Origin: Desmonostoc vinosum HA7617-LM4 | Lineage (GTDB): Bacteria; Cyanobacteriota; Cyanobacteriia; Cyanobacteriales; Nostocaceae | NCBI GenBank assembly: GCA_019359515.1 | Contig: JAHHHC010000002.1 | Span: 248,001-312,000 of the forward strand | DNA: 64,000 nucleotides | Direction of reading: 5' to 3' | The notes under the pieces: model-generated | What the model saw: only the letters and a program-made list of their open reading frames with translations | What the model was told of the DNA's origin: nothing | Databases searched by the model: none | Made by a program: the position numbers and the translations under genes | Shown: piece after piece, positions 1 to 64,000 of the stretch | Layout: each line of letters starts with the position of its first letter | Position numbering within the stretch: the stretch's first letter is position 1

Positions 1-172
1 CAGATTAAGATTGTGAGTTACGTCAGGTTGTTAGATAGTTTACGGTAACACCCGTTCACTCCTAATACAGATTTTTATATAATTCAGATCGCGCTCTTTC
101 TGATTTTCCTTATGATTCTTTAGCAATTAATCTACAAAAATCAATACTTTTTATTCCTTCTTCAAAAAGGCA

Positions 173-250
173 GGGAGATAGGGAGATGAGGGAGATGAGG
201 GGGATGAGGGGGATGAGGGAGATGAGGGAGATGAGGGGGATGAGGGAGAA
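173..250. repeat. tandem purine-rich repeat (GGGATGA/GGAGATGA units)
   Basis: About ten head-to-tail units of 6-9 bases, variants of GGGGATGAG and GGAGATGAG, form an almost pure purine strand. Short runs of the same unit recur at 14593-14641 and 57190-57225. This is a simple-sequence repeat prone to length change. Confidence 0.85.
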
Positions 251-496
251 GAAATTAGTGATGACTGATAATTGAGCCGAGAAAAGATGTATTATTTCAA
301 AATCAGGGTGATGTATTGGAAACTGCTTGGATAAACAGTAAAGGTGTATTTTAATATACCCAAACAAATTAAATTAGCGTAGTGTAAAGCCTTCTCCTAA
401 CGGAGACGCCAAGGGCGAACGGTATAGCTTCGCTTAGAGTCCCCAAGCTTCATTAAGCTGTTATGCATTTTATTTGTATATTTACTTGTGAGGGTT

Positions 497-550
497 GTCA
501 TTTGTCATTGGTCATTTACATCCAAGAACAAATGACCAATGACAAAGGAC
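497..550. repeat. inverted repeat, 21-bp arms
   Basis: The arm at 497-517 is the reverse complement of 530-550 with one mismatch, leaving a 12-base loop. The arms contain the GTCATTGGTCATT motif, a common dispersed cyanobacterial intergenic sequence. There is no T-run, so it is not a standard terminator. Confidence 0.75.
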
Positions 551-630
551 AGTTTTAACACCAAAATATACAATCTAAACGCGTATCAACTAACGAATTA
601 CGAATTACGAATTACGAATTAGTACTAGCC

Positions 631-2598
631 ATGCCTCAAGACTTTTCCGGTCGGAATCTCAGAGGTCGTTCTTTTAAGAACCAGAACCTTGCAAATGCAA
701 ACTTTAGCTATGCAGATATCACAAGTGCAGATTTTACTGATGCTAACTTGAGGAATGCAAATTTTAGTCATGCTAAAGCAGGATTAAGGCATCTTCAACT
801 AATTGGGTTGTTGCTAGTCTTATGGCTAATGCTAGGTATGTTGGGATGGTTTTCGCAATTGATTTTTGATTTTGTCATATCTTATGTTAATTCTTATGAA
901 TTTACATTTCTAGAAAAAATATTTATCAATGTAATAGCTGTTATTGGATATGTAGTATTTTTGGTTGCCAGTGTTAACAAGAACTTATTAACAGGATTGA
1001 GAGTTGCAGTGATCGCTGGAGCTGTAAATGGAGCTTTGATTGGAGGCATCACTGAATCTGTGAATGGAGCCTTAATTGGAGCTTTAGTTGGTGGTTTGGG
1101 TGGAACGATCGCGGGGATAATTTTTGTGGCTATGGCGATCGCTTTTGCTGGCGCTTTTGCCTTAACTAACGCAGGAGCCATAATTGCAGCAGCTGTTTTA
1201 ATCTTTGGTTTGGCCTTTGCCGGTTCTGCTACTGGGGTGATTGCCGGGGTGATGGCTGGAGTGTTGATTGGGATTGCGGCTGGTGCTTCAGTGTTGTTGA
1301 GTGCTTACATTGGGTGGCGTGCTTTAGCTGGAGAAAAAAATACTTGGGTGCGTTCATTGGCGATCAATTTTGCGGCGACAGGAGGCACAAGTTTTCGCAA
1401 AGCTGATTTAACTAACGCCAATTTCACTAAAGCCACGCTGGCAAACACTGACTTAAGAAATGCAATCCTCACCCATACCTGTTGGCATCAGGTTAAATTG
1501 CTTAACCGCGTTCGTCCAGGAAAAAGTTACTTACAAAATCAAAAAATATGCCAACTATTAGTAACAGGAAACGGACAAAATAAAAATTTTGAGCATCAAG
1601 ATTTGCGGGGAGTTTACTTACAAAAAGCTAACTTAGTCGATGCCAGCTTTATTGGTACAGACTTAAGTACAGCCAACTTACAAAATGCTGATTTATCCAG
1701 AGCCAAGTTAGTACAAACACAGTTAGACGGAACTGATTTTACAGATGCTTACCTAACTGGAGCTTTTATACAAGACTGGAGTATTACCAGTAACACAAAA
1801 TTCGATGGAGTAAGGTGTGAATACATTTACAGGCACTTACCCACACAAGAAAATCCTGATCCTCAACGCAAACCAGACAACAGGCGAGGAGTATTTAAAA
1901 GAGGAGAATTTGTTGATTTTATTAAACCACTTGTTGACACACTAGACCTCTATCATCAGCAAGAGGTTGATCCTCATGCGATCGCTATTTCATTGAAACA
2001 GTTAGCCAAAAATCATCCTGAAGCCAAGCTAGAAATAGTTGCGATCGAGAAACGAGGTCAAGATAGATTTATACTACGTGCTAAAACTGCTCCTACTGTT
2101 GACAAATCACAATTGAGTGAAGAATATTTTGCTACCTATAATCAGCTAAAAAACTTGATTGGAGAAAAAAAACTACTGTTATTAGAAAAAGATCAACACA
2201 TTCGTTATTTAGAAAACACAGTATTTGCAGCTCTACAGCGTCCTGATCTCTACTCAAACACTCAAATAGAAGCATTAAGAAAAATAACTGAGAATACGGG
2301 TAGTAATTCCGAGAGCCTTAGCAGCGGTAACTTGTCTCAAGTTAACAATAATCAACAAACTGATATAGCTACATCCAATAAAAAACAGCTAACTCAAGAA
2401 GACATAATCCAGATGTTAGCTCAAATTGAGCAATTACTAGGAATACCCCCAGAACCACCAAAGTTTACTAAACAAATACCACTCAAGCATCCAGAAATTG
2501 CTGCACAAGAGGCCTTAAATTCTGAATTTGCTGAACAATCAGCAGCCAAAAAGCTCAAACGGTTAGTATCATTGATTTTTCGCGACAGACGTTCGTGA
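631..2598 (+). CDS. membrane pentapeptide-repeat protein
   Basis: A 655-residue protein. Residues 1-50 and about 245-290 and 322-395 are pentapeptide repeats (A[N/D]Lxx, e.g. ANFSYADITSADFTDANL), which fold as a right-handed quadrilateral beta-helix. Between the first two blocks, residues about 53-232 form several hydrophobic segments rich in Gly and Ala, with small-residue motifs typical of close-packed membrane helices. The C-terminal 250 residues start with a block seen in other cyanobacterial pentapeptide proteins (Cys, then RKPDNRRGVFKRGEF), followed by a charged, probably coiled-coil region (about 500-560) and a Gln-rich tail. The function is unknown; a membrane-anchored scaffold is my inference. 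The ATG at 631 is the only good start before the first repeat block. Confidence 0.85.
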   Translation: MPQDFSGRNLRGRSFKNQNLANANFSYADITSADFTDANLRNANFSHAKAGLRHLQLIGLLLVLWLMLGMLGWFSQLIFDFVISYVNSYEFTFLEKIFINVIAVIGYVVFLVASVNKNLLTGLRVAVIAGAVNGALIGGITESVNGALIGALVGGLGGTIAGIIFVAMAIAFAGAFALTNAGAIIAAAVLIFGLAFAGSATGVIAGVMAGVLIGIAAGASVLLSAYIGWRALAGEKNTWVRSLAINFAATGGTSFRKADLTNANFTKATLANTDLRNAILTHTCWHQVKLLNRVRPGKSYLQNQKICQLLVTGNGQNKNFEHQDLRGVYLQKANLVDASFIGTDLSTANLQNADLSRAKLVQTQLDGTDFTDAYLTGAFIQDWSITSNTKFDGVRCEYIYRHLPTQENPDPQRKPDNRRGVFKRGEFVDFIKPLVDTLDLYHQQEVDPHAIAISLKQLAKNHPEAKLEIVAIEKRGQDRFILRAKTAPTVDKSQLSEEYFATYNQLKNLIGEKKLLLLEKDQHIRYLENTVFAALQRPDLYSNTQIEALRKITENTGSNSESLSSGNLSQVNNNQQTDIATSNKKQLTQEDIIQMLAQIEQLLGIPPEPPKFTKQIPLKHPEIAAQEALNSEFAEQSAAKKLKRLVSLIFRDRRS

Positions 2599-2786
2599 GG
2601 GGATGAGAGGGATGTGGTACCCTGCGGGTTCTGCTTCGCAGTACGACTTCGCTCACCAACCGGGGGATGAGGGAGCAGGGGAAGCAGGGGGAGAAATAGC
2701 AAACACCCAGTCCCCAATCCCCAGTCTTAGATCTTGCACCTGCCCAATCTCCCGCCAGAGAATAAATTCTCGCTCTTATTAGGTCA

Positions 2787-2804
2787 AGTCCACTTAAGTG
2801 GACT
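2787..2804. repeat. perfect 18-bp palindrome
   Basis: AGTCCACTTAAGTGGACT reads the same on both strands. Related palindromes with changed central letters occur at 38346-38363 and 38378-38397, inside a MITE, so this is probably a fragment of the same class of dispersed element. Confidence 0.7.
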
Positions 2805-2895
2805 AAAATCTCTGCTTTTTGTGAGATTTAGTCTAGGCTGTTGACTTTGTTGGTTTTTAGGCGATTTTGCGGAAAATTATTCGTGTTCTTTTTTG

Positions 2896-2934
2896 TTTGT
2901 GGAAAAACGGCTGGAACAGCCGTTTTTCCACAAA
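2896..2934. repeat. perfect hairpin, 18-bp arms with 3-base loop
   Basis: The arm at 2896-2913 (ending AAACGGCTG) is exactly repeated in reverse complement at 2917-2934, with loop GAA. Both outer flanks are T- or A-rich, so it could act as a terminator on either strand. However, it lies about 300 bp past the pentapeptide gene and 850 bp before the next gene, so it may be a dispersed palindrome instead. Confidence 0.8.
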
Positions 2935-3789
2935 AATAGTCAACACACTTTCTGCATGAACCCTTATGGGCAAAAGAGTACAAAGTTTACAGCCTAGATT
3001 TAGTCCTCTTGAGAGGACTTTTGCTATTAGCCATAGGTTTCTAACCTATGGCGGTTTTTGGGACTGGTGCAAGATATCAGCAGTCCCCAATCCCCAGTCC
3101 CCAATCCCCAATCCCCAGTCCCCAGTCCCCATTTTCACAACAACCGCAATAGTAAATACTCAAAAAAAGTAAAGATAAGTAATGCTTATTAAAGAAGTTT
3201 GAACTATTGCATCACTCGCGACATCATTCATCTACTCTTTAAATCAGCGAACAGTATACAATGAAAATTTATTAGGCGTATGCTAAGGGATGTAGACCCG
3301 CCACCAGCTAGCACTTCCACTAATAGATGTGGTTTTCGCCAAGCAATAAAACAAAACAAGTTCGCTGAATGCAAGTCGCTCAGTACAAGTAACTGTTAGA
3401 CCACGAGAATATTCTGAAGTTTCATGCATTAGGTAAAAATTTTTAAGTTTGAGTGATGATAAGCTGTTCCATATAAAGCTGCATATCCGAAACGTTTATC
3501 TCACTTTACTAAAAATACTGGCTATCTAACCAGTAAAAACTATCTGACGGCAATAGAATAAACAAGCAAATTTATGTTTATTTAGCAATATATGCGAATC
3601 CTATTTGATTTTTGAGAAAATCGGTACATCCCGATAAGGCTTTCTTTCCCTCCTACTCCTTACTTACTACTATCAACTTGCACAAGTTAGTTCAAAAATG
3701 CAAGCGAACTGCCATAGCATTGCTAAATATTTGATTTGTAAATGCTGTAATGCCTGACGCATAGTGTCCAACGGAGGAGGGTGTGTCAC

Positions 3790-4437
3790 ATGATATCAAA
3801 ACAGCAATCAGAGTGTTATTATCTAGAACTTTTGTGCGATTCTTGTTATCGTCAAAAACTGGAAAAGATTGCTCGTAAATATACCAGAGGTACAGGCTTA
3901 TCTTGGGAAGATGCTGTGCAGGCGGCTCATTTAAAAGTTCTTCAGGTTATTCAAGATGCAAAATTTAGGCAAGGAGGAATTGAACAGTTTTTTGCTTGGG
4001 TGGTTGTTGTAACCAAATATGAGATTCTAGATTTTGTTCGTAAAGAAAGTTTGCGGAACTGCCAGAGTTTAGATTGCAGTATCCCTGGAACAGACATTAC
4101 TTTGTTAGATACGATTCCTGATGAATTCAATACTTTGGAAGCAACAGAACGCGCAGATTTAGTTGTCAAAGCTATAGAAGCAATTTACCAACTTCATCAA
4201 AGCCATCCTCAGCAACAATATCTCCAACTGTGGCTAGAGAAGGTTGATGGAAAAACCCAAACTCAAATTGCTGCCAAACTGGGAGTCAGCCAGAGTGAAA
4301 TCTCCAAACGATGGCAGGAACTTGTCGGGCGTATTGCCCAGATGTTAGGATTATTAGAATTTGAAGATGTGAAGCAACAAAACCAAAAACTTCATCAACA
4401 AAATAAAAGACGCGATCGCTCTACACAACAGTGGTAG
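3790..4437 (+). CDS. sigma-70 family (ECF-like) sigma factor
   Basis: About 215 residues. The N-terminal half has a region-2-like segment (GLSWEDAVQAAHLKVLQ, then FFAWVVVVTKYEILDFVRKE), where core RNA polymerase binding and -10 recognition are expected. Residues about 150-185 form a region-4 helix-turn-helix (KTQTQIAAKLGVSQSEISKR). The tail is rich in Gln and Lys. I start at ATG 3790: GGAGGAGG lies at 3773-3780, giving 9-base spacing, whereas the in-frame GTG at 3781 touches that site. No anti-sigma gene is obvious. The next gene, 154 bp downstream on the same strand, encodes an unknown soluble protein that may be its partner; cyanobacterial sigma factors of this kind are often followed by an unknown protein. 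Confidence 0.8.
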   Translation: MISKQQSECYYLELLCDSCYRQKLEKIARKYTRGTGLSWEDAVQAAHLKVLQVIQDAKFRQGGIEQFFAWVVVVTKYEILDFVRKESLRNCQSLDCSIPGTDITLLDTIPDEFNTLEATERADLVVKAIEAIYQLHQSHPQQQYLQLWLEKVDGKTQTQIAAKLGVSQSEISKRWQELVGRIAQMLGLLEFEDVKQQNQKLHQQNKRRDRSTQQW

Positions 4438-4591
4438 TTGAATAACTTCTAAATTTCTTTTTGCTGCAATTTGTAAAGATTACCACAAATTGTGATATTC
4501 GCAGGCACTGATTCGTTAATTAATATTGTACAGATGCAAACCTACATAGAATTTCAACTAGTCATTCATCCCTATCGGGAAGTAGAAATCT

Positions 4592-5260
4592 ATGCGTGTA
4601 AACTTGAGTAACAGGCAAGGGGGTAACATACTAATTCCGCAACCCGGAGAAATTTGGGAAGTGAATCGAATAGTGCAAAGTCCTTTAGAGTTCTCAAGTC
4701 AAGAGCAACAAAAATTATACTCTGCTTCGGTGCAAAGCTTTTTAGCAGGTAAATCTCCACCACGTTATGTGATGATTGTCAAAGAGCCTGTTGCAACTGT
4801 AGAAAAACACGAACAGTGGCTAATTGTTTCTGTAATGTTTTTATCTGTAAACACAGATTTTCTGAGTGATGTAGATTTGCTAATTCCCGCCACAATCTCT
4901 GGGGTAGAGCAAGATTTGTTAGCAGAGACTTGGCACATAATTCCGGCTTTGGTTTGTAATTTACTACACCCAGTTGGCAAAATATTATCGCGGCAAATTT
5001 ACGACCTTTTGCTAACAGTTGGAGACTACAATCACGGCTTAGTTAATGAACTACCAAAAATATCAGAAATCCTTAGTTTAGGGTTAACTAATAGTAGCTT
5101 ATCTACTACAAATAACTCAAAAATCCAAGATTTTCATGAACAAGAGAAAGTATGGAGTGATATTTTGACAGTGCCAGTAGCAGCTTATCATACTTACTTA
5201 AAGAGTATGAAACTAGCAAATACAGTTATAGATGAGTTATTGCGTCTAGAACAAGAATAG
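4592..5260 (+). CDS. hypothetical protein downstream of sigma factor
   Basis: 222 residues with no signal peptide or membrane span. It begins with a beta-rich section containing PQPGEIWEVNR, a phrase seen in proteins with a small SH3-like or PemK-like barrel. It continues with alternating hydrophobic strands (residues 60-130) and ends helical. I do not recognise a family. The layout, same strand and 154 bp after a sigma factor, suggests a regulatory partner or target, but this is inference. Its stop codon TAG lies inside an IS5-type terminal repeat (5258-5276), so the native C-terminus may have been altered by an insertion. Confidence 0.65.
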   Translation: MRVNLSNRQGGNILIPQPGEIWEVNRIVQSPLEFSSQEQQKLYSASVQSFLAGKSPPRYVMIVKEPVATVEKHEQWLIVSVMFLSVNTDFLSDVDLLIPATISGVEQDLLAETWHIIPALVCNLLHPVGKILSRQIYDLLLTVGDYNHGLVNELPKISEILSLGLTNSSLSTTNNSKIQDFHEQEKVWSDILTVPVAAYHTYLKSMKLANTVIDELLRLEQE

Positions 5261-5276
5261 ACTTCTTGCAAAAGTC
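5258..5276 (+). repeat. IS5-type terminal inverted repeat, solo copy
   Basis: TAGACTTCTTGCAAAAGTC matches, with one change, the terminal repeat that precedes the IS5-type transposase stub at 21139. The copy supplies the stop codon of the gene at 4592-5260. No second end is evident nearby, and the following 120 bp is a GC-rich palindromic repeat. Confidence 0.7.
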
Positions 5277-5653
5277 ATTCTTTTTGCGTTCTTCTTTGCG
5301 CGGCAGTCGCTACAACGCTTAGACAGCCGCGTGGACGGGTTTCTCGCGCCACTGATACCGTTGGCGAATTCTCTAAATAGCTAAATAGCTAAACTGAACC
5401 GATTAGTTCAGCAATAAAACAATTGAGAACTTTCTGAGCAGTTTTATAACCTTAGAGGGATGACTTATATTTATTTATTAAATTTTTGATAAACTTCCCT
5501 TAGATACCAAGTATTTAGACGTAATATTACTAATACTACTAATAAGTAAAAATTACAGATTAGTTGGGTGCTGTCTGTGCAGATTTCCATTGCAGTAGTA
5601 ATGGAAGCTGTTTTATGTTGTCAAAAAATTATTAATGAATTCAAAGCCTTTGT
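5277..5653. other. gene-free stretch with palindromic repeats
   Basis: Holds a GC-rich dispersed palindrome (about 5298-5360) and an AT-rich section with no supported gene. The open frame at 5568-5768 overlaps the TIGR03032 remnant in another frame and is not credible. Confidence 0.5.
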
Positions 5654-6330
5654 ATGGAAAGTTTTTTGCCCCGCAGTAACCCCATACCCTCTTCTAATAC
5701 GCCCAAACTGGAGATTGCTTACTCACCGCACTTTGTTTCTTGGCTGCAAACCCAGCTTCTTAGTCTAGCTTTCACTACTTATCAAACCAACCGCTTATTT
5801 TTCATCGGTTGCAATTCCCAAGGGCTAGTGGTTGCCAAAGAGCAACTGTTTGATAAACCAATGGGTATGTATGCATCAAATAGCAGATTATGTTTTAGCA
5901 CACATGATCAAATTTGGCGCTTTGATAATTTGCTAACACGAGGGGAGATATATCAGCGAAGTGTAGATGCGTTCGCGGAGCGCGTTGCCCTGAGCTTGCT
6001 GTTGGTGCAGCTTTTGGTAGAGAAGTGGCTTGTCGTTAAACATCGTCTTTACATCCCTCCACAGTATACACCACTGGCGACCTAAATGTCCACATGTCGT
6101 CTTGGACAATACAGAAAAAGTTATATTTTGCCTCGCCACCATTAGCAACGACTACGGTTTTGTTTCCCTGTGGCAGCCGCTCTTGATCTCGAAAGTTGGC
6201 GACTGAAGAGCGTTGTCACCTCAACGGGTTAGCGATGCACGACGGCAAACCCGCGCATATCACTTGTAGCGCTACTGATACCGCCGTTGGATAGCGCGAT
6301 CGCCAGGTAAAAAGCGGCATTGTCATTCTT
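5654..6330 (+). pseudogene. TIGR03032 family gene, truncated and multiply frameshifted
   Basis: The first 90 codons read clearly as the N-terminus of the TIGR03032 family (FVSWLQTQL, LAFTTYQTNRLFFIG, FDKPMGMY, QIWRFDN). After GEIYQ (about 5955) the family sequence is interrupted by roughly 85 bases containing the palindrome GCGTTCGCGGAGCGC. It resumes near 6040 with HRLYIPP, then in another frame YTTGDLNVH, then another VVLDN..FCLATISNDYGFVSLWQPLLISK, then another ERCHLNGLAMHDGKPAHIT. The family Trp of the GWR motif is a TAG (about 6292). The second half of the family is missing. The gene is therefore dead: an insertion, at least three frameshifts, a nonsense change and a 3' deletion. The function of intact members is unknown; they often neighbour repeat-rich surface proteins, as here. 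Confidence 0.8.
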
Positions 6331-6368
6331 ATCAATACCAAGTTATTTACCAAAGGAAACTAATCATT

Positions 6369-9047
6369 ATGGCAACTTACACGGTGACCAATACTAATGA
6401 CAGTGGTGCAGATTCCTTGCGGCAGGCAATTCTGGATGCCAATGCCAACGCTGGAGCCGACACCATCACCTTTGCGGGCAGCATTTTCACCGACAGCACC
6501 CCCGATACCATCACCCTCACGGGTGGACAACTCTTGGTTACAGACAGTGTGACCATTAGCGGAACCGGAGCCAACCTACTCACCATCAATGGCAATAATG
6601 CGTCTCGCGTCTTCCAGTTCGGCGGAGGTGGTAGCAACACCTATAACCTTTCGGGCGTAACCATCACTGGAGGAAACGGTGTCGGTAATTCCACTGGCTT
6701 TGGTGGTGGGATTTTAATGGAGGATGGGGACGATACCCTGAACATCGATAGCACTGTAATCACCGGAAATACAGCTAGCAGTGGAGGTACTAATGGCGGT
6801 GGTCTGTTCTTATCGTTTGGAACGTTGAACCTCACCAATAGCACCGTCAGCAACAATACTGCTGGCTTTGGAGGCGGGATGGGGCTGCTAAACGTCAATG
6901 CTAGCTTGAGCAACGTAACTGTAAGCAGCAACAGCGACAACAATGGAGGAGGTATTATCCATTTTGCCGATGGCACTGGAGCGACCAGCAGTCTAAGCTT
7001 AACCAATGTCACCATCGCCAATAACAGCGCTGCTTTTGGCTCAGGATTGAGAAACAGCAGTCAAAATGGTGCCGTTAGTGCCGTCACCCGATACAGCAAC
7101 AGCATCTTTGCCAACAATACAGGGTCGGCAAACATAGTAAATGGCAACCTTGCGGGCAGTACGGGGGCGCAAGTACAATCGCTGGGCTACAACATCAACA
7201 GCGATGGCAGCGGCAACCTCACTGCTACTGGTGACCTAAGTAACACCAATCCCCTGCTGGGTTCTCTGCAAAATAACGGGGGTTCCACTCCTACCCATGC
7301 GCTCCTACCCGGTAGCCCAGCCATTGGTGCAGGCAACACTACTCTCACCACCGACCAGCGTGGCATTACCCGTCCCCAAGGTGCTTTTGATGACATAGGA
7401 GCTTTCGAGTTAGAAAACGCCGCTCCCACAAATCTGGTGTTAAATCCGAGCAGTATTCCAGAAAATTCGCCCATCAACACCGTTGTTGGCAGCTTTGTCA
7501 CCACAGACCCCAACGGTACGGATATCTACACTTATACCTTTGTCGGTGGCGCTAGCTACCCCGACAATAGCCTCTTTACCATTGATGGCAGCCAACTCAA
7601 AGCCAATGCTGCCTTCGACTTCGAGTCCGACAACAGCTACACCATCAAAGTTAAAACCTCTGACCAGGATGGCTTGTTCTATGAGAAGGAACTGACCATC
7701 AACGTCACCAATGTCAACGAGACACCTACCAACCTAGCGCTGAACAACACTAGCGTAGCTGAGAACTCTTCAGTGAGTACCGTCGTTGGGACGTTTTCAA
7801 CCACCGACCCCGACACAGGCGACACCTTCACCTACAGCTTAGTCGTTGGAAATGGCGATGCTGATAATGATGCCTTCATTGTTGATGGCAATCAACTCAA
7901 AATCAAAGCTTCTCCCAATTTTGAAACTCAATCGAGTTACAACATTAGAGTTAAAACCACCGACGCTAGTGGACTATCTTACCAAAAGGCATTAACTATC
8001 ACTGTCAATGACCTTGATATCCCCACCAGGCTGACAACAAAGAATGATGATATCTTTAACATTACAGGTGACGATACCAAAGCCACACTCCAAGTCACTC
8101 TCACAGGACGCAATTCTAATCAAGTCAATGAACTGGGAGTATTTATTGTTGACGATGCTACTGGTAAAATTAATGGTATCGCTCCAGGTGAGGCTGGTTA
8201 CACCCAAGCTGCTTTAGACCGCGCTCAGGTAATTTTCTCTACTATTACCAATGTCCCCAATGGTTTTAATATTAGTAATCTAACACGCTTAGTAGAATTG
8301 AATTCCGGCGACAACCTGAGATTTTATTTAGTCAAAAATAGTACAACAGATGCTGTCGTCGCTGGAGTTACCCCGGTTACAGAAGTCTTGCTGTCCAATA
8401 CAGCGACACAAAAAGTAACTAGTTTGGGTAATGATGAGTTTACTTTGGCTTGGGAAGATGGTACTGGCACTACTGACTTCCAGAATTTGGTAGTAAAGAT
8501 TCAGGGTACTAATCAATCTTTACCTGTGGGTACAAATTTGCAAGGCAATTCACAAGCAGAACTGATTGATTTACGCAGTGAGACACAATTGGTAAAAGCT
8601 GATTTTGTCGTCAACAGAGAAGCAACTTTTGATAACTTTATAGGATTTTATCAGATAACCGATGAAAATGGTGGGATTGACATTGATGGCGATCGCAATG
8701 CAGATATTCTCCCCGGACAGGCTGGTTATACTCAAGCGGCTGTGCGTGGGCGTATTGCAGGTATTGACCTGACAGTTAGTAACCAAGGTACGGCTACTTT
8801 CACTGGTACTTTTCAACCTGGTGGCATCTTTGCACCATTTATGATTGCTGATGGTAGACCCGATGCCATTTTAGATAGTAGTACTAATAACGACCCGGCG
8901 GTTTACTTCTCATTTTTGGGTGCTAATTCTGACAAAGTTGACCATATTCGCCTGCTGGGAGATAACATCTTCGCTTTTGAGGATTTAGCAAATGGTGGTG
9001 ACAAAGATTTTAACGATGTAATTGTGCAGGCAACTCTCATGATTTGA
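6369..9047 (+). CDS. surface protein: beta-helix, cadherin-like and DUF4114 domains
   Basis: 892 residues. Residues 1-340 carry the polymorphic outer-membrane-style start (TNTNDSGADSLRQAI) and Asn/Gly-rich repeats (GNTASSGGTNGGGLF) of a right-handed parallel beta-helix, ending with a choice-of-anchor segment (ALLPGSPAIGAG, RGITRPQG, DDIGAFE). Residues about 350-545 are two cadherin-like repeats (PTNLxLN..SxxENS...F.TTDPD). The rest contains two DUF4114 modules; the last ends with FAFEDLANGGDKDFNDVIVQ, a Ca-binding-like acidic motif. There is no classical signal peptide, as is usual for RTX-type proteins exported by type I systems. AAGGAAAC lies 9 bases before the ATG. Probably an extracellular or surface-attached adhesin-like protein. 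Its C-terminal half is closely related to the protein at 28426. Confidence 0.85.
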   Translation: MATYTVTNTNDSGADSLRQAILDANANAGADTITFAGSIFTDSTPDTITLTGGQLLVTDSVTISGTGANLLTINGNNASRVFQFGGGGSNTYNLSGVTITGGNGVGNSTGFGGGILMEDGDDTLNIDSTVITGNTASSGGTNGGGLFLSFGTLNLTNSTVSNNTAGFGGGMGLLNVNASLSNVTVSSNSDNNGGGIIHFADGTGATSSLSLTNVTIANNSAAFGSGLRNSSQNGAVSAVTRYSNSIFANNTGSANIVNGNLAGSTGAQVQSLGYNINSDGSGNLTATGDLSNTNPLLGSLQNNGGSTPTHALLPGSPAIGAGNTTLTTDQRGITRPQGAFDDIGAFELENAAPTNLVLNPSSIPENSPINTVVGSFVTTDPNGTDIYTYTFVGGASYPDNSLFTIDGSQLKANAAFDFESDNSYTIKVKTSDQDGLFYEKELTINVTNVNETPTNLALNNTSVAENSSVSTVVGTFSTTDPDTGDTFTYSLVVGNGDADNDAFIVDGNQLKIKASPNFETQSSYNIRVKTTDASGLSYQKALTITVNDLDIPTRLTTKNDDIFNITGDDTKATLQVTLTGRNSNQVNELGVFIVDDATGKINGIAPGEAGYTQAALDRAQVIFSTITNVPNGFNISNLTRLVELNSGDNLRFYLVKNSTTDAVVAGVTPVTEVLLSNTATQKVTSLGNDEFTLAWEDGTGTTDFQNLVVKIQGTNQSLPVGTNLQGNSQAELIDLRSETQLVKADFVVNREATFDNFIGFYQITDENGGIDIDGDRNADILPGQAGYTQAAVRGRIAGIDLTVSNQGTATFTGTFQPGGIFAPFMIADGRPDAILDSSTNNDPAVYFSFLGANSDKVDHIRLLGDNIFAFEDLANGGDKDFNDVIVQATLMI

Positions 9048-9175
9048 CGCAGACAAAAGAAAATAGTTATTGCAACATGCAAGTGTACCCATTCGGGGAC
9101 TAGAAGATTGAAGCAAGGAAGTTTATATTATCCTTTAATCTGAAAAACAACTTGACATTAAATCGAATTTGAGAG

Positions 9176-9610
9176 ATGGAAATAACGCAAGACGCAATTT
9201 TTAGTCCTTTTTTTGCAACAGTATTTCTGACATTCATAGTTTGGGTATATATGTATATCCGCCGGATCAGTTTCATCACAAATAGAAAAATCCGTTCAGA
9301 GGATCTTGCTGTACCAGGCACATTAGCGCAGATATCACCACCAAACGTATCCAATCCCTCAGATAACCTCAAGAATCTATTTGAGGTTCCAGTACTTTTT
9401 TATGCACTCGTTTTATACCTGTTCGTTACCAAGCAAGTAGATACAGTGTATGTCAACGCTGCGTGGGTTTTCGTTGTATTTCGAGCATTGCATAGCGTTG
9501 TTCACTGTACATTCAATTTAATTATGCTTCGGTTCTACCTCTACCTATTCGCAACGCTTGCGGTGTGGTTCATTGCAATTCGCGCAGCTTTGATTCACTT
9601 TGGGTTTTAA
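9176..9610 (+). CDS. MAPEG family membrane protein
   Basis: 144 residues with four hydrophobic segments (about 10-28, 75-95, 100-118, 122-140). The motif DNLKNLFEVPVLFY is the family signature found in microsomal glutathione transferases and leukotriene C4 synthase, followed by RALHSVVH. Bacterial members are integral membrane proteins of mostly unproven activity. The gene stands alone between the surface protein and a convergent permease gene. GAGAG just before the ATG serves as a weak ribosome site. Confidence 0.85.
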   Translation: MEITQDAIFSPFFATVFLTFIVWVYMYIRRISFITNRKIRSEDLAVPGTLAQISPPNVSNPSDNLKNLFEVPVLFYALVLYLFVTKQVDTVYVNAAWVFVVFRALHSVVHCTFNLIMLRFYLYLFATLAVWFIAIRAALIHFGF

Positions 9611-9645
9611 TTCTTTACGTAATTCGTAGTTAACTTCTTAAGATT

Positions 9646-10587
9646 TTACAACCGACCGTCAATATTATCACCTCCCTGCTGATTAATAGCTAAGCGTAAA
9701 ACTGATAATCCTAAAATTATCAAAAATAGCACTAAACCAATTGTACAAGCATAGCTGATTGCTAAGTTGTCAAATGCTTGTTCATACAAATAGAAGACAA
9801 TAGTTTTGGAATTATTCAGTGGTTGTCCTTTAGTCATGATAAAGACTTCTTCAAACACTTTAGTGGCAGAAATAGCAGAAATTACTGCTACAAGTGCGAG
9901 ATATGGCTTCATCAAAGGTACAGTAATATCCAAATGTTTGCGGATACCATCAGAACCATCAATTGCTGCGGCTTCGTACACATCAGCAGGAATTGATTGT
10001 AATCCTGCTAAATAAATCACCATGTAATAACCGAGTCCTTTCCAGACAGTGACAACCATGACGCTAGCCAGAGAAATCGGTACAATGCCAAAAAGTTTAA
10101 TTGGTGGATTATCAGTTAACCAAGGAATACCTTCAGCAGCAATACCAAAAGTTTTGAGGAGTTGATTGAGTAAACCATTTTCTGCATACAGCCATTTCCA
10201 AGCTATACCTGCAACTACTATGGAAATTATGACTGGAGTATAATACGCGGCTCTAAACCAATTCATCCCCCGCAGTTTCTGATTGACTAAAATTGCTAAT
10301 CCTAGAGGAGCAATTACCAAAATTGGTACCGCACCGACAAGATAGATAAAAGTGTTTTGTAATGTTTTCCAAAACACTGCATCTTGCCAAAGCTTGAGAA
10401 AGTTTGTCAAACCTATCCATTGCGGCGGCTGAGTAATATCTTCGTAGCTAGTGAAGCTCAAGTAAAATGCTTGCAATGCGGGATAAAAGACGGTTAAACC
10501 TAATAACAATAATGCAGGTAGTAAAAATAAATAGGGAGTTAATTGGTGTTTAAGTAAAATCCAATTTTTAGGGGTGAATCGATTCAT
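9646..10587 (-). CDS. sugar ABC transporter permease (MalF type)
   Basis: About 313 residues with six membrane segments; the first starts near residue 20 (PYLFLLPALLLLGLTVFYPALQAFYLSFTSY). The family EAA loop that docks on the ATPase is present (YEAAAIDGSDGIRKHLDITVPLMKP). It belongs to the binding-protein-dependent carbohydrate permease family. I start at ATG 10587; the alternative TTG at 10599 overlaps the only AAGG. No second permease, binding protein or ATPase gene is adjacent, so its partners must be elsewhere in the genome, as is common for cyanobacterial sugar importers. The substrate cannot be read from the sequence. Confidence 0.85.
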   Translation of the reverse strand: MNRFTPKNWILLKHQLTPYLFLLPALLLLGLTVFYPALQAFYLSFTSYEDITQPPQWIGLTNFLKLWQDAVFWKTLQNTFIYLVGAVPILVIAPLGLAILVNQKLRGMNWFRAAYYTPVIISIVVAGIAWKWLYAENGLLNQLLKTFGIAAEGIPWLTDNPPIKLFGIVPISLASVMVVTVWKGLGYYMVIYLAGLQSIPADVYEAAAIDGSDGIRKHLDITVPLMKPYLALVAVISAISATKVFEEVFIMTKGQPLNNSKTIVFYLYEQAFDNLAISYACTIGLVLFLIILGLSVLRLAINQQGGDNIDGRL

Positions 10588-10783
10588 GTAGCGTGTCAAG
10601 CCTTAAATATTGCAAAAAAAGGTTCCTAGTTGGGCTGTCTTTGCTTTCGGTGTGACATGACTTTAATTATGCGATCGCATAATTAAAGCTTACTTTAGCA
10701 CTGTTCGCGGGGCTTTCCCGGAGGATAGCACAACTATGAACCTTATATGGAATATCTCTACACTTTACCACGAGCGATCGCAA

Positions 10784-10885
10784 TTACAATTGCTCCTCTT
10801 CTTCATCCAGCCAAATTTCTGCTAATAGTGTTAAGCCAATCAGCCAAAGAAAACAAAAGGTTGTAAACAAGATTATTCCAGTCAT
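10784..10885 (-). CDS. 33-residue single-span membrane peptide
   Basis: The frame reads MTGIILFTTFCFLWLIGLTL then LAEIWLDEEEEQL. It is a single hydrophobic helix with a Glu-rich cytosolic tail, preceded by a good AAGGAG site 8 bases before the ATG. The size and form resemble small accessory subunits of photosynthetic or respiratory membrane complexes, but I do not recognise the family. It lies alone in a 500-bp gap between two larger minus-strand genes. Confidence 0.55.
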   Translation of the reverse strand: MTGIILFTTFCFLWLIGLTLLAEIWLDEEEEQL

Positions 10886-11100
10886 TGCTTTTAACTCCTT
10901 GAGCTAAGCAAAGAACTATCTTTAATTTATCGATATTTTCATGCAATTAAAAGCATCTCTACACAAAGCGTAATAAAAATAGGCATTTGGAAGTATATTT
11001 TCATTACTCTATTTGGAGTTAATAATCATTAAAATTCCATTTCCGTATCCTGATGTTCCTATCTCTTTATGTCAGCCTACATCATAGGTCTTCAACCAGT

Positions 11101-13038
11101 TTACTTGGCAGCAATTTGTTTACCTAAAGTTTCCACTGCTTTAATAAATTGAGGATCTAGCAAAGTACCAATTTTTTCCTGTTGATTAGCCCACAAATCC
11201 TGTTTTTGCTCATTACTTAGATTTACAATCACATCTGGAGTAATCCCCTGTTTTTCAATATTTTTACCTTTGGGTGTATAGTACTTAGCAATTGTTACTG
11301 CTAATCCTGAACCATCTTCTAAAGGACGTAATGATTGCACAGTAGCTTTGCCAAAAGTCCGACTACCTACTAAAACAGCACGTTTATTATCTTGTAAAGC
11401 ACCTGAAAGTATTTCAGTAGCACTAGAGCTGGCATTATCTACTAATATTACCAAGGGTTTATTGGTTAAAGCACGTCCATTTGCTACTTCTTTTTCTGTT
11501 TCACCTTTGCGGTCAACGGTAGAAACAATAGTACCTTGATTTAGCCACATGCGGGCTATTTCTATACTGGAATACAATAAACCACCAGGGTTGCCACGCA
11601 GATCTAAAATATATCCAGCAACTCGCTTATTTTCTAAATCTTTGATTGCATTTTGCATTTCTTTGCCAGCATTTGCACTAAATTGCTTAAGGCGAATATA
11701 GCCCAAATTCCCCACTGGAGTTTGCTGTTGATTGTAGCGCACTGGTTTAATTTCAATCCGCGTTCGTTTGATAGCAAACTGTTTGATTTGACCATTACGC
11801 TGAATTGTCAAGTTGACTGTCGTTCCTGGTTCACCTCGAATTAAAGATACCGCCTGATTGGTATCCATTCCTTGTGTACTTTTCCCATTTATCTTGAGGA
11901 TGGTATCTTTAGCTAAAATTCCAGCCTTAAAAGCTGGTGTATCTTCAATTGGGACAATTACAAACAGCTGTTTTGTTTTTTCATCTTGTCCGATAGTGAT
12001 ACCGACACCTATTAGTTCTCCAGAATTATCTACCTGCGTTTTCTTAAATTCTGCTGGCTCCATAAAATAGGTGTATGGATCGTCGAGCTTTTTCACCATC
12101 TCCTTGATAGATTGGTAAGCTTGTTGTTTATTACTGTAAGACTTGTTTAAATATTCTTTACGGACAGCTTGCCAATCTGTTTTGTTAAAAGTATCGTCTA
12201 TGTATTGACGGTTGATTAGTTGCCAAACTTCATCTATCAATTCTTTAGAATTGTCTAATCTAGCAGCAGTGGAAACTGGTGACGTGGGTCTTGGTTGTCC
12301 AGTAGTTGCTGACTGTATTGGTGTAGCTGGTTTTACTGAGGCGAGTCTTGTATATGTATTGATAGGTATACCTAAAAAATCCGTTGTTTCAGTTCTGACA
12401 TCTATCCTCGCTTGTCCATGAATTCCTAATAAGCGTCCTTGTTCATCCAATACAGGGCCGCCACTCATCCCTGGTTTAATGGGGGTGCTAAATACCAAGG
12501 AGTATTCATCCTTGGGCTTTTGCACAACTCTAGTAATAATTTGTGGTATAATTACATACTCACGAGTCACGCTCACAGCATCTGGATCAGCCCACCCAGA
12601 AATATATGCTGTCGTCCCAGCAGTTAACTGATCTAAATATAAATCTGCTTTGCGGTAGTTTTCTGTACTGGTAAATTGTAATTCGGCTAAATCAAGATTA
12701 CCAATACGTTTCATAGCGCTACGACTAACTTGGTAAGTCTTGCCGTCATAGGTTTGGAGAGTGTAATTTCCTCCGGGTGCAACTACGTGCCAGTTAGTTA
12801 AAACAGTATAAGTATTGCTTTGGCGGTTAATAATTACCCCAGAACCAGTATTAGCCCCATCGATCCGAACCGTCACCTGTTGGGCTATGCTATTTACCGA
12901 TGCTGGTAAGGCGATCGCAATTTCAACTTGCACTAATGGTATAACAGCAGTACCCATCAGACCAACAATTGCATGGAAGCGGGATGATAATAAATTCATA
13001 ACCATAAAACAGCGGCCGTAGCTGGCGAGCATTGCCAT
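11101..13038 (-). CDS. trypsin-like plus S41 (C-terminal processing) double protease
   Basis: 645 residues with two protease modules. Residues about 50-235 form a trypsin-like domain with a full apparent triad: H84 (TNWHVV), D116 (NLDLAEL) and S192 (GMSGGPV). Residues about 262-645 form an S41 C-terminal processing protease: an N-terminal helical part, a PDZ domain (GVGITIG..., AGILAKDTILKING), then the core with a Ser near 539 (DNASSSATEIL) and Lys 564 (TFGKATVQ). A hydrophobic leader (residues 13-45) suggests export to the periplasm or lumen. The start is uncertain: ATG 13038 gives the longest form, and ATG at 13002 or 12996 is plausible. Neither has a strong ribosome site. Tail-specific proteases of this family include CtpA, which matures PSII D1; the fused trypsin domain suggests another role. 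Confidence 0.85.
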   Translation of the reverse strand: MAMLASYGRCFMVMNLLSSRFHAIVGLMGTAVIPLVQVEIAIALPASVNSIAQQVTVRIDGANTGSGVIINRQSNTYTVLTNWHVVAPGGNYTLQTYDGKTYQVSRSAMKRIGNLDLAELQFTSTENYRKADLYLDQLTAGTTAYISGWADPDAVSVTREYVIIPQIITRVVQKPKDEYSLVFSTPIKPGMSGGPVLDEQGRLLGIHGQARIDVRTETTDFLGIPINTYTRLASVKPATPIQSATTGQPRPTSPVSTAARLDNSKELIDEVWQLINRQYIDDTFNKTDWQAVRKEYLNKSYSNKQQAYQSIKEMVKKLDDPYTYFMEPAEFKKTQVDNSGELIGVGITIGQDEKTKQLFVIVPIEDTPAFKAGILAKDTILKINGKSTQGMDTNQAVSLIRGEPGTTVNLTIQRNGQIKQFAIKRTRIEIKPVRYNQQQTPVGNLGYIRLKQFSANAGKEMQNAIKDLENKRVAGYILDLRGNPGGLLYSSIEIARMWLNQGTIVSTVDRKGETEKEVANGRALTNKPLVILVDNASSSATEILSGALQDNKRAVLVGSRTFGKATVQSLRPLEDGSGLAVTIAKYYTPKGKNIEKQGITPDVIVNLSNEQKQDLWANQQEKIGTLLDPQFIKAVETLGKQIAAK

Positions 13039-13178
13039 AAATTTAGGAATATAGGCTGAATTATGCCAGATCTAGAGCCGGAAGTGAAATCAGCGATCGC
13101 AGTATATAGAGAAGGGACACCAGCTATACACATCTAATCGGCAAAATACGCACCCTAGATTGGGCTTGGTCAACAGTG

Positions 13179-13197
13179 TAGACCTCTTGCAAAAGTT
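13179..13197 (+). repeat. IS5-type terminal repeat, solo copy
   Basis: TAGACCTCTTGCAAAAGTT differs only at the last base from the end found next to the transposase stub at 21139. It is followed by a GC-rich palindromic repeat (13200-13275), as at 5258. Confidence 0.7.
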
Positions 13198-13318
13198 CTT
13201 CTTTGCGTTCTCTTCTCTGCGCCTCTGCGCGACGAACACTTTGCTCAACGGGGGGAACCCCCGCACGCAAGTGTCCTCCTCTGCGTGAGACAAAAAATAT
13301 TTATATCAATCAAAATTT

Positions 13319-13603
13319 TCATGTGCTTACAAGAGGAACTTCAATCTCTTGGGCCCGCCACGCAGCATAAGCAAGTGCCTCATAGATATCGGCTTCTTCT
13401 AAGTAAGGATACGCACTTAGAATCTCACTATTACTGTGTCCAGATGCTATTAAGCCGACGATAGTACCAACAGTAATACGCATCCCCCTGATACAGGGTT
13501 TGCCACCCATCACTTGTGCATTACGGTTAATTCTGGTGAGATTTTGCACGACTGTTACCTCACGGGAGATAGGAAAATTATTAGATAATAGCAGGTCAGT
13601 CAT
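13319..13603 (-). CDS. DUF433 family protein (orphan antitoxin-like)
   Basis: 94 residues. The core is the DUF433 helix-turn-helix-like fold: INRNAQVMGGKPCIRGMRIT, then GTIVGLIASGHSNSEILSAYPYLEEADIYEALAYAAWRA. Members usually precede a DUF5615 PIN-like toxin gene. Here the next 280 bp downstream hold only repeats, so the partner is missing. Its ATG overlaps by 8 bases the end of a short upstream reading frame (13596-13667), which implies that it was once translationally coupled to another gene. Confidence 0.8.
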   Translation of the reverse strand: MTDLLLSNNFPISREVTVVQNLTRINRNAQVMGGKPCIRGMRITVGTIVGLIASGHSNSEILSAYPYLEEADIYEALAYAAWRAQEIEVPLVST

Positions 13604-13667
13604 CCTTGTGAGAGACTTTACCTAGACGCTTACGGGCTTCTTGCTTGATAGCTTCTATATCTGTTAC
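13596..13667 (-). pseudogene. 3' remnant of a gene coupled to the DUF433 gene
   Basis: An open frame ends ...AIKQEARKRLGKVSHKDD-stop, and its last 8 bases (ATGACTGA) contain the start of the DUF433 gene. Upstream the frame runs into CCCCACTCC repeats without any start codon. It looks like the last 20-odd codons of a deleted gene. The family is not identifiable from so short a piece. Confidence 0.35.
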
Positions 13668-13703
13668 TCCCCACTCCCCACTCCCTGTCTTTCTTAAGAG
13701 TAC

Positions 13704-14510
13704 CTACTGTAATTTCAAGAACTTATCCAAAGCTGTCACCAAGCTAGGAGGCCAACGACGAATATTCGCCACCCAATCGAGGTCTTTATAGCGTGTATCG
13801 AGTCCATAAGCTGCCACCCAATTGCTTTCAGCTTCACCTTGTTTACCATTTACCCAATAAGCAGCGGTGAGGGCGGCGCGCATATCAGCAAATTTGGGAT
13901 ATTTGCGGACGATGTTCCGCATCTGTTTGATAGCCTTGTCTATTTGGCCAGTTTCATAAAGTGCTATGGCATAGTTAGCACGGGCAAAAGCAAAATTTGG
14001 TGCTATGTCTGTAGATTTTTGATAATCTGCGATCGCATCTTGCCATTTGCCCAAACCTGCTTTGGCATTGCCGCGATTATTATAAGCCATCGCATCGTTG
14101 GGATCTAGTTCTAAGACATGATTATAATCGGCGATCGCGTCTTGCCATTTACCCAACCCTTCCAAAGCTGCACCACGATTCAAATAAGGATCGGTGACAT
14201 TAGGGGCTAGTTCTATAGCTTTGTTATAGTCTGCTAGGGCTTCTTGTAACTTATTCTGACTGACACGCGAGTTTCCTCGATTACTCCAAGCCCCAGCATT
14301 CGTAGGAAATTGCTCAATAATCTTTGTCCAGTACTTTTCAGCTGTGGCAAAATCACCTTTATTTGTCGCTGCAAACGCTTGATTTGCTAACTCATCCCCT
14401 TGTTTTAACTGCTCTTGAGTAATATTAGGCTGTTGAGATTGTGCCATGACTGGTGTAGCCCAGCCAAACGCAAGTAACATACAAAGAAAAATACTAATTA
14501 TTTTAATCAT
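13704..14510 (-). CDS. exported TPR-repeat protein
   Basis: 268 residues. A signal peptide (KIISIFLCMLLAFGWATPVMAQ, cleavage after AQ) is followed by five or more tetratricopeptide repeats (AWSNRGNSRVSQNKLQEALADYNKAIELAP; YLNRGAALEGLGKWQDAIADYN; YNNRGNAKAGLGKWQDAIADY). A C-terminal segment with conserved Trp and Arg (WVANIRRWPPSLVTALDKFL) is typical of a cyanobacterial TPR family. I start at ATG 14510; the longer frame to 14549 encodes PIPNSPVPPFPK from a CCCCAATCCC repeat. It probably acts as a periplasmic or lumenal assembly scaffold. It lies downstream of ruvB on the same strand, with repeats between. Confidence 0.85.
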   Translation of the reverse strand: MIKIISIFLCMLLAFGWATPVMAQSQQPNITQEQLKQGDELANQAFAATNKGDFATAEKYWTKIIEQFPTNAGAWSNRGNSRVSQNKLQEALADYNKAIELAPNVTDPYLNRGAALEGLGKWQDAIADYNHVLELDPNDAMAYNNRGNAKAGLGKWQDAIADYQKSTDIAPNFAFARANYAIALYETGQIDKAIKQMRNIVRKYPKFADMRAALTAAYWVNGKQGEAESNWVAAYGLDTRYKDLDWVANIRRWPPSLVTALDKFLKLQ

Positions 14511-14592
14511 TTTGGGGAATGGGGGTACTGGGGAATTGGGAATGGGCAAGAGGACGCGGGGACGAGGGGACGCGGAGACGCGGAGAAAATTT

Positions 14593-14641
14593 CTCCCTCA
14601 TCCCCCTCATCTCCCTCATCCCCCTCATCTCCCTCATCCCT
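14593..14641. repeat. tandem CCCTCATC repeat
   Basis: Alternating CTCCCTCAT and CCCCCTCAT units, the reverse complement of the repeat at 173-250. It lies between ruvB and the TPR gene. Confidence 0.8.
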
Positions 14642-14651
14642 CTACCTTAAA

Positions 14652-15755
14652 TCAAGGCAGTAACGACAACTGTTCATTGGGAGGGATGAAGCCTAAATGC
14701 TTGTATGCTGCTTTGGTAGCGGTTCTGCCGCGAGGTGTGCGGCTGAGGTAGCCAATTTGCATCAGGTAAGGTTCATAGACTTCTTCGATTGTCTGGGTAT
14801 CTTCACCTGTAGCAGCAGCAATTGTTTCCAATCCCACTGGCCCACCATTGAATTGCTCAATTATTACACTGAGCATTCGACGGTCTGTCCAATCTAAACC
14901 ACATGGATCTACTTGGAATAGTTGCAATGCTTCAGAAGCGACAGTTTCGTCTATCTCTGCACATACTTTTACTTCCGCATAATCACGCACTCGTTTAAGT
15001 AATCTATTTGCTATTCTTGGTGTTCCACGCGATCGCTTGGCAATTTCTGTAGCACCATTATCAGTGATGGGGGTTTGGAGTAATTGAGCGCTTCGCAGTA
15101 CAATCTTACTTAGTTCTGGAACTTCATAAAAGCGCAGTTTTTGAATTAAACCAAAGCGATCGCGCAGTGGAGAAGTCAGCGCTCCTACACGAGTTGTAGC
15201 TCCTACCAAGGTAAACTTTGACAGCGGTAAACTTCTCATGCGGGCACTCGAACCTTTACCAATAGTTATATCTAAGCGATAATCCTCCATCGCTGGGTAG
15301 AGAATTTCCTCTGTCATTCTGGAGAGGCGATGAATTTCATCTACAAATAGAATATCCCCAGGTTTCAGATTCACCAATAGTCCTACAATATCTCGTGGAC
15401 GTTCTAGTGCCGGCGCACTGGTGATTTTGCAACTTACCCCCATTTCCGATGCTAAAATCATCGCCATTGTTGTCTTACCTAATCCTGGAGGTCCATACAG
15501 CAGCAAGTGATCTAACACCTCACCCCTAGATTTTGCTGCTTTAATGGCAATATCTAACACATCCTTTAAATCTTTCTGCCCAATGTAATCAGCAAATCGC
15601 TGTGGTCGAATACTCTCTTCTTGTTTACCTTGTTCATCAATAGCAGCTTCAGGTTGCAAAATCTTGTCATCGGGTGGTGTTTTTACCGATTCCCGGCGTT
15701 GCTTTGGTTGTCCGTTGGGTTCTGGAGGCTGTTTTTTAGAGGAGATGATCGCCAT
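14652..15755 (-). CDS. ruvB: Holliday junction branch-migration helicase RuvB
   Basis: 367 residues. The AAA+ ATPase has Walker [10 protein letters not shown] (about residues 87-95), Walker B VDEIHRL (about 137), sensor-1 ATTR, an arginine finger in SPLRDRFG, and the C-terminal winged helix ([23 protein letters not shown]). RuvB hexamers drive branch migration at Holliday junctions with RuvA. The N-terminal extension of about 40 residues, rich in Pro, Lys and Gln, is usual in cyanobacteria. The gene stands alone without ruvA or ruvC and is divergent from hisF. Confidence 0.97.
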
Positions 15756-15951
15756 AGTTCAATTTGTAGGGGAGTAAGAAGTGCGGAGGATAAAGTGTTA
15801 TGTGACTCTTGACAGCTAACTGGCCAGTCACGGAAAGCCATATACACTGCAATAGTTAAGAATAAACACGGGCTAAAATTTTCGTTGGAGAATACACACG
15901 TCAATTTAAAATTTAAATTCCGGGCTATTACCGAAAAAATAAAAAGTTATT

Positions 15952-16725
15952 ATGTTATCTAAAAGAATTTTACCGTGCTTAGATGTAAAAGCAGGACGGG
16001 TTGTAAAAGGAGTTAATTTTGTAAACCTTCAAGATGCAGGCGATCCGGTTGAATTGGCCAAGGTTTACAACGAAGCCGGTGCGGATGAGTTAGTGTTTCT
16101 GGATATTACTGCCACTCATGAAGACCGGGATATTATTTTTGATGTAGTTTACCGCACTGCCGAGCAGGTCTTTATTCCACTAACTGTGGGCGGCGGTATT
16201 CAATCCTTAGAAAATGTTAAAGCTTTGTTACGCGCCGGGGCAGACAAGGTTAGTATTAATTCTGCGGCAGTACGCGAACCAGATTTGATTAATCGAGCCA
16301 GTGATCGCTTTGGTAATCAGTGCATAGTTATTGCTATTGATGCCAGACGCAGAACTGAATCTCATAATCCAGGCTGGGATGTGTACGTGCGTGGCGGCAG
16401 GGAAAACACAGGTTTGGATGCCTTACTGTGGGCACAAGAAGTCGAAAAGCGCGGCGCAGGAGAGCTACTAGTGACAAGTATGGATGCAGACGGCACTCAA
16501 GCCGGATACGATCTAAAGTTAACGCGGGCGATCGCTGAAGCTGTAAAAATTCCTGTTATAGCCTCTGGCGGCGCAGGCAATTGTGAACATATCCATGCAG
16601 CACTAACTGAGGGTAAAGCCGAAGCTGCACTTTTAGCATCTCTGTTACATTACGGGCAATTAAGCGTAGCAGAAATTAAAAATTATTTGTGCGATCGTCA
16701 AGTACCTGTGCGAATGTTTTCTTGA
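15952..16725 (+). CDS. hisF: imidazole glycerol-phosphate synthase cyclase subunit HisF
   Basis: 257 residues, a complete (beta/alpha)8 barrel. The catalytic Asp11 lies in [13 protein letters not shown], and the second Asp (about 130) is in [10 protein letters not shown]. Phosphate-binding segments GGGIQS and ASGGAGN are present. With HisH it converts PRFAR and ammonia to IGP and AICAR, in histidine and purine synthesis. As usual in cyanobacteria it is not in a his operon. It is divergent from ruvB across a 196-bp gap that must hold both promoters. Confidence 0.97.
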
Positions 16726-16824
16726 AATGGGTTTTCTGCAACATCCACATCTATCTTTGGCCAGACACACACTCTCCAAAGGGTGTTAATATTAATTTAC
16801 ATCTATTAATAAATATTAAGAAAT

Positions 16825-17016
16825 ATGTTGCTTCCTATTTTACTTTTTGATGTGGCACTAGTGGCGTGGTCACTCCACCTAATGGAAAAAGCCTACCAGA
16901 GCAAAGAATTTTCCTTCATGTTGGCTGGCACTTTAGTAGCTTTAGCTGCTGCTGCCATGTTAGTAGTTTACTTCTTGATGGGGCATTGTATGACTTATCT
17001 ATTGCAAGTGTCTTAA
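16825..17016 (+). CDS. small conserved membrane protein
   Basis: 63 residues with two hydrophobic helices (LLPILLFDVALVAWSLHLM; MLAGTLVALAAAAMLVVYFL) and a short charged link (EKAYQSKEFS). This form of small protein following hisF is familiar in cyanobacterial genomes, but no function is known to me. It lies 99 bp after hisF and may share its transcript. Confidence 0.7.
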   Translation: MLLPILLFDVALVAWSLHLMEKAYQSKEFSFMLAGTLVALAAAAMLVVYFLMGHCMTYLLQVS

Positions 17017-17160
17017 AGAGTGCTGAGTGCTGAAGCGCAGTAGCGGGGCTTTGAGCCACGTACTGAGTGCTGAAGAGTAAGCAATAAGTTTTATATTTAT
17101 TATAGAGAGAGCTTGACAAAGTATTTACTACTTAGAGATAATGAAAGACTGAAATTTTAT

Positions 17161-17233
17161 GGGGTTATAGCTCAGTTGGTAGAGCGCTGCAATGGCATTG
17201 CAGAGGTCAGCGGTTCGAACCCGCTTAACTCCA
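17161..17233 (+). tRNA. tRNA-Ala (GGC anticodon)
   Basis: A full cloverleaf: acceptor GGGGTTA/TAACTCC with the G3:U70 pair that marks alanine tRNAs, D-arm GCTCAGTTGGTAGAGC, anticodon arm CTGCA-ATGGCAT-TGCAG with GGC at positions 34-36, variable loop AGGTC, and T-arm AGCGG-TTCGAAC-CCGCT. Discriminator A; CCA is not encoded. It reads GCC and GCU codons. A methylase gene fragment begins three bases after it. Confidence 0.96.
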
Positions 17234-17235
17234 CC

Positions 17236-17434
17236 TGATTAAAGAATTCGTAATTAAAGAATTACCAGATTATGTAAGTGGTCAAAAATGGACTGACTTA
17301 CAACGACACTATACTCCAGTTGCGATCGCTGAACGTATGCTTGAGCTACTTCCTTTAGAACGGCTACGTCCAGAGGAACGAGTAATTTTGATCCGGCAGC
17401 AGGGTCAGGTAGTCTTTTAGATGACTTTTGCTAT
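17236..17434 (+). pseudogene. fragment of an N6-adenine DNA methylase
   Basis: Directly after the tRNA an open frame reads LIKEFVIKELPDYVSGQK, then RHYTPVAIAERMLELLPLER and LRPEERVIL. Shifting one frame at about 17388 gives DPAAGSGSLL, the S-adenosylmethionine-binding motif I of N6-adenine methylases, whose family continues from RVIL into DPAAGSG. The remainder is lost within 30 bases. The piece covers only the lead-in and motif I, with a frameshift between them. It is probably left over from a restriction or BREX-like gene carried on an element inserted at the tRNA. Confidence 0.7.
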
Positions 17435-17452
17435 GCTAATAGCAGTTTTACG

Positions 17453-17497
17453 TTAAGTTGAGTGTAAGGCGAGATACCCGCCCTACACTCAACTTAA
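17453..17497. terminator. inverted repeat at the end of the RTX gene
   Basis: The 14-bp arms TTAAGTTGAGTGTA (17453-17466) and its complement (17484-17497) extend inward with GCG/CGC. The hairpin covers the stop codon of the minus-strand RTX frame. There is no clear T-run, so termination is likely but not certain. Confidence 0.5.
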
Positions 17498-18090
17498 ACA
17501 ATCGCCAATGCACCTAAATTACCGCTGTAACCAGTAATCTCAATGATGGCGTCAGTTGCAGCATTAAATCCATTGGTCGCATCATTAATTACCAAGAATG
17601 TTCGCAGATTTTCATCAAATGTACTACCGTTATTTGTTCTCAAGGTGAAGGTTGCCGCTTGATTAGCAACAAGACTAGTATTATCCAACAAAAGTTGAAT
17701 TCTAGACTCAGTTAGCAGATTAATCTCGCCAAATTGCTCAACATTACGAGCATTTACAGCCTTTGGTGCATCAATCTTATCTACATGAATGTTTAAGTCT
17801 TTAATCACATCAAAATTCGCCAGCAACGAATCACTCAAAGACTCAAATATAAACGTATCACGACGATTGCCGCCTGTGAGAATATCGCCACCTGCACCAC
17901 CAATCAAGGTATCACGACCATTGCCACCAAATAGTTGGTCATTGCCGTCAAAACCTGAAAGTTGATCATTACCATTGCCACCAAAAAGTTGGTCGTAACC
18001 ATCAAACCCGACAAGGTCATCATTGCCTTTACCACCATAGATGATGTCGTTACCACCTAACCCTAATAGTTCATCGTTGCCATCTTTTCC
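17494..18090 (-). pseudogene. 3' part of a YD-repeat/RTX surface protein gene split by IS605
   Basis: Read from the IS junction at 18090, the frame gives [20 protein letters not shown] and several more nonapeptide GGxGxDxL repeats ([20 protein letters not shown]) that bind calcium as beta-rolls. A C-terminal domain ([13 protein letters not shown]...[16 protein letters not shown]...IIEITGYSG) is typical of bluetail-domain surface proteins secreted by type I systems. There is no start codon at the upstream end; the frame is cut by the mobile element. The frame continues in register with the YD-repeat part at 19905-20873, so both halves form one disrupted gene. Confidence 0.8.
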
Positions 18091-18230
18091 TTGACACTCC
18101 CCGACCTAAAGGTACGGGGATTCTGTAATCTGCCTTGTCACTTGCTTTACCAGGTTTTCACCAAGCAAAGTAGAGGTCACGAGTCCTACAGCGTTACTTC
18201 GGGACTGCCCGTCCCTAGCAAGTTTAGCAA
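18091..18230 (-). ncRNA. probable omega RNA (reRNA) of TnpB
   Basis: In IS605-type elements the 3' end of tnpB and the right end encode the guide scaffold, whose 3' end reaches into the flanking DNA as the guide. Here the tnpB stop (18106) lies inside the right-end hairpin 18099-18119, which fits that arrangement. The guide would be read from the RTX gene just below 18091. The boundary on the tnpB side is my estimate. Confidence 0.5.
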
Positions 18231-19314
18231 GATTCAAAATGTTAATTGCTGCGTTTTCGTCTCTATGAAGACTGCATCCACAACTACATACATGGGTGCG
18301 GGTTGATAGAGATTTTTTCACAATCACACCACAATTTGAACATTTTTGTGAGGTGTAATGTGGTGCTACAGCAACTGCTAACTTACCAAATTTACCAGCA
18401 AAATACTCAATCCACTGCCTAAACAAATACCAGCCAGCGTCAGAAATTGACTTAGCCAAACAATGGTTTTTGAGTAAATTACGTACCTGTAAGTTTTCAT
18501 AGGCTACTAAGTCGTTAGACTTGCACACGTTACGCGCTATTCTCTTAGCGTGTTCATTCCGTTGCCTACTTATTCTTAGGTGCTTTCTGGCAAATATAGC
18601 TCTAGCCTTTTTACGTCCTAATGAACCTTTTTTCTTTTTGTAAATGCGTCTTTGAGCGTGTTTAACTGATTTTTCAATCTTTTTTAAAAACTTTGGATTA
18701 GCCTCTTGATGACCGTTAGAATCGGTGTAAAAACTTTCAATCCCAACATCTAAACCGATTTCATTACCTGTCAATGGCTGAATATCTGAAACTTCGACAT
18801 CAACACAAAATTGACAGTAGTAACCATCGGCACGGCGTACCAATCTAACACGCTTAATTGACTTAACCGGGTAGGTTTGAATATCCCACTTGCCTAACAA
18901 TTTCAACTCACCAATACCTTTTTTATCAGTAATGGTAATACGCCGTTTGTTTGAGTTTAGCTTCCATCCTGATGTTTTGTACTCAACTGAGCGGTTATCA
19001 TGCTGAAATCTCGGATATCCTTTTTTACCGGATACTTTCTTTTTACAATTGTCATAAAACCTTGATATTGCCAACCATGCTCTTTCGGCTGCTGATTGCA
19101 CAGCCATTGAATTTAAGTTAGCCACAAATTTAAATTCGTTGCGTAGTTCCGTTGAATACTTATTGAGCGCAAATCTATCAATTTTCGACTCTCTTGGCGC
19201 ATCCATCCAATACCTCAAACACTTATTTCTAATGAATTGAGTTGTTTTGATGGCTTCCTCAATAGCTAAATATTGAAGTTTCTTCGCTTTAATTTTGTAT
19301 TCTAGAACTAGCAA
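18106..19314 (-). CDS. tnpB: TnpB RNA-guided nuclease (IS605 accessory)
   Basis: 402 residues from TTG 19314, which has AAGGAGG 8 bases upstream; an earlier GTG at 19323 overlaps that site. The RuvC-like nuclease residues are all present: Asp in IGLDVGIES (about 189), Glu in AYENLQ (about 273) and Asp in HRDENAAINIL (about 352). Between the last two, the zinc finger CSNCG...CSCGC is complete. An N-terminal helix-turn-helix and a basic segment (KKKKGSLGRKKARA) bind RNA. TnpB cuts the empty donor site to retain the transposon. The intact catalytic set suggests an active protein. Confidence 0.92.
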   Translation of the reverse strand: MLVLEYKIKAKKLQYLAIEEAIKTTQFIRNKCLRYWMDAPRESKIDRFALNKYSTELRNEFKFVANLNSMAVQSAAERAWLAISRFYDNCKKKVSGKKGYPRFQHDNRSVEYKTSGWKLNSNKRRITITDKKGIGELKLLGKWDIQTYPVKSIKRVRLVRRADGYYCQFCVDVEVSDIQPLTGNEIGLDVGIESFYTDSNGHQEANPKFLKKIEKSVKHAQRRIYKKKKGSLGRKKARAIFARKHLRISRQRNEHAKRIARNVCKSNDLVAYENLQVRNLLKNHCLAKSISDAGWYLFRQWIEYFAGKFGKLAVAVAPHYTSQKCSNCGVIVKKSLSTRTHVCSCGCSLHRDENAAINILNLAKLARDGQSRSNAVGLVTSTLLGENLVKQVTRQITESPYL

Positions 19315-19395
19315 CTTAATCACCTCCTTGTTGTTTATGTATTATGTCGATTATACTATATATTTATACAAACTTACAATAGGTTATTTCGGAAA

Positions 19396-19800
19396 ATGGC
19401 AGCTTTTACACCAGATGAATATAGGCATGAGGGGAATGCTATATCATTACTTAACTACCACTTTGTTTTTATCCCTAAACGTAGAAAAAAGGTACTAATA
19501 GGAGCTATAGCGGAACGATTACAGCAAATCATTTGTGATGTTTGCAATGAGAACAGATGGCGAATTATTGCAATGGAAATTATGCCCGACCATGTGCATC
19601 TTTTTTTAAATGCCAAACCAATAGATAATCCTGCTCAAATGATGAACAAAATTAAAGGGAGGGCTAGCCATCACCTGCGAAAAGAATTTCCCGAATTGCT
19701 CAAATTACCAACACTGTGGACACCCAGTTATTTTGTATCCACTGCTGGAAACATCAGCACAGAATCGGTAAAACGATATATTGAACAACAACGTGATTGA
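19396..19800 (+). CDS. tnpA: Y1 transposase TnpA (IS200/IS605)
   Basis: 134 residues, full length. The HUH motif is H66-V-H68 (MPDHVHLFL), and the catalytic tyrosine is probably Y128 (SVKRYIEQQ). KRRKKVL and KIKGRASHHLR are the usual DNA-binding basic segments. It catalyses single-strand transposition by peel-and-paste. It is divergent from tnpB with 81 bp between starts. Confidence 0.93.
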   Translation: MAAFTPDEYRHEGNAISLLNYHFVFIPKRRKKVLIGAIAERLQQIICDVCNENRWRIIAMEIMPDHVHLFLNAKPIDNPAQMMNKIKGRASHHLRKEFPELLKLPTLWTPSYFVSTAGNISTESVKRYIEQQRD

Positions 19801-19892
19801 AAACGTTACAGAGGCGTAAACGCCTTCTAGCAGCTTTCATCCCTTGCCTAAAGTACGGAATACGGCGCTGTGCGCCTGTTCCTCAAGGGTTT

Positions 19893-20873
19893 TCAGCTAG
19901 CCGTCCTTATAAATTGTGTCATTGCCTCAGCATCATAAGTATATTTTATGTTGTAACTGGAGAATAAGACACCTTCAAAGCTTCCCTCCCAATAGTTTTC
20001 GGAGATCAGATTGCCTTCAGGATCGTATGTATAATTTAGTGTGGTTCTAACATACAAGCCTCCAGAGTCATTGGCAGTTTCAGAGGTGATGGATATGAGG
20101 TTGCCCTCAGCATCGTAGCTATATGTAGAGTTAGTAATTCCACCAGGTCTCTCAAAGGCATTGTATTCAGAAGTATTTGTGAGTCTGCCTTTGGCATCGT
20201 AGGTATTGCTGATGAAGGATTCTCCACCCCCTTCATAGGTAGGTTCTGTGTCACTGATTAATAAACTACCGTTAGCATCGTAAGTAATGGTGGTGTTACT
20301 GAGAATATTGATTTCGCCAGATGCGTTATCAACAGCAAAGCTACTAGCTATAACTCTACTCTTAGCATCGTAGGTATAGTTGTAGACAAACCCGTTATTA
20401 AATTCGCCGTAAGGGCCGTAAGGATCTGATGCTGTCAGATTGCCTTTGTCATCATAGGTATTATAGATACCGTCGGATATTTGCTGGTTATTATCATCAT
20501 CATAGATAAAATCGAGGAATGATACGAGATTGCTGTTGGCGTCGTAGGTATAGATGCTAGCGTTTTCAGGCTGACCATCTGCATCATCATCAAAGCTTTT
20601 GGATAGCAGTTGTCCTTGAGAATTGTAAGTATAAGTATTAATCCTGTCTACAGTACCATCTGCGTTATAGTCACTGGTTTCAGATATCCGGTTGCCTCTA
20701 GAATTATAGGCATAGTTTGTAGTTCCATCATTGATGAGGTTATAGGTGATGACTGACTCTGCTATGCCATCACTATCACTGTCAATTCGCTCTGTGATCA
20801 GATTGTTTTCGTTAATCTCCTTAAAGATGGAGTTGCTTTGAGTATTGTAGAGATAAATTGTGGTGGATGTCAT
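19893..20873 (-). pseudogene. 5' part of a YD-repeat/RTX surface protein gene split by IS605
   Basis: The native part is about 19905-20873 (start ATG 20873, MTSTTIYLYNTQSNS). It consists of a dozen YD-like repeats (TYDAEGNLIS, YNSRGNRISE) with Asp-rich links (DSDSDGI, DDDADG). There is no signal peptide, as for type I exported proteins. The last residues (RTAS) and stop are supplied by the IS left end. Joining 19905 to 18090 restores one frame: ...[19 protein letters not shown].... The full protein would be about 520 residues. YD repeats are also found in RHS/polymorphic toxins, but there is no RHS core motif here. Confidence 0.8.
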
Positions 20874-21078
20874 AATTTTTGTTCATACTTACTCAAATAC
20901 AATGATGTTAGCTTGTATTCATTTGATGTACTTTTTTACGTAATTATACTTTACGAAGCGATCGCCAATCTTGGAATCATGTATAGCTGTATGGAGTTTA
21001 ATCACCTTTTGAATAGCATCAGGTGAAGCGAAAACGCATAATTATTACAGCGCTGGTTTTTGTGGACAAGAACCGCAA

Positions 21079-21097
21079 TAGACCTCTTGCAAAAGTC
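21079..21097 (+). repeat. IS5-type terminal inverted repeat (left end)
   Basis: TAGACCTCTTGCAAAAGTC, placed 42 bases before a transposase start codon. It defines the end sequence shared by solo copies at 5258, 13179, 33286 and the MITE at 38284-38452. Confidence 0.8.
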
Positions 21098-21138
21098 CCA
21101 GATGCGTGGGACAAGTAAGTTAGAGTTGGGTAGCATCT

Positions 21139-21264
21139 ATGACCTACGAACAGGTAAAAAGTCTGAAACCAGAAGACTTTAAACGCTTATGTGGCGTACG
21201 TCCGGATACTTTTAACCAAATGCTCGAGGTAGTGCGATCGCAACGGCTGAGTAAATCACGTTAG
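21139..21264 (+). pseudogene. IS5-type transposase, N-terminal stub
   Basis: 41 codons, MTYEQVKSLKPEDFKRLCGV then RPDTFNQMLEVV, the standard start of a cyanobacterial IS5-family transposase. The frame then runs out of family sequence (RSQRLSKSR-stop). The rest of the element and its right end are missing; a DUF3800 fragment in opposite orientation begins about 30 bases later, so the element was deleted together with part of that gene. Confidence 0.8.
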
Positions 21265-21294
21265 GCGATCGCCGCTATCATTGCAAAAGTGATT

Positions 21295-21414
21295 TTAAAC
21301 TGTTTCACCACCACGTTCTATAATTACACCACCCATAGCAAAAAATGTAGCTTGGTCATGTGGAGATGGTTTTTGACTTCCAGATTCATCCAAATATAAA
21401 GCAAATTGTTTCAT
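21295..21414 (-). pseudogene. DUF3800 protein, N-terminal fragment
   Basis: From ATG 21414 the frame reads MKQFALYLDESGSQKPSPHD then FFAMGGVIIERGGETV-stop. YLDESG and the (F/Y)xxGGVII strand are the N-terminal signature of DUF3800, an RNase H-like family often found in defence islands and mobile elements. Full proteins have 200-300 residues, and only 39 codons remain. The break faces the transposase stub, consistent with one deletion removing both. Confidence 0.7.
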
Positions 21415-21643
21415 CTTAGTAAAAAAAATAATATAAAAGCATAACAAATCAGGCAGGCGACTGGATGCGCCAGACACCAGCCTGCGGTTTTAACTACAAA
21501 ATTTTTACTATAGCCAATACTGAGCAATAAAGCTATGCCGTACTGCCTAGCTCAAACCTTTATATATTCAGCTTTGAGCTAGGCGTGAAAATTCGTTGCT
21601 TAGTTGTTTCTTACTTCTGCTCAATTGCCTAAAATGAGCCAGA

Positions 21644-22036
21644 TCACTTCACAAGCATTGGAGAATCTACATCTAGAAGCCAATTCTCATCAACAAATTC
21701 TAGATTTTCATTATAAACAAGAACCAATTCACCAAGTTTTTGAGCTTTACTACTTACAGTTTTTGTATGATCAACAGTATCAGCTATAAGTGAAAATTTT
21801 AGTTTTAAAAAACGTTCAGTGTGAGTAACGCCAATAGAACTGCTAATTAATTCGGCTTCTAGGGTACGAGGCAACGTAATTGTTTCATAGTATTCATCTT
21901 GTTCATCCCAGTAGCCGCACACTTGATAATTACATTGTTCAAGATGTTCTTGAACAAGAATATTAGCATCTAAATTTTCTAGTATTTCAGTTAAATCTCG
22001 CCAGACTTGATGATTTTTCAATTCGAGCCTTGTCAT
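21644..22036 (-). CDS. hypothetical acidic protein (possible immunity protein)
   Basis: 130 residues, acidic, no signal or membrane span. It contains a central CGYWDEQDEYYETITLP stretch and strands ERFLKLKFSLIAD. I do not recognise the family. It starts 12 bases after the stop of a frameshifted 65-codon remnant on the same strand, a spacing usual for polymorphic toxin tips and their immunity genes. That role is inference. No ribosome site is obvious before the ATG. Confidence 0.5.
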   Translation of the reverse strand: MTRLELKNHQVWRDLTEILENLDANILVQEHLEQCNYQVCGYWDEQDEYYETITLPRTLEAELISSSIGVTHTERFLKLKFSLIADTVDHTKTVSSKAQKLGELVLVYNENLEFVDENWLLDVDSPMLVK

Positions 22037-22048
22037 AGTTATGTGTGT

Positions 22049-22245
22049 TTAATGTTCTGTTATCAAACCAGGGAAGTGTAATATACCATCAATGAATTTT
22101 GCATGAAATCGGCGGTCGCCACCTTTACCTAAAACTTTAGATTTCAAATCGTAGCCTGATTCTTGCGAAGCCACCAACCCAATATTCCCGCGAGGGGAGA
22201 CTTGCCTTTCTCGATGGCTTTTAAATGTTTACCCTTTTGATCATA
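22049..22245 (-). pseudogene. frameshifted remnant, possible toxin C-terminus
   Basis: In one frame the strand reads KYDQKGKHLKAIEKGKSPLA. One frame over, it continues NIGLVASQESGYDLKSKV then LGKGGDRRFHAKFIDGIL and HFPGLITEH-stop. The join is near 22185. The piece is a C-terminal tip of a larger gene with a one-base shift. Basic and aromatic residues with a DLKSK segment would suit a nuclease tip, but I cannot name the family. Confidence 0.4.
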
Positions 22246-22287
22246 TTTTAGTTTTTTGCTAAAAACCGTTACGGTGATTTAACAGGA

Positions 22288-22797
22288 ATGGCTGCGGTAA
22301 TTGTCCGAAATATTAACGAATCAGAGCGAGGAGCTTATGTACACATAACGCTAACACCACAATCAATGCAATACTTTCCTAATGCTGTTGATTGGCTTGT
22401 TAGAGACATCAAAAAGCTACGTGGTATTGTTGTTTCTGGTGCTGCCACAAAAGACAAAGCTGATCCCGTTACCTTTCAGGTTCAAGATAGACAAATACTT
22501 AAGCAAATGATTGCGACTTGTGGTCAAAAGTATGGATGGGAACTATTTCCATTCAATAAACCTAAAGTAAACGAGTTTTTATTTGACGAAAAATATACCA
22601 TTGATAACCCATCTACTTGCTCTGTAGCAAAACGTGTTGAAAGTTTAAATTTTGAAGGCAAGAGTGTGGGTAAATGTGTTTTACGGGATGAAACACTTTG
22701 TGAAACTTGTGTGTGTAATATTACTGGGCTAGCACAAGGAATTGATAGTTTTGATATCCCAACTATTTTAGGAGTTCTACAGGCTTCATTTGGTTGA
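22288..22797 (+). CDS. hypothetical protein
   Basis: 169 residues with no signal or membrane span. A beta-rich start (AAVIVRNINESERGAYVHITLTPQSM) is followed by a Cys-bearing C-terminal half (CSVAK, GKCVLRDETLCETCVCNITG) whose CETCVC cluster could bind metal. I do not recognise the family. AGGA lies close before the ATG. It is flanked on both sides by gene fragments of defence type, so it may be cargo of the same decayed island. Confidence 0.55.
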   Translation: MAAVIVRNINESERGAYVHITLTPQSMQYFPNAVDWLVRDIKKLRGIVVSGAATKDKADPVTFQVQDRQILKQMIATCGQKYGWELFPFNKPKVNEFLFDEKYTIDNPSTCSVAKRVESLNFEGKSVGKCVLRDETLCETCVCNITGLAQGIDSFDIPTILGVLQASFG

Positions 22798-22806
22798 TAA
22801 GAGGTT

Positions 22807-23235
22807 TCAAATAGCAGTTAGCCAATCTTGCTGATGCAGCCGTAGCCAAGCTTTGCGAATATGCTCAGGCTTGAAGATTTTGCGTTTGCGATCGCTCCAC
22901 TCATGCACTAAAGCGATCGCCTGTTCGCTATCTTTGGCTGGAGTGGTTTCTTTGATAGCCACCCAGTGGACTGTCGCCAACAATTCCATACCATAGGGAG
23001 TTTCGAAACCAGTGATGAGATTGCTAACTCGCTCTAACCGCTTCTGAGCTTCTGGTTCTGTTGATAAAAAAGCTTGTGCTGTTTCTCTGCCTTCTGGTAA
23101 AACATAAATTTCGGCACTTTCGGCTTTAGCAGTTCCATCACCATAGCCGCGAATGTAATGCCCCTCAATATGTTTCAAGACATGATTGAGATTATTAGCG
23201 TATGGGCCATATTTATGTTTTACTGAATCTCTTAT
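22807..23235 (-). pseudogene. DarG antitoxin C-terminal domain, macro domain lost
   Basis: The open frame reads KYGPYANNLNHVLKHIEGHY then IRGYGDGTAKAES, and later LERVSNLITGFETPYGMELL and ATVHWVAIKE...AIALVHEWSDRKRKIFKPEHI. This matches the C-terminal half of DarG, the DNA ADP-ribosyl glycohydrolase antitoxin (family pattern RYGPY..GDGTA, GFEgPYGvELLAstHWVA, W..RK.RIy). The frame has no ATG; it opens after a stop at about 23238. The N-terminal macro domain (about 155 residues) and the DarT toxin gene are absent. An internal TTG at 23178 could start a 123-residue protein. In intact DarG this part contacts DarT, so a translated stub could still bind toxin. Confidence 0.75.
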
Positions 23236-23392
23236 TTAATCGTACTATTTTATTGAATAATAGAGAATCTTTAATAACCATAAACTGTTAACCATGCAGG
23301 AAAATCCCCTGTTCCCTATTCCTTCCTTGAGAAGCTATGACTGCGGTTGTCACAACCGCTGCTTTCCCCTTTTCCCTGTTAAGCGTTCCCTC

Positions 23393-23824
23393 TCACTTGC
23401 CAATATCTTCATTCCAAAGTTCAGGATTAGCTTCAATAAATTCACTCATCATCTGTTCGCATTGATCAAGGTTGAGGTCGATTACTTCTACACCGTGGGA
23501 TACCATAAAATCTTTAGCACCAGAAAAAGTTCTCGATTCTCCAGCGATGACTTTTTTAATCCCAAATTGCACTACAGCCCCAGCGCACAAGTAACATGGC
23601 ATTAAGGTTGAATAGAGAGTTGTGCCTCTATAACTGCCAATTCTTCCCGCATTACGCAGACAATCAATTTCGGCGTGGGTAACAGGATCACCATCTTGTA
23701 CGCGCTTGTTATGTCCTTTGCCGAGGATTTCGCCATCCTTGACAAGCACAGAACCAATGGGAATTCCACCCTCTTGCCTGCCTCGTTTAGCTTGAGCGAT
23801 CGCAACTTCCATAAACTCATCCAT
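23393..23824 (-). CDS. nucleoside/nucleobase deaminase (cytosine or guanine type)
   Basis: 143 residues, full length for the cytidine deaminase-like fold. Zinc ligands and the proton shuttle are H50-A-E52 and PCYLC (C77, C80). GGIPIGSVLVKDGE and GHNKRVQDGDP are characteristic of the yeast cytosine deaminase and guanine deaminase branch. A strong AAAGGAGG site precedes the ATG. It is divergent from the nucleoside hydrolase with only 14 bp between start codons, which suggests a shared nucleoside salvage role. Confidence 0.9.
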   Translation of the reverse strand: MDEFMEVAIAQAKRGRQEGGIPIGSVLVKDGEILGKGHNKRVQDGDPVTHAEIDCLRNAGRIGSYRGTTLYSTLMPCYLCAGAVVQFGIKKVIAGESRTFSGAKDFMVSHGVEVIDLNLDQCEQMMSEFIEANPELWNEDIGK

Positions 23825-23838
23825 GTTAACCTCCTTTT

Positions 23839-24762
23839 ATGTCAAAACAACTCGTATTAATGGATCATGATGGCGGTGTAGATGATTTTCTCGCAATTAT
23901 GCTATTGCTAACGATGGATCATATCGAACTTCTCGGTGTAGTTGTCACTCCTGCCGATTGTTATCCTCAACCAGCTCTCAGCGCTACCCGGAAAATTCTT
24001 GATTTGATGGCATCTTGTCACATCTCGGTTGCAGAAAGCACTGTGCGCGGTATTAACCCGTTTCCTTATCTTTATCGCCGAGATTCGTTTGTGATTGACC
24101 ATCTTCCCATTCTCAATCAAAGCGAAACCATTAACACACCTTTGGTAGCACAAACAGGTCAAGATTTTATGGTTCGAGTGTTGCGTGAGGCATTGCAACC
24201 AGTCACACTCATGGTTACAGGCCCCTTGACGACGGTTGCCGCAGCATTAGAAAAAGCACCAGACATTAGCGCCAAAATTCAAAGAATTGTCTGGATGGGG
24301 GGTGCATTAAATGTACCTGGCAATGTCGAAAAAAATTGGGAACCAGGACAAGACGGTTCCGCAGAATGGAATGCTTATTGGGATGCGGTTTCGGCAGCAA
24401 GAGTGTGGGAAACGCCGATTGAAATTATCATGTGTCCTTTGGATTTAACTAACAATGTCCCCGTTACATCAGAATTAGTACAAAAAATGGGACGACAACG
24501 CCACTATCCCATATCCGATTTAGCCGGACAATGTTATGCATTAGTGATTCCCCAAGATTATTATTTCTGGGATGTGCTAGCAACAGCTTACCTCGGACAT
24601 CCAGAATTTTATCAATTGCGCGAGTGGGAAACAGAAATTATTACCACAGGTATTAGTCAGGGGCGTACAAAAATAGTCCCTGGTGGTCGTAAAATTTATG
24701 CAATGGATCGAGTAGATAAAGAAGCTTTTTATGCCTACATTTTACAGCAGTGGGCACGTTAA
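23839..24762 (+). CDS. inosine-uridine type nucleoside hydrolase
   Basis: 307 residues. The N-terminal Asp cluster binding the catalytic calcium is present (LMDHDGGVDDFLAIML), followed by TGPLTTVA, the WMGGA motif and NAYWD. Family members cleave N-ribosyl bonds of nucleosides. The start region lies only 14 bp from the divergent deaminase gene and shows no ribosome site on this strand, so the mRNA may be leaderless or very short-leadered. An internal ATG before DHDGG would cut into the first strand, so 23839 is kept. Confidence 0.9.
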   Translation: MSKQLVLMDHDGGVDDFLAIMLLLTMDHIELLGVVVTPADCYPQPALSATRKILDLMASCHISVAESTVRGINPFPYLYRRDSFVIDHLPILNQSETINTPLVAQTGQDFMVRVLREALQPVTLMVTGPLTTVAAALEKAPDISAKIQRIVWMGGALNVPGNVEKNWEPGQDGSAEWNAYWDAVSAARVWETPIEIIMCPLDLTNNVPVTSELVQKMGRQRHYPISDLAGQCYALVIPQDYYFWDVLATAYLGHPEFYQLREWETEIITTGISQGRTKIVPGGRKIYAMDRVDKEAFYAYILQQWAR

Positions 24763-24803
24763 ATAGTTCGTAATTCGTAATTCGTAATTAATCGAACACG
24801 ATA

Positions 24804-25460
24804 TTACTTAGCTATCTGTAGTTCTTGGATGAATTCTTGGTAATATTCTTCGTGTGAACCCAAATAGTTGTCCATTCCTTGATGAGTTAAATACCCAGCC
24901 TTTTTTGTGTGTGGATTTTTAACGTAGCTATAGATAACTTTTGAGCGTTCTAATGCTTCATACCAACTAATGTTAAATGCTGCCAACTTTGGATAGAAAA
25001 CCATATTAGCATAGTGAGGAATATGATCATGTATCCACCAAGCTAAAGCTGTCCAGTCTTGGGTGCGATCATAGTACGGAATAAACGAGGTGACAATGAT
25101 ACACGCGGTTGCACCCATATAACCTTTTTTACTTCTAATATCCCAAATGTGACCTGCATAACTTGATTCGTTGCTGGCACAGTTGTACTGATTTTTGTTT
25201 TCTGCACCTTTAGCATTAACTGTACAAGCACGGAAGGCAGAACGCACACTAATTCTACCGAGTGCATCTTGAATTGGTTCTAACACTTGCTCACAGAGCA
25301 TTTTTCCGGCTGCGATCGCTAAGTCTGGATCATCTGGTATGTTGGGAATGCCTTCTATTTGTGAAATCTCAGAGTACAGGAACTCACGCATAAAAAAACT
25401 CTTAGAAAGTTGAACACGCCCCAATCTTTCTAAAGCTTCTACAGTTTGTGGTTTTCTCAT
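24804..25460 (-). CDS. hypothetical protein with peptidase M15-like pattern
   Basis: 218 residues, no signal peptide. The middle reads LCEQVLEPIQDALGRISVRS then AFRACTVNAKG...SSYAGHIWDIR. This order (LEPIRxALG, SxxR, N, SxHxxG-A-D) recalls the M15 D-Ala-D-Ala carboxypeptidase fold, with GHIWD in the metal-ligand position. Similarity is distant and several ligands are unclear. The C-terminal third has many Trp and Tyr. It starts 10 bp after the Nudix gene on the same strand and is likely co-transcribed with it. Assignment tentative. Confidence 0.6.
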   Translation of the reverse strand: MRKPQTVEALERLGRVQLSKSFFMREFLYSEISQIEGIPNIPDDPDLAIAAGKMLCEQVLEPIQDALGRISVRSAFRACTVNAKGAENKNQYNCASNESSYAGHIWDIRSKKGYMGATACIIVTSFIPYYDRTQDWTALAWWIHDHIPHYANMVFYPKLAAFNISWYEALERSKVIYSYVKNPHTKKAGYLTHQGMDNYLGSHEEYYQEFIQELQIAK

Positions 25461-25470
25461 AGACTATTAA

Positions 25471-26019
25471 TTAAATAATAAAATTTAAACCCAATAAAAG
25501 AGCCGCTACAGTTCCTGCAACAGAAATTTCGCCTCGGCTGATTTTATCCAAAACTAATTCTATAGGAATTAAGATAACTTCAATTTCTTCTGTAATGTCC
25601 AAGTTTTGCTCGCCAGACTTGATAACATTCTCTGCTAAAAATAAATGTATTTTATTAGTATCTTTGCTAGGTTTGTCATATAACGTTGCAATTTTCTGTA
25701 GCTGTTTGGCGCTATAACCAGTCTCTTCTTGTAATTCTCTCATAGCTGCTAATTCAGCGCTCTCTTGTGTGTGGTCAAAACTCCCTGCTGGCAGTTCGAT
25801 AAAAAAATCTCCTACTGCGTGTCTGTATTGACGAACAAAAATAATTTCTTGATTACTAGTAATAGGTAAAATTAACGCGACTTCTGGTTTAATAGTGACA
25901 AAGTAATCATCTACAATTTTACCATTAGGCAATTCGATTTCATCTTGTCTTACCTGACACCAGCGTTCATCTAAAACCATTTTTGAGTTTAAAATTTTCC
26001 ATTTTTTTAAATTGTTCAT
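25471..26019 (-). CDS. Nudix hydrolase (ADP-ribose pyrophosphatase type)
   Basis: About 182 residues. A full Nudix box, GSFDHTQESAELAAMRELQE then ETGY, fits GX5EX7REUXEEXGU. The upstream VRQYRHAVGDFFIELPAG is typical of ADP-sugar pyrophosphatases. I take ATG 26019; an upstream in-frame TTG (26031) is weaker. It precedes the M15-like gene by 10 bp. Confidence 0.88.
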   Translation of the reverse strand: MNNLKKWKILNSKMVLDERWCQVRQDEIELPNGKIVDDYFVTIKPEVALILPITSNQEIIFVRQYRHAVGDFFIELPAGSFDHTQESAELAAMRELQEETGYSAKQLQKIATLYDKPSKDTNKIHLFLAENVIKSGEQNLDITEEIEVILIPIELVLDKISRGEISVAGTVAALLLGLNFII

Positions 26020-26153
26020 AAGATCAATCAAGAATAAGTTTATGTATAAAAAAGCTTTTGGAGTGAGGACTTTAATCCTCTAAGAGGAAAGCACTTCAGT
26101 AATTAATCTAGAAATTATCACTAACGTATTATTTCATCCACCATAGTATACTT

Positions 26154-27206
26154 ATGCAAATAGATGTTACATCATTTACCGTAAACAAACGATTTCCCTT
26201 GACCATCAGCCGAGGAACAACGGCACAAACAACGAATATATGGGTGAAAATTTCCCAAGATGGGATTGAAGGTTGGGGAGAGGCATCACCCTTTAGTGTG
26301 GGCAATTACTCACAATCAACTGATACAATCAGAATCGCATTACAGCAAGTCGTACCTGCGTTGCAAGGATTCAACCCTTTACAACGGCAGCAAGTTGAGC
26401 AAGTGCTAACCCAATTTCAAGTTCCTTGTTCGGTTAGGGCAGCATTGGATATGGCGATGCATGACTGGCTTGGCAAGTATGTAGGTTTACCACTGTGGCA
26501 AATCTGGGGACTCGATCGCAATGTGATAGTACCAACTTCGGTAACAATTGGGATTAATTCACCAGAGGGAGCCAAAGCAAGGGCACGGGATTGGTTACAA
26601 TTTATGAATGTTCAGCTGTTTAAGGTGAAATTAGGTAGCCCAGATGGCATAGACGCAGATCGAAAAATGCTATTAGCGGTACGAGAACAAGCACCTGATC
26701 TGGAATTTTTCGTTGATGCCAACGGGGGTTGGAATTTGATAGATGCGATTGAGATGTGTAGTTGGCTAGCTGATTTAGGTATAAAGTATGTAGAACAGCC
26801 ACTGCCACGAGGAGAGGAAAAAAACTTAACAAAACTCAAAGAGCATTCGCCTCTACCTATTTTTGCTGATGAAAGTTGTTTTACCAGCGCTGACATTCCT
26901 CATCTAGCAAACTGCGTGAATGGTATTAACATTAAATTGATGAAATCAGGGGGTTTAACTGAGGCAATGCGGATGGTACACACAGCACGAAGTTGTGGTT
27001 TGCAAGTAATGTTCGGTTGCTACTCAGATAGTACTTTAGCAAATACAGCCGCTGCTCAGTTAGCACCACTAGCTGATTATTTAGATTTAGACAGTCACCT
27101 AAACTTAATTGATGACCCCTTCACGGGTGCATTGATGCAAGAAGGAAGAATATTACCAAACGATTTACCAGGCTTGGGGGTACAACACAGTGCGTCTGTC
27201 GCTTAA
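26154..27206 (+). CDS. enolase-superfamily epimerase (dipeptide epimerase / DgcA-like)
   Basis: 350 residues. The capping domain (GWGEASPF, SVRAALDMAMHDW) is followed by a barrel with the muconate-lactonizing subgroup pattern: Lys base in LFKVKLG, metal ligands in FFVDANGGW, YVEQPLP and IFADES, and second Lys in INIKLMKSGG. Relatives epimerize L-Ala-D/L-Glu or, as DgcA, racemize N-acetyl-D-Glu. The 17-base overlap with a DUF1611 gene, the DgcN family, favours the DgcA-like role. Acts in the cytosol on D-Glu-containing compounds, perhaps from peptidoglycan turnover. Exact substrate not proven. Confidence 0.88.
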   Translation: MQIDVTSFTVNKRFPLTISRGTTAQTTNIWVKISQDGIEGWGEASPFSVGNYSQSTDTIRIALQQVVPALQGFNPLQRQQVEQVLTQFQVPCSVRAALDMAMHDWLGKYVGLPLWQIWGLDRNVIVPTSVTIGINSPEGAKARARDWLQFMNVQLFKVKLGSPDGIDADRKMLLAVREQAPDLEFFVDANGGWNLIDAIEMCSWLADLGIKYVEQPLPRGEEKNLTKLKEHSPLPIFADESCFTSADIPHLANCVNGINIKLMKSGGLTEAMRMVHTARSCGLQVMFGCYSDSTLANTAAAQLAPLADYLDLDSHLNLIDDPFTGALMQEGRILPNDLPGLGVQHSASVA

Positions 27207-28236
27207 TCAACGAGTTGCTATCTTATTACATGAAGGAGTCACCGGCCCCCAGGGCAAAACCGGACTATCAATTTTACGCTATAGCGAAGCCCCGATAGTA
27301 ACACTAATCGATCGCGAGTGTGCGGGTAAATCTCTAGTAGAACTCACAGGTATCAAGCGTGAAGTACCGATTGTAGCATCGGTAGCAGCAGCATTAGAAT
27401 ACAAACCCGAGGTTTTGGTGATTGGGATTGCGCCAAAGGGTGGTGGTGTACCAGATGATTATTGGTTAGAAATTAAACATGCCCTAAAATTTGGTATGTC
27501 TTTAGTCAATGGTTTGCACACACCAATGGCAAACATGCCAGAGTTAAATGCCCTATTGCAACCAGGGCAAATAATTTGGGATGTACGCAGAGAACCACCA
27601 AATTTAGAGGTTGCTAGTGCCATAGCACGTACTCTTCCCTGTCGGCGAGTGCTGACTGTAGGAACTGACATGGCGATCGGTAAAATGTCTACAAGTTTAG
27701 AACTACATTGGGCGTCAAAACTGCGGGGCTGGCGTTCTAAGTTCATCGCTACGGGTCAAACTGGTTTAATGCTAGAAGGAGATGGCATAGCTTTAGATGC
27801 AGTCCGGGTAGACTTTGCCGCTGGTGCTGTCGAACAAATAGTCATGCGCTATGGTAAAAACTACGACATCCTTCATGTCGAAGGTCAAGGTTCGTTACTT
27901 CATCCTGGTTCCACAGCAACCTTACCCTTAATTCGTGGTTCTCAACCAACTCAACTAGTATTAGTGCATCGAGCCGGACAAACTCATAACCGTAATAATC
28001 CCTATGTACCCATTCCATCTTTACCAGAAGTAATCCGGCTTTATGAGACTGTTGCAAGTGCTGGGGGTGCTTTTGGGAAAGTGCCAGTAGTTGGTATAGC
28101 GTTGAATACTGCACACTTAGATGAGATTAAGGCTAAAGAGGCGATCGCGCAAACAACAGCCGAAACCGGACTACCATGTACAGATGCAGTACGCTTCGAT
28201 GCTGGAGTGCTTTTAGATGCGGTAATGCAGAATTAG
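27190..28236 (+). CDS. DUF1611 protein (DgcN-like N-acetyltransferase)
   Basis: 348 residues from GTG 27190, with GGGGG 8 bases upstream inside the previous gene. The N-terminal Rossmann-like part (VAILLHEGVTGPQGKTGLSI) is followed by the P-loop-like core TVGTDMAIGKMST, ATGQTGLMLEGDGI, VEGQGSLLHP and HRAG, all typical of DUF1611. DgcN members acetylate D-glutamate and work with DgcA. The genes overlap by 17 bases, indicating translational coupling. D-Glu use in this organism is inferred from the pair only. Confidence 0.85.
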   Translation: MRLSLNQRVAILLHEGVTGPQGKTGLSILRYSEAPIVTLIDRECAGKSLVELTGIKREVPIVASVAAALEYKPEVLVIGIAPKGGGVPDDYWLEIKHALKFGMSLVNGLHTPMANMPELNALLQPGQIIWDVRREPPNLEVASAIARTLPCRRVLTVGTDMAIGKMSTSLELHWASKLRGWRSKFIATGQTGLMLEGDGIALDAVRVDFAAGAVEQIVMRYGKNYDILHVEGQGSLLHPGSTATLPLIRGSQPTQLVLVHRAGQTHNRNNPYVPIPSLPEVIRLYETVASAGGAFGKVPVVGIALNTAHLDEIKAKEAIAQTTAETGLPCTDAVRFDAGVLLDAVMQN

Positions 28237-28372
28237 TTGGGGAATGGGGAATGGGGAATAGTAATAAATAAAAGATAAACCCTGGTAGAAACGGGCCATA
28301 GCGCGTCTCTGCCAGGGAAATGAGACAGTAAAAAAGCAGGGGGAGAAATAAATAATTCCTAATTACGAATTA

Positions 28373-28425
28373 CGTTAGCGCAGCGGTAGCGAGTCCTCGA
28401 GCGTCATTACGAATTACGAATTCCC
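28373..28425. repeat. dispersed GC-rich element with TTACGAA flanks
   Basis: The core GTTAGCGCAGCGGTAGCGAG is flanked on both sides by ATTACGAATTACG. Related copies lie at 33947-33995 and 48417-48545. It sits just past the stop of the minus-strand surface protein gene. Confidence 0.65.
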
Positions 28426-31400
28426 CTAAGCAATACTCAAATTCACCTTCACAATAATATCGTTGAAATCATAGTCACCGCCGTGTGCTAAATCCTCAAA
28501 GCCAAAGGTGTTATCTCCTAATAGGCGAACGTGATCAGTTTGGTCTGTATTAGCCCCCAAGAATGGGAAGTAAACAGCCGGATTATTATTAGAATTACTT
28601 GCAAGAAAAGTATCAGGCGTACCATCAACAATCATGAATGGGACAAAAATACCACCAGGCTGCAAAGTGCCAGTGTAACTTGCAGCGCTTTGATTCTCCA
28701 CAGTCAAAGCAAGACCGCCTACACGGTTGCGAATAGCTGCTTCAGTATAGCCAGCTTGCCCAACCAATAAATCTGCTGTACCATCACCGTCAGTGTCAAT
28801 ACCACCATCCTCATCAATTACCTGATAAAAGCCGATAAAGTTGTTGTGAACAGCTTCTCTATTGACAACAAACTCAGCATTTACTACTTGTGTAACATCT
28901 CGCAAATCAAGAACTTCGCCTTGTGGTTTTCCTTGTAAACCTGTACCTAAAACTAAATCATCATCCGTGACATTTGCCGTCACCACCAAATCTTGGAAAT
29001 CATCAGTGTTAGCACCTTGGGCATCCCTCCAACCGAGAGAAAACCCTCCATCCTCTAAGTTTTTGATGTTGAAACTAGCATCAGAGGAAAAGAGTACATC
29101 ATCGAGACTACCTTCTCCACTCATCACCTCATCAAGAGTGCTGTTGCGTACAATAAAAAATCGCAAACGTTCGCTAGAATCGACTTCTAGTAGGCGCGTT
29201 GCTTTGTTAATAAACCCGTTGGGAATTTTAACAATAGTGGAAAATAACACCTGAGAACGCTCTAAAGCCGCTTCGGTATAACCTTCTTCACCAGGACCAA
29301 TACCATCAATTGTCCCTTCTTCATCGTCAACGATGAATACTCCCAATTCATTAAGTAGGTTAGAACTTTGTCCAGTCAGCTTGATTGAGAGTTTGGCTTT
29401 TTCGTTGTCACTGTTGACAATAAAGACATCTTTGTCATTAACCTTGGTTAATTTTGTTGGCACATCAATATCAGTGACATTGATCATAAACTCTTCTTCT
29501 TTAGAGTTCATAGCAGTGTCAGTTGCTTTGACACGGATGTTGTAACTAGGCTTAGTTTCAAAGTTCGGAGATTTCCTGATAAACAGCTTATTGCCTTTAA
29601 TGATGAAAACCGGATTATCAGTATCACCAGTTCCGGCAACTAAATCATAAGTCAACGGGTCGTTTTCATCCGGGTTATCAGTTGAGAAAGCTCCAATTTC
29701 CTTATTCTTCGGTGCGTTATCGTCAACCTCTGTATTGCTTAACATCAATGTTGTGAAGGATTCATTAATATCGTTGATATTAATGACAAACTCTTTTTCT
29801 TCAGGAGTGTTAGAACCATCCGACACACTCACACGGATTTTGTAACTAGTTTTAGTTTCATAGTCTGGGGAAGAGTTGAATTGCAATTTATCCCCATCAA
29901 TAGTGAAAGCACCATTATCATCACTACCTGTGCCAGTTACAAAGCTGTAGGTTAATGTATTGCCTTCTTCATCGGTGCTGGAGAAGGTAGCAATGTCGGT
30001 AGATGCTGCTACATTTTCGTCTACACTTATGGGACTCAATGCAAAATCAGTGGGCGGTTCGTTGATGTCATTAATATCAATGACAAACTCTTGTTCTTCA
30101 GGAGTGTTAAAACCATCCGATACACTTACACGGATTTTGTAACTAGTTTTAGTTTCATAATCTGGGGAAAAATTGAATTGCAGTTCATTCCCATTAATAG
30201 TGAAAGCATCGTTATCATCATCACCCATGCCGGCAACAAAACTGTAAGTTAATGTTTGACCTTCAGGGTCAGTGACCGAAAAGGTAGTAACGACAGTGGA
30301 TGTTTCTATGTTTTCGTTAACAGCTATTGGTGTAACTGGAGTTGATATAAAGCCTGTAGGAGGTTCATTAATATCGTTGATATTAATGACAAACTCTTTT
30401 TCTTCAGGAGTGTTAAAACCATCCGACACACTCACACGGATTTTGTAACTAGTTTTAGTTTCATAGTCTGGGGAAGAGTTAAATCGCAGCTTATTGCCAC
30501 CGTTAATAGTGAAAGCACCATTATCATCACTACCTGTGCCAGCAACCAATGTATAAGTTAATGTTTGACCTTCAGGGTCAGTGCTGGAGAAAGTAATAAT
30601 GTCGGTAGATACTGGTATGTTCTCGTCAACATTTACTGGACTTGGATTTGATGCAAAATCAGTGGGAGGTTCGTTGATATTGGTAATGCTGATAGTCAAC
30701 GCCTCTTCGTAATATTCTCCCGCAGCGTCTGTTGTTCTGACACGAATGCTGTAACTAGTTTGGGTTTCATAGTCTGGGGAAGAATTGAATTGCAGTTGAT
30801 TTCCGTTAATAGTGAAAGCACCATTATTGGTATCACCCGCACCAGAAACCAAGGTATAGGTGAATGATGTATCGACTGTATCTGAGTCAGTGGTTGAGAA
30901 AGTAGCAACGTCGGTAGATGCGGCGATGTTTTCGTTGAAACTTGTTGGACTCAGACTCAAGTCTGTGGGAGCATTGTTAATTCTGTAGCGTACTATGGCA
31001 AAGCTACCCCCACTGTTACCAGCTACGAGAATCTTGCCATCTGATTGTAGGGCAATGCTTCTACCAATGTCGTTGCTGCCAAGACCTGTAATGACGATGC
31101 CATTAGTGTCAAAGGTAGTGTCAAGAACGCCATTAGAGGTGTAACGTACCAAAGCAAAGTTACCACCACTGTTACCAGCTACAAGAATCTTGCCGTCAGG
31201 TTGCAGGATAACACTTCTACCAATATCGTTGCCGCCAAGACCAGTTACAACCTTGCCACCACTACCAAAGGTATTGTCGAGACTGCCATTGGTGTTATAA
31301 CGTGCAATAGCAAAGCTACCATCGCTATTTCCTGCTACAACAATCTTGCCATCAGGTTGCAGGATAATGCTTCTGCCAACATCGTTGCCATCAAAATCAG

Positions 31401-31884
31401 TAGTGAGCCTGCCATCACCATCAAAGGTATTGTCAAGTGAGCCGTTGGAGTTGTAACGTGCTATGGCAAAGTTACCGTTGCTTTGTCCTGCTACAAGAAT
31501 TTTGCCATTGGCTACTTGTTGTACAACAACACTGTAGCCACCATCAGAACCACCAAAATCTGTAACGACTCTGCCATTAACACCAAAGCTGTTGTCATGA
31601 TCACCATCTGTTCTGTAACGTGCTAAAGCAAAGTTACCGTTGCTTTCTCCTGCTGAGAGAATCTTGCCATCTGATTGTATGGCAACGCCGTAGGCAATGT
31701 CGGTGCCACCAAGAAAACCATGAGTATTCTTACCATCACTATCAAAGCTGCTGTCAAGAGTACCATTGACTAGATAACGTGCTACGACAAAGTCATCGCC
31801 GCTTTTACCCACCACAACAATTTTGCCGTCGCTTTGCACAGCCACGCCATAGCCTGCCTCGGTGTCAGCAAAATCAGTAGTCAA
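28426..31884 (-). CDS. delta-60, cadherin-like and DUF4114 part of a frameshifted surface protein
   Basis: 1152 codons from a TTG. Residues about 1-310 are delta-60 beta-propeller-like repeats (SDGKILVAGNSGGNFALVRY, LDNTFDGDG). Then come five cadherin-like repeats of about 100 residues (PTDFALSPISVDENVAASTD...YETKTSYKIRVSVSDG). Two DUF4114 modules follow, the last ending FGFEDLAHGGDYDFNDIIVK. Repeat identity at DNA level is high, favouring slippage and recombination. The frame continues an N-terminal part at 31881-32678 but is out of register by a short deletion at about 31880. A start here at TTG would give a protein without the DUF4347 leader, so this is probably a broken gene. Confidence 0.8.
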   Translation of the reverse strand: MTTDFADTEAGYGVAVQSDGKIVVVGKSGDDFVVARYLVNGTLDSSFDSDGKNTHGFLGGTDIAYGVAIQSDGKILSAGESNGNFALARYRTDGDHDNSFGVNGRVVTDFGGSDGGYSVVVQQVANGKILVAGQSNGNFAIARYNSNGSLDNTFDGDGRLTTDFDGNDVGRSIILQPDGKIVVAGNSDGSFAIARYNTNGSLDNTFGSGGKVVTGLGGNDIGRSVILQPDGKILVAGNSGGNFALVRYTSNGVLDTTFDTNGIVITGLGSNDIGRSIALQSDGKILVAGNSGGSFAIVRYRINNAPTDLSLSPTSFNENIAASTDVATFSTTDSDTVDTSFTYTLVSGAGDTNNGAFTINGNQLQFNSSPDYETQTSYSIRVRTTDAAGEYYEEALTISITNINEPPTDFASNPSPVNVDENIPVSTDIITFSSTDPEGQTLTYTLVAGTGSDDNGAFTINGGNKLRFNSSPDYETKTSYKIRVSVSDGFNTPEEKEFVININDINEPPTGFISTPVTPIAVNENIETSTVVTTFSVTDPEGQTLTYSFVAGMGDDDNDAFTINGNELQFNFSPDYETKTSYKIRVSVSDGFNTPEEQEFVIDINDINEPPTDFALSPISVDENVAASTDIATFSSTDEEGNTLTYSFVTGTGSDDNGAFTIDGDKLQFNSSPDYETKTSYKIRVSVSDGSNTPEEKEFVININDINESFTTLMLSNTEVDDNAPKNKEIGAFSTDNPDENDPLTYDLVAGTGDTDNPVFIIKGNKLFIRKSPNFETKPSYNIRVKATDTAMNSKEEEFMINVTDIDVPTKLTKVNDKDVFIVNSDNEKAKLSIKLTGQSSNLLNELGVFIVDDEEGTIDGIGPGEEGYTEAALERSQVLFSTIVKIPNGFINKATRLLEVDSSERLRFFIVRNSTLDEVMSGEGSLDDVLFSSDASFNIKNLEDGGFSLGWRDAQGANTDDFQDLVVTANVTDDDLVLGTGLQGKPQGEVLDLRDVTQVVNAEFVVNREAVHNNFIGFYQVIDEDGGIDTDGDGTADLLVGQAGYTEAAIRNRVGGLALTVENQSAASYTGTLQPGGIFVPFMIVDGTPDTFLASNSNNNPAVYFPFLGANTDQTDHVRLLGDNTFGFEDLAHGGDYDFNDIIVKVNLSIA

Positions 31885-32678
31885 CCATCACCGTCAAAGG
31901 TGTTGTCAAGAGTACCATTGACTAGATAACGTGCAACAGCCAAGTTACCACTGCTTTCTCCCGCAACGATAATCTTGCCGTTGCTTGTTTGCACGACTAT
32001 GCTATTTCCAATATCGACGCCACCAAAACCAGTCTTGACTATGCCATCGCCATCAAAGCTAATGTCAGGAAGTACTACAGATAAAACTGAGCTGTAAGCT
32101 GCCATTACTTCTGGCTCAAATGCCAGAGGCGCTACAACTTCCCCTGTACTCACTTCTAGTTCCCAGTCACCACCCAATGCAGCGCTTCCTGTTAAGTCAT
32201 CAGATGCGGCGACTACTGCACCTGTGAGTTCGCTCAAGCGCTCAATAAGTGCCATACCTTGCTGTGTATGGGCGACTTCGCAACCATACAGCAGTAATTG
32301 GGCATTTGCGCTCAAGGCATTTGCCCAACCCATGAGTTGTTCAGTATAACAATTAATTGTTTCGTAGCTAAGTTGACTATTACCTAAATATATGCATCCT
32401 GGTGCGCCGTGGGAAACAATGTGTAAGCTGTTGATTTCCTGATGAGATGCCAGAACTTGGCTTATTTCTTCAATACTATCTTGCTCAGTGTTTAAGATGA
32501 CAACACAAGTGTTTGGTAACACACCCGCTACTAGGCTTTGATAATCCTCTACCTGTGGGTCGATAAAAACTAAACGTTCTGTGGGCTGTTGTTGGTACAA
32601 ATCTTGAGTGGGGTAGATAGTCATACTGACCAGCGTTTTACCAAGTAATGTTTTTATTAGTACTTTTTTATTCCTCAC
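31881..32678 (-). CDS. DUF4347 N-terminal part of a frameshifted surface protein
   Basis: 265 codons from GTG 32678, or more likely ATG 32624 (MTIYPTQD), since DUF4347 proteins begin near there. The DUF4347 domain is clear: LVFIDPQVEDYQSLVAGVLP, INSLHIVSHGAPG, LLLYGCEVA, GSAALGGDWELE. It is followed by the first delta-60 repeat (NGKIIVAGESSGNLAVARY). The frame stops at 31881 after TFDGDG. Comparison with the sister repeat at about 31395-31410 shows four bases missing, so reading should continue RLTTDFADTEAG in the next gene part. Related proteins are exported adhesin-like giants with a self-processing leader. Confidence 0.75.
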   Translation of the reverse strand: MRNKKVLIKTLLGKTLVSMTIYPTQDLYQQQPTERLVFIDPQVEDYQSLVAGVLPNTCVVILNTEQDSIEEISQVLASHQEINSLHIVSHGAPGCIYLGNSQLSYETINCYTEQLMGWANALSANAQLLLYGCEVAHTQQGMALIERLSELTGAVVAASDDLTGSAALGGDWELEVSTGEVVAPLAFEPEVMAAYSSVLSVVLPDISFDGDGIVKTGFGGVDIGNSIVVQTSNGKIIVAGESSGNLAVARYLVNGTLDNTFDGDG

Positions 32679-33302
32679 AAATAATTTCTACTAAATACTG
32701 AGATTATGTGTAGGAATTCTGAGATTTTGTGAAGAAACAAATATAAATGTATGTAAGCTAATGACTTATTGAGTTCAGTAGATTTACTAGTATGTAGCCA
32801 AAATAGAATAATTACTTTCAATAAATATTTGGTGTTGTTCAGCGAGGAAATTGATGCATAAAAGGGAACAAGAAACAGGACTGAAATTTCTTTGTGTGGA
32901 GACATACCCCAATACGGTTCAGTTAAGAAGATATGTAGGTTGGGTTGTAGCTTGCTTAAGCGTAGGGGTACGAAGTGAAACCCAGCTCCCATTGAAGTAA
33001 GAAATAAATGTCTAGACTTGTCTAGAATTTATATAGCAGACATACTCCTTCTATCACTCTGAGGAAATAAAAATAAATGTAGCAGCCGTCTTACTACGCG
33101 AAACACGGAAACGTTGAGGCGGAAGTTGCTACAGGTTACGCGAAACACGGCTTTTGACTCTTGACTATTAACCAGTCCCCATTACCCCTAATCCCCACTC
33201 CCTCCGGGAGCGGGGGCCCCGAGTTCCCCAGTCCACCATAGGAAAAAGGACAAGAGGATGAAGTTTTTCCCCTTGTCCCATCTTCTTTCTGCAAGAAGTC
33301 TG
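32679..33302. other. gene-free stretch
   Basis: No credible gene; the minus-strand frame at 32675-32992 has no family features. 33070-33160 is a GC-rich dispersed element with two ACGCGAAACACGG copies. 33170-33235 is a CCCCAGTCC-type run. An IS5-type end, TTCTGCAAGAAGTCT, lies at 33286-33301, just before the Coq4-like stop codon. The promoter of the surface protein lies at the low end. Confidence 0.5.
33286..33301 (-). repeat. IS5-type terminal repeat, solo partial copy
   Basis: Reverse complement AGACTTCTTGCAGAA matches the first 15 bases of the terminal repeat with one or two changes. It touches the stop of the Coq4-like gene. Confidence 0.5.
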
Positions 33303-33821
33303 TTATTTATTGATTACGGAAAATATTTTTTGCACATCAGTTAAGGATAAATGCCACAACAGCTCTGGTTGCCAAGTATCCGGGTCAAACTGAGAGTGAC
33401 GACCGCGTTGGTATGCTTGCCAGAGCCGACTCCAACTAAATTGTTGTTGATAATTTAGGTTTTGATGAATTACTCGCAACAATCCTAACCCTAACAAAAC
33501 GTTAGTTAGTTGCAGCTTTGCTCCTAATAAAAATGCTTGTATTTCGGCTTCACCAATGGGATCTACACCATATTCTGTTAGGATGTGAACGCCGTCATGG
33601 AGTTGTTTACGACGGCTACCTGTAGTAAAGGGTTTTAAATTGTTTTTACCAAGAAAGTCTACCCAATTTCTACCAAAAGTTCCTATAGGAAGCGATCGCA
33701 ATTTCTCTATGTCCACGATTTGCGGTACATTTAATCCCTTTACTTCAGTCATGCGATCAATTAAATCTAAAACTTGTTGCAAGCGCGGAACGGGATTTGA
33801 GGAAGTAGTAAAGGTTTGCAT
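33303..33821 (-). CDS. Coq4-like protein
   Basis: 172 residues. LRSLPIGTFGRNWVDFLGKN and the zinc motif H75-D-x2-H79 with E91 (LHDGVHILTEYGVDPIGE) match Coq4, the ubiquinone-pathway organiser and decarboxylase-hydroxylase of eukaryotes and some bacteria. Cyanobacteria make plastoquinone rather than ubiquinone, so a role in quinone handling is possible but unproven. Start ATG 33821. A solo IS5-type end touches the stop codon. Confidence 0.8.
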   Translation of the reverse strand: MQTFTTSSNPVPRLQQVLDLIDRMTEVKGLNVPQIVDIEKLRSLPIGTFGRNWVDFLGKNNLKPFTTGSRRKQLHDGVHILTEYGVDPIGEAEIQAFLLGAKLQLTNVLLGLGLLRVIHQNLNYQQQFSWSRLWQAYQRGRHSQFDPDTWQPELLWHLSLTDVQKIFSVINK

Positions 33822-33946
33822 AGTCGAAATATGAAATTTTGTAAGGTGGGAAAAAACCCACCCTAACTGTTGCTATTTGTTTTGAAAATAGAAAATGGGA
33901 AAGAGTAAATAGATTGGAAATTCATTAAACTACAAATTACGAATTA

Positions 33947-33995
33947 CGCGTTTCGCAGCGGTAGCAATGTAGAAGCGTTATTACGAATTACGAAT
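33947..33995. repeat. dispersed GC-rich element with TTACGAA flanks
   Basis: GCGTTTCGCAGCGGTAGCAA flanked by ATTACGAATTACG, like 28373-28425. It lies just past the stop of the small exported protein gene. Confidence 0.6.
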
Positions 33996-34000
33996 TTGTA

Positions 34001-34300
34001 TTAGTTGCGCTTATATCGATATATAGTGCGAGAAAAATTATTTTGTTGTTGGTTGAGTCGTCGTCGTTCACGAGGAGTTAGGCGTCCACCGTCAAGCAAA
34101 TTGCGCCTACGTGCAGCTTCAAGAGCTGCTTGTCGGCGTTTGAGATTGCGTAGTTCGGCTCTATTTATAGAGCCATTTCTAACACCATTGTAGATACGTT
34201 GATTCTGCCTAACTTCACGATTATGTACTTCACCAGCAGAAGCTACTGTAGGCAAGAAAATCGCGGTAGCACACACAGCAGCAAAGATAAAGCGTTTCAT
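34001..34300 (-). CDS. small basic exported protein
   Basis: 99 residues. A clear signal peptide (MKRFIFAAVCATAIFLPTVASA, cleaved before GEVHN) leads a mature part rich in Arg, Asn and Gln (NLKRRQAALEAARRRN; LTPRERRRLNQQQNNF), probably two helices. The form resembles short Spy/CpxP-like periplasmic proteins, and the next gene upstream is a LTxxQ protein of that type. Function unknown. AAGGATA lies before the ATG. Confidence 0.7.
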   Translation of the reverse strand: MKRFIFAAVCATAIFLPTVASAGEVHNREVRQNQRIYNGVRNGSINRAELRNLKRRQAALEAARRRNLLDGGRLTPRERRRLNQQQNNFSRTIYRYKRN

Positions 34301-34353
34301 AGAAATATCCTTCTCAATGGTTATGTATTTGACATCAGACTTTTTGACGATAA

Positions 34354-34824
34354 TTAAGGATTGCGTTGTTGACGACGCTCTCTCCTATTTTCTTGGAATT
34401 GTTTGAGTTGTTCCTGTTGTTCGGGAGTCAGAACTGCTTGCATTTGCTGTTTTGCAGACTCGCGAATTCGACGCATTTGGGTTTTCTGTTCTTCAGTCAG
34501 ATTCAGGTTAGCAAAATCCTTACCTCGACGTGATGGACGCTGACCTGCTTGTCGTTGAGTTTGACGTGCTTCAAATGCGGCTTTTAATTTTTCTTTTTGT
34601 TCTGGGGTCAGTAGTGCTTCAATCTGGGTACGAGTGTTGCGGCGAATTTGTTGTATTTGGGCTTTTTGTGCATCGGTTAGTTCTAAATTTCGCCAGGGGC
34701 CTTTTTCTGGGGTTTCTGTACGGGTTGGAGCCGGAACAGTTGGTTGTGCTTGAGCAACAAAGGGAGTTGTAGTTAAGGTAAGAGCGATCGCACCAGCGAT
34801 GAGTGATAATGCTTTGAGTTTCAT
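34354..34824 (-). CDS. Spy/CpxP-family LTxxQ-motif periplasmic protein
   Basis: 156 residues. Signal peptide MKLKALSLIAGAIALTLTTT ending PFVAQA, then two tandem units each with LELTDAQKAQIQQIR or LNLTEEQKTQMRRIR and LLTPEQKEKLK or VLTPEQQEQLKQ. These LTxxQ repeats define the Spy/CpxP fold, which in enterobacteria is a periplasmic chaperone or stress sensor accessory. A NarL-type histidine kinase is encoded divergently 270 bp away; a link is possible. 53 bp separate it from the next small exported protein. Confidence 0.85.
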   Translation of the reverse strand: MKLKALSLIAGAIALTLTTTPFVAQAQPTVPAPTRTETPEKGPWRNLELTDAQKAQIQQIRRNTRTQIEALLTPEQKEKLKAAFEARQTQRQAGQRPSRRGKDFANLNLTEEQKTQMRRIRESAKQQMQAVLTPEQQEQLKQFQENRRERRQQRNP

Positions 34825-35095
34825 TTATTGCCTTGTGGTTTTTTGTGTTTTGATGTCACCATCATAGAAACTCACCTCTAGTAACCACATGAGGAGAAAG
34901 TCACGGTTAGACTATGACTTAAGTCATGATTCATTTCTTGCAAAAATGACTGACAATTATATGTAAATATTTGGAAATTGGGAATTGAAAATTGGATCTG
35001 GAAGATAGATTATACAAATCAATTGTCTTGTTTGAAATTCATCAAACAGCCTCAACTCGATGATTACCAATCGAAAATCTCAAGCTTAAAATTTT

Positions 35096-36304
35096 ATGAG
35101 TCGCCCAATTAAGATTAACAATCATCCTTTTCGGTTTCTACTATATTTGGAATGGATTTTATTGGCGATCGCTGTTCTCAGTGCTGCACTGCCACATCCA
35201 TCACCACGATTTGCTGCTAAGTTTCCAGAATTGACAATTTGCTGTCTTGTGATTTTTGGTTTAATGGGTCTAAGATTACCTACTAATAACTATCTTACTA
35301 AGATAATCTACACAGCTAGCGAAGTTTTATTAATTATTATAACGGGAATTTTTGGTGGTAGAACTGCTAGGCTTTTTCCTTTTTTATACATCATTTTAGT
35401 AACTCGCAGTTGTCTAATTTTTCAGTCATCTGGACGCTTATTCATTACATTTTTATCGTTTATTTTATTTTTACTAACACTACAATATCGATTTCCCAGA
35501 CCGCCACTTCCACCACCGACACAGGAGAAGTTTCGGTTTTTTAGCTTTAGCTTAGCGATGTTATTTGGCTTAAGTTTGGTTTTTATATTATTGTTGATGA
35601 ATGCAGTTTTATCTGAACGTAAAAGTCGAGATAAACTAGCGATTGCTAATGAAAAACTCCGTCAATATGCTCTGAAAATTGAAAATCAAGCCACTTTGGA
35701 AGAACGTAACCGTATTGCTCGTGAAATTCATGATTCATTAGGGCATTCTCTCACGGCTTTAAATTTGCAACTAGAAACTGCTTTAAAACTATGGCAATCT
35801 AATCCAACCAAGGCTTTTACTTTTTTAACAACAGCTAAAGAACTTGGTTCTAAAACACTCAAAGATGTCCGTCAATCTGTCTCTACTATGCGTTCCCATC
35901 TTTTACAAGAACAATCTTTAGAGCAGGCGATCGCTACTCTTCTAGAAGATTTTTATCGCTCAAATGGTGTCATACCAATTTGTCAAATAAATCTTGTCTA
36001 TCCCATCCCAATAGAAGTGAGTACTTCTATTTATCGCATTATCCAAGAATCTTTGACAAATATCTCAAAATATGCGGATGCAACAGAAATTAAACTAGAA
36101 ATCACTACAAAAATACGTAGTTTAGTGTTGATAATTCAGGATAATGGTAGAGGTTTTGATCTAAAGCAAAATACCACTGGTTTTGGTTTGCAAAGTATGC
36201 GCGATCGCACTCTAGCATTAGGGGGTGAATTTAAGATTAACACCACCCCTGGTTCTGGGTGTCAAATTATAGTTGATATTCCTATGACTAGGTTAATCAC
36301 ATGA
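35096..36304 (+). CDS. NarL-type sensor histidine kinase
   Basis: 402 residues. Five or six membrane helices fill residues 12-172, without a large sensor domain. A short link is followed by the HisKA_3 dimerization box with phospho-acceptor H212 ([18 protein letters not shown]), then the HATPase domain ([40 protein letters not shown]). The membrane sensor type resembles DesK. The stop overlaps the response regulator start (ATGA), so the two form an operon. The signal is unknown; nearby Spy-like genes hint at envelope stress, an inference. Confidence 0.92.
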
Positions 36305-36963
36305 TTAAAGTGTTGATTGTAGACGATCAAAATTTAATTCGCCAAGGATTAAAAGCGTTATTAGAACTAGAGTCAGATTTAGAAATAGTTGGAGAAGCCG
36401 AAAACGGCGAACATGCAATTAATTTAGTCAGGCAATTACAGCCAGATGTCGTATTAATGGATATCAGAATGCCCATTATGGATGGAGTTGCAGCTACGCG
36501 AGAAATTCAAAAACATTTTAATAGCACCAAAGTTCTTGTATTGACAACTTTTGATAATGATGAATATGTATCAGCAGCTTTACAAAATGGTGCAATGGGT
36601 TATTTACTCAAAGATACGCCTTCAGAAGAATTAGCTGTTGCTATTCGCGCTGTTCATAAAGGATACACTCAACTAGGCCCAGGAATCGTTAAAAAACTAT
36701 TGACTCAGTTTCCCACCAACACACCAACTCAGTCGCCACCCATACCACCTAATTTAGCCGAACTTACTCCTAGAGAAAAAGAGGTTTTACGTTTAATTGC
36801 TACAGGCGCTAGTAACCGCGAAATTGCTCAACAACTCTATATATCTGAAGGGACAGTTAAGAACCATGTTACGAATATTTTAAATCGGTTGAATTTGCGC
36901 GATCGTACTCAAGCTGCCATTTTTGCCAATACATTTTTGGATTATTTAAATGAATTATTATGA
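36301..36963 (+). CDS. NarL/LuxR-family response regulator
   Basis: 220 residues. The receiver domain has phospho-acceptor D54 (VLMDIRMP), acidic pair D8-D9 and K104 (LLKDTPS). A Pro-rich link leads to a LuxR-type helix-turn-helix ([20 protein letters not shown], then [19 protein letters not shown]). It is the partner of the overlapping kinase. The last 14 bases overlap the start of a 55-residue reading frame. Confidence 0.94.
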
Positions 36964-37117
36964 CAGTGCGGCACAGAAAGCTAAGTATAAGGGGGAAATT
37001 TATTCATCCGACCAACCCGTGGATGAGTCTACAATATCAATAGAGTTTTTTCAACGCGATAGAAAACAAAATCGTAAGGGTATTGTAGCTATTAACTTAT
37101 TGGAGTGGGAGCCATGA
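36950..37117 (+). CDS. 55-residue small protein in an overlapping cluster
   Basis: The frame reads [20 protein letters not shown] then [20 protein letters not shown] and [15 protein letters not shown]. Its ATG lies inside the end of the response regulator gene, and its TGA overlaps the next ATG (ATGA at 37114). Overlap at both ends argues that it is translated, or was. I do not recognise the family; the position before a helix-turn-helix antitoxin-like gene suggests a small toxin or the tail of one. Confidence 0.5.
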
Positions 37118-37621
37118 TTAAAGATGATAAACAACTGGCATATTCCAAGGAATGGGTAGAAAAGTTTGCTGAAGCCAACCGGAAATTAAGGGCAAATGAA
37201 GAAAAGCGATTAAAAGACCCGGATGGCTGGCAGTTAATTCAAGATTCTAACGATGCGTTACGGCAGAAACTTGTGGATGAAATTGTTGAGTATGAAATGT
37301 TAGCCGCCCATAATTCCAACGAACCTATCACTCTACAAGTGGAGTGCATGAATAAAATATCTGATTTATTAATTAAAGCCAGAATTGCTTTTAAAATCAC
37401 GCCAAAAGAACTGGCAGCGTTATGCGGACACACGGAAGAACAAATTAAATTCTTTGAAGATAAAGAGCAACATTCTTGGAGTTTTTAGCAGTTTCTGATG
37501 CCTTGGGTGTTGAAATTATTGATAGTAAATTTATTGCCAAAATGGATGAATTTTACCTCAAACGTTTAGAGGCAATCCGGCAAGCAGCAAGTATTAATGC
37601 TGAATTACAAACTACATCTTA
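37114..37621 (+). pseudogene. helix-turn-helix (HigA-like) protein, frameshifted near the C-terminus
   Basis: From ATG 37114 the frame gives 124 residues ([20 protein letters not shown]...) with a C-terminal XRE-like part (KARIAFKITPKELAALCGHTEEQIKFFEDKE) and stops at 37488. In the next frame, family sequence continues without a gap: FLEFLAVSDALGVEIIDSKF then IAKMDEFYLKRLEAIRQAAS...TTS-stop (37621). One lost or gained base near 37475 explains the break. A 124-residue protein may still be made. The start at 37105 is rejected because 37114 overlaps the preceding stop. Probably an antitoxin-type repressor. Confidence 0.65.
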
Positions 37622-37666
37622 AATATTGAAGCAACTCCACACCTGCTACAAAGAAGATTTACCCAA

Positions 37667-37860
37667 CTATTTGTATATCCACTCAATATCCGCATCACTC
37701 AATGCTGGTGGAGGTGGAAGTTGGGTGAGTCTACCGATAAATCATACCCAGCTTCGTCATAGATAGCATTTAGCACAGCTTGCAACTCCAGTACAGCACT
37801 GGGGTCGCCTTGGCACAGGGGAGCGGGTATCGTCGGGAGAGTATCTTGTAACGTCCAAAA
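37667..37860 (-). pseudogene. DUF4058 protein, C-terminal scrap
   Basis: Minus-strand reading gives LQDTLPTIPAPLCQGDPSAV then LELQAVLNAIYDEAGYDLSV. One frame over, it gives QLPPPPALSDADIEWIYK-stop. This order is the standard end of DUF4058 proteins, abundant in filamentous cyanobacteria. The first 75-80% is missing and a frameshift lies near 37720. Confidence 0.65.
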
Positions 37861-37976
37861 TCAATAAGATTTACTTATCAAAAGTATGAGACTTTTTTGT
37901 CAAGTTCTGTTGACCATTTGTAACAATACTGTTATATTTGTTTACATAAGTTAATAAACAAACAAAAGAAAAAACT

Positions 37977-38147
37977 ATGTACACCACAGTTAACGAAAAC
38001 GGCGTTCTCAACAACTACGCAAACGAACCCCAAGTTTATTACGCTGAGTACCCTGCAATCTGGGAACAACGTAAATATGTTATACAAGGTGTGTTCGCTA
38101 CATTGATTGTCACCACCTTAATCTTGGTTAGTTTGAGCGTTAGCTAA
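37977..38147 (+). CDS. psb34: photosystem II assembly protein Psb34 (Ssl1498 family)
   Basis: 56 residues: MYTTVNENGVLNNYANEPQV then YYAEYPAIWEQRKYVIQGVF and a single membrane helix (ATLIVTTLILVSLSVS). The soluble N-terminus with NENGxLNNYA and the YYAEYP motif are diagnostic of the Ssl1498/Psb34 family, which binds CP47-containing PSII intermediates during assembly and repair. A weak AAAGAAAA precedes the ATG, and a terminator follows 58 bases after the stop. An isolated gene with its own promoter in the 37870-37976 AT-rich stretch. Confidence 0.88.
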   Translation: MYTTVNENGVLNNYANEPQVYYAEYPAIWEQRKYVIQGVFATLIVTTLILVSLSVS

Positions 38148-38204
38148 ATTTTTTAGACAACGGTATCGGTTTCTTCCATCGACAACATTGGGCTTTCTCT
38201 GTTA

Positions 38205-38232
38205 CCTCGGTTTCACAACTGAGGTTTTTTAT
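38205..38232 (+). terminator. rho-independent terminator after psb34
   Basis: CCTCGGTT-TCAC-AACTGAGG forms an 8-bp stem (one G:U) at 38205-38224, followed by six Ts. Confidence 0.85.
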
Positions 38233-38283
38233 TGTTTTAGTTCCGTCGAACTCACATGATTGAGAAAGGTAGGTTTTTTACAT

Positions 38284-38452
38284 TAGACTTCTTGCAAAAA
38301 TACTTGAACCGTCAGAGACTCAAGTCTCTGCCTAATAGCAAAAGTCCGTTGAAACGGACTAAAAATACTGTTATTAGTCGGTTGAAACCGACTTGAGTTA
38401 TCAGCCAGAAAATAAATTTTCTGGCGAGTATCCGACTTTTGCAAGAGGTCTA
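38284..38452. mobile_element. 169-bp MITE with IS5-type ends
   Basis: The left end TAGACTTCTTGCAAAAA and right end GACTTTTGCAAGAGGTCTA are inverted copies of the terminal repeat found beside the IS5-type transposase stub at 21139. Inside are nested palindromes: AGTCCGTTGAAACGGACT (38346-38363), AGTCGGTTGAAACCGACT (38377-38394) and CCAGAAAATAAATTTTCTGG (38405-38424). No coding capacity. A non-autonomous element mobilised by that transposase family. Confidence 0.75.
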
Positions 38453-38642
38453 TTCAATCCAAAAAGCCTATTTCTTCGTTTTGAAATCTTTCTCCGCGTC
38501 CCCGCGTCTCCCCGTCTCCTTGTCTCCCCGTCTATCAAAACGCAAAATATTAAAAACTTACACCTGTAAGCCTGCTCCTCTGCCTCTTTTGGTGATCTAA
38601 TATGGTTTGAGTACCCTATCATTGACGATCGCCACGAACCCG

Positions 38643-39641
38643 ATGATCGAAGTTGAGCATTTGAGTAAAATCTACGGTTCTACCCCAGCTATTACCGATG
38701 TCACTTTTAGTGTCGAACCAGGGGAAATTTTAGGTTTCTTGGGCCCCAATGGTGCTGGGAAAACTACGACCATGCGAATTTTAGCTGGGTATTTACCGGC
38801 TACAAGTGGAACAGCGCAAATTGCTGGTTATGATGTCCATGAAAATTCTCTAGCTGTACGGCAGCGAATTGGGTATTTACCAGAAACACCACCGCTATAT
38901 CCAGAAATGACGGTGGAGGGATTTTTGCATTTTGTCGCCCAAATTAAAGGAATACCAGCAGGCGATCGCACTAGTAAAGTCTTAGCAGCTATCAAGCGCT
39001 GTAATTTAGAAGAAAAGCGACGAGTGATTATTCGCAAACTATCTAAAGGATATCGGCAAAGGGTAGGCATTGCTCAAGCGATCGTCCATGACCCGCCAGC
39101 GATTATTTTAGATGAACCCACCGTTGGACTTGACCCCCGGCAAATCATCGAGGTGCGGAATTTAATTAAAAGCCTTGCTGGTACTCACACAATTATTTTG
39201 TCTACGCACATTTTGCCAGAAGCAAGCATGACCTGTAATCGTGTAGCCATCATCAATCGCGGCAAAATTGTAGCAACAAATACACCAGAAAACCTCATGA
39301 CCCAGTTGACAGATGGGTCAGGATATGAAATTGAAATAGATGGAGAGGCTGCCTTAGCGAAACAGGTATTGCAAAATGTTAAGGGCGTCGCTTTGGTAGA
39401 ATCAATGCCGAACGCCGGAGTCCAAAATCGTTACCAACTTGAGCAAAACCGGGCTTATTTGCGGGTGATATCGCAACCAGGCAAAGAACCAGGACGGGAT
39501 ATTGCCGCAGCACTACTACGTGGGGGATTTGGTTTACATGAAATGCGGCGTGTCAGCGCTACCCTAGAAGATGTGTTCTTGCAACTGACAACATTAGAGA
39601 CTGAGGTAAACTCAGCAGCGAAAGAAGGAGAAGCTGCGTAA
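38643..39641 (+). CDS. ABC exporter ATPase (GldA-like)
   Basis: 332 residues from ATG 38643; the frame extends to a TTG at 38607 without a ribosome site. Walker A GPNGAGKTT, signature LSKGYRQRVGIAQAI, Walker B AIILDEPTVGLDP and H-loop STHIL are present. The C-terminal extension (EIDGEAALAKQ... RRVSATLEDVFLQLTT) is typical of ABC-2 exporters. First gene of a four-gene operon whose third gene is GldG-like, so it matches the GldA role of the Gld ABC complex. Confidence 0.92.
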   Translation: MIEVEHLSKIYGSTPAITDVTFSVEPGEILGFLGPNGAGKTTTMRILAGYLPATSGTAQIAGYDVHENSLAVRQRIGYLPETPPLYPEMTVEGFLHFVAQIKGIPAGDRTSKVLAAIKRCNLEEKRRVIIRKLSKGYRQRVGIAQAIVHDPPAIILDEPTVGLDPRQIIEVRNLIKSLAGTHTIILSTHILPEASMTCNRVAIINRGKIVATNTPENLMTQLTDGSGYEIEIDGEAALAKQVLQNVKGVALVESMPNAGVQNRYQLEQNRAYLRVISQPGKEPGRDIAAALLRGGFGLHEMRRVSATLEDVFLQLTTLETEVNSAAKEGEAA

Positions 39642-40433
39642 ATGGGTATAGTGCTTGGTAATATTATTGCCATTTATCGCCGCGAGCTACAGAGTTATTT
39701 TGTATCGCCTTTAGCGTATGCGATCGCTGGTATATTTTGGGTATTGAGTGGGCTATTGTTGTTCTTGATTTTATGGGGGCCACAAGGCATCTTAGAGGAC
39801 GAAGTTGCTTATGGGGCAATAGCATCGCTAGATTCTGGCGTGAGATTGGTACAGGATTTTTTGATTGGCATGGCATGGCTATTATTTTTCGTGCTGCCAA
39901 TTCTCTCGATGGGACTTTATGCCGAAGAACGCAAGCGTGGCACATTGGAACTACTAGCTACGTCGCCTGTAACCAACTGGGCTGTGGCTGTAGGTAAGTT
40001 ATTGGGAGTGCTAACATTCTTTATTACTATGATCGTACCCTTGCTGGGACTGGAGGCGATCGCTTTAAGTAATACAAATCCAGCAATACAACCGACAATT
40101 CCTCTGTTAGGTCATTTAGGATTAATCTTATTAGCGGCGACAATTCTATCTTTAGGAATGTTTATTTCTTCGCTAACAGACAGTACAATCTGGTCTGCTG
40201 TTTTTACATTTGCAGCAAGTTTAATGCTGTTATTAATTCCAGATTTTATTGCTCAAAAACTTGGCGGGTCGGTAGGGGAGTTTCTTGGTCATCTTTCATT
40301 AGCAAAACATTACAATAATCTGGTTCAAGGAATTTTTGATACTAGCAGTTTAATTTTATTTGCTAGCTATATTATTTTAGGTATCTTTCTGACAGCACAA
40401 TCAATTGATGCACTGCGTTTTCAGCGGCAATAG
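39642..40433 (+). CDS. ABC-2 type permease (GldF-like)
   Basis: 263 residues, starting one base after the ATPase stop. Six membrane segments; the motif MGLYAEERKRGTLELLATSPVTNWAVAVGK is the family hallmark on the first cytosolic loop. It forms the membrane channel with the ATPase. In cyanobacteria these operons are annotated after bacteroidete gliding genes, but the true cargo is unknown. Confidence 0.92.
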   Translation: MGIVLGNIIAIYRRELQSYFVSPLAYAIAGIFWVLSGLLLFLILWGPQGILEDEVAYGAIASLDSGVRLVQDFLIGMAWLLFFVLPILSMGLYAEERKRGTLELLATSPVTNWAVAVGKLLGVLTFFITMIVPLLGLEAIALSNTNPAIQPTIPLLGHLGLILLAATILSLGMFISSLTDSTIWSAVFTFAASLMLLLIPDFIAQKLGGSVGEFLGHLSLAKHYNNLVQGIFDTSSLILFASYIILGIFLTAQSIDALRFQRQ

Positions 40434-40624
40434 TTTTAGGGTTATTGCTGGGAAAATAAGAATTATATTTTCACGCAGAGACGCAGAAACGCAGAGAGTA
40501 ATGAGAGTTTTATTGTTTTATAGACCAGAATTTGATTTATGCAAGAGGTTTATGAGTCTATTGTCACGTTACTAAGGACAAATGAAAACTTGCCCTGAGC
40601 GGAGTCGAAGGGATAACAAATAAC

Positions 40625-42271
40625 ATGAAAAAATTTGTAAAAAAGAAACTGTGGATTTTTATATTTTGGCTTGGGCCATTTCTATTTGTTACTGGCTTGA
40701 CGGCAGGATTAGTAGCTGATAATTGGATACCAATTCCATTGGGATTATTAGTTGCAGGAATTATTGTTAGTGGGTTGTGGCTAGTGTCGCACAGTCGGCA
40801 GAATGACTGGTGGGCTAGTCGTTCTACTCAAGCTGGAACTAATGCATTGGTTGCTACTCTCGCAGTGTTAGCGATTTTAGGATTGATTAATTTTTTGGGT
40901 ACTCGCTATCATTTGCGAATAGACTTTACAGAGTCTCAATGGTTTACTTTGGCCCCTGAATCAAGGGAATTGATAGGTTCTATAAAACAGCCAGTAAAGG
41001 TATGGGTATTTGATGTAACTCAAAACTCTTCGGATAGGGAATTACTAGAAATTTATCAACAGCAAAACCCAAATTTTGAGTTTGAGTACATTGACCCACG
41101 CACCAGACCAGGATTAGCAGATAAGTTTGGCGTGCAAAAATTTGGTGAAGTTTATTTAGAATCTCAAAATAGACGACAGTTGGTGCAAACGGTCAATAAG
41201 CAAGAACGATTGTCGGAAGTGAAATTGACTAATCGGTTGCTACAAATTACTACATTCAGCACAGCTAAAGTTTACTTTCTTCAAGGTCACGGTGAACGTG
41301 TACTTAAACCAAGTGAAGGCGGAATTTCTCAGGCAGTGGCAGCATTAAGCGAAAGAAAATATACGGTTGAACCGTTGGAGTTGGCAAAACAACCAAGCGT
41401 TCCACAAGATGCTAATGTAGTTGTCATAATAGCCCCAAAAAGAACGCTATTTGAGAACGAAATTAAAGCTTTACAAGCATATATGAACCAGGGGGGTAAC
41501 TTATTATTAATGGTTGACCCCAACACCGACCCTAAGCTCGACAGCTTTTTAAGTGCATGGGGTGTGAAATTAGATAATCGTTTGGTGATAGAAAGGTCTG
41601 GAGAATTAGTCGGACGTGGCCCTGCTGAACCCATAGTTACCCAATACGGGCAACACCCCATTACTAAAGTGTTTGGTAATGGTTTTTCTGTTTATGGGTG
41701 GACGCGACCCATTGAGATTAAACCAGTCTCAGGTATTGAAGCTACTCCCTTGTTACTCACCAAACCCTATCCCGAAAGCTGGGCAGAAGGTGACCTCAAA
41801 AGCGAAAAATTAGAATTCAACCCCGACAAAGACCTCAAAGGCCCCTTAACTTTGGGCGTAGCTTTGCAGAAAAAAGTAACATCTACATCCAACCCCAGTC
41901 CTACTGCCTCCCCCTCACCTCTCCCCTCTCTCCCTGCCAATATTTCCCCTACCTCACCTTCCCCATCTCCCTCACCTCCCTCTCAAAAACCCCAACCAAT
42001 TGCGACTGAATCAAGATTAGTAGTGTTAGGAAATTCAGATTTTATGACCGATGGTTGGTTTCAACAGCAGTTAAATGGAGATGTATTTCTTAACTCGGTG
42101 ACTTGGCTAAGTCAACAAGATCAGCAACTACTTTCAATTAGCCCTAAAGAACAGAAAAACCGTCGGCTAAACCTGACGCTTACCCAAGCCTATTCTTTAT
42201 TGTCACTACTGTTAGTGTTACCCCTAAGTGGGTTGGTGATGGGTGCTATTATTTGGTGGCAAAGACGGTAA
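40625..42271 (+). CDS. GldG-like membrane-anchored protein
   Basis: 548 residues. Two membrane helices near the N-terminus (10-60) and a third at about 75-95, then a large periplasmic domain beginning YHLRIDFTESQWFTLAPESR, the start of the Gld ABC auxiliary family. It has the FLQGHGER motif and a DUF4350-like fold, and ends with one C-terminal helix (QAYSLLSLLLVLPLSGLVMGAI). A Pro/Ser-rich linker (about 420-460) carries simple CCCTCACC repeats. The gene is 191 bp after the permease; an IS5-type end remnant lies at about 40538-40551. It likely couples the exporter to extracellular partners. Confidence 0.87.
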   Translation: MKKFVKKKLWIFIFWLGPFLFVTGLTAGLVADNWIPIPLGLLVAGIIVSGLWLVSHSRQNDWWASRSTQAGTNALVATLAVLAILGLINFLGTRYHLRIDFTESQWFTLAPESRELIGSIKQPVKVWVFDVTQNSSDRELLEIYQQQNPNFEFEYIDPRTRPGLADKFGVQKFGEVYLESQNRRQLVQTVNKQERLSEVKLTNRLLQITTFSTAKVYFLQGHGERVLKPSEGGISQAVAALSERKYTVEPLELAKQPSVPQDANVVVIIAPKRTLFENEIKALQAYMNQGGNLLLMVDPNTDPKLDSFLSAWGVKLDNRLVIERSGELVGRGPAEPIVTQYGQHPITKVFGNGFSVYGWTRPIEIKPVSGIEATPLLLTKPYPESWAEGDLKSEKLEFNPDKDLKGPLTLGVALQKKVTSTSNPSPTASPSPLPSLPANISPTSPSPSPSPPSQKPQPIATESRLVVLGNSDFMTDGWFQQQLNGDVFLNSVTWLSQQDQQLLSISPKEQKNRRLNLTLTQAYSLLSLLLVLPLSGLVMGAIIWWQRR

Positions 42272-42347
42272 GAGAGGTGAGGGAGACGCGGGGACACGGA
42301 GAATAATCAATGACAAACGATAAATGACAATTCCCAATTCCTCAAAA

Positions 42348-42959
42348 ATGAAATTACCACGAACGACTTTAATTTTGATATCGCTAGCGCTAGGTTTAGG
42401 TGGTTTTGTTTATTTTTATGAAATTCAAGGTAAGACTCGGCAAGAAGAAATCAAGGAAAAACAGCAACAAGTTTTCTCTTTTACTGAAGAGGATATACAA
42501 TCTTTAATGATCAAAACTCAAAATATGACTTTGAGTTTGGAACGTAGCAGTCAAACTGAAAATCCCAAATGGTTGATTAAATCTCCGATATCGCAACCTG
42601 CAAACGATGCTATTGTTTCTTATTTAACGGATTTGTTGGTTAAAGGAAAAAGCGATCGCATTTTATCAACACCTGCAAACAGATTGGGCGAATTTGGCTT
42701 AGATAAACCCCAAGCAACGATCAATATCACTTTGAAAAACCAGAAAAGTCATCAGTTACTTCTAGGTAAGCGTGACTTTAGTCGCAGTTCCTTATATGCT
42801 CAAACTGACCCCGCTAATCAACAAAATGTAAATGTTTTGTTGGTATCTACAGATTTTGAAAATGCTGTAAATCGTGAACTATCAGAATGGAAACAACCCA
42901 TAAAGAGTATTGAAAAACTACCTCCCCTCACCGTTCCTCAACCAACACCCACAAGATAA
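42348..42959 (+). CDS. DUF4340 protein of the Gld-like operon
   Basis: 203 residues from ATG 42348; the earlier ATG at 42324 lies in a repeat-derived TTCCCAATTCC leader. One N-terminal membrane helix (TTLILISLALGLGGFVYFYE), then a periplasmic domain (FTEEDIQSLMIKTQNMTLSL, ANRLGEFGLDKPQATINITL, LLLGKRDFSRSSLYAQ) typical of DUF4340. Regularly the last gene after GldG-like genes in cyanobacteria, so it probably belongs to the same envelope complex. Confidence 0.85.
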   Translation: MKLPRTTLILISLALGLGGFVYFYEIQGKTRQEEIKEKQQQVFSFTEEDIQSLMIKTQNMTLSLERSSQTENPKWLIKSPISQPANDAIVSYLTDLLVKGKSDRILSTPANRLGEFGLDKPQATINITLKNQKSHQLLLGKRDFSRSSLYAQTDPANQQNVNVLLVSTDFENAVNRELSEWKQPIKSIEKLPPLTVPQPTPTR

Positions 42960-43062
42960 ATTCGTAATTCGTAGTTCGTAATTCGTAGTTTAAATTATAA
43001 AATACGAAATGCCCTATTTATCTCTTCTCTTGGCGTACTTGGCGGTATAAAATAATATATCT

Positions 43063-43917
43063 ATGACAACTTCAACGGCAACTTTGCTAATTTCCTGTCC
43101 AGATCAACGGGGACTAGTAGCGAAAATAGCTAATTTTATCTATGCCAATGGTGGTAATATTATCCATGCAGATCAACATACAGATTTTGCCGCAGGTTTA
43201 TTTTTAACTCGCATTGAATGGCAGCTAGATGGATTTAATTTACCACGAGATTTAATCGCTGCTGCATTTAATGCCATTGCTCAACCTTTAGGCGCTAAAT
43301 GGGAATTGCATTTTTCTGATACCATACCACGTATTGCTATTTGGGTAAGTCGGCAAGACCATTGTTTGTTTGATTTAATTTGGCGACATCGAGCGAAAGA
43401 ATTTGCCGCCGAGATTCCTTTAATTATTAGTAATCACCCTCATTTAAAAGTTGTTGCAGAGCAATTTGGCATTGATTATCATTACATACCAATAAATAAA
43501 GACAATAAATCAGAACAAGAAGCCCAACAACTAGAATTACTCCAGAAATACAAAATTAATTTAGTTGTTTTGGCAAAATATATGCAAATTGTTAGTGCAG
43601 ATTTTATTAAAAAATTTCCACAGATAATTAATATCCATCACTCATTTTTACCAGCTTTTATTGGTGCAAACCCTTATCAAAGAGCCTTTGAACGCGGTGT
43701 AAAAATTATTGGTGCAACTGCTCATTATGCGACTGCTGACTTAGATGCAGGCCCCATTATTGAACAGGATGTAGTGCGAGTTAGCCACCGTGATGAAGTT
43801 GATGATTTGATCAGAAAAGGTAAAGATTTAGAGCGAGTTGTGTTAGCAAGAGCAGTACGTTTACATCTACAGAATCGCGTTTTGGTGTATGGTAATCGTA
43901 CAGTAGTGTTTGAGTGA
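43063..43917 (+). CDS. purU: formyltetrahydrofolate deformylase
   Basis: 284 residues, full length. N-terminal ACT domain (TTSTATLLISCPDQRGLVAK), then the formyltransferase-like catalytic domain with INIHHSFLPAFIGANPYQRA, KIIGATAHYAT and LDAGPIIEQDV carrying the catalytic Asn/His/Asp set. It releases formate from 10-formyl-THF, balancing one-carbon units and supplying formate for purine synthesis. Confidence 0.95.
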   Translation: MTTSTATLLISCPDQRGLVAKIANFIYANGGNIIHADQHTDFAAGLFLTRIEWQLDGFNLPRDLIAAAFNAIAQPLGAKWELHFSDTIPRIAIWVSRQDHCLFDLIWRHRAKEFAAEIPLIISNHPHLKVVAEQFGIDYHYIPINKDNKSEQEAQQLELLQKYKINLVVLAKYMQIVSADFIKKFPQIINIHHSFLPAFIGANPYQRAFERGVKIIGATAHYATADLDAGPIIEQDVVRVSHRDEVDDLIRKGKDLERVVLARAVRLHLQNRVLVYGNRTVVFE

Positions 43918-43933
43918 CGATCGCTTTCTGATT

Positions 43934-44932
43934 ATGTCTGCTGACCATCTAACACCAGAACAACGCACACTAATATCCCACTATCGAGAAAAATGGCAAC
44001 ATATCGGGTTATCTATCGAATGCATTAACCAGCAACAAGCCATCGATGCAGTTCAAGCTATATACACCACACTTGAACTTACTTCACCAACAATAATTTT
44101 TGTTGATAGTCCAAATGCTGCATTTGAATACATTTGGAATTTGCTCCAAGCTAGTTCTGATACAATGCTGGGCAATGCTATAAGTAGTTCTGATTGGAGT
44201 AAAATTTACAATAATTTACAATCGTATTTACTTGCACGAGTACCATTTGAGTTGCAAAGCAACTTACATTCGTTGTTGGAAAATCATCTTGCCAACGAGT
44301 ATGCTAATCTGGTGCAACACCAATTAGAAAATCATTGGGAAAATGTTTTTTATCAGCATTTTGGTAGACGCGATCGCCAAATCCTGAAAAATATATTCTC
44401 TTCATGCCGAAAACCCGAAAGTTTAGTTGCAGGAAGCAGCTATTTTGACTTTTGTGTTCATGTTCTCAACTACCACCAATTTCAAGACACAGTCATCACC
44501 TTAGAAAAATTTGTGAGGAATTGCGGCTGGACTTTCTTTTTTGAAAACGTAGCAATTATTGCCAACCATCCAACTAAAATAAGTATTAATAGCGAGAATC
44601 GTATTCATGCTGAGGATGCAGCCGCGATCGCATTTACAGATGGGTATAGTCTAAATGTAGATCACGGTCAAATCAAGCTAGAACGCATACATAAATTAAT
44701 TGACCATATTAACTGGACACAGTTATTAAAAAAATTTAATGCAGTTGAAATTGATTCATGGGAAGAATACAGCTTATTACGCGTAAACGAGCGGGTTAAT
44801 GTCCAGCCTATGCAGTTTTTGAAGGCGACGAATCCCAGTACAGGAGAAGTACATGTATCTAAGATACCACTGCGGATTACATCTGCAATTGAAGCAGTAC
44901 GCTGGGTAAATCAACGCAAAAACCCGAAGTAA
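43934..44932 (+). CDS. DUF6745-like hypothetical protein
   Basis: 332 residues from ATG 43934; the earlier GTG at 43910 overlaps purU by 8 bases. The first 200 residues are helical and Trp/His-rich (HWENVFYQHFGRRDRQ). The middle has NHPTKISINSENRIHAEDAA then AIAFTDGYSLNVDHG, which recalls DUF6745 (LHxEDGPAIxxxDGWxxYxWHG). The C-terminus ends with a beta segment (GEVHVSKIPLRI, AIEAVRWVNQ). Function unknown. Probably co-transcribed with purU. Confidence 0.7.
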   Translation: MSADHLTPEQRTLISHYREKWQHIGLSIECINQQQAIDAVQAIYTTLELTSPTIIFVDSPNAAFEYIWNLLQASSDTMLGNAISSSDWSKIYNNLQSYLLARVPFELQSNLHSLLENHLANEYANLVQHQLENHWENVFYQHFGRRDRQILKNIFSSCRKPESLVAGSSYFDFCVHVLNYHQFQDTVITLEKFVRNCGWTFFFENVAIIANHPTKISINSENRIHAEDAAAIAFTDGYSLNVDHGQIKLERIHKLIDHINWTQLLKKFNAVEIDSWEEYSLLRVNERVNVQPMQFLKATNPSTGEVHVSKIPLRITSAIEAVRWVNQRKNPK

Positions 44933-45051
44933 ATCTAGCATTAAAATTCCTCGCCCACAAGGGGACGAGGAATTTGGTAATTGGTAATTGGTAATGGGTA
45001 ATAGGCCAATTACCCATTACCTTAAATTAGGCGATCGCTTTTTTAAATTTT

Positions 45052-45080
45052 TCCTGACGCAGTTAAAAGCAAGATGGATA
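45052..45080 (+). promoter_or_regulatory. promoter of small RNA copy 1
   Basis: TCCTGA, then 17 bases, then TGGATA. Copies 2 and 3 have CCCGGA-17-TGGATA. The -35 box differs by one base from TCCGGA, the DIF-type motif known from heterocyst-differentiation-dependent promoters in Anabaena. Confidence 0.6.
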
Positions 45081-45086
45081 TATAGA

Positions 45087-45146
45087 TAGTAGATGCACCT
45101 TAATTAAATCACAGTCCTCGGCTTTTAGTTGGGGACTTTTTTTATT
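45087..45146 (+). ncRNA. tandem small RNA, copy 1
   Basis: The predicted transcript starts about 7 bases after TGGATA. The shared body is GTAGATGCACC followed by an AT-rich linker. The terminator stem is GTCCTCGGC/GTTGGGGAC (loop TTTTA, with G:U pairs), followed by seven Ts. About 60 nt. Most diverged of the three copies. Confidence 0.7.
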
Positions 45147-45211
45147 AATTTATAGTGGTTAATTATTTAGATATTTATGACTATAAAATGATAGTTGAAA
45201 AATTGGTTTCT

Positions 45212-45240
45212 CCCGGATGCTACTCTAAATCGAATGGATA
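45212..45240 (+). promoter_or_regulatory. promoter of small RNA copy 2
   Basis: CCCGGA-17-TGGATA at the same distance from the shared transcript body as in copies 1 and 3. Confidence 0.65.
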
Positions 45241-45246
45241 AATAAA

Positions 45247-45306
45247 TGGTAGATGCACCCTAATAAATTATTGCCCCCAGCTTTTGACTGGGGGCTTTAC
45301 TTTTAA
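45247..45306 (+). ncRNA. tandem small RNA, copy 2
   Basis: Body GGTAGATGCACCCTAA then linker and stem GCCCCCAG/CTGGGGGC (loop CTTTTGA), then TTTACTTTT. The stem letters differ from the other copies at several positions, with both sides changed so that pairing is kept. Confidence 0.75.
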
Positions 45307-45330
45307 AAAACAAATTTCAAATAAAAATTT

Positions 45331-45359
45331 CCCGGATTTAGCAATAAGCAAAATGGATA
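45331..45359 (+). promoter_or_regulatory. promoter of small RNA copy 3
   Basis: CCCGGA-17-TGGATA, identical in both boxes and spacing to copy 2. Confidence 0.65.
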
Positions 45360-45365
45360 AATAAA

Positions 45366-45424
45366 TGGTAGATGCACCCTAAAAAATTACAGTCCTCACC
45401 TAAAAACTGAGGACTTTTCTTATT
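45366..45424 (+). ncRNA. tandem small RNA, copy 3
   Basis: Body GGTAGATGCACCCTAA, linker, stem AGTCCTCA/TGAGGACT (45391-45398 with 45408-45415), then TTTTCTTATTT. The 3' end meets the stop codon of the convergent exoD gene. Confidence 0.75.
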
Positions 45425-46025
45425 TAAATATGGCTGGTATTAAACTAGGTGCTAGCCATAATGCATAACCAATAAATGCAAATAATGCAGTAATTAAACC
45501 AGTGATGACATAACTAATACAAATTAATAAACCATCCGATTCAATGGTGGCAACTGCTAATAATAAGATTCCAACCGTGGGGATAGGGTTTGTAAAAGGA
45601 ACTGGCAACATTAATAATATTGTTAGCCAAGAGATACAAATTCCATTAATTCGCCAAACTAAATGATTATGAGCTATTTTTGTCAACCGAGGACGGGTAA
45701 TTTTTTGTAATATTTTGGTGAGGCGTCCGAGATTTTGTAAAAGTAACTGGGCAAAAACGCGAGGAAATTTGTAATTAGCCATTCTTCTCGGTAGCCAAGG
45801 CGATCGCCTTCCCAAAATCATCTGCACTGATAACAACAAGCAAGCAGCACCAAAAGGCCCCGCCAATCCTGGTGGCATCGGAAATAAAAAAGGCAAAACT
45901 AATAACGCAATAACCAAACTAAAACCCCTTTCGGAAGTTTCTGCCAGAATATCACCCAAAGTTAACGGTTGTTCAGCTAGGCGTTGCAGCAACGACTTAA
46001 TATCTTGAGCAAATCTTAGATGCAT
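45420..46025 (-). CDS. exoD: ExoD-family exopolysaccharide synthesis protein
   Basis: 201 residues. Begins [20 protein letters not shown] then [20 protein letters not shown], the diagnostic ExoD motif, with further helices at about 125-145, 150-165 and 170-195. [12 protein letters not shown] is also typical. In rhizobia exoD affects exopolysaccharide production; the mechanism is unknown. The gene converges on the small RNA array, so the last RNA could pair with the exoD 3' end over a few bases. Confidence 0.88.
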
Positions 46026-46026
46026 T

Positions 46027-46198
46027 TCTGGGGATTGGGGACTGGGGACTGGGGACTGGGGACTGGGGACTGGGGACTGGGGACTGGGGACTGGGGATTG
46101 GGGACTGGGGATTGGGGATTGGGGACTGGGGGATTGGGGACTGGGGATTGGGGACTGGGGGACTGGGGGACTGGGGACTGGGGGACTGGGGACTAGGA
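46027..46198. repeat. VNTR of GGGGACTG/GGGGATTG units
   Basis: About 22 head-to-tail units of 7-8 bases, GGGGACTG or GGGGATTG, with two or three GGGGGACTG variants. It lies directly before the exoD start, so length changes could alter its promoter spacing. The same unit, in either orientation and in shorter runs, occurs at 3080-3130, 33170-33230 and 51840-51870. Confidence 0.9.
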
Positions 46199-46232
46199 AA
46201 TAATTTTCTTGATTCCAATTACGAATTACGAA

Positions 46233-47162
46233 TTACGAATTAACTTCTGATGGTACTAAAACAGTCACAGCTTTAGGTATAACCCGAAAATGAGCGGGGG
46301 TGTAGGTAGTGATTTCACCATCAGTATTTATTGGACGCGGTTTACGAGTATTAACTCTTATTTCCTGTCCATGCAGGGCGCGGACATTCCGCGAATTAAT
46401 GTGTCGCCCTTGTCGCATCGCAGGAAGTATAAGTATAATTTGCCACCAATGTTTAATTTCTATACTATAAAGATCCAACCTTTGATCATCTATTGTGGCA
46501 TCATGGACTATTGCCATACCACCACCGTAGTAGCGCCCGTTACCTACAGCAATTTGTACTGTTTTGACGCGAATTGATTGACCGTTAATGATGATTTCTG
46601 CACGAAAAGGCCGGGCCTCCCAAACTACTTGCAATGCCGTAGCAGCGTAAGCAAGTATTCCCCAGCGACGTTTGACTTCTGTGGTAAGTCGCTGGGTAAT
46701 TTTCACACTCAATCCTAAGCTAGCGACATTAAAAAAGTGCTTGTCGTTTACCCAGCCTAAATCAATGCGGCGCTGTTCCCCATAAGCGATAATTCTACAA
46801 GCTTCGGCTAAAGAGTTAGGAATTCCCAATGTCCTTGCGAGGTCGTTGGCTGTTCCTAAAGGTAAAATTCCTAAAGGCAACTTGGTATCAACTAATCCAT
46901 CCACGGCGGCGTTGAGAGTACCATCTCCGCCCCCAACTATCACCAAATCAACTTGATTTTGATAGCGTAATATAACCTCAGAAAGATGTTTGGGGTCTTC
47001 TGTTGACTCCTCAATTAAATTGAAGCCAAGTGTTTCAAGATGATGAATTGCTTCTTCTAAACGTTGCTGTCCTTGGCGGGCATGACGATTTACCAACAGC
47101 AGTGCGCGGGGACTTGTGGGTAATGCCTTTGGTAATTGATCTGTCCAATTATCCGTATTCAT
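46233..47162 (-). CDS. diacylglycerol-kinase-family lipid kinase (YegS/BmrU-like)
   Basis: 309 residues from ATG 47162; the open frame to 47285 runs through repeat sequence. Nucleotide-binding motif [18 protein letters not shown], then [22 protein letters not shown] and [10 protein letters not shown] are all family marks. Phosphorylates a lipid such as diacylglycerol or a long-chain base. Monocistronic, flanked by repeats on both sides. Confidence 0.9.
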
Positions 47163-47420
47163 AATATTCTGCTTAAAGTTAACTATAAGATCTGACTTGA
47201 TTGATGAAATTATTTGCGTAGACAGGGAGTAGGGGAGCCACTGCGGTGAAGTACTTGCACCTCTTAAGGTTTCCGCCGATAGCAAAGTGCTGAACCCGAA
47301 GGGTCTTGGGGTTTCCCCAAGTGGCGTAGTAGGAAGTGGGGGAAGAGAGATTTTATAGGTATACGGAGTTTTTTCACCAAATCAAATATGAGTTCTATAT
47401 AAAAAGGTCTTGAGATTGTT

Positions 47421-48125
47421 ATGAAAGGTACCAATAATTCTAGGGGACGGCGTTTACTATATCGTTGCAGTTACTATTTATTTGGTTTTGTTTTATCTAG
47501 TCTAACTCTATTAGCTCTGGGTGTGTTGATACCTAGAAAATGGAATAATTACTCACAACATGGGTGTAATTTGAATATTTGTATTTCTAACACGGGAATT
47601 CATTCTAATATTATAGTGCCCATCAAAAATGATGCTTTTAATTGGAAAGAATATATATCTCTAGATAAGATTGGTAAGGATACTAATAATAGTTACAATT
47701 ATTTAAGTTTTGGTTGGGGCGATCGCGATTTTTATATGTCAACGCCAAATGTGGCGGATTTCAAATTGTCTACGACTTTTAAGGCTTTATTTTTACCAAC
47801 TCCTTCTGTGATGTATGTTAAAGGTTATCAGTCAATTCCTAATGAGTTAGAAGTTAAATGTATTAAAGTTAATCAAACAGATTATTTACAATTAATGCAA
47901 TTTATTCAAGCAAGTTTTCAACTTAATGCTCAAAATCAAAAAGTTCGTATTGGTGATGGTCACACCGATAATGCTGGTTTTTATGCGGCAAAAGGTAGTT
48001 ATTCTATATTAAGAAATTGTAATTCTTGGACAGGTGAAGGTTTGCGAAAAGCTAATGCAAATACTCCCTTATGGGATGGGTTATCTTTTGCGATTATGTT
48101 GCATTTGAGAAGTGGTTGTAGGTAA
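47421..48125 (+). CDS. TIGR02117 (DUF2459) family protein
   Basis: 234 residues. One N-terminal membrane helix (LFGFVLSSLTLLALGVLI), then a periplasmic domain with NICISNTGIHSNIIVPI, FGWGDRDFYMSTP, HTDNAGFYAAKGSYSILRNC and NSWTGEGLRKAN. The conserved His, Cys and Asn suggest a papain-like hydrolase fold; family members were first noted beside urease genes. No urease gene is nearby. Activity unknown. Confidence 0.85.
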   Translation: MKGTNNSRGRRLLYRCSYYLFGFVLSSLTLLALGVLIPRKWNNYSQHGCNLNICISNTGIHSNIIVPIKNDAFNWKEYISLDKIGKDTNNSYNYLSFGWGDRDFYMSTPNVADFKLSTTFKALFLPTPSVMYVKGYQSIPNELEVKCIKVNQTDYLQLMQFIQASFQLNAQNQKVRIGDGHTDNAGFYAAKGSYSILRNCNSWTGEGLRKANANTPLWDGLSFAIMLHLRSGCR

Positions 48126-48559
48126 GAGTAGTGAGTGGGCTTCGACTTCGCTCAGCCCACGGTAAATGGGAGTAGGGAACTTGTAATGAGCTTGTCCTGA
48201 GCAGAGCCGAAAGGCAAAGTCGAAATATGAAGAAAAAAGGCAAAGAATAAGACAAGATTTTGAGTTTTGCCTTTTATCTTTTGCCTTTATGCTAACCTTT
48301 ATCGCGAGGGGAAACTAGATGTGTTTTAGTTTATATCAATTCAAAATTAAGGAGACATGATGTGTTACGTCTCTACAATGGTTGATGTGTTGCGTTCTTA
48401 ATTACGAATTACGAATTACGTTAGCGCAGCGTAAAGCCTGCGGCATAGCTTCGCTTAGAGCGAGTCCTCGAGCGTCGGTACGAGCGTCAGCGTAAAGCCT
48501 ACGGCATAGCTTCGCTTAGAGCGACACAGGAGCGTCGCGTCATTACGAATTACGAATTA
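48126..48559. other. gene-free stretch with clustered dispersed palindromes
   Basis: No gene seen. 48417-48545 holds three tandem-like pieces of the GC-rich element (GTTAGCGCAGCG, GTAAAGCCTGCGGCATAGC, TTCGCTTAGAGCGA) bordered by TTACGAATTACG. 48240-48290 has an inverted repeat of AAAAGGCAAA...TTTTGCCTTT that could end either neighbouring gene. Confidence 0.55.
48417..48545. repeat. cluster of GC-rich dispersed palindromic elements
   Basis: Two copies of GTAAAGCCT[GA]CGGCATAGC and TTCGCTTAGAGCGA, the second insertion-like copy nested after GAGCGTCGGTACGAGCGTC. The same GTAAAGCC and AGCTTCGCTTAGAG words occur at 381-440. Confidence 0.7.
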
Positions 48560-49429
48560 CTAACCAACGTCATCATGGGCGAAGCGGTTGAAGAGAAAAT
48601 CTAGAGCATAGTTACGTAGTTTATAGTATTCTGGATCTTCCATGATGCGGGCGCGATCGCGGGGACGAGGAAAGGGAATTTCCATGACTTCACCAATTTT
48701 GGCATGGGGGCCGTTGGTCATCATGACCAATTTGTCTGCTAAAAATAATGCCTCATCGATGTCGTGGGTAATCATTAACACTGTGCAGCGGTTATCGTTC
48801 CAAATTTTTAGCAATTCTTCTTGTAATTCTTCTTTGGTGATGGCATCTAGCGCCCCAAAGGGTTCATCTAAAATTAAAACTTTGGGACGAATTGACAAAG
48901 CACGGGCAATAGAAACCCTTTGTCTCATACCACCAGACATTTGCATAGGTTTCTTTTCCATGGCATCGGCTAATCCCACCATTGCTAAATTATCGCGGAC
49001 GATCGCTCTTTTTTCAGCTTCGGGTTTATTGGGATAAACGGCGTTAACGGCAAGGTAAATATTTTCAAAAGCAGTCCGCCAAGGTAGCAAGGCATAGTTT
49101 TGAAAGACAACCATTCTGTCTGGGCCTGGTTTAGTAATTGGCTGTCCTTCTAATAAGACTTGCCCGGAGGTAGGAAAGTTAAAACCGGATACCATATTTA
49201 GCAGCGTCGATTTGCCACAGCCAGAGTGACCGATGACGCAAATAAATTCGCCTTGTTCTACGTTGAGGTTAACACCGTCGAGGACGGTGAAGGGGCCTTT
49301 TTTGGTGGGATAAATCTTAGAGACATCTTTAATTTCTAGAAAAGGTTGGCGGCTGATGGTTGTAGTGACTAATGGTTTTCCTAGTTCTTCTCTAGGCATG
49401 TCGGTTACTCTAGAAGTGCGGTTTTGCAT
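48560..49429 (-). CDS. nrtD: nitrate/nitrite ABC transporter ATPase NrtD
   Basis: 289 residues. Walker A GHSGCGKST, signature MSGGMRQRVSIARAL, Walker B VLILDEPFGALD, H-loop MITHD, all intact. High similarity to the first half of NrtC upstream. With NrtB and NrtC it drives nitrate import. Last gene of the nrtABCD set; 251 bp of repeats separate it from nrtC. Confidence 0.95.
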   Translation of the reverse strand: MQNRTSRVTDMPREELGKPLVTTTISRQPFLEIKDVSKIYPTKKGPFTVLDGVNLNVEQGEFICVIGHSGCGKSTLLNMVSGFNFPTSGQVLLEGQPITKPGPDRMVVFQNYALLPWRTAFENIYLAVNAVYPNKPEAEKRAIVRDNLAMVGLADAMEKKPMQMSGGMRQRVSIARALSIRPKVLILDEPFGALDAITKEELQEELLKIWNDNRCTVLMITHDIDEALFLADKLVMMTNGPHAKIGEVMEIPFPRPRDRARIMEDPEYYKLRNYALDFLFNRFAHDDVG

Positions 49430-49680
49430 GGCTGTTTTGGGTTTAATAAATTTATGGGACTGGGGAGCCAGTCATATCATGTCCGTTTAAAGACTTATGA
49501 TTTGGCTGACGCGGAGATAGGGAGACGCGGGGACGCGGAGAAACTTTTATGATAAGTGATTAGCCTGACATGATGTCGCGTGCGGAGGCGTCCTCCGTTG
49601 AGCGAACTGGCGTGACTGGGGAAGAGGACGCGGGGACGCGAAGAAAATTTCTTTCTCATCCCCCTCATCTTCTTACTCCT

Positions 49681-51687
49681 CTACGACGCGACTCTCCTCA
49701 CGGGGGAATCGAGAATTACTTCGGCGACTGAGAAATCACGTTTAATTGGCAAGTTGTTGAGATAGGTGATTGGGTCGTCGGCATTAAAGGGAGTACCATC
49801 GAAGAGTTTGATGGGTTGGCGAATGTAGCTGATATCTAAGCCTAATTCCCGCGCTGCGGTGCTAAATACACGCACTCGACAAACGCGTTCGACAACTTCT
49901 ACCCAGTTTCTGGGGAAGGGAGTGTCACCCCAACGCGCTAGTTGACTCATAATCCAAATTTGTTCGGTGCGGCTGGGACGGTTAATGGCAGACTCAGAAT
50001 AAAACTGGTGGTGGGCGTATTGCCTGAGTGGATGGTCTAAGTCACAGACAAGGCTGTTGGGATCTTCGAGTTGGATATACTCAAGATCTGTGCTGACATA
50101 TTCGCGTCGGGCTAATATTTGCCGCACTTCTTCAGCATTGTCGTGAATTGCACAGTAATAGCAAGCTTCTAATAAGGCTTTGGTTAAGGCAATGTGGGTG
50201 TTGGGATGATTTTCTGCCCAATCTTCCCGCACACCGAGAACTTTACCGGGGTGTCCTAGCCAAACTTCTAAGTCGGTAGCAATGGTAAAGCCCACACCTT
50301 CAACGGCGGCGCGATAGTTCCAAGGTTCACCCACGCAGTAACCATCTATACTGCCACTTCGCAAGTCGGCTACCATCTGGGCTGGGGGAATTGTCTTCAT
50401 GTCTACATCGAAGTCTGGGTCAATTCCCCCAGCTGCTAGCCAGTAACGCAGCAGTAAATTGTGCATGGATGCGGGATGCACTACCCCCATTGTGTGACGT
50501 TGGTCACGGGTACGAAGCAAGTAATTTTTGAAGTCTGATAGGGTTTGCACGCCTTGGTCATAAAAGCGTTTTGCCAAGGTGATGGCATTACCGTTACGCG
50601 TCATCGTCAAGGCGGTGACGACTGGCAGAGGTTGATTGTTGTGTCCTCCCAGTGTTAGCCACATTGGCATCCCCGAAGGCATTTGTGCAGCATCTAAATA
50701 ACCGCCAGTCATGCCATCAACAATACCCCGCCAGCTGCTTTCCCGCACGAGGTTGACTTCATCTAAACCATGCTTGGTAAAGAAACCTTTTTCCTTGGCG
50801 ACTGCTAAGGGGGCGCAAGCAGTTAGAGGTAAGAAGCCAATATCTAGGTTAACTTTTTCTAAACCATGACGAGCGATCGCCGCTGTTTTTCTGGCCCGAA
50901 TTTTCTTGATGCGTTTCTGCTGGTTGAGGAAGTAAATCATCTCACTCCGCAAGCTGTAGTAACTGGGATGTTCAACTACTTCCATCCGCTTGCGGGGTCT
51001 GGGGATATCTACTTCTAGGATGTCACCAATTTTGGATTCGGGGCCATTGGTTAACATGACAATTCTGTCAGATAACAGCACCGCCTCATCGACATCGTGT
51101 GTCACCATCACGGCGGTTACTTCATTTTCTTCGCAGATTTGCATTAATTGTTCTTGCAAATTGCCGCGTGTGAGTGCATCCAACGCCCCAAAAGGTTCAT
51201 CTAATAATAGTAACTTGGGACGGATTGCTAAAGCGCGGGCGATCGCTACACGTTGTTTTTGTCCACCCGATAACATACCGGGCTGTTTGTCAGCATGGGG
51301 ACGCAACCCCACCATATCGATGTGTTTCTCAATAATTGCATTGCGTTCCGGTGCAGGTAAACCCTTCATTACCGAGTCTACAGCCAGGGCAATATTTTCT
51401 CTGACTGTCCGCCAAGGCAACAGCGAATAATTTTGAAACACCACCATCCGGTCAGGCCCTGGTTTACTAATTCTTTGTCCTTCCAGAGTCACAATACCAT
51501 CAGTGGGTAAATCCAAACCCGCGATCATATTTAAGAGAGTAGATTTACCACAACCGGAGTGACCAATCAAAGAAACGAATTCTCCTTTTTTAATTTGGAG
51601 GTCAATACCTTTGAGGGCGATATACTTGCCACCACCAGTTAAGTTAAAAACTTTATCAATTTGGTCAACAGCGACGAATACAGACAT
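49681..51687 (-). CDS. nrtC: nitrate transporter ATPase/sensor fusion NrtC
   Basis: 668 residues. Residues 1-265 form an ABC ATPase (GHSGCGKST, LSGGQKQRVAIARAL, LLLLDEPFGALD). Residues about 280-668 resemble NrtA (LDIGFLPLTACAPLAVAKEK; DFDVDMKTIPPAQMVADLRS; SIDGYCVGEPWNYRA). In Synechococcus this C-terminal domain mediates ammonium-triggered inhibition of nitrate uptake. This fusion is a hallmark of cyanobacterial NrtC. Followed by repeats, then nrtD. Confidence 0.96.
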   Translation of the reverse strand: MSVFVAVDQIDKVFNLTGGGKYIALKGIDLQIKKGEFVSLIGHSGCGKSTLLNMIAGLDLPTDGIVTLEGQRISKPGPDRMVVFQNYSLLPWRTVRENIALAVDSVMKGLPAPERNAIIEKHIDMVGLRPHADKQPGMLSGGQKQRVAIARALAIRPKLLLLDEPFGALDALTRGNLQEQLMQICEENEVTAVMVTHDVDEAVLLSDRIVMLTNGPESKIGDILEVDIPRPRKRMEVVEHPSYYSLRSEMIYFLNQQKRIKKIRARKTAAIARHGLEKVNLDIGFLPLTACAPLAVAKEKGFFTKHGLDEVNLVRESSWRGIVDGMTGGYLDAAQMPSGMPMWLTLGGHNNQPLPVVTALTMTRNGNAITLAKRFYDQGVQTLSDFKNYLLRTRDQRHTMGVVHPASMHNLLLRYWLAAGGIDPDFDVDMKTIPPAQMVADLRSGSIDGYCVGEPWNYRAAVEGVGFTIATDLEVWLGHPGKVLGVREDWAENHPNTHIALTKALLEACYYCAIHDNAEEVRQILARREYVSTDLEYIQLEDPNSLVCDLDHPLRQYAHHQFYSESAINRPSRTEQIWIMSQLARWGDTPFPRNWVEVVERVCRVRVFSTAARELGLDISYIRQPIKLFDGTPFNADDPITYLNNLPIKRDFSVAEVILDSPVRRVAS

Positions 51688-51870
51688 AATAATTTTGGGG
51701 ATTGGGGATTAGGGGAATTGGGGTACGACTTCGCTCAGCCCACGGGGAATGGGGAATGGGGAATTGGGCTTCTCTGCGAGACGCTACGCGTAGCAAGATC
51801 CCGAAGGGTACGACTTCGCTCAGCCCACAGGGAATGGGAATTACAATAGTTCTTTCCCAGTCCCCAGTCC

Positions 51871-52710
51871 CTACTTCTGTTCTGCGGGTAAAATTTTATT
51901 TTGAATCCAAGCCATTAATTTATCTAGCAAAAGACCGACAACGCCGATGTAAACTAGAGCTAAAATTACCTCGCTGACGTTGTTATTTTGATAGGCATCC
52001 CAGATAAAGAAGCCAATGCCGACGATACCAGACATGACGATTTCGGCGGCGATAATTGCTAACCAAGCTAAACCGATCGCAATTCTCAAACCTGTGAAAA
52101 TGTATGGTAAGGCAGCAGGAATTAAAATGTTGGTGAAATATTCTTTTTTGTTGAGTTGTAGAACTTTGGCAACGTTGTTGTAATCTTGGGGAATTTGGGT
52201 AACGCCGACAGCAGTATTAATTAAGATGGGCCAAATTGCGGTGATGAAAATTACAAAGAGGGCTGCTGGTTCGTTTTGTCGTAATGCTGCCAGAGAAATT
52301 GGTACCCAAGCCAAAGGTGGTACAGTCCGCAATAACTGAAAGATGGGGTCTAAAGCTTTGGACATTGTTTTATTAACACCAATCAAAACGCCCAAGCCAA
52401 TACCAACAATTGCCGCTAAGGTATAACTAATTGCAACGCGTTTGAGGCTGGCGAGAATCTGCCAAAATAAACCTTTATCTATACCGCCTCGGTCATAAAA
52501 AGGCCAGAAAATTAATACCCAAGTGTCTTGAATAACTTGTATTGGCCCTGGTAATGTAGCGCCAGGAATCCAAGAAAACAACTGCCAAATACCTAAGAAA
52601 ATTAGTATAGCAAGAACTGGTGGGACGAGTTCAGGAAATTGTTTTTGCAGACGGGATACAAAGCCATTATCAAACTTAGGGCTTGCAGGGCGTTTTTGCG
52701 CGACGGTCAT
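51871..52710 (-). CDS. nrtB: nitrate transporter permease NrtB
   Basis: 279 residues with six membrane helices and the permease EAA-like loop (QIPQDYNNVAKVLQLNKKEYFTNILIPAALP). FSWIPGATLPGP and IWQLF are typical of the NrtB/SsuC/TauC family. Lies between nrtA and nrtC; 183 bp of repeats separate it from nrtC. Confidence 0.94.
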   Translation of the reverse strand: MTVAQKRPASPKFDNGFVSRLQKQFPELVPPVLAILIFLGIWQLFSWIPGATLPGPIQVIQDTWVLIFWPFYDRGGIDKGLFWQILASLKRVAISYTLAAIVGIGLGVLIGVNKTMSKALDPIFQLLRTVPPLAWVPISLAALRQNEPAALFVIFITAIWPILINTAVGVTQIPQDYNNVAKVLQLNKKEYFTNILIPAALPYIFTGLRIAIGLAWLAIIAAEIVMSGIVGIGFFIWDAYQNNNVSEVILALVYIGVVGLLLDKLMAWIQNKILPAEQK

Positions 52711-52780
52711 GTAATCTGTTCTCCTCGAATTTAGGTTAGCTAATATGTGTCAGTTTTCGTATAGTTTGTAGTCAGGACTT

Positions 52781-52796
52781 TAGTGCTAAAGCACTA
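52781..52796. repeat. 16-bp palindrome between nrtA and nrtB
   Basis: TAGTGCTAAAGCACTA within a longer GTAGTCAGGACTT...AACTAC context, a widespread dispersed cyanobacterial repeat. It may form a hairpin in the nrt mRNA and lower expression of genes after nrtA. Confidence 0.65.
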
Positions 52797-52816
52797 ACTA
52801 CAGACTTTCACAATGA

Positions 52817-54196
52817 CTAAACACTGACTTTCTTGATTTTGAGATTCTTCAGATATGCTTCTGGGTTCTCTGGGTCAAACTTGATACCATCAAAAAACTC
52901 TTCTACGCCGCGAGATGTGTTTGTGGGAATGTCGGCGGTGGCGATACCTGCTTCTTTGGCGGCTTCTTTCCAAATATCTTCGCGGTTGACTTTATTAATG
53001 AGTTCTTTAGCTTTGGCGGCGTTATTGGCAATGTAATCTTTTGGTAAAAATCCCCAACGAACGTTTTCGGTAATGAACCATAAATCATGACTCTTGTAGG
53101 GATAAGAAACGCTACCTTTTTCGTCTTTCCAATAGTAAGCAGCCATGGATTTATCATCGATTTTGCGACCATCACCCATGTCATATTTACCTTGGTAGGG
53201 GTCTATCAAAATTTCGGCTGGTAGGTTGAAATAATTGCGAGATGCAAGAATTTGAGCTGCTTCTTTGCGGTTATTAAAGTTATCTAACCACTGCTGGGCC
53301 TCCATGATTCCTTTTAAAATTGCTTTGGTGGCTTTGGGATTTTTATCAACCCAGTCAGCCCTCATGGCCAAATATTCTTCGGGGTGATTTTTCCAAATCT
53401 CTGCGGTTAAGGCGGCGACATAGCCAATTTTGTCTTTGACGAGGCGGTAAGGCCAAGGATCGCCGGTACTAAAGGCATCCATTGTGCCTGTTTTCATGTT
53501 GGCAACGGTTTGCGCTGCGGGAACTGTCAGCAGTTTGACATCTGCATCAGGATCTAAGCCGCCAGCAGCTAACCAATAACGAATCCATAAGTCTTGGTTG
53601 ACGTGGGGAAAGGTGAATGCAGCGGTAAAGGGTGTTGAGGATTTGAGTTCTGTGAATAAAGATTTAGCACTAGCAAGTTGTAAATTGATACCTTTGCCTT
53701 GGTGTTTACTGGCGATCGCAATCCCATTTCCATGTGTAATTAGTTGACATAATACATACATGGGGATTTTTTGATTGCCTTTGGTAATTAAACCTTCTGT
53801 AATTAAATGTGGCATTGGCATCTGCCACTGCCCGCCATCAATACCACCACCAACAGCACCAATTTCTACGTTATCTCTAGCTGAACCCCAAGAAGCTTGT
53901 TTGGAAAGATTAACATCGGTCATGCCATACTTCGCAAAGAAGCCTTTTTCTTTGGCAATAATTAAAGGAGCCGCTTCTACAATTGGGATATATCCTAATT
54001 TAACTGTGGTAGTTTCTGGTTTTTGCTCAGGACTCAGATTAGCTACAGATACTGCTGTTGGCTGTGATTGACTGCTACCACCAGTCAAGCTATCAGGGGG
54101 ATTTCCTAAGCAGCCTTTGAGGAATACAGCACCCGCTGATGCTCCTGCTGTTAATATAAATTTGCGCCGAGAAAATTGATTAAAAAATTCAGTCAT
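52817..54196 (-). CDS. nrtA: nitrate-binding lipoprotein NrtA
   Basis: 459 residues from ATG 54196, which has AGGAGA 6 bases upstream; a longer frame to 54280 lacks support. [10 protein letters not shown] is a Tat-type twin-arginine motif, followed by a lipobox-like AVFLKGC (Cys29). The binding domain has [33 protein letters not shown] and [13 protein letters not shown], matching nitrate-binding NrtA. It captures nitrate in the periplasm and delivers it to NrtB. First gene of the operon; nirA, usually upstream, is not in the window. Confidence 0.95.
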
Positions 54197-54960
54197 AATA
54201 TCTCCTAAAACAAAAATTTTATTTTTTAGACATAACAATCTGGGCAACAGAAAACTCATGTCTCTTGCGCTATCAAACAAAATTCCAAGCTATAGATAGT
54301 TAGGTAAATTCAACCCTTTCTTAACAGAAAAGGCGACCTCGACTATTTGGGTGAACACTTTGTTAACTTTATTTAATTTTTGCGTGGTGAATGTGAGCCA
54401 TCACTAAGCTTGTTGAAATTAGTTTACAGGCTTTTATGGTAAATTGGTTAACCTCGAACAAGAATTATTAAATAAATATTAGATTATTGATATAAGTAAA
54501 AGTTTATCTAACCTAGAAATTATCTGGGTGACTATAAATGGATAGTCATAACTCTATTGATAAGATAGTTTTTAACAGATAGCGATCATAGTCATAACTC
54601 TATAGATAAGATAATTTTTAACAGATAGCGATCGCACTATATATTAGTAGGAACAGGTTTAAAAGCCTCTTTGTGGCTAGATTAGACGTTTTGAAGTAGC
54701 TGGCGATCGTTATTCATATTAAGTATTATTACCTTATAGATAAAGAATGGTTTTTACACTTTTAAAAGCGTTCAGCATGTAGAAGCAGCATACAAAGGTA
54801 AAAGTAAAAATTTGATTTTTTACTTTTTGAGATGTGATAGATAGTATTAAACCTATTAACTAGATAATTGTTTGCTTATCGTTTTTTAAGAGGGAACAAG
54901 GAACGGGGAACTCTTAACAAGACCTTACACCCGCGCCAAAGGGGTTGTAAAAAAATCAGC
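54197..54960. promoter_or_regulatory. upstream region of the nrt operon
   Basis: About 760 bp with no gene, AT-rich. It must hold the nrtABCD promoter. The nearest match to an NtcA site (GTA-N8-TAC) that I find is GTA-N8-AAC at 54439-54452, one mismatch, so NtcA control is expected from family knowledge but not shown. A 46-bp unit is tandemly duplicated at 54542-54633. 54640-54960 shows nothing recognised. Confidence 0.5.
54542..54633. repeat. tandem duplication of a 46-bp unit
   Basis: 54542-54587 and 54588-54633 (starting ATAGTCATAACTCTAT and ending ACAGATAGCGATC) differ at a few positions. The second copy ends inside a HIP1 site. It lies 350 bp upstream of nrtA. Confidence 0.85.
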
Positions 54961-55232
54961 TTTTTGAGGCTGAATTTTGGTGTAGTGCATCATGCTACTT
55001 GACAAGCATAGGTAATAAGTCATAGCATTTGTTCGGTGCGTTAAATTCCATCGACGCATCTCCTCCGATCCTTGAAAACCGCATAATTTCGTTGAGATGC
55101 GTCGATGCCTTGTATAGTAAGGTTTTCAGGCTACAAAATTGTTGATTTTTTCCAATTTTTTGTCAATCATCAAGAGAGGCGTCGATTAGGGGGTCTCGAA
55201 CCCTCACCTGGCAAGGCTTCCAACAGTGAACT
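54961..55232 (+). promoter_or_regulatory. probable CRISPR leader
   Basis: The AT-rich stretch before the first repeat contains a perfect 14-bp inverted repeat CATCGACGCATCTC (55049-55062 and 55094-55107) with CTTGAAAACC and GGTTTTCAGG between and after, and a third GCGTCGAT at 55183. The repeat 3' end and the degenerate last repeat at 55450 both put the leader on this side. Confidence 0.55.
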
Positions 55233-55485
55233 CTTTCCGCAACCACTTCCCCTAACGGGGATGGAAACTTTTTTGCCTCTTCTTGTGTTAAGAAGAGACT
55301 CCAACTTTCCGCAACCACTTCCCCTAACGGGGATGGAAACAGTCCTTTGACTCCCAGTGTGGCCAGTGTTCCGAGGACTTTCCGCAACCACTTCCCCTAA
55401 CGGGGATGGAAACATCAAGTTGAACCCCATGCGGTTCAGTGCAGAACAGCTTTCCGCCACTACTTCCCCTAACGGGGATGGAAAC
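55233..55485 (+). CRISPR. CRISPR array, 4 repeats and 3 spacers
   Basis: The 36-bp repeat starts CTTTCCGCAACCACTTCCCC and ends TAACGGGGATGGAAAC. Copies are at 55233-55268, 55305-55340, 55378-55413 (identical) and 55450-55485 (two or three changes). Spacers are 36, 37 and 36 nt (55269-55304, 55341-55377, 55414-55449). The internal CCCC-TAAC-GGGG stem and the GGAAAC end resemble cyanobacterial type I-D/III-B repeats. The degenerate last copy marks the distal end, so transcription is on the plus strand. No cas gene lies in the window. Open frames over this region are artefacts of the repeat. Confidence 0.95.
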
Positions 55486-55531
55486 AAACCATCAAAATTA
55501 TTAGAACTGAAAATTTTTCCATAAATTACAA

Positions 55532-55560
55532 AACCCCGACTTCCTAGAGAAATCGGGGTT
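55532..55560. terminator. bidirectional terminator between CRISPR and antiporter gene
   Basis: AACCCCGA (55532-55539) pairs with TCGGGGTT (55553-55560), extended by TTC/GAA after a mismatch. T-runs lie on both sides. It ends the minus-strand antiporter gene and possibly the CRISPR transcript. Confidence 0.85.
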
Positions 55561-55579
55561 CTTAATTTAAGACTGAAAA

Positions 55580-57004
55580 TTAACCAACAGAGTCAACTTG
55601 CTCTATAGGCTTTTGAGATTCTGGCGATAGTTTAAATGCAAACCTCAACAAAGGTGGTGCTAAGAAAGTCGTTAAAATCACCATAATGATGATCGCAGCT
55701 TGCAAGGCTTTATCCAAGGCACCACTAGCTGAGCCAATAGCAGCAAACACTAGTCCCACTTCACCACGCGGAATCATCCCTACACCAATGGCGACGCGAT
55801 TAATTTGCGGTAGACCAAATACTGACCAGCCCGTGACAATTTTACCAAGAATTGCGACCACTATTAAGAAGGTGGCGATAATTAATCCTTCTCGATTCTC
55901 TGGTACAACGGGATTAAGCACACCTATGTCAACTTTAGCACCAACGGTAATAAAGAAAATTGGCACCAAAATATCGGCAACAGGCTTAACCAAATCATCT
56001 AACTCGTTACGCTTATCAGTTTCATCCAAAACTAAACCAGCTGCAAAAGCACCTAAAATAGCTTCTAAATGAATTGCATTACCCAAGAAAGCCATGAAGA
56101 ATGCAAATGCAAACGCAGGAATGATGATGTTTCCTCGCGTTTTTAACTTATCAGTAACAGCAACAAAGCCGAAATTGAAGAATTTGCTGAGTAAAATCGA
56201 GCCGATGAGAAAGATAGTAGCGCTGACAATCAGATAAATCACGTTGAGAATATCTATCTCGCCAGTCTTGGCAAGGCTGGCAACCACTGCCAACACAATG
56301 ATACCCAAGATATCGTCAATAACAGCAGCACCGACAATGATCTGACCTTCGCGAGATTTTAGCTGCCCAATTTCTGACAAAACTTTGGAAGTAATACCGA
56401 TACTAGTAGCAGTCAGGGCAGCACCTGCAAAAATCGCGGGAATTGCAGGGGCATGAAAGAAATATATCAACCCTGTAGTACCAACCCCAAAAGGAACTGC
56501 TACCCCAACACAAGCAACAATTGTCGCTTGATAACCAACTTTTGTCAGTTCCCTTAAATCCGATTCTAGACCGATTTCAAATAACAAAACGATAACACCC
56601 AGTTCGGCAAGCACTGAAATGACTTCGCTTTGGCTTTGAAAAATTGATGTGGCAGCATCGGCACTGATGTCATTAATAGATTGTAAGATGGTCATGATCA
56701 GCGAATCAGAAGCGATCGCACCACTGTCGGGAAACACAACTAGATGTAGAGCGGAAGCGCCTACAATTACACCAGCAACCAATTCCCCTAAAACTGGAGG
56801 TAGGTCTATCATCCTCGACAACTCGCCACCAATTTTACTGGCTAGATAAATAACTACTAAGCTGAGCAATACGCCAGTTAGAACGATGGGGGCATATTCT
56901 GCCTCGTTTGTTGTTGCTAGCAAAGGAAAATGCAACACAGAACTGAGGGAAGTTACCCAGGTAAGTGAATTAACTATTGGTTCTGAAAAAATCATCTTCT
57001 CCAT
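55580..57004 (-). CDS. CPA2-family Na+/H+ or K+/H+ antiporter
   Basis: 474 residues with about 12-13 membrane helices. The conserved DD of helix 6 is in GAAVIDDILGIIVLAV, with LPPVLGELVAGVIVGASALH, ELGVIVLLFEIGLESDL and GMIPRGEVGLVFA as family motifs. It lacks the RCK/TrkA-N domain of KefB. Length and motifs fit NhaS3/NapA-type exchangers, of which Synechocystis NhaS3 is thylakoid-located and essential. Exact ion not readable. Confidence 0.9.
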   Translation of the reverse strand: MEKMIFSEPIVNSLTWVTSLSSVLHFPLLATTNEAEYAPIVLTGVLLSLVVIYLASKIGGELSRMIDLPPVLGELVAGVIVGASALHLVVFPDSGAIASDSLIMTILQSINDISADAATSIFQSQSEVISVLAELGVIVLLFEIGLESDLRELTKVGYQATIVACVGVAVPFGVGTTGLIYFFHAPAIPAIFAGAALTATSIGITSKVLSEIGQLKSREGQIIVGAAVIDDILGIIVLAVVASLAKTGEIDILNVIYLIVSATIFLIGSILLSKFFNFGFVAVTDKLKTRGNIIIPAFAFAFFMAFLGNAIHLEAILGAFAAGLVLDETDKRNELDDLVKPVADILVPIFFITVGAKVDIGVLNPVVPENREGLIIATFLIVVAILGKIVTGWSVFGLPQINRVAIGVGMIPRGEVGLVFAAIGSASGALDKALQAAIIIMVILTTFLAPPLLRFAFKLSPESQKPIEQVDSVG

Positions 57005-57321
57005 CTGTTGTGCTGTTTGGTTCTACAGTTAGGTTAAACCTTCTGTCTGTTGCTTTGCATTGCCAAGTTTTGTATGAAAATGCAAAAAGTAACGAATAAT
57101 ACCAAATTTCGCTCAAATAAAAGACAGGCATCTCGCCTGTCCTCTCAAGAAATATGGGGAGTGGGGAGTGGGGAGTGGGGAGTGGGGAGTGGGGGGATGA
57201 GGGGGATGAGGGGGATGAGGGAGTAAGGGAATAACCTTGATTCTTGACTTTTAACTAATTCCCAATTCCCAACTCCCAATTCCCAATTATTGAATTAGGT
57301 TTGATAGCCGTAAGTTTGGCA
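57005..57321. other. gene-free stretch with simple repeats
   Basis: 57155-57200 is a GGGGAGT tandem run, followed by a GGGGGATGA run (to about 57225) and CCCAATTCC repeats (57260-57290). No gene. The antiporter promoter should lie at 57005-57120. Confidence 0.6.
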
Positions 57322-57711
57322 TCATTGTTTCTCAGCACAACCTTCCAAAACTTTATTGCCTAAAATGAGAGTCACCGAATAAGGATACTCTTGATCTGAC
57401 ATCCCATCACTACAGACATCAACTTTTTTGATAATTAATGTATTGTTACTTCTGCCTTTTAAAGGATACACTCGCATCAACTCTACGGGACGCCCTTGTG
57501 CCTTTAAAGGTGTAACATATGGGAACGCTTGCTTTTGTATATCTGGCGACGAGTAAACAATTCCGCGCTTGCTCACAGTGACACTCCAAAATGGTTCTGT
57601 ACCATGAGCGATAAATTCTTCACCACTAGTAGTCTCTGCAACACCTACATTACCAACCAACAAACCAGTACCAATTCCCAACAGCACAACGCAAGACATA
57701 AAGGTTTTCAT
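57322..57711 (-). CDS. COG3650-like exported protein
   Basis: 129 residues from ATG 57711. Signal peptide (MKTFMSCVVLLGIGTGLLVG) then FIAHGTEPFWSVTVSKRGIV, YVTPLKAQGRP, NTLIIKKVDVCSDGMSDQEY and EGCA: the standard pattern of COG3650 lipoprotein-like proteins, with two Cys likely disulfide-bonded. Periplasmic, function unknown. Confidence 0.8.
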   Translation of the reverse strand: MKTFMSCVVLLGIGTGLLVGNVGVAETTSGEEFIAHGTEPFWSVTVSKRGIVYSSPDIQKQAFPYVTPLKAQGRPVELMRVYPLKGRSNNTLIIKKVDVCSDGMSDQEYPYSVTLILGNKVLEGCAEKQ

Positions 57712-57893
57712 AGATTTTAAAGATAACAATATTCTTTAATTCTAAGAAATCGAAAACCCATCTAAGGGAGGGGGATGCACTTCTGTTTCAAAGACGCTAC
57801 GCGTAGCAAGGATGAGGGGGGTGAGGGGGATGAGGGAGAAAATTTCTCCGCGTCCCCGCGTCCCCGCGTCCCCGCATCCCCAGTCCCCAGCCC

Positions 57894-58367
57894 CTATGCT
57901 TTAGCTGCCAAAAGTTCTAAAACCCCGGCATGTGCTAACACTACGTCAGGTTCGTGTTGCAGAGCAGCGTAGTATTTTCTGGCAAACACGCTGCCCACTT
58001 CTGATGGTATGATCAAGGCGCGAGCAGCAGCCATCAAATTTTGAACATCTTCTAAAGATATGGGTTCATCCGCACAAAGCATTTCATCAATTTGCACAAC
58101 TAGCTCTGAAATGCGATGCAACCACGCAAATTGTTCATGACTAATGACAAGTTGCAACAACTCCCCGCTTGATAAGCGTCCACTCACCTGCTCGTAGGCA
58201 ATGCGTTCTGTCTTGAGTAAACAGGCGTGGAGGTGCAGTAATTTATTTCTTAGATTACGCAGATGTTGATGTTGGTTGATTCGTTGTAAAAGCGTGTTAT
58301 GAGTCAATTTAACCCATCCTCCTGTGACAGTATTCTTTGATAATCTGATTGATGACCAATGAACCAT
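57894..58367 (-). CDS. conserved hypothetical helical protein
   Basis: 157 residues, predicted all-helical. NLRNKLLHLHACLLKTERIA, GRLSSGELLQLVISHEQFAW and LHRISELVVQIDEMLCADEP match a widespread bacterial family of unknown role. It is divergent from a PadR regulator gene across 209 bp; PadR control is a reasonable guess. Confidence 0.7.
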   Translation of the reverse strand: MVHWSSIRLSKNTVTGGWVKLTHNTLLQRINQHQHLRNLRNKLLHLHACLLKTERIAYEQVSGRLSSGELLQLVISHEQFAWLHRISELVVQIDEMLCADEPISLEDVQNLMAAARALIIPSEVGSVFARKYYAALQHEPDVVLAHAGVLELLAAKA

Positions 58368-58576
58368 TGCAGAAAACTGGTTCTTTTAGTGGTACACCAG
58401 CAATGAGAAGCACGTCCAATGCTGATTTCGCTGCCGATGGATTCGCAATCTTAACTTTCTATTGTCCTATACAATTTACTAGATAGCTCTCACATATGAC
58501 TAATCATATATTAGCATAAATATATATAAGAAATGACAAAGAGAGTTTTTACTACCTTAGTGACGGAAAACCACCT

Positions 58577-59119
58577 ATGTCGCTAGTACATGCAATTTTA
58601 GGTTTGCTTCAGCAGGAAGAAATGACAGGTTATGACTTAAAAATAAGTTGCTTTGATCAATGTATTGCTCATTTATGGCCCGCAGATCAGGCACAGATTT
58701 ACAGAACTCTCGATAAATTAGTTGAGCAAGGTTGCGTTACTTGTAGTGTTGAAATTCAACGCGATCGCCCCAACCGTAAAGTCTATAGTATCACTGAAAC
58801 AGGAAAAGCTGAATTAATGCTGTGGCTGCAACAACCTCAGCCTTTACCAACAGTACGAGAACCATTGCTTATTCAGTTATTTTTTGCTGCACAGTTACCA
58901 AATCAAGCCATTATTCAACTGCTAGAACAACAATTAGCTGCTCGCCACGAAAAGCTAACTAAATGTGAAAAAATTGATTTACCAGCACTTGATGATCGCT
59001 GTGCAAGTCGAGAACAAATTATGCAACGGCTTGTACTAGATTTAGTCACACGAAGAGAACAAACTTACATTGATTGGCTCAAAACAGCTATTGATGTTAT
59101 TGATCAGCAGTCTAAATAA
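58577..59119 (+). CDS. PadR-family transcriptional regulator
   Basis: 180 residues. N-terminal winged helix (MSLVHAILGLLQQEEMTGYD, AQIYRTLDKLVEQGCV, KVYSITETGKAEL) and C-terminal helical dimerization domain typical of the Vir family (AARHEKL..., REQTYIDWLK). PadR proteins repress nearby genes in response to small ligands. It is divergent from the gene at 57894. The shared intergenic region has the partial dyad CATATGACTAATCATAT as a possible operator. Confidence 0.88.
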   Translation: MSLVHAILGLLQQEEMTGYDLKISCFDQCIAHLWPADQAQIYRTLDKLVEQGCVTCSVEIQRDRPNRKVYSITETGKAELMLWLQQPQPLPTVREPLLIQLFFAAQLPNQAIIQLLEQQLAARHEKLTKCEKIDLPALDDRCASREQIMQRLVLDLVTRREQTYIDWLKTAIDVIDQQSK

Positions 59120-59432
59120 TTCGTAGTTCGTAATTCGTAATTCGTAATTAGAATCACTCTAATCTGGCTAGGATTTACAATTGGTTGGTATTCTAACTCT
59201 TTACAGGCTTTGCGATCGCTAAAAGTAAATCCTTAGTTGGTTAATATTACCATAAATTTTAGTTAATTATGTATTTTTTCTAAAAAAATAAGATACTGTA
59301 TGACATTTCACTTGCATGGGAACATTTTATGTGTAGTTTAATTACAATTTAAAAATTACTAAAAATGGAATATTTCTGGAATTAGGCTAAAGCAAATTGG
59401 AGTGATGAACTGGAGTTAACGATGGTATCTAT
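59120..59432. other. gene-free AT-rich stretch
   Basis: Starts with a TTCGTAATTCG tandem run (59120-59150). The rest is AT-rich with one HIP1 site and should contain the promoter of the next gene. Nothing else seen. Confidence 0.55.
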
Positions 59433-59933
59433 ATGCGCCGACTTATTGCTATTAGTTCAGTTTTAATCGCCTATGCAGCCTTGAATGCACCAGTCATGGC
59501 TCAACCTCCAGTACAGGTAGCAAAATCACCAGTAGTTGTTGCTAGTAGCTCAAACTTAGGACAATTAAGGATTAATCGCCGTCTGTGGAATCAACAGAGA
59601 ATCTACAACTATCGCTATACACTGAGCAGAAGTTGCTTCTGTACAGAAGAAGCTAGGGGGCCAGTAATCATTGAGGTGCGTAATGGGAGAACAACTTCTA
59701 TTAAGTATGTTGCTACTGGTAAACCAGCCAATCCAGAGCTATTCCGCCAATACAGTACAGTGCCCAAGCTGTTTAATATAATTAGGGATGCGATCGCTCA
59801 AAGAGTCTCTAGCTTAAATGTAGAATACAACTCTCAACTCGGCTATCCAACCCAAATTAATATTGACTTCAAAAGTCAAGTAGCGGATGAAGAACTATTT
59901 CTCACAGTTGAGAATCTACAAGTACTTCGTTAA
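59433..59933 (+). CDS. DUF6174 exported protein
   Basis: 166 residues. Signal peptide (LIAISSVLIAYAALNAPVMA, cleaved before QPPV), then RLWNQQRIYNYRYTLSRSCF with paired Cys (CFC), PVIIEVRNGR, TVPKLFNIIRDAIAQ, GYPTQINIDFKSQVADEELF. This is the DUF6174 pattern. Periplasmic, function unknown. Confidence 0.8.
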   Translation: MRRLIAISSVLIAYAALNAPVMAQPPVQVAKSPVVVASSSNLGQLRINRRLWNQQRIYNYRYTLSRSCFCTEEARGPVIIEVRNGRTTSIKYVATGKPANPELFRQYSTVPKLFNIIRDAIAQRVSSLNVEYNSQLGYPTQINIDFKSQVADEELFLTVENLQVLR

Positions 59934-60034
59934 CTGAAATCTTGTAACATTTTCAATTATTGTGGGGTGGGTACTGCCATAACGTCAAAATTGGGATTTT
60001 AGCGAACGGTGAGTAGTACCCACCTTACCGTTTA

Positions 60035-60937
60035 TTAGACCGCAGATCGTTTACCTGTCAGCATATCTTTGAGGATGACAAGATATTCATCAAATGAAAT
60101 ATATACTATTTTGTCTAGCATAGGGTTTTTTTGAAAAAATGGTCTAGTGTAAATCTTAGACATCGAGTGATGTAATGTGTGTTCTCGCGAATCGTTGTGT
60201 GTAATAAATAAAAAAAATCTTTCTAAAATACCAGATGGGTTTAAATTTCTCGTTTTTAAATTGCGCTCTCCTAAGTTTCCTTCGACTATCAAATTCCCGT
60301 GTTCTATTAGTTCATTATGATGAATCACAACAGACCCCATCCAGCAGATAAGCAAATAAGAAATGAAAACTTGATTGGTAGTGACTCCGAAAACTAAATG
60401 TGAACTATAACCAATTCCTCCCCAAATAATAGTCCACATCAAAATAGAAATTATTAGTTTTCCGAAGCTGTACTGTTTTTTAAGTTTTGGATGAAAAGCT
60501 ATCTTGAAAGTAGTTATAGTAACTACAAATATGCTTCCTAAAAAGATTTCACAGAAATTATAAACAGCTTTGACGAATTGATTTTTAATCTCTCCCAGGG
60601 GATGAAACTCTATATCTCTGTAAGTATTGACCTGAGAATGATGATAAGGATGTACTATGTTAAAAACCTGGGGGTCGAGAAGTATCATCCAAGATAAAAC
60701 TGAGTAAAAAAAATGATTATGTACACCAGGTAAATATTCATGCCAACATTCATGCATGAAAAGTGCTAATAGGCACAAAATATAAACTCCTGGAAAAAGC
60801 ATGAAGCCAAATGCAAAAATATTGACAGAGGCATATATATAAGGAAGAAAAAATAGATATATAAGCCAGGTCAAAGAAGCAACAAAAAGTTTGATAGTTT
60901 GATTATATGCCGTTTTGCTGCTAGCAATCATCTTCAT
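60035..60937 (-). CDS. fatty acid desaturase-type membrane di-iron protein
   Basis: 300 residues with four to six hydrophobic helices and three His boxes: HECWHEY (about 83), HPYHHSQ (about 119) and REHTLHHS (about 268), plus H in IHHNELIEHGN. This is the membrane di-iron desaturase/hydroxylase fold. Substrate unknown; candidates are acyl lipids, carotenoids or glycolipids. Confidence 0.85.
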   Translation of the reverse strand: MKMIASSKTAYNQTIKLFVASLTWLIYLFFLPYIYASVNIFAFGFMLFPGVYILCLLALFMHECWHEYLPGVHNHFFYSVLSWMILLDPQVFNIVHPYHHSQVNTYRDIEFHPLGEIKNQFVKAVYNFCEIFLGSIFVVTITTFKIAFHPKLKKQYSFGKLIISILMWTIIWGGIGYSSHLVFGVTTNQVFISYLLICWMGSVVIHHNELIEHGNLIVEGNLGERNLKTRNLNPSGILERFFLFITHNDSREHTLHHSMSKIYTRPFFQKNPMLDKIVYISFDEYLVILKDMLTGKRSAV

Positions 60938-61406
60938 ATTCGCATTTATTAAAAATCATCTTCTCAAGCAGATTAAGATAATAGTTTTGAGGATTTTGCC
61001 ATCAAAGTTACAAAATATAATGCTATTCAGAAGATGGTGATATTTGATTAAATACTTGTATAAGAATCTGACTTGATTCATGAAATTATTTGCGTGGTGC
61101 GCGTTCGCGAAGCGTCTCGCACAGAAGCGCAGCGCAAGCGCGACAGGCAGGGAGTAGGGAGTAGGGAGTGGGAAATCAACTAATACTATTTCACGAAGTA
61201 CTTGACACAAATGATTTGTTTCTAATTCTTTCCCCCTGCCCCCTGCCTTTCAAGGGTAGGTTTTTCATATTCAGTCTGAAAAAACCTATTTTTTCGTTCC
61301 GAAATCTTTCTCCGCGTCCCCGCGTCCCCGTGTAAGCGCGTAAGCGCGTCAACCAAAACGCGAAATCTAAAAAACCTACCCATAAGAGCTGCCGCCTCTC
61401 TAATGG
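60938..61406. other. gene-free stretch with GC-rich dispersed element
   Basis: The open frame at 60956-61210 is repeat-derived and not credible. 61098-61142 is a GC-rich palindromic element (CGCGTTCGCGAAGCG, CGCAGCGCAAGCGCG). 61310-61345 holds CCGCGTCCCCGCG and GTAAGCGCG repeats. Nothing else. Confidence 0.55.
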
Positions 61407-62360
61407 CTATAACCCCAACTTTTGTAACACTGACTTTGTAGAAACAATGTGACGTTCTAAGCCTAGTTCTTGCGGGCTAATTCCGACTGCCAAAGCAATT
61501 AATTGAGGTAAGTGCAAAACAGGTAAACCTAATTTTTGACCAATGACCTTTTCTACCTCTGGTTGACGCGAGTCTAAATTGAGGTGGCATAGAGGGCAAG
61601 GAGTAACCATACAGTCAGCACCTAATGCTAAGGCTTCTTGAATATGCATCCCTGCCATTTTAAAAGACTGGGTAGTAGCATAACTAGCCAGGGGCCAACC
61701 GCAACATTGCGTGCGACCTCGGTAATAAATTGGTGTTGCACCCACGGCTCGAAACATATTTTCCATTGCTTCTGGTTGATATGGATCATCAGGTATTGAC
61801 TTTTGGGCGCGGAGGAGATAACAACCGTAAAAAGCAGCACATTTTAATCCAGTCAACTGACGGGTTACACGCTTAGTAATTTCGTTTAACCCATAATCTG
61901 CTATTAGGGCATAAAGGAGATGTTGAACTTTGGTGCTACCGCGATAAGGTAGACAGCCTTCTTTATGCAGCAAGCCATTAACCTGTTCAATGTAAGCGGG
62001 GTTGGTGATTTGGGATTCTTGCAGGCGTTCGTTAACATGACCGATAACACCCTGACAAGTGCTGCAATGAGTTAGTAGGGGCAAATTTAAATCTTCTGCT
62101 AGAGCAATATTTCTGGCATTGACTGTATCTTCTAGTAGTTGGGAATCTTCCTTGAATGTGCCCGAACCACAGCAAGCCGCTTTTTTGAGTTCAATCAGTT
62201 CGATACCTAATGCTTGCGTCAGTGCTTTGGTTGAGAGAGTTAACTCTCGGCAGGCTCCTTGAGCGACACAACCGGGGAAGTAAGCATATTTTAGTGTCTG
62301 AGATAGCATAGAACTATATTTGGGTAGAGCGATCGCCCAAGACAATAACTGTTTGATCAT
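61407..62360 (-). CDS. HdrB/SdhC-type CCG-domain iron-sulfur protein
   Basis: 317 residues, or 300 from ATG 62309. Two CCG domains: CVAQG...KKAACCGSG...HCSTCQG and FYGCYLL...TQCCGWP...TPCPLCHLN. These bind the unusual cubane of heterodisulfide reductase HdrB and of the membrane-anchoring subunit of type E succinate dehydrogenase. Cyanobacterial homologs (Slr0201 type) are thought to serve respiratory succinate oxidation. No sdhA/B nearby. Confidence 0.87.
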   Translation of the reverse strand: MIKQLLSWAIALPKYSSMLSQTLKYAYFPGCVAQGACRELTLSTKALTQALGIELIELKKAACCGSGTFKEDSQLLEDTVNARNIALAEDLNLPLLTHCSTCQGVIGHVNERLQESQITNPAYIEQVNGLLHKEGCLPYRGSTKVQHLLYALIADYGLNEITKRVTRQLTGLKCAAFYGCYLLRAQKSIPDDPYQPEAMENMFRAVGATPIYYRGRTQCCGWPLASYATTQSFKMAGMHIQEALALGADCMVTPCPLCHLNLDSRQPEVEKVIGQKLGLPVLHLPQLIALAVGISPQELGLERHIVSTKSVLQKLGL

Positions 62361-62548
62361 CGCTTGTTAGTATCACTAACAAGGTAAGGGATATTGCTTG
62401 AGACTTCATAAAAAAAATTTAGCAAGAATTGAAAAATACAGGCTTTCACGCAGTCTATGCGATCGCGCTTTCCGATAAGATGTATATGCTCAAAACAATA
62501 TCCCCCGTCAAGAGCACAATCATAGCCACTGGTTAAGGACTTTTAACT

Positions 62549-62797
62549 ATGAGCCAAGAAGATATTTTTGAAAGAGTCAAAGAAATTGTCATCGAGCAAC
62601 TGGGCGTAGAAGATGAGAGTAAAGTGACACCAAAAGCCACTTTTATTGATGATTTAGGGGCTGACTCTCTAGATACTGTGGAGCTGGTAATGGCTTTAGA
62701 AGAAGAATTTAATATCGAAATTCCTGATGAAGCCGCTGAAAAGATTTTATCAGTTCAGGATGTAGTAGACTACATCAACAATAAAGTTCCTGCATAG
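62549..62797 (+). CDS. acpP: acyl carrier protein
   Basis: 82 residues. The phosphopantetheine site is S40 in [20 protein letters not shown]. Strongly acidic, four-helix fold. Carrier for fatty acid synthesis; fabF follows on the same strand, as in most bacteria, but here after 500 bp. Confidence 0.97.
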
Positions 62798-63299
62798 GAT
62801 AAAAGCTGAGCATTCATTGCCCAGCACTGTTTCGGTAAAATCTTGACTGAGAAATGGCGTGCGAGCGCCAATTCAATGCCAAGTATCTCAATGGGTTTCT
62901 ATCGCACACTGAGCCAGTCCTAGAGGAAGATTGCCCAACCTCAGGAACTGGCAAACCCAAAGGGTGCTAGTTCAATGGTCACTTTAATACCCGTTGCTAC
63001 TATCGGGGAAACTATTTTCCAGATGATGATTGCCTTCAAGGGTATCTCATCCACGCCACTTCGAGTGGACATCTAGGTGAAAATTTCCAGCTTTCCATTC
63101 CAGCAAGTTTCTATTTGAGGTCTCAATCCTCCAACAAGAAACGTAATTGCAAACCGCGAATGGTTGCTGAGCGTAGTTGAAGCATTGCGAATTACGAATT
63201 GTTTAATCACCTGGATTGCGACTCACTAAAGTTCGCCTATCTGAACTCAGCACTGCTTATTGTTTTGCCTGCTGATTTTTCGCCACCTTTAATTAAATC
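62798..63299. other. 502-bp gap between acpP and fabF
   Basis: No gene found. The sequence is less AT-rich than other gaps and lacks simple repeats except ATTGCGAATTACGAATT at 63186-63202. A hairpin at 62945-62973 (9-bp stem GAACTGGCA/TGCTAGTTC with an inner CCC/GGG) follows CCTCAG and could belong to an RNA leader or small RNA. Confidence 0.5.
62945..62973 (+). other. stable hairpin in the acpP-fabF gap
   Basis: GAACTGGCA (62945-62953) pairs with TGCTAGTTC (62965-62973) with one G:U; the loop holds CCC-AAA-GGG. No T-run follows, so it is not a terminator; it may be part of a leader or small RNA. Confidence 0.5.
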
Positions 63300-64000
63300 A
63301 TGACAGACTTTAAACGTAAACGCGTTGTTGTAACTGGTGTTGGCGCGATTACACCTATTGGTAACACACCAACAGAATATTGGGAAGGATTGTTGAGTGG
63401 ACGTAATGGTATTGACTACATTACCTCATTTGATACGTCTCGCCATGATTGCCGGATGGCAGGAGAGGTGAAAAACTTCGATCCGCAAGACTATCTAGAG
63501 CGCAAAGAAATTAAGCGTATGGATCGGTTTTCCCAATTTGGGGTTTCGGCTGCAAAACAGGCTTTGTTGGATGCAAAATTAGTCATTAACGAACTAAACG
63601 CGGAACAGATAGGTGTAATTATTGGTTCTGGCATTGGGGGTATCAAAGTTTTAGAAGACCAGCAAACAATCTACCTCAACCGTGGCCCCGATCGCTGTAG
63701 CCCATTCATGATTCCAATGATGATCGCCAATATGGCAGCAGGGTTAACAGCGATTCACACTGGTGCTAAAGGCCCAAACTCCTGTTCTGTGACAGCTTGC
63801 GCTGCTGGTTCCAATGCCATAGGAGATGCTTTTCGTTTGGTTCAAGGGGGCTATGCTCAAGCGATGATTTGTGGAGGATGTGAGGCCACAATTACACCCT
63901 TGACATTGGCCGGTTTTGCTGCTTGTAAGGCTCTCTCTGTGCGTAATGATGATCCAACTCATGCCTGCCGTCCCTTTGACCGCGATCGCGATGGCTTTGT
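63300..64000 (+). CDS. fabF: beta-ketoacyl-ACP synthase II (partial, runs off the window)
   Basis: The first 233 residues of about 416. Start ATG 63300 (MTDFKRKRVVVTGVGAITPI). Active-site Cys167 in SVTACAAGSNAIG. The later His residues (HGTxT and GHxxGA motifs) lie beyond the window. Elongates acyl-ACP with malonyl-ACP. Follows acpP on the same strand. Confidence 0.96.
   Translation, partial: MTDFKRKRVVVTGVGAITPIGNTPTEYWEGLLSGRNGIDYITSFDTSRHDCRMAGEVKNFDPQDYLERKEIKRMDRFSQFGVSAAKQALLDAKLVINELNAEQIGVIIGSGIGGIKVLEDQQTIYLNRGPDRCSPFMIPMMIANMAAGLTAIHTGAKGPNSCSVTACAAGSNAIGDAFRLVQGGYAQAMICGGCEATITPLTLAGFAACKALSVRNDDPTHACRPFDRDRDGF

Follow-up and report, generated by a model that had tools for sequence, protein, structure and literature searches.

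A second NsiR1 small RNA locus, downstream of exoD, in heterocystous cyanobacteria

RNAs of the NsiR1 family help cyanobacterial cells become nitrogen-fixing heterocysts. The window analyzed here, a 64-kb stretch of DNA (contig C24:248001-312000 of a 7.2-Mb genome, G000), contains three tandem small RNA units at 45052-45421 on the + strand, convergent with exoD (Table 1). In each unit, a YCC(T/G)GA box is separated by exactly 17 bp from TGGATA, which is followed after 6 bp by a 56- to 57-nt stretch that begins with T(A/G)GTAGATGCACC and finishes with a hairpin and a T-run. The pattern YCCKGA-N17-TGGATA has three matches in the 64 kb (45052, 45212, and 45331), all at the array, compared with an expected 0.01, and none of 100 shuffled sequences reached three. 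GTAGATGCACC itself occurs exactly three times in the window (45089, 45249, and 45368), at separations of 160 and 119 bp. The coordinates, the number of units, and the spacing from box to TGGATA, which had first been put forward in a sequence-only reading of the window, were confirmed by these counts.

Table 1. Features of the three-unit array and of the adjoining exoD gene (positions in the window)
Feature	Position	Strand	Description	Evidence
Promoter, unit 1	45052..45080	+	TCCTGA (DIF1-like, one mismatch), 17 bp, TGGATA	Direct sequence, pattern count
sRNA, unit 1 (distal type)	45087..45143	+	TAGTAGATGCACCTTAATTAAATCACAG plus terminator	RF02399, 34.1 bits, E 6e-5
Terminator stem, unit 1	45113..45137	+	Followed by T-run	Folding, terminator scan
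Promoter, unit 2	45212..45240	+	CCCGGA, 17 bp, TGGATA	Pattern count
sRNA, unit 2	45247..45302	+		RF02399, 42.9 bits, E 4e-7, above gathering score 39
Terminator stem, unit 2	45273..45295	+		Folding, terminator scan
Promoter, unit 3	45331..45359	+	CCCGGA, 17 bp, TGGATA	Pattern count
sRNA, unit 3 (proximal type)	45366..45421	+	U-tail overlaps exoD stop codon	RF02399, 34.3 bits, E 5e-5
Terminator stem, unit 3	45391..45415	.	Directly after exoD stop	Folding
exoD (PF06055)	45420..46025	-	Convergent with array, conserved genomic anchor	Pfam, 194 bits

The hairpins of units 1 to 3 have folding energies of -14.5, -19.5, and -11.7 kcal/mol (z, -2.1 to -2.6), with G-U wobble pairs in that of unit 1. A terminator scan detected the hairpins of two of the three units (1 and 2) and did not list the unit 3 stem on either strand. 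Because the unit 3 stem folds on the exoD strand as well (-12.6 kcal/mol; z, -3.9), it is possibly a terminator shared with exoD. The sequence-only reading had taken covariation in the hairpins as strong evidence of selected RNAs; folding and pairing were borne out, but pairing alone shows a terminator rather than a functional RNA. RNA genes are supported more strongly by the matches of all three units to NsiR1 in Rfam and by conservation in other genomes.

All three units match the NsiR1 covariance model RF02399 (scores in Table 1), as the NsiR1-like call of the earlier reading had anticipated; only unit 2 scores above the gathering score of 39, and units 1 and 3, at ∼34 bits (E about 5e-5), lie below it. 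Tandem repetition with individual promoters, a trait of NsiR1, is present in the form of three units that each have a box, 17 bp, a -10 element, and a terminator. The alternative that the array is NsiR8- or NsiR9-like was ruled out by size: these HetR-dependent sRNAs of heterocystous cyanobacteria are single RNAs of 171 and 122 nt (PMC4734099), whereas the window holds three tandem units of ∼56 nt from predicted start to terminator. In common with the hetF-array NsiR1 of Nostoc sp. PCC 7120 (RF02399, an RNA of ∼60 nt), the exoD array has tandem units with their own promoters and terminators, a DIF1-type box at an equal distance, and the same GTAGATGCACC 5′ sequence. It differs from the hetF array in lying downstream of and convergent with exoD rather than antisense to a 5′ leader, in its -10 element and linker, in a shorter hairpin without the GGCTAACACC-like apical part, and in the absence of the CCUGAU segment that pairs with alr3234. 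The window units constitute a distinct branch of NsiR1.

In a genome search with RF02399, the main NsiR1 array was located at C89:5300-6620, where five copies exceed the threshold and two score weakly; it is divergent from the hetF gene (NF045509, 1480 bits). The sequence-only reading, which saw no hetF in the window, had advised looking for it beyond the window's ends; hetF and the main array are both on contig C89, and the window array is on C24 beside exoD, without the hetF adjacency and antisense placement of the known NsiR1. Since location at hetF is a property of the known locus and not of the RNA family, the window array was filed as a paralogous locus, and because the canonical array adjoins hetF on another contig, the window holds a second, exoD-linked NsiR1 locus.

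A further, single NsiR1-like copy (51.5 bits; G000:C24:236897, L023:6897-6950) is found between cobM and lgt, 11 kb ahead of the window; it lies on the antisense side of cobM and has a nearly invariant GGTAGATGCACCCTGGTTAAGCCCTAGAGAAAACTCTGGGGCATTTTTT in the 13 genomes checked. It resembles the exoD units in its RF02399 match (∼51 bits), DIF1 box, and GGTAGATGCACCC 5′ sequence and differs from them in being one copy with the linker CTGGTTAAGCCC and in forming its own subfamily. At ∼43 nt from start to hairpin end, it falls short of the 45 nt that the 2016 sRNA screen (PMC4734099) set as its minimum, a possible reason for its absence from the list of that screen. Elsewhere in the genome, an NsiR1-like GTAGATGCACCCTGATGATC followed by a hairpin and a T-run (23.9 bits) was observed at L025:4389 (G000:C12:132388), without a DIF1-like box at the usual distance.

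Conservation was examined in a sample of 80 exoD loci from named heterocystous genera, fetched via exoD (PF06055). At 65 of the 80 loci, the 950 nt downstream of exoD contain one to five units in tail-to-tail orientation to the gene. The 80 loci are related by descent, so that the unit counts (144 in total) are not independent events; one locus (L089) has eight units in all. The genera with units extend from Fischerella and Chlorogloeopsis through Nostoc to Dolichospermum. The box ends exactly 32 nt ahead of TAGATGCAC in 128/144 units and has at most one mismatch from TCCGGA in 140/144. In 27 loci, a distance of 56 nt separates the proximal unit from the exoD stop, and in some genomes the array is farther from exoD (222 to 559 nt). 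The fifteen loci without units have unrelated sequence at that place, and the array is therefore dispensable in some lineages. The sequence-only reading had also noted the place of the array between a purU operon and exoD; a linkage to purU was rejected, with neither purU nor a DUF6745-like gene within ∼4 kb of exoD in any of the 80 loci, and its placement of the array at a locus away from hetF stood, with exoD as the conserved neighbor instead. Genes for nrtD-like and nrtC-like nitrate transporter ATPases (TIGR01184) occupy 48560-51687 (-) of the window, ∼3 kb from the array, and high-identity nrtD-like genes flank exoD in some other genomes as well.

Because the units were picked by the string TAGATGCAC, their sequence invariance is partly built in, and a relaxed scan (≤3 mismatches) was run to correct for this. 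Only 10 further variants were recovered, of which eight differ only after the 10-mer and two have one change within GTAGATGCAC; the small number of variants points to strong constraint on the 5′ 10-mer. In multicopy loci, the box, the -10 element, and the 5′ 10-mer (the last partly fixed by the way units were found) carry 1.7 to 2.0 bits, compared with 0.8 to 1.3 bits for spacers and most flanks. Among 126 distinct units, most pairs of the terminator stem have changes on both sides with pairing kept, e.g., C-G to T-A. Such covariation supports the assignment of the stems as terminators and is not by itself proof of a regulatory RNA; the invariant single-stranded 5′ part argues more strongly for one.

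The other two loci recur as well. In a breadth set of named genomes, several high-scoring clustered NsiR1 copies were found in 12/12, and of four such clusters that were fetched, three have hetF beside them and the fourth is cut by a contig end. A copy of the cobM-lgt type was also present in 12/12 (cobM was found in 12/12 and lgt in 11/12 of the fetched stretches), and exoD-linked units were present in 10/12.

To compare the loci, 182 hetF-type, 138 exoD, and 13 cobM units were assembled, the hetF-type set being taken from Rfam matches, with hetF presence checked at only some loci. Nearest-neighbor assignment of locus type, with each unit's own locus left out, was right in 332/333 cases, and the window units scored 58 to 72 with exoD units but ≤33 with hetF or cobM units. 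The consensus after GTAGATGCAC is CCTGATAACT in the hetF type, C(C/T)TAATTAAAT in the exoD type, and CCTGGTTAAGCCC in the cobM type; the -10 element also differs, being of the GGATA type in exoD units and of the AACATT type in hetF-array units. By these sequence comparisons, the exoD units are a subfamily of their own, separable from the hetF-array units and the cobM-lgt singleton. Within the exoD array, every one of the 20 array units that best match unit 1 is a distal unit from another genome, the best matches of unit 3 are mostly exoD-proximal units, and unit 2 has no clear counterpart in other genomes. The distal and proximal units are thus positional orthologs, i.e., members of an ordered array that have kept their identity, which suggests separate functions for the distal and proximal RNAs.

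Published work describes NsiR1 as heterocyst specific and HetR dependent, with hetF and alr3234 as targets that it represses posttranscriptionally; NsiR1.1 lies antisense to the hetF leader, and alr3234 is repressed by NsiR1.4, which pairs across the start codon (PMC9045159). Targets were tested by comparing duplex energies with those of shuffled targets, a rough measure that ignores target accessibility. The hetF leader of this genome contains a sequence complementary to the shared seed, and pairing of the exoD units with it is accordingly predicted (-24 to -31 kcal/mol; z, about -5; energies only). Two hetP-like genes in other genomes start with Met-Tyr, as stated for Alr3234, and have leaders with ATCAGGG before the start codon. 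With these alr3234-type leaders, the hetF-type consensus gives -18.6/-16.9 kcal/mol, compared with -9.0/-9.7 kcal/mol for the distal and -13.4/-11.8 kcal/mol for the proximal exoD consensus; by these energies, pairing is not predicted for the distal type and is weak for the proximal type. The predicted pairing of the hetF type serves as a positive control, against which the contrast with the exoD types points to target divergence: the exoD RNAs have probably kept the sequence that pairs with the hetF leader and lost the CCUGAU segment for alr3234-type leaders. Another hetP-like gene, which starts with Met-Asn (L137 and relatives L168-L178), carries ATCAGGG or a variant immediately upstream of its start codon in several genomes; the motif is complementary to hetF-type NsiR1, and the gene is a possible second hetP-family target.

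For the exoD units, no convincing pairing, given the number of tests, was found with the hetP, L136, and L138 leaders of this genome. Outside NsiR1-like genes, exact complements of the 11-nt seed in this genome were found only antisense to or inside coding sequences, and the seed alone therefore yields no new target. The leader of bdlp, which encodes a dynamin-like protein (BDLP, PDB 2j68), carries UUAAUUAAGGUG immediately ahead of the start codon in this genome and two more, and close variants of it in others. A complement of the distal linker, TTAATTAAGGTG, lies within ∼20 nt of the bdlp start in three genomes, this one among them, and variants of it occur in additional Nostoc genomes (L228-L245). 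We regard bdlp as a candidate target of the distal exoD unit and only a lead, because the pattern was searched post hoc, the leaders share ancestry, and AAGGTG looks like a ribosome site.

The window boxes (TCCTGA, CCCGGA, and CCCGGA) are each one mismatch from the DIF1 sequence TCCGGA, and their spacing to the RNA body equals that of the hetF-array units. One mismatch was tolerated in the published DIF+ set, and the synthetic DIF1 promoter had a 17-bp spacer; a DIF1 box alone was insufficient for heterocyst-specific expression, however, and a wrong -10 element lost cell specificity in a reporter (PMC6133370). From the DIF1-like promoters and the family membership, we infer HetR-dependent expression of the exoD array in heterocysts and a link to nitrogen.

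The reading that we favor, at a probability of roughly 0.78, is that the exoD array specifies trans-acting heterocyst sRNAs of the NsiR1 family that are HetR dependent and whose targets have diverged from those of the hetF array. Every unit carries a promoter and a terminator of its own and matches NsiR1, and the locus is conserved in most of the heterocystous genera sampled. Transcription of each ∼56-nt RNA would start from a DIF1-type promoter under HetR control at an early stage of heterocyst formation, and the RNA would act in trans, with its invariant 5′ GUAGAUGCACC and the AU-rich linker that follows pairing with mRNA leaders and so blocking translation; its targets would overlap those of the hetF array at the hetF leader and have diverged from the alr3234-type target. 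Against this reading stand the prevalence of CCCGGA or TCCTGA boxes, the GGATA-type -10 element, the scores of two of the three units below the Rfam threshold, and the 15/80 loci without an array. The divergent boxes and -10 elements, with the published loss of specificity when a DIF1 box lacks the right -10 (PMC6133370), would also suit true sRNA genes that are transcribed in all cells from ordinary AT-rich promoters. We consider this quite unlikely, as the 32-nt distance from box to body is that of hetF-array units, the 17-bp spacer is that of the synthetic DIF1 promoter, and a scan found no sigma-70-type promoter at the array locus. That the exoD units only enlarge the pool of hetF-array RNA, with no targets of their own, would agree with the shared 5′ 10-mer and the strong predicted pairing with the hetF leader (-24 to -31 kcal/mol). 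It is nonetheless unlikely, since the linker after GCACC consistently differs (UAAUUAAAU versus GAUAACU), shows conservation in its own right (distal units, 1.98 bits per site), and removes the predicted pairing with alr3234-type leaders, and since distal and proximal units have stayed distinct.

A local role, in which the array works on exoD as a convergent antisense or terminator device, draws on the tail-to-tail layout, the near-constant proximal distance to the exoD stop (56 nt in 27 loci), and the hairpin that folds on both strands; a terminator, however, needs no multiple units with independent promoters, the array is distant from exoD in some genomes (222 to 559 nt), and the invariance resides in the RNA's 5′ sequence rather than in the exoD overlap, which makes this explanation improbable. 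Two units under the Rfam threshold and lineages with none might instead indicate decaying, functionless NsiR1 copies left by duplication. This is very improbable given the conservation of the box, -10 element, and 5′ 10-mer (1.7 to 2.0 bits versus 0.8 to 1.3 bits in spacers and flanks, the 10-mer being partly fixed by the search) and the range of the units from Fischerella and Chlorogloeopsis to Dolichospermum.

In the accessible NsiR1 literature, the hetF array alone is described, with no mention of the exoD and cobM-lgt copies, although a prior mention in the main papers of 2010 to 2020 is possible. Work on NsiR1 has so far dealt with a single array, that at hetF, in a single model strain, and even there two variants differ in their targets. 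With a second conserved array that has another linker and a third conserved singleton, the overexpression and depletion of NsiR1 would have addressed only part of the family. A tentative and rather doubtful extension is that NsiR1 is a regulon of three loci (the hetF array, exoD array, and cobM-lgt singleton) with one invariant seed and locus-specific linkers, in which the siblings might divide early-heterocyst targets and the distal exoD unit might have a target of its own, with bdlp as the candidate. The three loci provide naturally occurring sibling sRNAs with which to ask how targets are apportioned by seed and linker as cells differentiate. Apart from the array, the window contains a match to Rfam PsrR1 (RF02701) at 38145-38229 (+), which at 44.1 bits is just above the gathering score of 42.
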